24,671 nt of DNA from a virus, in IMG/VR virus record IMGVR_UViG_3300032308_000454, positions 1-24,671 of that record; one strand, given 5' to 3'. Each line of letters starts with the position of its first letter. Position 1 is the first letter of the stretch. Positions 1-24,671 of this stretch are shown one piece after another. A program made the position numbers and the translations under genes. The notes beneath the pieces were generated by a model that was not told the origin of the DNA, ran no database searches, and saw only the letters and a program-made list of their open reading frames with translations.

Positions 1-1143
1 TACTTTAGATTCGGGGTCAACATCGTACCGATAATGACGCAAACATTGTAGCCCTTCTTCAGTATTTTGCCTATCAAAGTAGCATCTATTGAATATAGTT
101 CTGGCTGCGTTAATGCTATCTGCCACCGGCACCCGATCCAATACCTGCACCTTGTAGCCAGTTGATCGTACTATTTCTTCAATTGATTTGCCGGTGCCTA
201 ATGATTTAGCTTTAGCATCATGCGGCAACCATATCGTGTCATATAAATACCCAAACGATTGCAGCTTGGCCATGTAATAACTTATGGTTTGCTGGCTATC
301 TTCAAAGTAGCGCAATAGCCTAGTTTCCTGCCCTACAAATTGCAATATCCAACAAGCAGTTTGATCTGCCCACCCTAAGTCAAATACAGCATGAACTGGC
401 TTAGTAGCATCATAAGGAACATTGCATATACGGCCTTCTAATTCAGCCATAGTCAATTCTTTAGCAAATATAGCCCCATCTACCGTTTGGCGTGGAATTC
501 CTTCCCAAACGTTGTTATAAGCTTCTATATCACGGCCTTGCAACGCACGGCGTTCTAAATCCAATACTTCAGGAAACCACGGGTTGTCGTTCCAGTTGAT
601 TTTTTGAACTACTGAATTTTCTGGTGGATTCAGCACGAACCGCTTCCAGGTTTCATCAGTCGGCAATTCAGGATTAAAGCTTATCCATATTTCAGAATCG
701 GCTTTACGGATGGTTGGCACCAATACGTTCCAACTATTTGAACTAACTGATTGCGCTTCCTCTACCCAACAAATATCAATACCTTCAATGGATTTGACGT
801 TGTTGGTGTTGTTCTTAACGCCTACAAATATAAATTCAGAACCATTTATGCCACGTATTGTGGTTTGGGTAATTTCGTAATGGGCTTCCAGTTCAAGCTT
901 ATTAATTTGGTCGCACAATAGCTTGTGTACCGAATCCCTAATACTTGTTTGAAATTCACGGGCGCACAATACCCGTATTGGTTGTTCGCATCCTTTTAAC
1001 AGTAGCGCACGGGCTATGTTCCATGATTTAGAACCGCCACGGCCACCATAAAGAATTCTGTATCGTGATTTTTCAGGTACAAATAAGCATTTAAGTTTGG
1101 CTGGGAACCGAACCTTGGCCTTAATTTCCTGAATCGTTGACAT
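1..1143 (-). CDS. terL: Terminase large subunit (TerL), 3' end cut by window edge
   Basis: ATP-driven DNA-packaging motor and headful/cos nuclease of a tailed phage. I translated 381 residues from the ATG at 1143 to the left edge without a stop. Visible motifs: Walker A GGRGGSKS (residues 33-40), Walker B ICWVEEA (124-130), coupling-type SFNP (155-158), and nuclease-domain acidic residues in VFDLGWAD (about D255) and PHDA (about D309). This order fits the Terminase_3 (PBSX/Terminase_6-like) family; the remaining C-terminal part lies outside the window. Its start overlaps the small terminase gene by 23 bp, so translation is probably coupled. The family call is firm; the packaging type (cos or pac) cannot be told from this fragment. 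Confidence 0.95.
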   Translation of the reverse strand, partial: MSTIQEIKAKVRFPAKLKCLFVPEKSRYRILYGGRGGSKSWNIARALLLKGCEQPIRVLCAREFQTSIRDSVHKLLCDQINKLELEAHYEITQTTIRGINGSEFIFVGVKNNTNNVKSIEGIDICWVEEAQSVSSNSWNVLVPTIRKADSEIWISFNPELPTDETWKRFVLNPPENSVVQKINWNDNPWFPEVLDLERRALQGRDIEAYNNVWEGIPRQTVDGAIFAKELTMAELEGRICNVPYDATKPVHAVFDLGWADQTACWILQFVGQETRLLRYFEDSQQTISYYMAKLQSFGYLYDTIWLPHDAKAKSLGTGKSIEEIVRSTGYKVQVLDRVPVADSINAARTIFNRCYFDRQNTEEGLQCLRHYRYDVDPESKV

Positions 1144-1534
1144 TGCTTGGTTCTTCGAACGTTAATACAAATCCCGTTTTTAGCTGCATCCCGTCTGGAC
1201 CACTAATTTCTTGTTTAACTCGATCTGAATAATTCTTTGGGAACCTGGCTGCCATTGATCTTGACCATAAGCCGGTGTTGATCCTTTCGCCATCCTTGTG
1301 TTCAATCAGGTTGGCTTGGGCTTTATCTTCCCACCAAGTTTGTGCGTACCCGTGGGCATCTTCCAAGGAAGTCCGAAATTCTTCGTGTTCTTCACGCCAA
1401 CGCTTAAATGAAGTGATGCCAACACCTAGCATTGATGCCATTTGTTCGAAAGATTTGCCCAACTTACCCAGTTCAATCACCTTATCGCAAAAGGCTGGAT
1501 CGTATTTAGATGGGCGGCCAACGGGGTTAGTCAT
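1121..1534 (-). CDS. terS: Terminase small subunit (TerS)
   Basis: DNA-recognition subunit that would bind the phage packaging site and hand DNA to TerL. It is 137 residues long. The N-terminal 60 residues contain an HTH-like segment (KSFEQMASMLGVGITSFKRW, about 28-47) typical of small terminases, preceded by GRPSKYDP, a common start of this family. The middle (WEDKAQANLIEHKDG) and the RFPKNYSDR segment are also characteristic of phage TerS. It lies immediately upstream of and overlaps TerL. The upstream gene stops on its start codon (TAATG overlap), indicating translational coupling. Confidence 0.88.
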   Translation of the reverse strand: MTNPVGRPSKYDPAFCDKVIELGKLGKSFEQMASMLGVGITSFKRWREEHEEFRTSLEDAHGYAQTWWEDKAQANLIEHKDGERINTGLWSRSMAARFPKNYSDRVKQEISGPDGMQLKTGFVLTFEEPSNVNDSGN

Positions 1535-1740
1535 TATGCAGCTTCTTTATCTTCACTAGCTTTTTTGACAATAGTTATATCTTCAGGATTTACCTTTGGC
1601 TGCTGTGCCAAGAATTGCTGGTTAGCTGATTCTAGTAATCTATTGTGCAATTGTTCTACCATTTCCATTGGTAGTTTCTTTAAGCCAGTTAATACTGCTT
1701 GGGCTTCTTGAACGGTTAAATCACCAAAATTAATAATCAT
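1534..1740 (-). CDS. Small hypothetical protein, 68 aa, upstream of TerS
   Basis: No recognised family. The protein is mostly helical by composition: residues 8-45 are rich in Leu, Glu and Gln, with a polar C-terminal tail (KKASEDKEAA). Its stop shares one base with the TerS start, and its own ATG overlaps the stop of the preceding 50-aa gene (ATGA). It is therefore one link in a translationally coupled chain running into the terminase genes. Position suggests co-expression with packaging genes; function is unknown. Confidence 0.7.
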   Translation of the reverse strand: MIINFGDLTVQEAQAVLTGLKKLPMEMVEQLHNRLLESANQQFLAQQPKVNPEDITIVKKASEDKEAA

Positions 1741-1889
1741 TTCTTTCCTTTCATTGTTGATTTTTTTGCAGCTTCACGCTTTTCAGAATATGCGATTGCT
1801 ACGGCTTGCTTTACCGGCTTACCGGCTTTTACTTCTGCCTTTATGTTTTCCTTAAAGGCTTTGTCACTAGTTGATTTCTTTAACGGCAT
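1737..1889 (-). CDS. Very small basic protein, 50 aa
   Basis: Translated by hand from ATG 1889 to a TGA at 1737-1739. The sequence starts MPLKKSTSDKAFKENIKAEV and continues with a KAGKPVKQAVAIAYSEKREA segment, ending in a lysine-rich tail. Lys/Arg make up roughly a third of the residues. Small proteins with this 'AGKPxKQAxAIAYS' core are common in phage and environmental bacterial genomes (I recall a DUF, possibly DUF6496, but cannot check). A nucleic-acid-binding role is plausible from charge alone. The stop overlaps the next start as ATGA. Confidence 0.72.
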   Translation of the reverse strand: MPLKKSTSDKAFKENIKAEVKAGKPVKQAVAIAYSEKREAAKKSTMKGKK

Positions 1890-1891
1890 GA

Positions 1892-2167
1892 TTAGCAATT
1901 CCAATTTTTAAGTGAAGCTTTTGCTCGTTCCGCTGGTCCTTTAGCGTTTTTCACTACGCCTTCCATCCTTGCACAAAATGATTTCTTACGGCCTTCATCA
2001 GCTTTTGTTTTAGGATTTGGGGCAGGTGGCTTCAAATTGCTATCGTTTTTAGCGTTGTACTCCGCACGGCCTTTTGCAGTCATACCAGCACCTTTATCGG
2101 TGGCATTGTATGTTTTGCCTTTGCCGGTGGTCTTATGTTCAATTGGCTTATCGTGCTTTTTTGTCAT
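1892..2167 (-). CDS. Small basic phage protein, 91 aa (DUF6321-like)
   Basis: Gly/Lys-rich N-terminus (TTGKGKTYNATDKGAGMTAK) followed by a conserved C-terminal part: AKGRAEYNAKNDSNLKPPAP (about 31-50), RKKSFCARMEGVVKNAKGPA (60-79) and a terminal LKNWNC. The 'AKGRxxYN...NLKxPxP...RKKSFCARM' pattern is one I recognise from many phage proteins classed as DUF6321; the function is unknown. Two cysteines (SFCARM and the final NC) are conserved in that family from memory. The ATG at 2167 overlaps the stop of the preceding gene (ATGA). It sits within a run of small basic proteins between GroES and TerS. Confidence 0.75.
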   Translation of the reverse strand: MTKKHDKPIEHKTTGKGKTYNATDKGAGMTAKGRAEYNAKNDSNLKPPAPNPKTKADEGRKKSFCARMEGVVKNAKGPAERAKASLKNWNC

Positions 2168-2484
2168 TTCTTTGCCGTCTTAGCTGCTTGTTTAAACGCT
2201 TCTTTAGTTGGTGCGCCTTTAGTGCCAGGCTTACGCATCTTTTCTACTGGCTCACCTTCGGCTTTTTGGCGTTCAATACGTTCTTGCTTTTTATGAATGT
2301 TGGCATATAAGCCAGGTTTAGCAGCCATTTCTTTTTCCTTCACAGTTTTAACAGCTTTAAAAGTTTTTCTTGGTCTTACCTTTTTAACTTGTAACGTGGG
2401 TTCAATAATTTTAATAACTTTTGGTTCTGGTTGTTTATGCGGCTCAAAAAAATGCAGCACCCAGCTAACTAGTTGTTTGATCAT
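2164..2484 (-). CDS. Small phage protein with hydrophobic N-terminus and basic conserved C-terminus, 106 aa
   Basis: I place the start at ATG 2484 because a strong GGGGGA ribosome site lies 6 bp upstream; an in-frame TTG at 2502 lacks one. Residues 1-13 (MIKQLVSWVLHFF) are amphipathic or hydrophobic, and residues 14-52 are Pro/Lys-rich. The last 54 residues start MAAKPGLYANIHKKQERIER and include the PVEKMRKPGTKGAPTKEAFK segment. That C-terminal block matches a small stand-alone phage protein family of unknown function. An internal ATG at 2328, with AAGGA 7 bp upstream, could produce the short form alone. The first 20 bp overlap the end of the GroES-like gene. Confidence 0.72.
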   Translation of the reverse strand: MIKQLVSWVLHFFEPHKQPEPKVIKIIEPTLQVKKVRPRKTFKAVKTVKEKEMAAKPGLYANIHKKQERIERQKAEGEPVEKMRKPGTKGAPTKEAFKQAAKTAKK

Positions 2485-2803
2485 TATGTTCCCCCGTAAC
2501 AAAACATACGTCTTGCCATGACATTATCAGATAACGTTGGCCATTAGTAAAGTATTCTTGATATTTTAGATATTCGGCTTTCGGATCGTCACTCATGGTG
2601 CCAAATCTTACGTGTTCGCCTACTTGTACGGGCATGGGTTGGCGGCGGTTGCCAATCTTTTTACCTAGTCCTACTGCAACCACGGTACCCATGTTGTCAT
2701 GTTCTTTGTTAGATACATGAATAACTGAACTTAAAACACGAACATCCGGCCTGACAACTATTTTGTCGGCCAGCGGTTTAAGTATAAAATCGGCATCAGC
2801 CAT
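2465..2803 (-). CDS. groES: GroES-like cochaperonin (Cpn10 family)
   Basis: Phage cochaperonin that would cap the host GroEL ring, as T4 gp31 does, to fold phage proteins such as the major capsid protein. It is 112 residues, slightly longer than bacterial GroES (about 97). Cpn10 features are visible: LKPLADKIVVRP at residues 8-19, GTVVAVGLGKK (39-49), VQVGEHVRFG (59-68), a YLKYQEYFTNGQRYLIMSWQ stretch, and a C-terminal DVCFV. The segment between about 20 and 35 (RVLSSVIHVSNKEHDN) would be the mobile loop that contacts GroEL. The start has GGAGAA about 7 bp upstream. A terminator hairpin lies just upstream, so this gene probably opens its own message or depends on read-through. Confidence 0.85.
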   Translation of the reverse strand: MADADFILKPLADKIVVRPDVRVLSSVIHVSNKEHDNMGTVVAVGLGKKIGNRRQPMPVQVGEHVRFGTMSDDPKAEYLKYQEYFTNGQRYLIMSWQDVCFVTGEHNDQTTS

Positions 2804-2833
2804 TGCAAGTTCTCCAGTTACTTGTAGTGGTTA

Positions 2834-2869
2834 GAAAACACCTAGTACCCTTCACGGCTAGGTGTTTTC
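2834..2869 (-). terminator. Hairpin terminator between small gene and groES
   Basis: Perfect 12-bp inverted repeat GAAAACACCTAG / CTAGGTGTTTTC with a 12-nt loop. On the minus strand the 3' arm itself ends in a T-run (GTGTTTTC). On the plus strand it is followed by GTTTATT. Both neighbours are minus-strand genes, so it most likely ends the transcript of the 74-aa gene at 2886-3110, perhaps with partial read-through into groES. Confidence 0.7.
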
Positions 2870-2885
2870 GTTTATTACTGATTAT

Positions 2886-3110
2886 TTAATCGCAGTTTTG
2901 ATAGCAGTCACGGGTGTGCGTATAGCAAACACCTTCGGTACGGCCTGTGTTGAACTGATTGTCTTTGCCGGTCATATCTTCTTTGCCCATAGCAACGCCG
3001 TTAACCAGCTTGCCTTTGCGCTCGCCTGACATATCAGCAGCATTAGCACCTTTTGGTGGGGTTGCGCCAGTTGTTGAAGGTACGCCCTTCATTGAATCCA
3101 TTTTGCCCAT
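2886..3110 (-). CDS. Small Gly/Met-rich phage protein, 74 aa, single-gene unit
   Basis: Not a family I can name, although the layout (MGKMDSMKGVPSTTG at the start, ADMSGERKGKLVNGVAMGKE in the middle, RTEGVCYTHTRDCYQNCD at the end) resembles a recurrent phage hypothetical. It is low-complexity (Gly, Lys, Met, Thr) with three cysteines in the last 14 residues, so a metal- or disulfide-bound tail is possible. The start has a strong AGGAGAA site 6-7 bp upstream. A TTGACA-type promoter lies upstream (3147-3174) and a hairpin terminator downstream, so it looks independently transcribed. Abundant independent expression would suggest a structural or host-takeover role, but that is inference. Confidence 0.7.
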   Translation of the reverse strand: MGKMDSMKGVPSTTGATPPKGANAADMSGERKGKLVNGVAMGKEDMTGKDNQFNTGRTEGVCYTHTRDCYQNCD

Positions 3111-3146
3111 GTTAAGTTCTCCTATGTGATGGGTATTACAAACTAC

Positions 3147-3174
3147 ATTTTCCGCTATTTTACTACCTTGTCAA
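3147..3174 (-). promoter_or_regulatory. Probable sigma-70 promoter for the 74-aa gene
   Basis: On the minus strand a consensus -35 TTGACA (3174-3169) is followed after 16 bp by GAAAAT (3152-3147), a 4/6 match to TATAAT. It lies in the 66-bp gap between RusA and the 74-aa gene and faces the latter. Because the -10 is imperfect the exact start is unsure. Confidence 0.45.
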
Positions 3175-3176
3175 TA

Positions 3177-3524
3177 CTAAATTACTTCAATCATTACATC
3201 AACACCGCCGCCCTTACGTTGTTCTTTGCGTTCAATAGTCAAAATGTCAATCTGACCATCATTGTCATATACGCCGGCATCTTCTAAACCGTCTAAAACG
3301 GCCTTCAGTCGATTATCCAAATCAGTTACTACCTTTGATCGTGGATACAAATATAACGTCACATTAAGCCGTTGTTCGCCAAATTTAGGTATGTTCTGCG
3401 CTATTACACATTCAGATACTATACTTTTAAATTCACGGCCAGCTTTGCTTAATACCGTATTGCCCCTAAAGTTGCGCCAATAGGTATTTACGCTAGGCGG
3501 GTACGGAAGTTTAATTATCGTCAT
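3177..3524 (-). CDS. rusA: RusA-like Holliday-junction resolvase
   Basis: Endonuclease that cleaves four-way DNA junctions formed in recombination and late replication, clearing branches before packaging. It is 115 residues, the usual RusA size. Motifs: PPSVNTYWR near the N-terminus (9-17), LSKAGREF (25-32), and the catalytic region TDLDNRLKAVLDGLEDAGVY followed by DNDGQID. D68, D70 and D89 fit the three essential aspartates of RusA, and N71 and K74 are typical as well. The C-terminus KGGGVDVMIEVI forms the final strand. It overlaps the upstream Ref-like nuclease gene by 14 bp, so the two are co-expressed. Confidence 0.93.
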   Translation of the reverse strand: MTIIKLPYPPSVNTYWRNFRGNTVLSKAGREFKSIVSECVIAQNIPKFGEQRLNVTLYLYPRSKVVTDLDNRLKAVLDGLEDAGVYDNDGQIDILTIERKEQRKGGGVDVMIEVI

Positions 3525-3804
3525 TTAATAATTGGTTTGTCTTTTCAAGCAAATCTTCTTCTGAAAATCCCCAAAACCTTTCAAATCCTTTATGTCCAAG
3601 TCCATGAATACTGGTACGTGAATCAAGTCTGTGGTGCCAGGCGCACAATGGGATTGTTGGTGCAAGTGATCGTTTGCCACCGTATCGCCTAATGTGATGG
3701 ATTTCTGTGGGGGAATCTTCAATGTTTCGAACATCAATTTGTCGGCATAAGATACAGCCCAATCTGGCCAACTTTGCATAATGTTCTTTTTCCGCTTTGG
3801 TCAT
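3511..3804 (-). CDS. Ref-like RecA-dependent HNH nuclease
   Basis: Short relative (97 aa) of phage P1 Ref, a nuclease that cuts DNA at RecA-made displacement loops. Visible are MTKAEKEHYAKLARLGCILC with a CxxC pair (C17, C20), EIHHIRRYGG with tandem His (H36, H37), APTIPLCAWHH (C54, H57, H58), and the family hallmark HGLGHKGFERFWGFSEEDLL toward the end. These make a zinc-supported HNH fold. P1 Ref has a long disordered N-terminus that binds DNA; it is absent here, as in many phage homologues. It overlaps RusA, suggesting a joint recombination function. Confidence 0.9.
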   Translation of the reverse strand: MTKAEKEHYAKLARLGCILCRQIDVRNIEDSPTEIHHIRRYGGKRSLAPTIPLCAWHHRLDSRTSIHGLGHKGFERFWGFSEEDLLEKTNQLLNDDN

Positions 3805-3805
3805 T

Positions 3806-4267
3806 CTATGCCGTTATAAATTCATCAATCAAATCTGATTGTGGCACAAAATAAGCCGGCCTTCCTTTTCCAGTTGGATCATTCCAATACTTTGGTTGTT
3901 TAGCATCCCTAGCAAACATATACCCACGAATCACATAATTGCCAAGTATTCCAGTAACCAAGTAATAACGCTTTTCGTCTTTGTCCGTTGGATGAACAAT
4001 TAAACTTCCATTATCCAATTGCGTTTGGCGCACTTCGTATGGTCCAACATCATCCGATCCATAAGTGCCTTTGCCCCAAAATATTCCAAAATGCTTAGCT
4101 ATTACCATTTCACCCATTGCCCCTTCAATACCCATTTGCCAGGTTTCAGTTTCTTTGGCACCGTATCTGTGCCGTTTACCATCCCGTTTGCATTGCAGTA
4201 TTCTTAACGTGGCTTGCTGAACTGCCATCATCATTTCATCTTCTGTAAGATTAATTTGTATAGGCAT
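3806..4267 (-). CDS. Conserved phage protein, possible PD-(D/E)XK nuclease-like fold, 153 aa
   Basis: Start chosen at ATG 4267 with AAAAGG about 8 bp upstream; a TTG at 4285 would add six residues. No named family recognised. The middle has a nuclease-like arrangement: an acidic helix GIEGAMGEMVIAKHFG (about 46-61), YGSDDVGPYEVRQTQLDNGS (about 69-88) in which D-D and E-x-R could be the active-site strand, then strands LIVHPTDKDEKRYYLVTG and YVIRGYMFARDAK. The C-terminal GRPAYFVPQSDLIDEF resembles the end of phage proteins of this kind. Position beside Ref and RusA supports a DNA role. The fold assignment is inference. Confidence 0.6.
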   Translation of the reverse strand: MPIQINLTEDEMMMAVQQATLRILQCKRDGKRHRYGAKETETWQMGIEGAMGEMVIAKHFGIFWGKGTYGSDDVGPYEVRQTQLDNGSLIVHPTDKDEKRYYLVTGILGNYVIRGYMFARDAKQPKYWNDPTGKGRPAYFVPQSDLIDEFITA

Positions 4268-4424
4268 CACGCAAACCTTTTGCAAATTCTTCTAATTTTT
4301 GTGCCATATCTGTAATGTCTAACGATATTTCATAAGCCCTAGCATATTCACCCTGCATGGTGGCTTCATAAAAATCTTTGCATAATCTGTGCAACGTTAG
4401 AAATGGTCCTGAATAGTTATCCAT
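4251..4424 (-). CDS. Very small hypothetical protein, 57 aa
   Basis: Translated by hand from ATG 4424 to TAA at 4251. The sequence begins MDNYSGPFLTLHRLCKDFYE and continues with a helical AYEISLDITDMAQKLEEFAK. It looks like a small helical-hairpin protein. An AAGGGA site lies about 8 bp upstream, it overlaps the next gene by 17 bp and the preceding one by 8 bp, and the overlap chain supports its being real. Function unknown. Confidence 0.65.
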   Translation of the reverse strand: MDNYSGPFLTLHRLCKDFYEATMQGEYARAYEISLDITDMAQKLEEFAKGLRDAYTN

Positions 4425-4581
4425 GTTTTTGATCCCTTTTTTTTCCCTGGCTTTGGTAAATACTTATTGATTTATGTTCAGCACATTGTTTGCAACGCCA
4501 GCCCCTAAATCTTGATTCTTTTTGTATGCCACCATGTATTGGTTTGTGCTGCTGGCAAGTTGTGCAAAATTTAGTGTCCAT
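4417..4581 (-). CDS. Small zinc-ribbon-like protein, 54 aa
   Basis: Translated by hand from ATG 4581 to TAA at 4417. Two CxxC knuckles, FCTTCQ (C6, C9) and WRCKQCAEH (C30, C33), are spaced 20 residues apart, the classic four-cysteine zinc ribbon. The tail is basic (KKRDQKHG). Such proteins in phages may bind DNA, RNA or host RNA polymerase; nothing here says which. It overlaps its neighbours on both sides (11 bp and 8 bp). Confidence 0.68.
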   Translation of the reverse strand: MDTKFCTTCQQHKPIHGGIQKESRFRGWRCKQCAEHKSISIYQSQGKKRDQKHG

Positions 4582-4858
4582 TGTTTTCTTTATCCTGCGC
4601 TAATCTGGCACGTAATGATGGAATTACATCATCAGCCCATTCAGGGCTGCCACCCATACTTATTTTTTCCAACGCATCTAATGCTTGCTGTAACAATTCT
4701 TCATCAGCAATTGTTTTTATTATTTTGTTATTAATTGTGTCAAAACCAATAGAATCTAAAAAGTATTCCAAATCAGTTTCATCAAACGTATATTCATCAC
4801 CACTTGTGCTATATGCAACCATGCTTGCGTAATCTTTAGCTTTTTGTATGTAGTTCAT
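4571..4858 (-). CDS. Acidic hypothetical protein, 95 aa
   Basis: No family recognised. The N-terminal part (MNYIQKAKDYASMVAYSTSG, then DEYTFDETDLEYFLDSIGF) is strongly acidic and the C-terminal half is helical (EELLQQALDALEKISMGG ... IPSLRARLAQ). The net negative charge contrasts with the basic small proteins near the terminase. It overlaps the zinc-ribbon gene downstream by 11 bp and the 62-aa gene upstream by 23 bp. DNA mimicry or inhibitor activity could be imagined from charge but nothing specific supports it. Confidence 0.65.
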   Translation of the reverse strand: MNYIQKAKDYASMVAYSTSGDEYTFDETDLEYFLDSIGFDTINNKIIKTIADEELLQQALDALEKISMGGSPEWADDVIPSLRARLAQDKENNGH

Positions 4859-5024
4859 TATTTTTCCTTTCTTCCATCATTGCATCGGCATATTCATAAG
4901 CTTCTTTTGCTGCTTCTTTTGGATTACTACATCCGCATGAAACGGAAAGCGCAACTGCTGCAAAATAATCACGCAATTCCATACCTTCAAATCTATTACC
5001 TGGGAAAGCTTTCATTTGCCACAT
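4836..5024 (-). CDS. Conserved small phage protein, 62 aa
   Basis: The core GMELRDYFAAVALSVSCGC (about 14-32) followed by AAKEAYEYADAMMEERK (about 38-54) is a pattern I recognise from many phage hypothetical proteins: 'LRDYFAA ... A.AYxxADAMLxER'. No function is established. Two Cys flank a Gly in SCGCS. It overlaps the upstream membrane-protein gene by 13 bp. The start at 5024 (MWQMKAF) has GGTATG upstream; an internal ATG at residue 4 or 15 is also possible. Confidence 0.68.
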   Translation of the reverse strand: MWQMKAFPGNRFEGMELRDYFAAVALSVSCGCSNPKEAAKEAYEYADAMMEERKNNELHTKS

Positions 5025-5221
5025 ACCTTTCTTCTAGCTTTTTCTAAATCGGATTGAAATAACCATTGCATACAAATTTCATTTACATGGTTTTCAGTTA
5101 TCGTATCTGCACCAGCTGCATAACCACGTTGATAAGCTTCATCTTTGATGTTTTGTATTGAATGAACGATAAGCAATATCACCACTAATCCAATCGCTAA
5201 ACTTCCGTAAAATTTAATCAT
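5012..5221 (-). CDS. Small membrane protein with one TM helix, 69 aa
   Basis: I use ATG 5221; an in-frame GTG at 5224 is next to it. Residues 5-23 (FYGSLAIGLVVILLIVHSI) form one transmembrane helix, probably a signal anchor with the remaining 45 residues as a helical, charged soluble part (KDEAYQRGYAAGADTITENH). Topology resembles small inner-membrane spanin-like proteins, but it lies in the early cluster, away from holin and endolysin, and no lipobox partner overlaps it. It overlaps the 33-aa ORF upstream. Function unknown. Confidence 0.6.
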   Translation of the reverse strand: MIKFYGSLAIGLVVILLIVHSIQNIKDEAYQRGYAAGADTITENHVNEICMQWLFQSDLEKARRKVCGK

Positions 5222-5315
5222 CACTACTCATCCAAATATAAACAATTGCTGCGCCAATCAATACCCAACAAGCAGCACCAGTTAACATCAAAAAAAATGC
5301 AAAGAAATCCATCAT
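5214..5315 (-). CDS. Tiny hydrophobic membrane peptide, 33 aa
   Basis: Translated by hand: MMDFFAFFLMLTGAACWVLI then a second hydrophobic stretch ending in MSSDD. Practically the whole peptide is one transmembrane helix of about 27 residues. It starts at ATG 5315, overlapping the TGA of the upstream gene, and ends inside the start of the next membrane-protein gene. The perfect fit in the overlap chain makes it likely to be translated despite its size. Confidence 0.5.
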   Translation of the reverse strand: MMDFFAFFLMLTGAACWVLIGAAIVYIWMSSDD

Positions 5316-5644
5316 ATTGAACCCTTTCTACGGTTAGCCGATAATGTTTGCCAGATTTCTGTAATGCGTATTTCGTGCATCCGTTTGTTTTCTAGGGTCT
5401 TAAATTCTTTGTAAGCCCCTACCCATTCATCAACTGCATTTTTGTAGGATGGGCTATCTATAGCTTGCGCTTCACGTTCTGCTACCGTACCGCTAGATAG
5501 TAAAAATGCGTGGCTTTTAGCCTGTTTAATAAGTTCTTCTAACCGTTTTACTTCGCCAGATAATTCGGCGTGTTCTTCATCCGTTTCGGATAAATAAATT
5601 AATGCTTTTTCAACCCTGCTATCGCTTAACTTTTCTAAACTCAT
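5312..5644 (-). CDS. Conserved coiled-coil phage protein, 110 aa
   Basis: Helical protein with an early ALIYLSETDEEHAELSGEVK segment (14-33), a central GTVAEREAQAIDSPSYKNAV (52-71) and a basic C-terminus ending NRRKGSI. This pattern ('AL.YLxETDEExAxL ... GTVAERxAxA ... W.xxxANRRxGxI') recurs in many phage early regions without an assigned function. A coiled coil is likely at about 18-45 and 75-95. Its TGA overlaps the ATG of the 33-aa peptide and its start overlaps the TGA of the preceding gene, both as ATGA. Confidence 0.75.
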   Translation of the reverse strand: MSLEKLSDSRVEKALIYLSETDEEHAELSGEVKRLEELIKQAKSHAFLLSSGTVAEREAQAIDSPSYKNAVDEWVGAYKEFKTLENKRMHEIRITEIWQTLSANRRKGSI

Positions 5645-5841
5645 TTTTGCCCCCTTGCTTGAATAGCGTCAGCAGCAGATTCAAATGCAGCAACAACAGT
5701 TTTACTATGCCATTTACTTAAATCTAAACAGACTTTTGCACATTCGTTACGTTCTAATACAACAACATCATTAACAAGTTTAATTACCCATAAAGGAACT
5801 CGTCTGTGATTTGCTAATAAAAGTATTTGTTGATTATTCAT
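5641..5841 (-). CDS. Conserved small phage protein, 66 aa
   Basis: Start set at ATG 5841 because AGGTGA sits 6 bp upstream; an ATG at 5847 adds two residues. The segment LERNECAKVCLDLSKW (about 29-44) and terminal AADAIQARGQK match a widespread small phage pattern ('ERE.CAKVC ... AA.AIRARG'). The paired Cys (CAKVC) are part of that pattern. Function unknown. It is embedded in a run of overlapping genes and so is co-translated with them. Confidence 0.68.
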   Translation of the reverse strand: MNNQQILLLANHRRVPLWVIKLVNDVVVLERNECAKVCLDLSKWHSKTVVAAFESAADAIQARGQK

Positions 5842-6047
5842 TTCCATTCACCTTTTATCCCTCTGTTTCCCTTGTTCCATTGTGACCTGGCATCGTTTTC
5901 TAACTTCTTAGCTGCCGCATCACCCCTTTGTTCCCGTACTCGTTCAATATGTGACATTGCTTTGTTACGGTCCTGTACACGCCACCGTAAAATTTGTCTT
6001 ATTTCACATTGGTGACGGTATTCTTCGCTGTTAGTATCTAACTCCAT
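5838..6047 (-). CDS. Conserved small phage protein, 69 aa (DUF7696-like)
   Basis: Strongly helical, charged protein: NSEEYRHQCEIRQILRWRVQ (6-25), IERVREQRGDAAAKKLENDA (34-53), then RSQWNKGNRGIKGEWK at the C-terminus. I recognise this as a recurrent phage early protein ('EYRHxCEVR ... YLERVRxxRG.AAAxxLExDAxxQW'), which I believe is classed as DUF7696. No function is known. It overlaps the methyltransferase gene by 10 bp upstream. Confidence 0.72.
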   Translation of the reverse strand: MELDTNSEEYRHQCEIRQILRWRVQDRNKAMSHIERVREQRGDAAAKKLENDARSQWNKGNRGIKGEWK

Positions 6048-6610
6048 TGTTCAGCCATTGCATCCGCAATACCTTGAAAAGTTTTACTTCTAACTTTTGC
6101 CGATTTATTGTCTGAATACCATTTAGGTAATTTTTTGCCTGTAGGTGAAATATAAAATTCGCCTTTATCAACAATATTTGTATGTTTAAGTAACGGTAAA
6201 TTTTTAAGCCATAAACAAGTAGTTTTTTGCGCTTTATCACCAAATTGCCACGGTTGAATTATTTGATCTGGCTTACGGTAAACGTTACTCATAATTCCAA
6301 CTGGATTTTCTACTGCAATTTTTGGAATATTTGCATTAGCAATTGCTAAGAAAAAATCAATACCTTGTTGTTGCCTACCATCTTCACGTTTTTTAGCAAA
6401 ATGCTTTGCACCGCTTACTGCTAAATGGGTGCATGGTGGAAAAGCAATCATCAAATCCCATCCATCATTAATAATTTGAAACACATCACCTTGATAATGC
6501 GGACCAGCAACATCAGTAGGAAGAATGTCGCAAGATACAGCTTCATGTCCTTTTTTAATAAAAGCATCCCTAACCGCACCAGAATATTCGCAAGCTATTA
6601 ATATTTTCAT
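6038..6610 (-). CDS. DNA cytosine-5 methyltransferase-like protein
   Basis: Predicted SAM-dependent cytosine methyltransferase, 190 aa, the compact phage form (bacterial Dcm enzymes exceed 300 aa). The SAM-binding region MKILIACEYSGAVRDAF lies at 1-17, catalytic PPC at 58-60 in AFPPCTHLAVSGAKHFAKK, and ENP at 101-103 (motif VI, canonical ENV) in IAVENPVGIMSN. TTCLWLKNLP (130-139) and a C-terminal VRSKTFQGIADAMAEQW (motif X-like) complete the set. The separate target-recognition domain of larger enzymes is very short. No restriction enzyme is adjacent, so it is probably an orphan protecting phage DNA against host restriction. Its start overlaps the stop of the replication gene. Confidence 0.85.
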   Translation of the reverse strand: MKILIACEYSGAVRDAFIKKGHEAVSCDILPTDVAGPHYQGDVFQIINDGWDLMIAFPPCTHLAVSGAKHFAKKREDGRQQQGIDFFLAIANANIPKIAVENPVGIMSNVYRKPDQIIQPWQFGDKAQKTTCLWLKNLPLLKHTNIVDKGEFYISPTGKKLPKWYSDNKSAKVRSKTFQGIADAMAEQWS

Positions 6611-6975
6611 GATATTTCCCTAATTTTTTCTGCAATTCTTTTTCTTAACTCTGGCCAACCCTCGCCTGATCTTGGTTTAACACCAACTTCTGCGGCTTTC
6701 TTCATTGTTAAATCATCATCCGAATACCACAATAATGCCGGCGGTGCCTTTTCTTTAAAATCTAATTCATCTTCCCAACGCCACCCATTTAACCAAGTTG
6801 ACGCATGGGGCATAAAATCTGGTTCTGTTTGCTTTAGCTGCCAGTACCTAACATGGTTTGGCAATGCTTCCAAAGCAGCTTCTTGATCTTCAGGCTTTAA
6901 TCTAATAAAAGCATCAAAAGCTTTTTTCTTATTAACTTTTCTTGGGTATAACTTCCAAAACGTTTCAAAACTCAT
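6607..6975 (-). CDS. Replication protein, C-terminal loader-type domain only
   Basis: 122 aa. The N-terminal block FETFWKLYPRKVNKKKAFDA (3-22), the PEDQEAALEALPNHVRYW helix and the hallmark FMPHASTWLNGWRWEDEL (54-71) form the domain found at the C-terminus of many phage replisome organisers and DnaT/O-like helicase loaders. Here it stands alone without the N-terminal winged-helix origin-binding domain. The C-terminal 45 residues (GVKPRSGEGWPELRKRI) are basic. It is the first gene after the minus-strand leader and promoter (7047-6997), with AAAGGA 5 bp upstream of the ATG, as expected for a replication operon. Confidence 0.75.
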   Translation of the reverse strand: MSFETFWKLYPRKVNKKKAFDAFIRLKPEDQEAALEALPNHVRYWQLKQTEPDFMPHASTWLNGWRWEDELDFKEKAPPALLWYSDDDLTMKKAAEVGVKPRSGEGWPELRKRIAEKIREIS

Positions 6976-6996
6976 TTTTATCCTTTCCTTTTATTC

Positions 6997-7047
6997 ACCA
7001 ATTTATTTGGTAAATATAACTTTACTAAAGATTACTTGAGTTGTAAA
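6997..7047 (-). promoter_or_regulatory. Minus-strand promoter with 5'-end hairpin (element P3)
   Basis: -35 TTTACA (7047-7042), 17-bp spacer, -10 TAAAGT (7024-7019), 7 bp, then inverted repeat ACCAA/TTGGT with a 5-nt loop (7011-6997). The spacer closely matches that of the plus-strand promoter at 9764 (the last eight spacer bases AATCTTTAG are the same). The repeat lies where the transcript should begin, about 15 bp before the AAAGGA ribosome site of the replication gene. A TATATT overlapping the -10 could be an alternative. Confidence 0.6.
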
Positions 7048-7072
7048 GCGCAATTTAAACAATTTAATAAAT

Positions 7073-7096
7073 ATTTCTGTATTTATTTCTGTATTT
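7073..7096. repeat. Perfect 12-bp tandem duplication in the operon leader
   Basis: ATTTCTGTATTT occurs twice head to tail (7073-7084, 7085-7096), between the C4-like RNA and promoter P3. On the minus strand each unit reads AAATACAGAAAT. It may be a pair of protein-binding sites or short iterons, or a target for the upstream RNA. Confidence 0.7.
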
Positions 7097-7101
7097 GTTT
7101 A

Positions 7102-7286
7102 GGGATTGCTTTTTGGTGGACGAACCTAGCCCACCTAGATTCGCCTTCAACTGTTTGCTTTTCGGAGCCACAGAACCCGACAGTCGTTCAGGAAACCGGC
7201 ACTATCTTCGCCACCGGCATTTGCGCTATTACATTCCCTATCCCCTAGTGCGCTTGCGTCTTGACCGCTAGTGGTGATGAATCCCC
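7102..7286 (-). ncRNA. Structured leader RNA resembling phage C4 antisense RNA
   Basis: This non-coding stretch is richer in G+C than its surroundings and folds on the minus strand into three consecutive hairpins. H1 is GAAC/GTTC (7189-7173), with the alternative pairing CGAC/GTCG. H2 is CTGT-GCT/AGC-ACAG (7173-7151). H3 is GGCGAA-CTAG/CTAG-TTCGTC (7145-7119). GGGGATT (7286-7280) can pair with AATCCC (7107-7102) to close the whole element. The order of hairpins, and the sequence between TTTCCTGAACGACTGTCGGG and the GTTCGTCCACC end, recall C4 antisense RNA of P1/P22-type phages, which lies in the leader of the antirepressor operon. Here it precedes the replication operon. The family match is from memory. 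Confidence 0.5.
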
Positions 7287-7318
7287 AATCAAGAACGATT
7301 GAAAATTAGATTGGCAAT

Positions 7319-7411
7319 AAAAAAAGGCTTTAGTGGCAACTCTGTGATTAGACGGCTTAAGAAAACGTTCTATTTATTTTCCTAAACCCACAAAATTGCC
7401 GCTAAAGCCTT
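7319..7411 (-). terminator. Large hairpin followed by T-run: terminator or attenuator
   Basis: On the minus strand a 16-bp stem (arms at 7411-7396 and 7339-7324, one G-U pair) closes a 56-nt loop and runs straight into seven Ts (7325-7319). Inside the loop a second 9-bp stem forms (7385-7377 with 7365-7357, one G-U). It lies 46 bp beyond the stop of the repressor gene and 38 bp before the C4-like RNA, so it can end the repressor transcript or regulate read-through into the leader. The nested inner stem is more than a simple terminator needs. Confidence 0.65.
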
Positions 7412-7457
7412 ATGTCATCGAGTGTCTAATTCCTCAACAATGTAAATATATCATAAT

Positions 7458-7688
7458 TTACGGAATAAACAACTCCGGCCAAATTAAATGCCAATTATTT
7501 GGAAAAAGCTTTTTTCTGCTTACTTTGCCGTTTGTTTCTTTTTCTATCGTGGCCGCTATCATCATTAATGGTGCAGCCGGAATAGCGTTATTGTTACGCC
7601 ATTGGCATACAGCCTGAACCGATACGCCGCATATTTTGGCCACTTTTGCTGGCCTACCCAACAAATCAATTATTTGTGCATCAGTCAT
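7458..7688 (-). CDS. Cro/YdaS-like HTH transcriptional regulator
   Basis: 76 aa. The helix-turn-helix is LGRPAKVAKICGVSVQAVCQ (10-29), followed by WRNNNAIPAAPLMMIAATIE and a C-terminal KVSRKKLFPNNWHLIWPEL. This matches the small Cro/YdaS family of phage regulators, in which 'VSxKxLFPxxWxxIWPEL' is a common ending. It is transcribed away from the plus-strand early genes, separated from them by a 98-bp divergent promoter region, the usual arrangement for a repressor or Cro-type switch. An AAAGGA site lies 9 bp before the ATG. No second repressor (CI-type) gene is in the window. Confidence 0.85.
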   Translation of the reverse strand: MTDAQIIDLLGRPAKVAKICGVSVQAVCQWRNNNAIPAAPLMMIAATIEKETNGKVSRKKLFPNNWHLIWPELFIP

Positions 7689-7699
7689 TTATTTGTATC

Positions 7700-7709
7700 C
7701 TTTACTAAA
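7700..7709. promoter_or_regulatory. Candidate regulator operator CTTTACTAAA
   Basis: The 10-mer CTTTACTAAA sits just upstream of the regulator start (12 bp from the ATG) and 7 bp from the -35 of the divergent early promoter. The same 10-mer occurs at 7020-7029, overlapping the -10 of promoter P3, where it extends to the palindrome CTTTA-C-TAAAG (7020-7030). The complementary TTTAGTA lies over the spacer/-10 junction of the promoter at 9764. Shared position at switch promoters suggests a binding site of the HTH regulator. Confidence 0.35.
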
Positions 7710-7715
7710 TATTTC

Positions 7716-7767
7716 TTTACATTGGTTCAATTTTACTTTACATTCTGAATTACGGCAATGTTGCCGT
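7716..7767 (+). promoter_or_regulatory. Early promoter with 5'-end hairpin (element P1)
   Basis: -35 TTTACA (7716-7721), exact 17-bp spacer, -10 TACATT (7739-7744), 7 bp, then the perfect inverted repeat ACGGCAA-TG-TTGCCGT (7752-7767). Transcription should begin at or within a base or two of the repeat. The AAGGGGG ribosome site and ATG 7787 follow. The element drives the ssDNA-binding/exonuclease operon and is nearly a twin of the one at 9764-9814. Confidence 0.65.
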
Positions 7768-7786
7768 GAGTAACAAGGGGGAAAAA

Positions 7787-8044
7787 ATGGAATTTAGATA
7801 CGATATGGAACAAGATTTACTAGAACAATACAATGACCAGGTTCAAACGGAATTCCGTCTTGAAGAAATATTTGGCGCATTGGAACGTGCAGAGCCATTA
7901 GATGATGAAGAAATTGCGTTACTTCGCCACTCTTGCGGTATGCCAAAAAAAACCATCCAGCAAATTAAAGCAGAAGCGCAGAAACGCCTTTTGCGTGACA
8001 TTTTTATTGATGCAACAAATAATTTAATTAAGGAAAAAAAATGA
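7787..8044 (+). CDS. Acidic hypothetical early protein, 85 aa
   Basis: Start taken at ATG 7787, preceded by AAGGGGGAA; an in-frame GTG at 7766 falls inside the promoter hairpin and is rejected. The protein is acidic and helical over its first 55 residues (MEFRYDMEQDLLEQYNDQ ... ERAEPLDDEEIALLRHS) and turns basic (KAEAQKRLLRDIF, NNLIKEKK). GMPKKTIQQIKAEAQ could be a short helix-turn segment. No family recognised. Its TGA overlaps the ATG of the ssDNA-binding gene, so the two are coupled. Confidence 0.7.
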   Translation: MEFRYDMEQDLLEQYNDQVQTEFRLEEIFGALERAEPLDDEEIALLRHSCGMPKKTIQQIKAEAQKRLLRDIFIDATNNLIKEKK

Positions 8045-8679
8045 TAGTAGCCCGTCAAAACAGTACAAGTAGCGATTTTAAATTACCACCAGCTGGTAGT
8101 TTTAGCGCACGTTTATATCGCCTAATCGACATTGGCACCCAAACCACCGAATGGATGGGTAAGAAAAAAATGCAGCGCAAAATCATAGCTATGTTTGAAT
8201 TACATGGTGAAGATAATGATGGCCAGCCATTGTTGACCAATGACGGTAAACCGCTGGTTGTATCCAAACGCTACACGTTATCCCTAGATGAAAAAGCTAC
8301 ATTGCGTAAAGATTTAGAAGCTTGGCGTGGCAAAGCTTTTACCCAGCAAGAATTGGATGGTTTTAACCTGGAAGTATTGCTAGGCAAATTTTGCATGGTA
8401 TCCATCACCCATACAGAACATGACGGTAAACAATACGCCAACATTTCTAGCATTAGCCAGGTACCTTCTGCGCTTAAAAAATTAGGCGAACCAAAAGGTG
8501 TTAATGAACTGATGATTTTTACGCTAGATCAGTTTGATCAAGGTAAGTTTGAAAAGCTTTCAGAAGGCTTACAAGGCGTAATCAGAAAATCAGCAGAATA
8601 CCGCAACACATTTGAACCTAATTCACCACCTGTTACTTCCTCACCAATGGAAGAAATGGATGATGACATCCCATTTTAA
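8041..8679 (+). CDS. Phage ssDNA-binding/replication protein with SSB-type acidic tip (NGO0469-like)
   Basis: 212 aa. The N-terminal PPAGSFSARLYRLIDIGTQ (16-34) starts an OB-fold-like region, followed by MQRKIIAMFELHGED, KPLVVSKRYTLSLDEKATLR and GFNLEVLLGKFCMVSITHTE. A flexible Pro/Ser linker (about 190-203) leads to the C-terminus MEEMDDDIPF, nearly identical to the DDDIPF tip by which bacterial SSB recruits partner proteins. I recognise the family as the phage 'replication initiation protein, NGO0469 family'. It probably coats single strands and recruits host SSB-interacting enzymes. It is coupled to the exonuclease downstream. Confidence 0.8.
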   Translation: MIVARQNSTSSDFKLPPAGSFSARLYRLIDIGTQTTEWMGKKKMQRKIIAMFELHGEDNDGQPLLTNDGKPLVVSKRYTLSLDEKATLRKDLEAWRGKAFTQQELDGFNLEVLLGKFCMVSITHTEHDGKQYANISSISQVPSALKKLGEPKGVNELMIFTLDQFDQGKFEKLSEGLQGVIRKSAEYRNTFEPNSPPVTSSPMEEMDDDIPF

Positions 8680-8688
8680 GGTGGTCAC

Positions 8689-8883
8689 ATGAAATGCATT
8701 GAATGTAAATGGTTTGTGGGTACTGCTAACGATCAATACGGGGTTTGCAAACGCTACCCTGTAGTGCAGAACAAAACGCAACATGATTGGTGCGGTGAAT
8801 ATGTATCTAAGATATGTGAAATATCGGAAGCAGTTGCAGAACTCCAAGCAAAACGTGGAAGAAAGCCAAAAAATGATAATTAA
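8689..8883 (+). CDS. Small Cys-rich (zinc-knuckle-like) protein, 64 aa
   Basis: MKCIECKWFV (C3, C6), GVCKRYP (C20) and HDWCGEY (C35), with a second Cys group in SKICEIS, form a putative zinc site. The C-terminus is basic (QAKRGRKPKNDN), and the RGRKP motif resembles an AT-hook, which would suit minor-groove DNA binding. Small 'MKCxxCKWxxxxxxxxGxCxRYPxxxxKxxxxxWCGEY' proteins are frequent in phage early operons; their function is unknown. The stop overlaps the start of the exonuclease gene by 11 bp. GGTGGTC lies before the ATG. Confidence 0.72.
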   Translation: MKCIECKWFVGTANDQYGVCKRYPVVQNKTQHDWCGEYVSKICEISEAVAELQAKRGRKPKNDN

Positions 8884-9661
8884 AGAACGTCAATCTGAAT
8901 CTGGTCATTGGTACGCCCGTGACGGTAGCCCAGCTTATACCGTACTTGGTAAAAATGGCCAGCCCCGTAATACAACGCTTCGTGACGCACGATCCAATGA
9001 TTTGGTGCCTAGTGTTTCCGGTATTTTGAACGTGGCCGCCAAGCCAGGTTTAGATACTTGGAAGCAGCAGCAAGTTTTATTAGCTGCGTTAACTTTGCCT
9101 AGAAAATCTGATGAACCTGAACAAGATTGGCTTGAACGGGTAATGATGGATTCTAAGCAAACTGGCCGTGTAGCTGCTGAACGTGGAACTGCTATTCACG
9201 CAATTATTCAAGAATACTTTGAAGGTAAAGTAGTCAATGAATATGCAACCATGTGTGATGCAGTCAAGGAAGCTATAGATGGGCATTTTGGGAAGCTTTT
9301 ATACGTGCCTGAAGTATCCTTTGCCCACCCGCTAGGATACGGCGGTAAGGCTGATTTAATAGCTGCTGCTATGCCTAATTTTGATGGTGTTTGCATTGAT
9401 TTCAAAACCAAAGAAACAGAAGATATTTCTACGGTTGATGTTTATGCAGAACATGGTATGCAGTTGGCTGCTTACCGTGAAGGCTTCAAAATTCCAAAGG
9501 CTAGATGTGCCAATGTATTTGTTGGCTACAAAATGGTTGGCGGCAATGTTGTGTTTACCGGCGTTAAATTGATTGAACATGATCCAATTAACCTAGACCG
9601 TTACTGGCTTATGTTTACAAAATTGCTAGAATTTTGGCAATTAAAAAACAATCATTCTTAA
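8873..9661 (+). CDS. RecB/Cas4-like PD-(D/E)XK exonuclease
   Basis: 262 aa counted from ATG 8873; an in-frame ATG at 8783 would overlap the Cys-rich gene by 100 bp and lacks a good ribosome site. The RecB-family nuclease signature is complete: GTAIHAIIQEYFEG with His 109, GYGGKADLIAA with Asp 161, VCIDFKTKE with Asp 176 and Lys 178, and the HGMQLAAYREG motif with Gln 197 and Tyr 201. It would resect double-strand DNA ends for recombination or degrade host DNA. Its partner is probably the ssDNA-binding protein upstream; no Red-beta/RecT/Erf annealase is in view. The operon ends at a strong terminator (9724-9762). Confidence 0.9.
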   Translation: MIIKERQSESGHWYARDGSPAYTVLGKNGQPRNTTLRDARSNDLVPSVSGILNVAAKPGLDTWKQQQVLLAALTLPRKSDEPEQDWLERVMMDSKQTGRVAAERGTAIHAIIQEYFEGKVVNEYATMCDAVKEAIDGHFGKLLYVPEVSFAHPLGYGGKADLIAAAMPNFDGVCIDFKTKETEDISTVDVYAEHGMQLAAYREGFKIPKARCANVFVGYKMVGGNVVFTGVKLIEHDPINLDRYWLMFTKLLEFWQLKNNHS

Positions 9662-9723
9662 TTTTACAAAGCCGTTAACTAGACAATGAAGGATGCAACA
9701 ATTTGGGAATTTTTCTAGTTTCA

Positions 9724-9762
9724 GCCCAATTTGCAATAGTTGCCAAATTCAGGCTTTTTTTT
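9724..9762 (+). terminator. Rho-independent terminator after the exonuclease gene
   Basis: GCC-AATTT-GCAA / TTGC-AAATT-GGC stem with small bulges and a TAG loop, followed by eight Ts (9755-9762). The -35 of the next promoter begins two bases beyond the T-run, so the two transcription units are cleanly separated. The 62 bp between the exonuclease stop and the stem hold nothing else recognisable. Confidence 0.85.
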
Positions 9763-9763
9763 A

Positions 9764-9814
9764 TTTACAAGTGAAGCAATCTTTAGTACATTAACCCTAC
9801 CGCAATGTTGCGGT
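9764..9814 (+). promoter_or_regulatory. Promoter with 5'-end hairpin (element P2)
   Basis: -35 TTTACA (9764-9769), 17-bp spacer, -10 TACATT (9787-9792), 6 bp, then inverted repeat ACCGCAA-TG-TTGCGGT (9799-9814). -35, spacing and -10 are identical to the promoter at 7716; the hairpin core GCAATGTTGC is identical while the arm changes from ACG/CGT to ACC/GGT, keeping pairing. AAGGA and ATG 9834 follow. Confidence 0.65.
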
Positions 9815-9833
9815 GATAAATAAAGGAATAGAA

Positions 9834-10223
9834 ATGAACCGTAATCAAAAATCAAAAGCAGTTTGGACTTATGAATTAGATAATACTAAAACGTTTGCAG
9901 AACAAGCAAACCATGACAAAATTGATTACAAGTATGTAATTAATGAAGCTTTAACCGGCATCATATTTGTGGCTGCTGTACTTGCTGCATTATTCTTAAC
10001 TGGTTGTTCAACGCCTGGCACCGTATATAGCCAAGCCCCTACACAACAGTTAGTATTGGATAAGCAAGTAGCTGGATTAACTAGAAATGAAATTATTAAT
10101 GGCGTTACTGAATGTGAAGGTAACGGTTTACGTGCCCATGTAATTACCACTAAACGATCAATTAATGGTTTTAGTGCGGATATACCAATCGAAGTAACTT
10201 GTATGCCTAAGTACCGATATTAG
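9834..10223 (+). CDS. Lipoprotein-like membrane-anchored protein, 129 aa
   Basis: Start at ATG 9834 (AAGGA 7-8 bp upstream). A 40-residue polar N-terminus precedes a hydrophobic helix (GIIFVAAVLAALFL, about 42-55) that ends in LTGC, a lipobox with Cys 58. The long polar N-region is unusual for a lipoprotein signal, so it may instead stay as a signal-anchored protein. The C-terminal domain (GVTECEGNGLRAHVITTKRS, then FSADIPIEVTCMPKY) has two cysteines and beta-strand character and resembles a conserved phage hypothetical. As an early lipoprotein with its own promoter it could act in superinfection exclusion; that is inference. Confidence 0.7.
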   Translation: MNRNQKSKAVWTYELDNTKTFAEQANHDKIDYKYVINEALTGIIFVAAVLAALFLTGCSTPGTVYSQAPTQQLVLDKQVAGLTRNEIINGVTECEGNGLRAHVITTKRSINGFSADIPIEVTCMPKYRY

Positions 10224-10231
10224 GGGATTTT

Positions 10232-10435
10232 ATGGATGAATATATTTGGACTGCCAGCGGCACCGATGTGACGATCCGGTGGCGTTTAAAAGGCTGGTTG
10301 CCGCCATCAGAACTAAAAGAATTTAGGGACAAATGGCGGTACTTCCAAAATCTTCCCTTACGTAATCTTGATGACAACGCAAAAGAACAATATGAACAAG
10401 TGCTACGTAAAGCCAAAGTAGCACGTATTACATAA
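10232..10435 (+). CDS. Conserved small phage protein, 67 aa
   Basis: Sequence MDEYIWTASGTDVTIRWRLK then GWLPPSELKEFRDKWRYFQN and a helical, basic C-terminus. The 'GTDVTxRWRxxGWxPPSExxxxxxKWxxFxxLPLRxL' pattern is one I recognise from many phage genomes; function is unknown. It is the second gene of the short operon from the promoter at 9764. Its TAA directly abuts the TAA of the convergent minus-strand gene, with no terminator between. Confidence 0.72.
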   Translation: MDEYIWTASGTDVTIRWRLKGWLPPSELKEFRDKWRYFQNLPLRNLDDNAKEQYEQVLRKAKVARIT

Positions 10436-10582
10436 TTATTTTTTCATGGGGTGGGCTTTGTTCATAGGCTCACCTTCATGCTTCTTCAATTCTTTTTTCA
10501 ATTCAAAAACACCACTACGCAATTGCATCATTTCTTTTTTTTCTTGCTTGTGTTCTTTATTTGTTTCTTTTTCTTTATGCAT
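10436..10582 (-). CDS. Very small Lys/Glu-rich protein, 48 aa
   Basis: Translated by hand from ATG 10582 (AGGGGA 5-6 bp upstream) to TAA 10436. It starts MHKEKETNKEHKQEKKEMMQ, has a helical LRSGVFELKKELKKHEGEPM and ends in KAHPMKK. Charged-cluster helix, no membrane segment. The ending 'KHExxPMxKAHxxK' recurs in small phage proteins. It is the last gene of the late minus-strand operon, after the endolysin, separated from it by only one base. Confidence 0.65.
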   Translation of the reverse strand: MHKEKETNKEHKQEKKEMMQLRSGVFELKKELKKHEGEPMNKAHPMKK

Positions 10583-10583
10583 T

Positions 10584-11027
10584 TTATTCCCCTATTTTAA
10601 AAGGCCGTGTGCCTTTTTTATCAATAATCAAAGCCTGTTTTCTAGGCTCAATATCTTTCGCATTTGGAATACTTAAATGTGTCCAGGCATCAAATTCCCG
10701 AATAACTTGATCATACTGCAAACCTGATTTCACAATGGCCGCCACCACTTCGTTTGGTGTCATTCCTTTTACTTTTAAATCTGCTGCAACACCACGGCAA
10801 TGCTGGCTAGTAGGTTTACCACCAACTTTTTTATTTGCTTCGGGGCTGCGGTATGCAGAATTAATATGTATTGGCTTGCCTAGTAAATTCCTTACTTCTT
10901 CTAAAAACAATGCCAGCCGGCGCAAGTTCATCAATACATCATTATCTGGCGTATTGTCTATATGGTATCTGGCTGCCGTTTCGCTGGCAGTCATTTCCTC
11001 TAACGTGAAGTTGGGCGATAAATTCAT
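10584..11027 (-). CDS. Endolysin, M15-family L-Ala-D-Glu/D-Ala-D-Ala peptidase
   Basis: 147 aa, typical for Peptidase_M15_3 endolysins. The fold starts at NLSPNFTLEEMTASETAARY. The zinc-site motifs are intact: SAYRSPEANKKVGGKPTSQH with His 76, GVAADL with Asp 83, and AWTHLSI with His 117. It would cut peptide cross-links of peptidoglycan to burst the cell. There is no signal peptide, so release depends on the holin encoded immediately upstream, whose stop overlaps this gene's start by 4 bp. Confidence 0.93.
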   Translation of the reverse strand: MNLSPNFTLEEMTASETAARYHIDNTPDNDVLMNLRRLALFLEEVRNLLGKPIHINSAYRSPEANKKVGGKPTSQHCRGVAADLKVKGMTPNEVVAAIVKSGLQYDQVIREFDAWTHLSIPNAKDIEPRKQALIIDKKGTRPFKIGE

Positions 11028-11527
11028 TTTTTTAATGCTAATGCTTCAGATTTATCTTTGCTGCCCTGGCTTGATCCAAAATAAAATGAAATCACTTGGG
11101 TTGCAGCACTTGTTAAAAAGCCCAGCGCATAAATCACAATGTTTTCTTGGCTATCTGGTATGTTCACAAACATTAGTATGCCAACCAATAAAAACGCTAC
11201 ACAAACAATACCAAGCGCAAGAATTGGCATAACCAACTTTTCTAGCCAATGAACATCAGGATTAGTAGCAATAGCCAGGCGCATTGCCCTAGCATCACCA
11301 CGATCTTTTACTTCTTGTTCAAACATGAATTCTTCATGCTTCATGGCCGCTTCTTTTAATGACGATAGCTTTTCATCAGATAACTTGCCATCAGCATCCG
11401 GCGTTAACGTAATACCTAGCTTTTCCTCAACGTGCTGTACACCTTTATCAAGTACAGAATCAACTACCTTTTGCATACCTGCGCCGGCAAGTTGCGACAA
11501 AATTGGTACTAGTAGCGGTAACATCAT
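11024..11527 (-). CDS. Phage holin, 3-TM family
   Basis: 167 aa. The N-terminal hydrophobic/amphipathic MLPLLVPILSQLAGAGMQKV is followed by a charged helical middle (KLSSLKEAAMKHEEFMFEQE) and two clear membrane helices at about 97-119 (MPILALGIVCVAFLLVGILM) and 128-149 (NIVIYALGFLTSAATQVISF). It ends YFGSSQGSKDKSEALALKK. The 'FYFGSSxGSKxK' ending and this layout are typical of the holin_3TMs family known from gene-transfer agents and phages. It forms inner-membrane holes that let the adjacent M15 endolysin out. Confidence 0.85.
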   Translation of the reverse strand: MMLPLLVPILSQLAGAGMQKVVDSVLDKGVQHVEEKLGITLTPDADGKLSDEKLSSLKEAAMKHEEFMFEQEVKDRGDARAMRLAIATNPDVHWLEKLVMPILALGIVCVAFLLVGILMFVNIPDSQENIVIYALGFLTSAATQVISFYFGSSQGSKDKSEALALKK

Positions 11528-12144
11528 TTAGCCCCTTGATCAAACATCCAGTTAATAAACCATGCAAACCCAGCAATAATTAATGTAATTACAAATCCAC
11601 CAATGCAGTTGTAAATAATATTAAATGTTTTAGCCCTAGCCCGTTTCTTACGCATCTTTATAGCAGCTAACGCTAACTTAGCTTCTGTGGCTGCTTTCCT
11701 AGCTGCTTCTGCTTTTTCTTCACGTTCTTTTCGTAACTTAGTTAAACGTTCAGAAAAATCATCCCACATCCCAGGTTCATCAAAATGATAAATAAAGTAA
11801 TGTTTAATCTGTGCGTAATACTGTTTAATTTCTCGATCCATCGCCATCATATCCATGACGTATTCAGCATCAGATATTGGATCAACTACTGGCTGCCCAT
11901 TGGCTATAGCTTCATCTTGGGCTTTTTTGGCATCTTCTAACTGCGATCTGCCAAGTTCATATTTACTTGCCGCTGTGAAAAACTTTTTTATCGGTGAAAG
12001 TGATTCGCCTAGTTTTTTCCCCGATTCAACACATTCGTTTACGCTATCTATAGCTTCTTTAGCTTCATCAGCAGCGGATTTAATGCTATTAATTACTAGC
12101 TTAACGCCTTGGATAGCTAACCCTATTGTAATCGGGTCGATCAT
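11524..12144 (-). CDS. Coiled-coil membrane protein in lysis cluster, 206 aa
   Basis: Helical throughout. The N-terminus MIDPITIGLAIQGVKLVINS may be a hydrophobic helix, the middle is coiled coil (KSAADEAKEAIDSVNECVES; LRKEREEKAEAARKAATEAK at about 139-158), then a basic patch MRKKRARAK and a C-terminal membrane helix IGGFVITLIIAGFAWFINWM (about 181-200). No family recognised with certainty. A cytoplasmic coiled coil ending in one TM is reminiscent of spanin or lysis-accessory proteins, though the charge and length (206 aa) are unusual. The stop overlaps the holin start. Confidence 0.65.
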   Translation of the reverse strand: MIDPITIGLAIQGVKLVINSIKSAADEAKEAIDSVNECVESGKKLGESLSPIKKFFTAASKYELGRSQLEDAKKAQDEAIANGQPVVDPISDAEYVMDMMAMDREIKQYYAQIKHYFIYHFDEPGMWDDFSERLTKLRKEREEKAEAARKAATEAKLALAAIKMRKKRARAKTFNIIYNCIGGFVITLIIAGFAWFINWMFDQGAK

Positions 12145-12152
12145 AATGCACC

Positions 12153-12383
12153 TTAACTTTTGCTAAACAAATGTATTAACCAGCCAACTCCCGTACTAAA
12201 TGCAGATATAAACAACATTCCCATCCAAAAACCACCACGGCCACGTTCGGCCAAGTAACATAATTCTTCTAGCTTAGATTCTAGTTTGTCTATTTTCTTA
12301 TTCATTTCCTCTAATTTTTTTTCGTTATTTTCCACGGTATTCCACAACACGCCGTATTTAACTGGATCAAGTTCAAATGACAT
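12153..12383 (-). CDS. Small coiled-coil protein with C-terminal TM helix, 76 aa
   Basis: Start put at ATG 12383 (MSFELDP), which has GGTGAA 6 bp upstream; the ATG at 12395 shares a TAATG with the upstream stop and has a poor site, so coupling could use either. Residues about 20-44 (NEKKLEEMNKKIDKLESKLE) are a heptad coiled coil, and residues about 52-72 (GGFWMGMLFISAFSTGVGWL) a membrane helix. Layout resembles XhlA-type hemolysin or small spanin-like proteins found next to phage holins. Function is inferred from position only. Confidence 0.65.
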   Translation of the reverse strand: MSFELDPVKYGVLWNTVENNEKKLEEMNKKIDKLESKLEELCYLAERGRGGFWMGMLFISAFSTGVGWLIHLFSKS

Positions 12384-12394
12384 ATTGTTCACCA

Positions 12395-13120
12395 TTATGT
12401 TTTCATGATGTATGCTAATGCGTAATACGGTGGCAAGTTTGCGCCAGTACCGCTTGAACCAGCAGAAGCATTTGATACAGAAATTCCAGTTGTTGCAGTA
12501 GAAATACTGCCAAAAGCTTGGTTTGTTACACTACCATTTGCACCACCAGTAGCTGTTCCAGTTGAACCGTATGCAGTTGTAGTATGTGTGTGACCAGGAT
12601 CAGTTACAGTTGCAGTATGTGTATGTGAAACAACAATAGCATCAGCAGTACCGCCAGTTGCGCCAACTGCATAAGTAGAACCAGCCGCAATAACAAAACG
12701 ATCACGTAAATCTGGCGTACCGTTTGATCCATTACAAAGCACCCATCCGGCTGGAATAGAACCAATTGATCCTGACCAAATAATGATCATCCCAGCAGTA
12801 AATGGACTAGTTGTTGCAGAAGCATTTTGTAAAATTGGATACAAATTATCCAAAGTTTGCAACGTTAAACCAGCAGATGTTTGAATAACAAACTTATAGC
12901 TATATCCTGTTTGCATCCATATTTCATTTGGTGTTCGGCCAGCAGCATCCAAAATAATTGGATTTGTATTTGGTATTGTGCCGTTATTGGTTGTGTAAGT
13001 TGTCAACGGCGTACTAGAACCAGCCTGGTAGGTATAAATTAATCCACCAGATAATGGCACCCCGTTATTGTCAAAAAATTGCTGGCCATTGCCAACTGGT
13101 GATAAAAGAACTGATGGCAT
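12395..13120 (-). CDS. Tail fibre/collar-domain protein
   Basis: 241 aa. The N-terminal FFDNNGVPLSGGLIYTYQAG (15-34) is an adaptor found in podophage tail proteins. The centre is a tail-collar domain (MIIIWSGSIGSIPAGWVLCN, then GTPDLRDRFVIAAG), the same fold as in T4 gp12 and microcystin-dependent proteins. Next come two HxH pairs (SHTHT at 165-169, GHTHT at 176-180) that in related fibres bind metal ions along the trimer axis, and a Gly/Thr/Ser-rich tail ending LPPYYALAYIMKT. It probably forms a receptor-contacting trimer. It follows the internal virion protein genes. Confidence 0.82.
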   Translation of the reverse strand: MPSVLLSPVGNGQQFFDNNGVPLSGGLIYTYQAGSSTPLTTYTTNNGTIPNTNPIILDAAGRTPNEIWMQTGYSYKFVIQTSAGLTLQTLDNLYPILQNASATTSPFTAGMIIIWSGSIGSIPAGWVLCNGSNGTPDLRDRFVIAAGSTYAVGATGGTADAIVVSHTHTATVTDPGHTHTTTAYGSTGTATGGANGSVTNQAFGSISTATTGISVSNASAGSSGTGANLPPYYALAYIMKT

Positions 13121-13131
13121 TATTGTTTATC

Positions 13132-15834
13132 CTATTTAATTAAATCTTGAATATCAACAAATCTTTGCTGCGTATTTTCTAAAGCTTTTTGTTCTGCTAA
13201 AGCTTCTGCTTTTGCACGTTTTGTAGCCGCACGGCCACTTAAAATTTCATGCGTTATTAATGCCGGTACACCCATGCCAACACCACCAGTTGCAGTTTCA
13301 GCAGCAACTGCGCCACCTTTAGTAATTAAATGTTCTTTAATTTTTGAACCTAATTTTTGTTCAACGTTAATTTTTTGAACTGCTGCGCCTTTGTAACCAG
13401 TATCAGTAGCTAAAATATGAACAGCATTATGGTAATCACGTAAATTGTTCATTTCTTCCGGCGTAAACAATCTGTTCATAACTTCACTATTAGCTTTCAT
13501 AAAATCAGTAACTTGCTTTGGTGTCTTTTTAGCAGCCAAATTATTAGCAAATTGCGCTTTAATTTCTGCTAAAGCAACACCGGCTTGTGGTTGTAAACTT
13601 TCAGGAACATTTCTTAAAGTTTCAATAACGTGCGTTATTTGATCTACCGGCATATCAGCAATGTTTTGCGCTATTTTTTCTATATCAACTTTACGATTAA
13701 TTTTGTTTGGACCTTCAGCATTTAATATCTTAGAAATGCCATTTGGATTGTCTAAAGTGTTTTTACGTAAAGTTACTAAATCACGGGCTTCTTTATAAAA
13801 TGGCGTGCTTTGGTCTATGTTTGCCAAAACATCAGCATCTACCGCATCTTTTAATTGACGATGCAAATTAGCGTTTTTACTATCCCAATTTTCATTTATA
13901 AACTTACGGAAATTTTCAGCAGTTTTAGCATCAGTTGGTAATAAATTACCATCTTTATCCATCATTTTTAATTGCTTCATTCTTGCTTTAGCAATATTAG
14001 TTAAACCAATAGTTTCTGTATTAGCTAAAGTTAGTGATTCATCATTTAAAATGTTTGCAATGTTTTGCGCTTCAACTGGAATATCTTTAGCAAGATTATC
14101 CCGATCTTTATATACCTTACTAATAGCATCATCAAAATGCGTTTCTAAACCTTGTAGTGGTTTTAAGATTGTATTGCCACGTCTGTAAAGCGAACTTTCA
14201 TCTAATCCTACGGTTCCACCAGTATTTTTAACTTGTTGTTCAGCATAATCAGCTAATCGTTTTTGTTCTTCTGCAAACTTTTCTTTTAAGAAATTACCAA
14301 TTGCTGTATCCGTGTTTGATGTAGCATAGTTAGTAGCACGTTCTTTGCCTTTACCTTCAATAGCTGCCAAATCTGCCTTATGATCTGATCCTAATACCCT
14401 ATTTAATGTTTGGGCACGGGCAAATTGTTCATCTATTGGTAAACCATTTTCAGCATATTTAATTTCAGTAAATGGCGCATCAGGCGTTGTTGGTTTAGCT
14501 GATCCAACTGCCGCATTTCCTGTGGTAGGCGTTTCTGTCAGCGTACCTTCCGCATAGGGTTGACGTTGTGATTCTTGACGTTGTTTTAATTCATCAAAAT
14601 TACGTTTTAAATTTTCTGCTGGCGTTTCATTTATTGGCGTTTCTTTTTTAGATTTCAATGCGTCAAATGAAGATTGCAAAGTTTGTTTGCCACCTTGGTA
14701 AACTTTTTTAGTAATATTTGCCGCAACTGGTGCCGCTTTAATCATAGCAGCGTTCATAAACCATTCTGCATCAGCTTTTGACATACCAGTTTCTTTAGAT
14801 ATGACATCAGCACCTTTTTCCATGTTTTTGCTAACGTATGTCATAAGCCGTTGTGAAGCTTCAGCGTTATACATTGGATCGTTAGTAATGCCAAAAGCTT
14901 TGCCTATCGGCTTATCAAATAATTTTGTTGTGTAATCTAATATATCCCTAGGCGTTATTGCTCTATCGTATCTATCACCAATTTTTGCATCACCAAAAAT
15001 AGCTTTTGCAGCTTCAGAACGTGGCTTTGCCTTGCTTGCAGTTTCTTCAAACAATCTAGCTATTGGCGTTCCAACAAAGTTAATTGCGCCACCTACACCG
15101 CCAAGAACGGTATCAGCTAAAGCAGCAGTTTGTTTAGGTAATTGGTTTGTGTAGTAATCAGGATTGCTTAGTGTATCTTTAGCTGCAATTAATTCATTTT
15201 TAACGTTTGCAAATTGATTTTTTACTTCTTGCTTTACGCCACCAAGTTGACCTTTAGCTTCAGGCGCAACAACAGCAGCAGCCGGTGCAGTAACAACACC
15301 TTGTCTATTTAAATACATTGCTATTGGGTCAACATCTTGACCATCAGGCATAGTAATATCTTGATTTGGTTTTGCGTATTCTTTTTTAGGATTAATTTCT
15401 ACGTGAACTGGATCACGTTTACCGTAAGGGCGATGTAGCCCAAACTTGTCTAAATAAGAATCTGGCAATATGCCAGGCAATATATCTATTGCATTTTCAT
15501 GAAAATATTCACGGCCAGGATATTTATCAGGATCAACTGCCATAAAGCCAGTAGTTTTTGAACCTGATTTTCTAGCTTGAAATTCCCTAGCTTGTTGCTC
15601 CCTAGTTCTTCTGCCGCTAGTAATTGGAAGCGGTATGCCTTTAGGATTTAATTCTTTATTGTTCATCCAATCAGCGTTTAGTGCTGCAATACGTTCTTTT
15701 AAATCAGGATTAATGTTTTCTATGTCAGCGTTAACATTTACTGGAACCTTAGTATTTACGGGCGCAGCTTTTTCAGGCCGTTTTAAATACTGGCTTAAAG
15801 GATCAGCATTTTCATCTAAAAGTTCAGTAGCCAT
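13132..15834 (-). CDS. Large internal virion/DNA-ejection protein with N-terminal M15-like peptidase domain
   Basis: 900 aa. Residues about 40-150 look like an M15/VanY-type peptidase: ITSGRRTREQQAREFQARKS (71-90), YFHENAIDILPGILPDSYLD (110-129) and KRDPVHVEINPKKEY (139-153), with H112, D117, H144 and E146 as candidate zinc or catalytic residues. The H-to-D spacing is shorter than the usual H-x6-D, so activity is uncertain. The remaining 700 residues are helical, charged and Ala/Lys-rich, as in podovirus internal core proteins that leave the head with the DNA. Two neighbours (15834-17306, 17315-18205) fill the same P22 gp7/gp20/gp16 gene slots. Role: local wall digestion and an ejection channel, inferred. 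Confidence 0.75.
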   Translation of the reverse strand: MATELLDENADPLSQYLKRPEKAAPVNTKVPVNVNADIENINPDLKERIAALNADWMNNKELNPKGIPLPITSGRRTREQQAREFQARKSGSKTTGFMAVDPDKYPGREYFHENAIDILPGILPDSYLDKFGLHRPYGKRDPVHVEINPKKEYAKPNQDITMPDGQDVDPIAMYLNRQGVVTAPAAAVVAPEAKGQLGGVKQEVKNQFANVKNELIAAKDTLSNPDYYTNQLPKQTAALADTVLGGVGGAINFVGTPIARLFEETASKAKPRSEAAKAIFGDAKIGDRYDRAITPRDILDYTTKLFDKPIGKAFGITNDPMYNAEASQRLMTYVSKNMEKGADVISKETGMSKADAEWFMNAAMIKAAPVAANITKKVYQGGKQTLQSSFDALKSKKETPINETPAENLKRNFDELKQRQESQRQPYAEGTLTETPTTGNAAVGSAKPTTPDAPFTEIKYAENGLPIDEQFARAQTLNRVLGSDHKADLAAIEGKGKERATNYATSNTDTAIGNFLKEKFAEEQKRLADYAEQQVKNTGGTVGLDESSLYRRGNTILKPLQGLETHFDDAISKVYKDRDNLAKDIPVEAQNIANILNDESLTLANTETIGLTNIAKARMKQLKMMDKDGNLLPTDAKTAENFRKFINENWDSKNANLHRQLKDAVDADVLANIDQSTPFYKEARDLVTLRKNTLDNPNGISKILNAEGPNKINRKVDIEKIAQNIADMPVDQITHVIETLRNVPESLQPQAGVALAEIKAQFANNLAAKKTPKQVTDFMKANSEVMNRLFTPEEMNNLRDYHNAVHILATDTGYKGAAVQKINVEQKLGSKIKEHLITKGGAVAAETATGGVGMGVPALITHEILSGRAATKRAKAEALAEQKALENTQQRFVDIQDLIK

Positions 15835-17306
15835 TATTGAAAATTACCTATACTTAAATCATGAAGAATTGAACTTTTTTCTTTAATCTTTTCCAATTCT
15901 TTTGGTGTCATTTTGCTTGTAATTTCATTAATACGATTTTGTTTTTCAGTTTGTGACAAATTAGAATTTGAAATATTTCGCATTTGAAAAATACGTGGAT
16001 CATAATTTTGTTTCCATGCGCTTTCAAATTTTTTTGCTTGTATCTTGCCGTTAATAATGCCACGTTTATCTATATACTTATCTAAACCTTCTGAAAACAT
16101 TTCTGCTGCTGTGGCTTCAGCTTTAACTTGTTGCATAATTGATTTAATTGCTTCTGGACTAATTTTTTCACTACCACTAAGTTTTGCATTTAAATCACGG
16201 GATGAATCAGTTTTATCTAATCCCATAATTGAAGCATTTCTGGCTTGAATTTGTGCAAGATTTTTGACCAATTTTTCAAGTTCTGGATTTTCAAAAACGT
16301 AACCAGTAATTTTGCTAAATGTTTGACCTAATTTAGTACCACTTGCAGAACTTAATAAATTTTCAACATTACGAACATTTTGTTGCAAATCTTTTGGAAT
16401 TTGTGCGCTTGCAATTGTATTTCTAACTAATTCATCGCCAGTTTTATAAGCATCTTTTTGAAACTCATTTAAATTAATAATGCCACTTTGATCTGGAACA
16501 AATTTTAAAGTTTCATCTTCATTAATTAATTTTCGCAATGGTTTAGTTTGTTTTTGTTCTTTAGTTTGTGTTGATGCAGGTGTTGGTGTGCCGCTTCCGC
16601 CACCTACTGGTGCAACTTCAACTACTGGCTTATTACCAGTTGTTGATTGTGTGGTGGTAACAACAGCAGTTTGACCACCAACAGTAGTCAATGCAGCACT
16701 AGGTGCAAATCTTGATTGTTGTTCGGTCAACGATAACATTTCATTTGCGCTTTGAATTGCAGTTTTAGGCAAATTTGGATTTGGTTTGCCTTGACTTGCT
16801 TGGGCACCAATTTGTAAATTGGATATTGCCGCATCAGCATAACGGTGAATGTTTTTGCTATCAGGAAATTGATTTTTTAAATTGTTTAACTTATCCATAT
16901 ATACTCTTGGATCAGTTACGCCGGCATAACCTAAAGCAGAATAAACACTAGCAACTACATTACGTTCTTTTTGATCAAAATTTAATTTTGATTCTTTAGC
17001 ATCCGTATTGTTTTTAGCCAATTGATTATATTTTGCAGCATATTCATGACCTGTTAATGGTGCAATTACTGGCAATGCAGCATTAATTTTATCTACATCA
17101 ATTTCACCTTGATCATTTTTCCAATTTTTTCCATCTTGAAAATTAAAAAAACCTTGAATTTCTTTTTGTTCAGCCGCAACAGCTTTAGCTTTTGCTGCTT
17201 CTATTTGTGCAACATCAGCCTGGTTAGAATAAGCTTGAAGTTTTAGCAAATCTGCCAAACTTGTTGGCTGTGTTTTCGGTTCTAAATTTACTGTAAATTG
17301 TGGCAT
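15834..17306 (-). CDS. Internal virion (DNA-ejection) protein, 490 aa
   Basis: No clear named domain. The N-terminus (PTSLADLLKLQAYSNQADVA) and first 60 residues are helical and Ala/Gln-rich. A Thr/Gly/Pro linker at about 205-260 (VVTTTQSTTGNKPVVEVAPV) separates a helical C-terminal half (VRNVENLLSSASGTKLGQTF; ELEKLVKNLAQIQARNASIM). Two helical halves joined by a flexible linker are usual for P22 gp20/gp16-type proteins, and the gene lies between the gp7-like and M15-bearing proteins. Its stop overlaps the downstream start (15834). Function is by position. Confidence 0.7.
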   Translation of the reverse strand: MPQFTVNLEPKTQPTSLADLLKLQAYSNQADVAQIEAAKAKAVAAEQKEIQGFFNFQDGKNWKNDQGEIDVDKINAALPVIAPLTGHEYAAKYNQLAKNNTDAKESKLNFDQKERNVVASVYSALGYAGVTDPRVYMDKLNNLKNQFPDSKNIHRYADAAISNLQIGAQASQGKPNPNLPKTAIQSANEMLSLTEQQSRFAPSAALTTVGGQTAVVTTTQSTTGNKPVVEVAPVGGGSGTPTPASTQTKEQKQTKPLRKLINEDETLKFVPDQSGIINLNEFQKDAYKTGDELVRNTIASAQIPKDLQQNVRNVENLLSSASGTKLGQTFSKITGYVFENPELEKLVKNLAQIQARNASIMGLDKTDSSRDLNAKLSGSEKISPEAIKSIMQQVKAEATAAEMFSEGLDKYIDKRGIINGKIQAKKFESAWKQNYDPRIFQMRNISNSNLSQTEKQNRINEITSKMTPKELEKIKEKSSILHDLSIGNFQ

Positions 17307-17314
17307 ATTTTCAC

Positions 17315-18205
17315 CTAAACTTTTGCGTAATTAACCATTTTGTAGCCATCTTGTCTTGTAACAACAGCATCAGGAATTATTTGCTCAACTTCATGCGCCA
17401 TTACGCCAACATATTTACCGTGGCCACAATATTCATCATCTTTAAATTCTGGTTTGTATTCATATGAATAAACTGGTAAACCGTTTGGCAACCATCCTAT
17501 AGTTTTAATATTTTCTTTCATTCTAATATCAGAACCAGTATTCATTATTGAATTAGGATTTTTTAAGCTATACAACATTGCGTAATTACTTATACTGTTT
17601 AAGCCGCCAGCTAAAGCATTACCAGCAGCCATTGTTCCAGCAGCTTGTGCGTTACCAATACTGGATAGCATATTAGAAGCATTAGCAGAAGCACCAGTTG
17701 CAGCATTTGCAACGGTTGTATTTGCTTGTTGTCCCATTCCAACGCCAGCACCTATATTACTTGCAACGTTAGAACGATTAACTTGGTATTGATTAAACGC
17801 ATCAGTTAAAGCATTTCCAGCATAACCTTGAGCAAATTGTTGGGCACCTTGAATTGCATTTCCACCAACCAAACCACCAGCAGCATTAAGTTGGGAATTT
17901 AATTGCCCCATGCCTTGTTGCAAACCAAATTGATAATTTGGCATCAAACGTGTCAAATCATCCATTGAAGGCTGGTTTGTAAAATAACCGTTGTTTAAAT
18001 TTTGGTTGTATAAACTTGCGGCATTTTCGCCAACTGTACGATAAGGTGCATTTTGTGCATTAATTCTATCGAACATTTCACGGTTGTATTGCAAACCCTG
18101 TGCGCCAGTTGCCGCATATTGGTTAGCCGCATCCCGTGATGCACCGGCTGAAATTAGAGAGCCGCCAATTGTTGCACCGGCAACAGCTACCATTCCCCAA
18201 GTCAT
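17315..18205 (-). CDS. P22 gp7-like DNA-transfer protein with C-terminal S74 chaperone/peptidase domain
   Basis: 296 aa. Residues 1-30 (VAVAGATIGGSLISAGASRD) are the Gly/Ala hydrophobic start common in gp7-like ejection proteins. The middle (about 90-210) is Gly/Ala/Asn/Gln-rich (QLNSQLNAAGGLVGGNAIQG). Residues 222-296 form an intramolecular chaperone (peptidase S74) domain: GSDIRMKENI with Ser 225 and Lys 230 (the Ser-x4-Lys spacing of the catalytic dyad), LPVYSYEYKPEF, and YVGVMAHEVEQIIPDAVV. S74 domains usually trimerise fibres and cleave themselves just before the Ser, so the mature protein would lose about 72 residues. An S74 domain on an ejection protein recurs in phages but is less usual than on tailspikes. 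Confidence 0.8.
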   Translation of the reverse strand: MTWGMVAVAGATIGGSLISAGASRDAANQYAATGAQGLQYNREMFDRINAQNAPYRTVGENAASLYNQNLNNGYFTNQPSMDDLTRLMPNYQFGLQQGMGQLNSQLNAAGGLVGGNAIQGAQQFAQGYAGNALTDAFNQYQVNRSNVASNIGAGVGMGQQANTTVANAATGASANASNMLSSIGNAQAAGTMAAGNALAGGLNSISNYAMLYSLKNPNSIMNTGSDIRMKENIKTIGWLPNGLPVYSYEYKPEFKDDEYCGHGKYVGVMAHEVEQIIPDAVVTRQDGYKMVNYAKV

Positions 18206-18208
18206 AAT

Positions 18209-18724
18209 CTATACCCCTTTATTTTCAATTTTAGACAATTCGTCAACAGAAGCTATTAATCCCATTTGTTCATAATCTGGGGCTATTACTTCTTCCTCAA
18301 TTTTGTCTAAATTTTCTTCGCCAACAAATTGCGTCAAATGAATTGTTGTCCACAAAGTATCTTCTATTGCATAAACTGAACGTTTTAAACCTATTTCAGA
18401 AACAAAAGTAACTGGACCTTCCAAATGTTTTTCACCAAATTCTGTGTAAATAATTACTTTACCTTTTGAAATAATATTAAGGTGTTCATGTTTGTGTATT
18501 TTACCGATAATTAACGTATCTTTTGGAATTAACATTTCCCGTGCGTAAGTGCAACACCCATATTTTTCGTCTTTTGGCGCAAAATAATGCTTAACAATAC
18601 AATCTTCCAAAGTTGATTCAACAACACCATCTTCAATCATTTTATTAAGCCCGTTTTGTACGGTCAAAATATCCTGACGAAATTTAACTTTATCTAATGA
18701 ATTGTTAGGATTAGTAAGATTCAT
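18209..18724 (-). CDS. Cupin-like phage structural-region protein, 171 aa
   Basis: The middle forms a cupin-like beta barrel: CTYAREMLIPKDTLIIGKIH, KHEHLNIISKGKVIIYTEFG, then GPVTFVSEIGLKRSVYAIED and TLWTTIHLT. H-x-H-E-H residues (about 77-81) could bind a metal, as in true cupins, but other members of this phage family vary there. The N-terminal 45 residues are helical and polar, and the C-terminus is acidic (EENLDKIEEEVIAPDYEQM). I recognise the family from phage tail regions; its function is unknown. It overlaps the upstream 84-aa gene (ATGA). Confidence 0.72.
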   Translation of the reverse strand: MNLTNPNNSLDKVKFRQDILTVQNGLNKMIEDGVVESTLEDCIVKHYFAPKDEKYGCCTYAREMLIPKDTLIIGKIHKHEHLNIISKGKVIIYTEFGEKHLEGPVTFVSEIGLKRSVYAIEDTLWTTIHLTQFVGEENLDKIEEEVIAPDYEQMGLIASVDELSKIENKGV

Positions 18725-18975
18725 GGGTTGTAATATGGCACTTTAAAAGGCTGGCCGTTAACAGTAATATTAATAAATCCCACCGGATTTGATGGAAGTG
18801 TAGCAGCCCCTTGAGTTGCTGTGGTTGCTGAAGTAAAGTTTATTATATTAAGAAAAAACTGCTGCCAGGCTCTAGTTGGCCGTTTTGTTTGGCCATCCAA
18901 AAATTCTGATTGTGGGTATGGATTACTTTGGCTGTTTGTCCAAACGCCATTACCTGAATTATTACTAGTAGCCAT
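18721..18975 (-). CDS. Conserved small structural-region protein, 84 aa
   Basis: Starts MATSNNSGNGVWTNSQSNPY, continues LDGQTKRPTRAWQQFFLNII and ends GAATLPSNPVGFINITVNGQ plus KVPYYNP. The C-terminal 'GAATLPxNPVGFxxVTxxGxxxKVPYY' block is typical of small virion-region phage proteins next to the gp10-like gene. Possibly a tail or head decoration protein; no direct evidence. It follows the gp10-like stop by one base and is coupled to the cupin-like gene downstream. Confidence 0.68.
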   Translation of the reverse strand: MATSNNSGNGVWTNSQSNPYPQSEFLDGQTKRPTRAWQQFFLNIINFTSATTATQGAATLPSNPVGFINITVNGQPFKVPYYNP

Positions 18976-21174
18976 TTAGTTTTCCCCAGCTTCAGCTTTA
19001 AGATTAGCCGCCACAATAACGGCTTTAATTGGATCAGTAACTACCACTTCAAATATACGATCACGGGCTTGGCCTAATCTGCGCCAAATTGCACGGTTTT
19101 TATATGCACCCTGCAAACCTATACTTACCCAATATTCTTTAGACCAAGTAGAACCGCCATCATTTGACCACCGCAACATAGCCTGTGGATTTGCACCCAA
19201 AGTAGCCAAATTGTTTTGGCCAGCAATTGCTAAACCGGCTACGGCAACACCAGCCACCGCATTTGTTGGGCTTGTAGAACCAGTTACATTCCCTGATAAA
19301 CCAACACCAGGCTGAAACAATATCTGCAATTCAGAAAAGTATTGGCGTTGAAAATCTGATACCAAATGGGGCGCACGGCGTAATCTACGTATTTCGCCAC
19401 CGTCATCAGTATAAACATTTGGATCAAGCATATAAATCTGGCCATTTTCCCAATCGCCAACCAAATTCATGTTTGCAAAATGAGTATGGCAATTGCCACG
19501 GTGCCGGTGGTAAACGTTCTGCTTATCTACCCATAGCCATTTGTGCCACATTCCGGTGGCAATGTCGTAAGCCCAAGTTAAATCAAGTGTTGGAAAGCTA
19601 ATAACGTAAACTTCATGGCCTTCAATTAAATATGTCCATGCCCGTGCATCACTAATTTCTGCGCCTTCAATGCTATTTTCTACAGCATGGGTACTAATTC
19701 TGGTTGGTGTGTAACCATTCATCATCATTACTTGGCCATCACCACGAATATTTTTGCTTAAATAAGCAAATGAATTACCTACTCGTGCTACCGAAAACTT
19801 GGCCGAAATACCGTGCTGGGTGGATGTGCCAGGAATACGCTGGAAAGCAAATGGGAATAATCCGCTATTTACCCAAACTTCACTAGATACTTCACCCATC
19901 AAATAAACTTCCCTGTGATCCACAATAAGTGAAACCAAGTTATCTGGCGCACCATCTTTTGAACTAAAACTTAATGATGGTGAAATTGGTGAAAGCGGCG
20001 CAGTAGAACCATATTGTTGTGTACCTGGCCTGTTATAAACAAAATAGTTATCCACAACATCAACTACATCAGCACCTTGAAATGCGCCATCATTTGCCGG
20101 CATAACGCTAAAGTTAAGACCGTAAACTGTGGTTGATGAAACAGTTTGTGAAGTAGAAACAACATAAGTACCAGCCCCGCCAGCACCCGTACCAAACGTT
20201 AATGTAAGTGTTAACCCTGTACCGTTACCACTTGTGATGGTTGTAGATGGTGTGCCTGGTTGTATTGTGTAACTACCGTTGCTAACCAAAGTTAAACCAG
20301 TTACGGCACCACTACCGCCAATTGTTGCTACCGTATAAGTAGCTTGTGCAGTATATACACCGCCATTGACCGTAATCGTGTCACCAACTGCATAACCAGT
20401 ACCGGCTGCGGTAATGCTAAAACTGATTGCAGCAGAACCGCCCAAGGCCGTAATAATCGTTCCAGCCGTAATGCCGGTGCCTTGTAATGTTTGGCCTGGG
20501 TATAACGTGCCACTAGTAACAGCAGTTACAGTTAATGTAGTGCCTGAAATGCTTCCAGTTACTATTGCGCCAGCAGTTGCAGAATTAAAATCTTGTTGTG
20601 TGGGTATTGTGTGACTAATGTTAATTGTATAAGTACCAACGCCGCCAGTTCCAGTTCCCAAAGCCGTAATAACTGTTCTATCAGTAATTCCTAAACCAAA
20701 TAATTGCTGCCCTGCAGCAATTGTGCCGCTTTTCATTAAAGAAACGGTTAACGTTGTACCAGATATGGTTCCTTCAAAAACAGCGGATGCCGGATTAGAA
20801 ACACGCCATGTGTAACGATTTGTTCCGTCAACAATGTATAAATTGATGCCATTATCTGTAATGCCAACAATTCCGCTAGATGTATTTAATCTGCCAATTA
20901 ATGTAGGTGTTAAGCTAGTATTTACAGCATAAACATAAGAACCACAAACAATGGCCATGTAATTGCCGCTAGATATATTACGCATCCCACGAACTTCAGC
21001 GTGGTTTAAAGTTAATTTGGTAACTAATCCTGGCGTTGGATAAAGTGCTACCACCCCGTACATACCAGGCTGTTTTAATGGATCAATTTCTGGTCTGAAA
21101 TTAATACATTCTTGATCATCCTGGTAAATACTAGGTGCTTCGTATGATGGACCTACAAATCCGAAATCAGGCAT
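18976..21174 (-). CDS. P22 gp10-like tail hub / packaged-DNA stabilisation protein with inserted modules
   Basis: 732 aa; P22 gp10 is about 470. It joins the tail accessory factor to the needle and plugs the head after packaging. The family start GFVGPSYEAPSIYQDDQECI (5-24) is followed by INFRPEIDP, propeller blades (GIVGITDNGINLYIVDGTNR) and later conserved GADVVDVVDNYFVYNRPGTQ (367-386), VDHREVYLMGEVSSEVW and TLDLTWAYDIATGMWHKW. Residues about 131-356 are an insertion of Gly/Thr-rich beta modules (see 20107-20784); this accounts for most of the extra length. The C-terminal 60 residues (AMLRWSNDGGSTWSKEYW, RRLGQARDRIFEVVVTDP) are typical of the family. Confidence 0.88.
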   Translation of the reverse strand: MPDFGFVGPSYEAPSIYQDDQECINFRPEIDPLKQPGMYGVVALYPTPGLVTKLTLNHAEVRGMRNISSGNYMAIVCGSYVYAVNTSLTPTLIGRLNTSSGIVGITDNGINLYIVDGTNRYTWRVSNPASAVFEGTISGTTLTVSLMKSGTIAAGQQLFGLGITDRTVITALGTGTGGVGTYTINISHTIPTQQDFNSATAGAIVTGSISGTTLTVTAVTSGTLYPGQTLQGTGITAGTIITALGGSAAISFSITAAGTGYAVGDTITVNGGVYTAQATYTVATIGGSGAVTGLTLVSNGSYTIQPGTPSTTITSGNGTGLTLTLTFGTGAGGAGTYVVSTSQTVSSTTVYGLNFSVMPANDGAFQGADVVDVVDNYFVYNRPGTQQYGSTAPLSPISPSLSFSSKDGAPDNLVSLIVDHREVYLMGEVSSEVWVNSGLFPFAFQRIPGTSTQHGISAKFSVARVGNSFAYLSKNIRGDGQVMMMNGYTPTRISTHAVENSIEGAEISDARAWTYLIEGHEVYVISFPTLDLTWAYDIATGMWHKWLWVDKQNVYHRHRGNCHTHFANMNLVGDWENGQIYMLDPNVYTDDGGEIRRLRRAPHLVSDFQRQYFSELQILFQPGVGLSGNVTGSTSPTNAVAGVAVAGLAIAGQNNLATLGANPQAMLRWSNDGGSTWSKEYWVSIGLQGAYKNRAIWRRLGQARDRIFEVVVTDPIKAVIVAANLKAEAGEN
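20107..20784 (-). repeat. Inserted Gly/Thr beta-module array inside the gp10-like gene
   Basis: Encodes residues 131-356 of the gp10-like protein. Module A (consensus GSISGTTLTVT...SGT...GQ.L.GTGIT.GT.ITALGTGTGG.GTY) appears once intact (about 132-198). A second copy begins at about 204 and stops at TIITALGG (239-246). It resumes only at GTGAGGAGTYVVSTSQTV (328-345). Between these lies an unrelated module B (SITAAGTGYAVGDTITVNGG, GAVTGLTLVSNGSYT). So B sits nested within the second A. Confidence 0.75.
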
Positions 21175-21183
21175 TTCTAATCC

Positions 21184-21840
21184 TTAACGGAGTTCTACTG
21201 GGTACTGTATGCTTGCTGTGTAATTAATAACATAAGTTGCCCCAGCAGGAATTACTGCGCTGGCAAAAGTATAAGTACCATTATTTAAAATGTAAGCAAC
21301 ACGCACTCCACTTACAAGAATTTCTAAATATTGTCCATTACCTGTACTGCTACATTGAAAAATAATAGGTTTACCAGTTGAATTGGTATATGTTACGCCG
21401 GATGTTCTAGTTACAGATTGCCAAGTTTGGCCTACTCCAATAGCTTGATTAGTTGAAGAAGCCCAATTTGTTCCATCAGAAGTAAGAACATTGCCAGCAG
21501 TACCAGCAGCAGATAATCCAGTACCACCTTGCGCCCTACTCAATGGTGTTGTTAAACCAGTTATGGCGGTAGTATTTAATGTTGTTGATGATAATGTTGT
21601 TGCCGATAAAGTAGTAAATGCACCTGTATTAGGTGTTGCGCTACCAATTGCGCTTGGTGATGCAAATGTGTTATTTATTAAATTTGTAAAACCAGTACCA
21701 GAAGCGGTTCCAGTACAAACCATTGATGTAGCCGTTATTGTTGGCGATACAAAAACACCGTTATAAACAGCATTATTTGCATCATTTAACCAATCAGCAA
21801 ATATAGTTGTTTGATTGTCAATAAAAGTAGTTGATGCCAT
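21184..21840 (-). CDS. Short tail-fibre protein
   Basis: 218 aa. The N-terminus STTFIDNQTTIFADWLNDAN (3-22) is an adaptor common to short tail fibres of podoviruses. The middle is a repetitive Ser/Thr/Ala fibre shaft (IGSATPNTGAFTTLSATTLS), with the frequent LSRAQGGTGLSAAGTAGNVL linker (about 99-118). The C-terminal domain (about 135-218) is beta-rich (GQTWQSVTRTSGVTYTNSTG ... YLEILVSGVRVAYILNNGTY) and probably contacts the receptor. It lies between gp4-like and gp10-like genes, an inserted position compared with P22. Confidence 0.78.
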   Translation of the reverse strand: MASTTFIDNQTTIFADWLNDANNAVYNGVFVSPTITATSMVCTGTASGTGFTNLINNTFASPSAIGSATPNTGAFTTLSATTLSSTTLNTTAITGLTTPLSRAQGGTGLSAAGTAGNVLTSDGTNWASSTNQAIGVGQTWQSVTRTSGVTYTNSTGKPIIFQCSSTGNGQYLEILVSGVRVAYILNNGTYTFASAVIPAGATYVINYTASIQYPVELR

Positions 21841-21842
21841 AA

Positions 21843-22217
21843 TTAATTACTCCAAGGCAATGGTAATTGCGTATAAAGCAATTGATTATAAACATCTATT
21901 TGTGCATTTATTTCTGTGGCTATTTTTTCTTGCATTTCTTCTATTTTTTGCGGCGTTAATGCTGTAATCAACCATCCTAAAACTTGTTCTTCAGTTAACT
22001 CTGCATAAGGCGTAAATGTTGTATTGTTATCAAGAATTAAATCTTGGGTAACATGAATATTTGATATATATGAATTAATCAAAGGATGGGTTTGTTCCAT
22101 ACCTTCTTTATTTTTTGCGCCAATATATTCAGCAATTATGCTAAAAACAACATTTTCCTGCCCCATATATTCTGGGTAAGATTTTAATGTAGTAATTTTC
22201 CAAATATAAGTAATCAT
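21843..22217 (-). CDS. Small conserved phage protein, 124 aa (DUF7936-like)
   Basis: N-terminus MITYIWKITTLKSYPEY with the 'Y.WKI..L' opening, beta-strand core VVFSIIAEYIGAKNKEGMEQ and a C-terminal TPYAELTEEQVLGWLITALT (68-87), then a helix and LPLPWSN. The pattern '(T/S)YxWKIxxL ... FxPxxELTEExVLGWI ... LPW' is one I associate with DUF7936, often found among tail genes. It may act in tail-fibre assembly. A distant relative is encoded at 23213-23527. The start overlaps the gp4-like stop. Confidence 0.7.
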   Translation of the reverse strand: MITYIWKITTLKSYPEYMGQENVVFSIIAEYIGAKNKEGMEQTHPLINSYISNIHVTQDLILDNNTTFTPYAELTEEQVLGWLITALTPQKIEEMQEKIATEINAQIDVYNQLLYTQLPLPWSN

Positions 22218-23203
22218 TGCGTGAAACCCCCTGTAAGAATCCAGCCAGCATCTTTGGCCTTACTCATTAATAGCGCATCCTGATAACGTGATACCTGCAT
22301 TGGTGCCATATTTGTACGTTTTATTGTAGATTTGGCCTGTGCCGCAAATGCACCAACTTGTGCTGCCAATACCGGATTTGTCTTGCCATACATTGGCATT
22401 AATCGTTCTGCTAGACACCAGCGCAATGCCAAAGTATAACCTTGTGGCAAGTTTGCATCATCATAAAGTGAAGCATAATTTCTGAAAATTGTTTCAGCAA
22501 ATATGTGTACTTCACCTTGGCTTGGGCTTGGCCAAAAGAACAAATTACCTGAATCTACGCCAGGATTAAAATACAAAGCTTTAGGCCACGGACCACTTAA
22601 TGTTTTAAGGCCAATAGAATTGTAATTATCAAGATTTAATATACCAACTGGATAGTCAATGCCACCATTAATTACTGGACTACCGCCTTGGCTTGTAGCA
22701 ATACGAACATAAGCAGAATTAATTACTAATGGTTTTTGATAGTAAGCTTGTATTGTTTGGGAAGCTACTGCCGTTGGATAGTTAACATTAAGCAAATATG
22801 TACCAACTTCATTAACGTTACCGCCGGCACCAGTTAAATTAGATAAAATCTGTGTTCCGTTTAAAATTCCCGTACCACTTAAATATTGTCCTTGTGTTAC
22901 TGCACCTTGCAAAACGTTTGTAACAGTCAATACTTTGCCAGAAATTGAACCAGTAAATTGTGCGCCAACAAAGTTTAGGGTTTGTGGGTTTGGTCCTATT
23001 GTGTATTGAACTTGGCCTGGTACAACGTTAAAGATAATTTCAGTAACGTTAAAAACCATCATATCTTCGTTAGACCATTGGTCAATTATGCCATTTAGCA
23101 TTACCAAAGCATCTTGCGCTGCATCATTTGATGGAACTTCACCAGCTTCTAATGCGCCAATATCCTTTAATGCGCCACTAATAATATCGAACGGTGTTGG
23201 CAT
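22214..23203 (-). CDS. P22 gp4-like tail accessory factor (head-tail adaptor) with inserted module
   Basis: 329 aa; P22 gp4 is about 166. It binds the portal after packaging and forms the platform for gp10. Family start: MPTPFDIISGALKDIGALEA (1-20), DALVMLNGIIDQWSNEDMMV (31-50) and QVQYTIGPN. After residue 80 a Gly/Thr module (GSISGKVLTVTNVLQGAVTQ, then GTGILNGTQILSNLTGAGG) interrupts the fold up to about 156. The family sequence resumes with PLVINSAYVRIATSQGGSPV and later FAETIFRNYASLYDDANLPQ, GYTLALRWCLAERLMPMYGK (the final helices). The same module class is in gp10. Overlaps the downstream DUF7936-like gene by 4 bp. Confidence 0.87.
   Translation of the reverse strand: MPTPFDIISGALKDIGALEAGEVPSNDAAQDALVMLNGIIDQWSNEDMMVFNVTEIIFNVVPGQVQYTIGPNPQTLNFVGAQFTGSISGKVLTVTNVLQGAVTQGQYLSGTGILNGTQILSNLTGAGGNVNEVGTYLLNVNYPTAVASQTIQAYYQKPLVINSAYVRIATSQGGSPVINGGIDYPVGILNLDNYNSIGLKTLSGPWPKALYFNPGVDSGNLFFWPSPSQGEVHIFAETIFRNYASLYDDANLPQGYTLALRWCLAERLMPMYGKTNPVLAAQVGAFAAQAKSTIKRTNMAPMQVSRYQDALLMSKAKDAGWILTGGFTQ
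22736..22966 (-). repeat. Module A-type insertion in the gp4-like gene
   Basis: Encodes residues about 80-156: FTGSISGKVLTVTNVLQG, GQYLSGTGILNGTQIL, NEVGTYLLNVNYPTAVAS. It aligns by eye to module A of the gp10-like protein in the order GSISG, LTVT, GQxLxGTGI, GTxI, GTYxxN, with GT-rich turns. It lies between VQYTIG and the conserved INSAYVR strand of the family. Confidence 0.7.
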
Positions 23204-23212
23204 TTTTATTCC

Positions 23213-23527
23213 TTATTCAATAGTAAAAGTGCCGGCTAACCACGGAAAATCCACTTTTTGAGTTTTTTCAATTTTATTAATTTGATCTGCAATTGCCAAT
23301 TTTATTGGGTTTATGCCATCAATAGTTGTATCTTTTTCTATCCATTGAAAAATATCTGATTCAACAATTTCAGATAATGCTTTATTTGCTATTCCGTCAC
23401 TAAACACATGATTGCCTTCTGTTTCAACAATAATGTTTTTATCTTTTCCTGAAAGCTTGTAACGTACAGAAATTAGCTTATCTGCATTTCCAAATAATTC
23501 TAAAAATTCCCATTTATAAATAATCAT
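23213..23527 (-). CDS. Small hypothetical protein, 104 aa (distant DUF7936-like)
   Basis: Begins MIIYKWEFLELFGNADKLIS, has a central HVFSDGIANKALSEIVESDI, and ends KVDFPWLAGTFTIE. It shares with the protein at 21843-22217 a start of 'IxYxWxxxxL', an acidic middle with a conserved W (FQWIEKDTTI) and a C-terminal PW, so I read it as a distant relative, with less certainty. It is flanked by the fibre gene upstream and gp4-like gene downstream (gaps of 7-9 bp). Function unknown. Confidence 0.62.
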   Translation of the reverse strand: MIIYKWEFLELFGNADKLISVRYKLSGKDKNIIVETEGNHVFSDGIANKALSEIVESDIFQWIEKDTTIDGINPIKLAIADQINKIEKTQKVDFPWLAGTFTIE

Positions 23528-23534
23528 TTTAGTT

Positions 23535-24671
23535 TTACCTTGCTAGTGCATTTTTGAATGGGTTTTCAGCAAAGGCTGCATATATATATATCCCACCGTT
23601 AGTATTGTAAGCAGCATCAGTATTTCTAATTTTAAATCCATTACTTAAACCATCAAATGAAGCAAATGTTCCTTCTGCGTTAACAAGATTAGGATATAAC
23701 TCGTATTGTTCAACGTTATTTATATCCCTTGATGTGTCTAATATTCGCCAATTCGCTGTTGAATCTGTTCTTTTAATCATAATCCAACGGCTACGCATAC
23801 CCGTATAGACAAATGGACCATCAACAGAACCATTGCCCGTATAGCTACCAAATGCAGAATAACCTGGTATTGCAGCAAAACAGTAAGCTATTAATTTTTG
23901 TGAAGTTGATGTACTTAGTGCATTACCAACAAGACTAAATACAGTAGATGTTGGTGCGGTATTTCCCCAAGTTCCTGCACCAGTTACAACAGCAGAAGAT
24001 AAATCTAACATTATGCGGGCACTTGCCCCCAAAGATACTTGATAACAATACCAATTATCTACAACATCCCTATTTTTTACTATATAAAAACTAGGCGCAA
24101 CTCCAAGTCCATGCCCTATAGTGTATGTTGAAGCATTATTTGGAACTCCAGTAAATGAAACAACACTAAATCCTGATGTTGTATTAGCACTTACTGATGA
24201 TGTTATAGAACCATTTGTATTAGTGACGGGTGCAGAATCAGACGCTCTCCATGCCCAGTCTACTAAAGTTACTCCTGTCCCATAATCATTGTTTCCTAAT
24301 GTGTAACCATTAGAATTAAACGCTGTAAAGTAATTTGATAAAGTCGTTTCAGCATTGGTTAAATTTGAGTTTAAATAATTGGTAAGACCACGAACAGAAT
24401 CTACTAATTGATGGTTGAAAGCATTGTTTCTTGCTTTTTCCCATACAAAGTCAGGACTAAAGTTAAGTGATGTAATGCTCCCACCACTTGTTCCGAATCC
24501 ATTTCTAAGAACAACATCAAAGTAGTCATTACCTTTTGGGATTGTTGGTGTAGCTAAGTTAAATGTATTGAGTGCTACAAATCCTGTAGGTGGCGTGTAA
24601 GAAAACGGTCTTTGGCCAAAGTTTGCAAATGCAGCAACTTGTGAACCACCACCATCACTAACCGCTGGAAA
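23535..24671 (-). CDS. Tail/adhesion protein with SPRY-like repeats (DUF7483-like), N-terminus outside window
   Basis: Continuous reading from the right edge gives 378 residues; the TTG at 24032 is only an internal codon, because the frame is open upstream. The window part begins FPAVSDGGGSQVAAFANFGQ and includes VALNTFNLATPTIPKGNDYF and SPDFVWEKARNNAFNHQLVD, then VDWAWRASDSAPVTNTNGSI, TYTIGHGLGVAPSFYIVKNR, RSRWIMIKRTDSTANWRILD and IYIYAAFAENPFKNA at the C-terminus. The 'PDFVWxKxR.NxxxHxLxDSVRG', 'HGLGxAPxxxIVKxR' and 'YxAFAExPF' motifs mark the DUF7483/LamG-like adhesion domain found in phage receptor-binding proteins, here probably present twice. Location before gp4-like supports a virion role. 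Confidence 0.82.
   Translation of the reverse strand, partial: FPAVSDGGGSQVAAFANFGQRPFSYTPPTGFVALNTFNLATPTIPKGNDYFDVVLRNGFGTSGGSITSLNFSPDFVWEKARNNAFNHQLVDSVRGLTNYLNSNLTNAETTLSNYFTAFNSNGYTLGNNDYGTGVTLVDWAWRASDSAPVTNTNGSITSSVSANTTSGFSVVSFTGVPNNASTYTIGHGLGVAPSFYIVKNRDVVDNWYCYQVSLGASARIMLDLSSAVVTGAGTWGNTAPTSTVFSLVGNALSTSTSQKLIAYCFAAIPGYSAFGSYTGNGSVDGPFVYTGMRSRWIMIKRTDSTANWRILDTSRDINNVEQYELYPNLVNAEGTFASFDGLSNGFKIRNTDAAYNTNGGIYIYAAFAENPFKNALAR

Follow-up and report, generated by a model that had tools for sequence, protein, structure and literature searches.

The window, meaning the whole viral stretch of 24,671 nucleotides that was analysed, reads by its gene content as a portion of a P22-like podovirus genome. 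It carries genes for head closure Hc3, a terminase small subunit, RusA, an endolysin and a P22 Cro / YdaS-type repressor. It also holds three promoters, each followed 6 or 7 nt past its -10 by a small hairpin sequence. The features are as follows.

6607-6975, minus strand: first gene of the site 3 transcript, replication-initiation-like (phrog_270)
7011-6997, minus strand: site 3 hairpin ACCAA-AUAAA-UUGGU, in DNA ACCAAATAAATTGGT, 7 nt past the -10 and before the ATG at 6975
7024-7041, no strand given: presumed operator palindrome ACTCAAG-TAAT-CTTTAGT in the site 3 spacer
7047-7019, minus strand: site 3 promoter, -35 TTTACA (7047-7042), N17, -10 TAAAGT (7024-7019)
7458-7688, minus strand: P22 Cro / YdaS-type repressor gene, divergent from site 1; its product presumably acts on the spacer operators
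7716-7744, plus strand: site 1 promoter, -35 TTTACA (7716-7721), 17 bp, -10 TACATT (7739-7744)
7752-7767, plus strand: site 1 hairpin ACGGCA-AUGU-UGCCGU, in DNA ACGGCAATGTTGCCGT, predicted +1 at A7752, 7 nt past the -10
7787-8044, plus strand: first gene of the site 1 operon, 85 aa, without a family match
8041-8679, plus strand: gene B (phrog_862, unknown function), weakly resembling phage ssDNA-binding proteins, used as a query for relatives
8873-9661, plus strand: gene C, a PD-(D/E)XK exonuclease (phrog_298), last in the site 1 operon
9764-9792, plus strand: site 2 promoter, -35 TTTACA (9764-9769), 17 bp, -10 TACATT (9787-9792)
9770-9787, no strand given: presumed operator palindrome AGTGAAG-CAAT-CTTTAGT in the site 2 spacer
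9799-9814, plus strand: site 2 hairpin ACCGCA-AUGU-UGCGGU, in DNA ACCGCAATGTTGCGGT, predicted +1 at A9799, 6 nt past the -10
9834-10223, plus strand: first gene of the site 2 transcript, 129 aa, without a family match

By analogy of layout, the site 1 operon, with its exonuclease and the ssDNA-binding-like gene B, resembles that of lambda PL, and site 3, which points in the opposite direction into a replication gene, resembles PR. Site 2 sits downstream of the site 1 operon, whose 3’ region is structured. Between gene C and site 2 there is a conserved structured element with a run of T’s. There is also a covarying pseudoknot directly upstream of site 2, without a match in Rfam; a conjectured third helix of this RNA had been put in the wrong columns and was dropped.

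Named phages have no DNA-level similarity to the window. A comparison with 84,980 species genomes turned up no confirmed prophage relative, and none for gene B. The host is likely to be a betaproteobacterium, given that RF02932 matches in the window and in one relative (L121), and that the head closure protein has a counterpart of 41% identity in a distant relative, Rhodoferax phage P26218.

An earlier, sequence-only reading had described twin plus-strand promoters of the form TTTACA-N17-TACATT, followed after 7 and 6 nt by a hairpin, and this is what is found at both sites. It had placed the hairpins about 20 nt before the start codon; the ATGs at 7787 (site 1) and 9834 (site 2) each lie 19 nt beyond the hairpin. 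Both promoters are present, but the count of two was incomplete: a third one lies on the minus strand (7047-6997) and has the unrelated hairpin ACCAA/TTGGT. This hairpin has the same place and the same ends as the other two, with a different stem and loop.

The scan that had been proposed, for a promoter plus inverted repeat, was run on the whole window. The strict motif occurs at 7716-7744 and 9764-9792, both on the plus strand, and nowhere else. A scan for a promoter with a hairpin at +1 returns sites 1 to 3, plus one weaker match at 18742 that is judged to be chance. A relaxed promoter pattern with a spacer of N15-19 is expected 0.07 times in shuffled sequence, and two copies were reached in 0 of 100 shuffles.

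The hairpin core GCAATGTTGC was considered as a repeat element in its own right and rejected, since it is not enriched at one mismatch (7 copies versus 4.1 expected). The noteworthy feature is position plus pairing, rather than this core alone.

Related loci come from IMG/VR. The queries were genes B and C, a distant gene B and the repeat itself, and they yielded several hundred loci. The site 1 promoter is conserved in relatives at a constant distance from the divergent cro-like gene; the hairpin lies 63-64 nt from the cro-like start in nearly all close relatives. Site 2 orthologues exchange G3-C14 for C3-G14 (ACC..GGT and ACG..CGT). Single pairs change elsewhere too: C5-G12 is replaced by A5-U12 in L039, C2-G15 becomes U2.G15 in L012, in L040 and at site 1 of L039, and G4-C13 becomes G4.U13 in L005, L006, L019 and L037. 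Relatives with a gene B that is about 50% identical have hairpins of 14 or 15 nt (ACGGTATGTGCCGT, ACGGTAAATACCGT, ACCGCACTTGCGGT, ACCCTACTTAGGGT, ACTGCATGGTGCAGT), which begin 6-7 nt past the -10 as elsewhere. In the 14-nt class the fifth pair is seen as C-G, U.G and U-A. Overall the hairpins are 13-16 nt long, and their stem and loop sequences vary, sometimes inside one genome.

Eight contigs of about 35 kb have 0 to 4 such promoters each, nearly all ahead of small early genes; these counts are lower bounds, as G010 scored none, yet its locus L255 has the site 1 hairpin. Unrelated genes are preceded by the same type of hairpin, as expected for a cassette. Gene E was mostly of no use for locating site 3 in relatives, since the genes upstream of it are not the same there.

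A sister lineage marked by an erf gene (MW202674, MW202520 and IMG/VR contigs) has equivalent hairpins at the same place in other letters: the arms are CTGGC/GCCAG, CTGAC/GTCAG, CTAGC/GCTAG, ATGGC/GCCAT, CTATC/GATAG and GTCC/GGAC. The covariation score here is 0.50, versus at most 0.17 in slid controls, and one 5’ nucleotide is apparently unpaired. The feature is not universal, since no hairpin begins 5-8 nt past a -10 in Rhodoferax phage P26218 or Xanthomonas phage PBR31, nor in the examined parts of Stenotrophomonas phage S72 and MW202545.

How tightly the hairpin is locked to the promoter can be seen in three ways. The first is a frame in which the promoter, the letters Y-AC-N-GT-G, the RBS and the ATG are fixed, a gap of 5-8 nt is allowed and interior pairing is not required. 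Among 50 distinct segments that fit this frame, 48 have a stem of 4 bp or longer. The first 2-3 inner pairs are intact in 84%, versus 7% with shuffled interiors. The gap from -10 to hairpin is invariably 6 or 7 nt.

The second uses only the -35, the operator half-site CTTTAGT and the -10, and nothing downstream. An AC..GT hairpin is found 6-7 nt past the -10, at the predicted +1, in 38 of 40 distinct start contexts. At control offsets from 10 to 26 the corresponding numbers are 3, 0, 0, 0 and 0 of 40. The two exceptions (L187 and L023) have a long leader with a predicted 9-bp stem of nucleotides 2-10 with nucleotides 62-70, which leaves one free 5’ nucleotide; the overall fold energy is unexceptional (z -0.31). 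The model fold suggests that in these two as well the 5’ end can be sequestered, by a longer stem.

The third is a scan of gaps. Over all promoter-like sequences it meets about 18 chance hairpins per offset, and it was for that reason restricted to AC..GT hairpins. There are 33 distinct ones at 6 nt from the -10 and 13 at 7 nt, with at most 4 at each other distance within 0-45. Taken as an RNA structure, the hairpin is very likely to sit right at the 5’ end of the transcript, the start site being predicted.

The sequence-only reading had taken the compensatory change between the two sites as a sign of selection on pairing, and had proposed that relatives be aligned to count compensatory against unpaired changes. 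The comparison supports the idea. In a set of 48 distinct hairpins, all 96 cells at pairs 3 and 4 contain a standard pair. Of these, 12 are G.U, and A.C is absent there, being confined to the loop-closing position. G.U and A.C are the same lesion read from two strands, which means that a DNA dyad would show both alike. G.U without A.C at pairs 3 and 4 is strong support for pairing in RNA, stated without a formal probability, and the cells are not all independent.

The 26 sequences of 16 nt give a covariation score of 0.61, and the 20 of 14 nt one of 0.64, with slid controls of at most 0.09 and 0.18, in alignments that were compiled from recognised hairpins and are thus biased to pairing. The frame test and the promoter-only test are free of this bias. 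Most interior positions of the hairpin carry only 0.3-0.9 bits each, and there is no conserved half-site sequence. Together with the compensatory pairs and the free change in stem sequence and length, this supports selection on RNA structure, rather than sequence, at the hairpin.

The ends are another matter. Every context of the promoter-only set has TAC on the 5’ side and GT, then G, on the 3’ side. T-A is a common initiator pair. Initiation makes no use of the 3’ G-U, and the best reading of its constancy is that it holds nucleotides 1 and 2 in base pairs. At the first loop position A is almost universal, and the G that follows the stem never varies; it could stack on the last pair.

Folding of 48 leaders keeps the hairpin in 46, and nucleotide 1 is paired in 47 of the 48 minimum-energy folds. 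The leader downstream is predicted to be mostly open, also at site 2, and in a 119-nt fold of site 1 the RBS is weakly paired to coding sequence. Leader length is narrow, mostly 37-40 nt counting through the ATG, and the remainder is purine-rich. Weak hairpins exist: ACTC..GAGT comes to -2.3 kcal/mol, and ACTTAATAACGAGT is predicted to be unfolded alone. A search of the window against Rfam up to E = 1 gives nothing at the hairpins and only RF02932 elsewhere; hairpins this short are hardly detectable in this way.

Protection of the 5’ end of early mRNA, of the ompA or T7 gene 10 type, is by analogy the most likely role. The transcript of each repressor-controlled early promoter in this large group of freshwater phages would begin at the A of T-A-C, 6-7 nt past the -10. 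Its first 13-16 nt would fold immediately into a hairpin of 4-6 bp with a small loop, closed by A1-U and C2-G. Next would come the invariant G and a ribosome-binding leader of about 20 nt, rich in purines and without structure. With its first nucleotide in a base pair, the 5’ triphosphate end would be a bad target both for an RppH-type pyrophosphohydrolase and for 5’-end-tethered RNase E, and the ribosome would cover the rest of the leader. Early mRNAs should therefore be long-lived and well expressed. Where transcription starts, how decay is affected and which host enzymes take part are all inferred here. The account as a whole, with +1 at this A, a hairpin cap and protection from decay, is reasonably probable.

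There is precedent. A 5’ hairpin on bla mRNA makes it more stable in E. coli and hinders the conversion of its 5’ end by RppH, and the B. subtilis counterpart enzyme requires at least 2 unpaired nucleotides (PMC3997798). In Cupriavidus necator, one of the Burkholderiales, the T7 gene 10 stem-loop stabilises mRNA and raises expression 1.5- to 3-fold (PMC6146998). With anatomy that fits a shield and with these precedents, the early transcripts are probably capped by a minimal hairpin. Three observations go against this account. Some hairpins are weak, simple protection would not call for such strong conservation of the A at the start of the loop and of the G behind the stem, and the erf sister lineage appears to have an unpaired 5’ nucleotide.

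Other explanations have been weighed. The hairpin could serve translation initiation instead of decay, by keeping the leader and RBS free of structure or by fixing a stand-by distance. The narrow leader length and its open, purine-rich remainder fit this, and 5’ stem-loops can increase expression via translation besides stability (PMC6146998). However, an insulator need not begin at nucleotide 1, and this role would account neither for the pairing of A1-U and C2-G nor for the fixed distance from the -10, which makes it a rather unlikely reading.

A factor might also bind the hairpin, or the hairpin might act on the emerging RNA polymerase in antitermination or anti-pausing, marking early operons somewhat as boxB/N or HK022 put do. 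The likeness of these transcripts to the lambda PL and PR operons would suit such a role, as would the near-constant A and the invariant G. Stem, loop and length vary freely, even within one genome, unlike in known boxB or put. Transcription from site 1 moreover runs into the T-run element ahead of site 2, and site 2 is equipped with a promoter and a hairpin of its own, so read-through seems not to be the aim. A comparison with lambda-type nut sites finds no conserved boxB loop and no boxA, and since the hairpin starts at the predicted +1, nothing is transcribed before it. Antitermination of the boxB/put kind is rejected on the lack of sequence conservation and on that T-run element; for the broader idea of a bound factor or an effect on polymerase, the odds are poor.

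The sequence-only reading had offered a symmetric operator at +1, bound by a dimeric regulator, as its alternative. A near-perfect dyad adjoining a Cro/YdaS-type repressor gene does invite the thought. But it is pairing that is kept and not sequence, also within a genome, the dyad varies from 13 to 16 bp, and one-sided stem changes give G.U on the transcribed strand and not A.C, where DNA symmetry predicts both. There is also a better candidate, the palindrome ACTAAAGnnnnCTTTAGT (GTTAAGnnnnCTTAAC in a second group), which is conserved in sequence between -35 and -10 across promoters and looks like the real repressor operator. An operator at +1 is thus rejected as very improbable.

It is just as improbable that the hairpin, forming in the wake of RNA polymerase, helps it to leave the promoter faster or guards against slippage or backtracking; the fixed position relative to the -10 would suit this, but a hairpin of 14-16 nt folds only once the polymerase has made more than about 25 nt, i.e. 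past escape, and no other evidence points there.

5’-end protection could have a further, decidedly speculative and improbable, extension. The hairpins might be a mark of self against non-self: the infecting phage would speed general mRNA decay or 5’-end processing, and only messages with a fully paired first nucleotide would survive. If so, a structural cap without sequence identity would define the early phage transcriptome.

These uncultured phages provide a natural set of dozens of sequence-different hairpins at one fixed position. This set defines the minimal structure that matters, namely the first two pairs, a small loop and the following G, and makes phage protection of early messages directly testable. 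For these abundant freshwater phages it also supplies a rule by which early promoters and transcription starts can be predicted, and it offers a compact 5’ element as a candidate for Burkholderiales expression vectors.

Stabilising stem-loops at the 5’ terminus are not new. They are textbook material, known from single genes. No description of this promoter-hairpin cassette was found in the open-access literature; what appears to be new is that nearly all repressor-controlled early promoters in a phage group share a stereotyped, sequence-free, covarying cassette.

Early transcripts of other phages have hairpins too, namely boxB of lambda and P22 and put of HK022. The known ones are sequence-specific and located away from +1, while the ones described here have no sequence conservation.

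The ESAS elements of Cluster K mycobacteriophages are sequence-conserved 17-bp inverted repeats tied to translation starts (PMC3203893). They are similar in being an inverted-repeat cassette that recurs upstream of many phage genes and is conserved across genomes. The hairpins here are instead tied to the predicted transcription start, and conserve pairing, not sequence.

The T7 gene 10 leader is likewise a phage 5’ stem-loop before an RBS. It is made by a phage RNA polymerase, however, whereas the present hairpins follow sigma-70-type promoters, have AC..GU ends and vary in sequence.

Also close are the 5’-terminal stem-loop stabilisers of E. coli ompA and papA (Emory 1992, Bouvet and Belasco 1992, cited in PMC3997798). 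With the start site as predicted, the phage leaders share with them the hairpin at the extreme 5’ end, few or no unpaired 5’ nucleotides and an open ribosome-binding site downstream. Those belong to individual host genes, whereas in this phage group hairpins of free sequence, with protection as their predicted effect, stand at nearly every repressor-controlled early promoter.

Between gene C, the PD-(D/E)XK exonuclease gene that ends the operon of site 1, and the promoter of site 2 lies an RNA with two conserved helices. Sites 1 and 2 are both predicted early promoters with a predicted hairpin at the 5' end of the mRNA.

9677-9729, within 9667-9763, plus strand: conserved pseudoknot RNA

Its main stem pairs AACTAGA with TCTAGTT (9677-9683 with 9714-9720), and its pseudoknot helix pairs TTGGG with CCCAA (9703-9707 with 9725-9729), all on the plus strand. 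In nine diverse relatives, pairing is 100% in both helices, with both sides changing. A run of T's follows on the 3' side. An Rfam search returned no match for this RNA. It is a candidate for a new structured RNA in the 3'-terminal part of the early operon.

A known RNA family is also represented, between the cro-like repressor gene and the promoter of site 3, the minus-strand member of the set. The same family is present at the related locus L121, at 111 bits.

7175-7295, minus strand: Betaproteobacteria-1 RNA (RF02932), 77.7 bits

Further features concern proteins, and a possible late promoter in related contigs.

18976-21174 and 22214-23203, minus strand: head closure protein and neighbouring protein (PHROGs matches)
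2465-2803, minus strand: phage-borne GroES-like co-chaperonin (phrog_3188)
Contigs G001 (near 24222) and G003 (near 1614), loci L284 and L285, minus strand: hairpin AACACTACCTATGGTGTT after a promoter-like -10

The head closure protein and its neighbour each carry an insertion matching the tail-fibre-like phrog_21413 and phrog_38233, which suggests a shared mobile domain. The co-chaperonin is also annotated in MW202674, MW202520 and Xanthomonas phage PBR31. The hairpin begins 8 nt past its -10, ahead of a 305-aa gene that may encode a scaffold protein; it hints at a late promoter with a leader of similar type.

At site 1, some relatives (L249, L251, L255, L265, L266 and L280) have tandem leader hairpins, the second being small and of the same AC..GTGA type (ACCC..GGGTGA) as the first. 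L003 has about 215 nt extra between the cro-like gene (start 5433) and its site 1 hairpin, which is otherwise unchanged.

The cro-like gene has a -10-like TAAGAT of its own, about 6 nt 5' of its ATG, in L197 and L199 as well as in the L118 group. Given this spacing, the repressor mRNA would be leaderless there, in contrast to the messages of the hairpin-led promoters.
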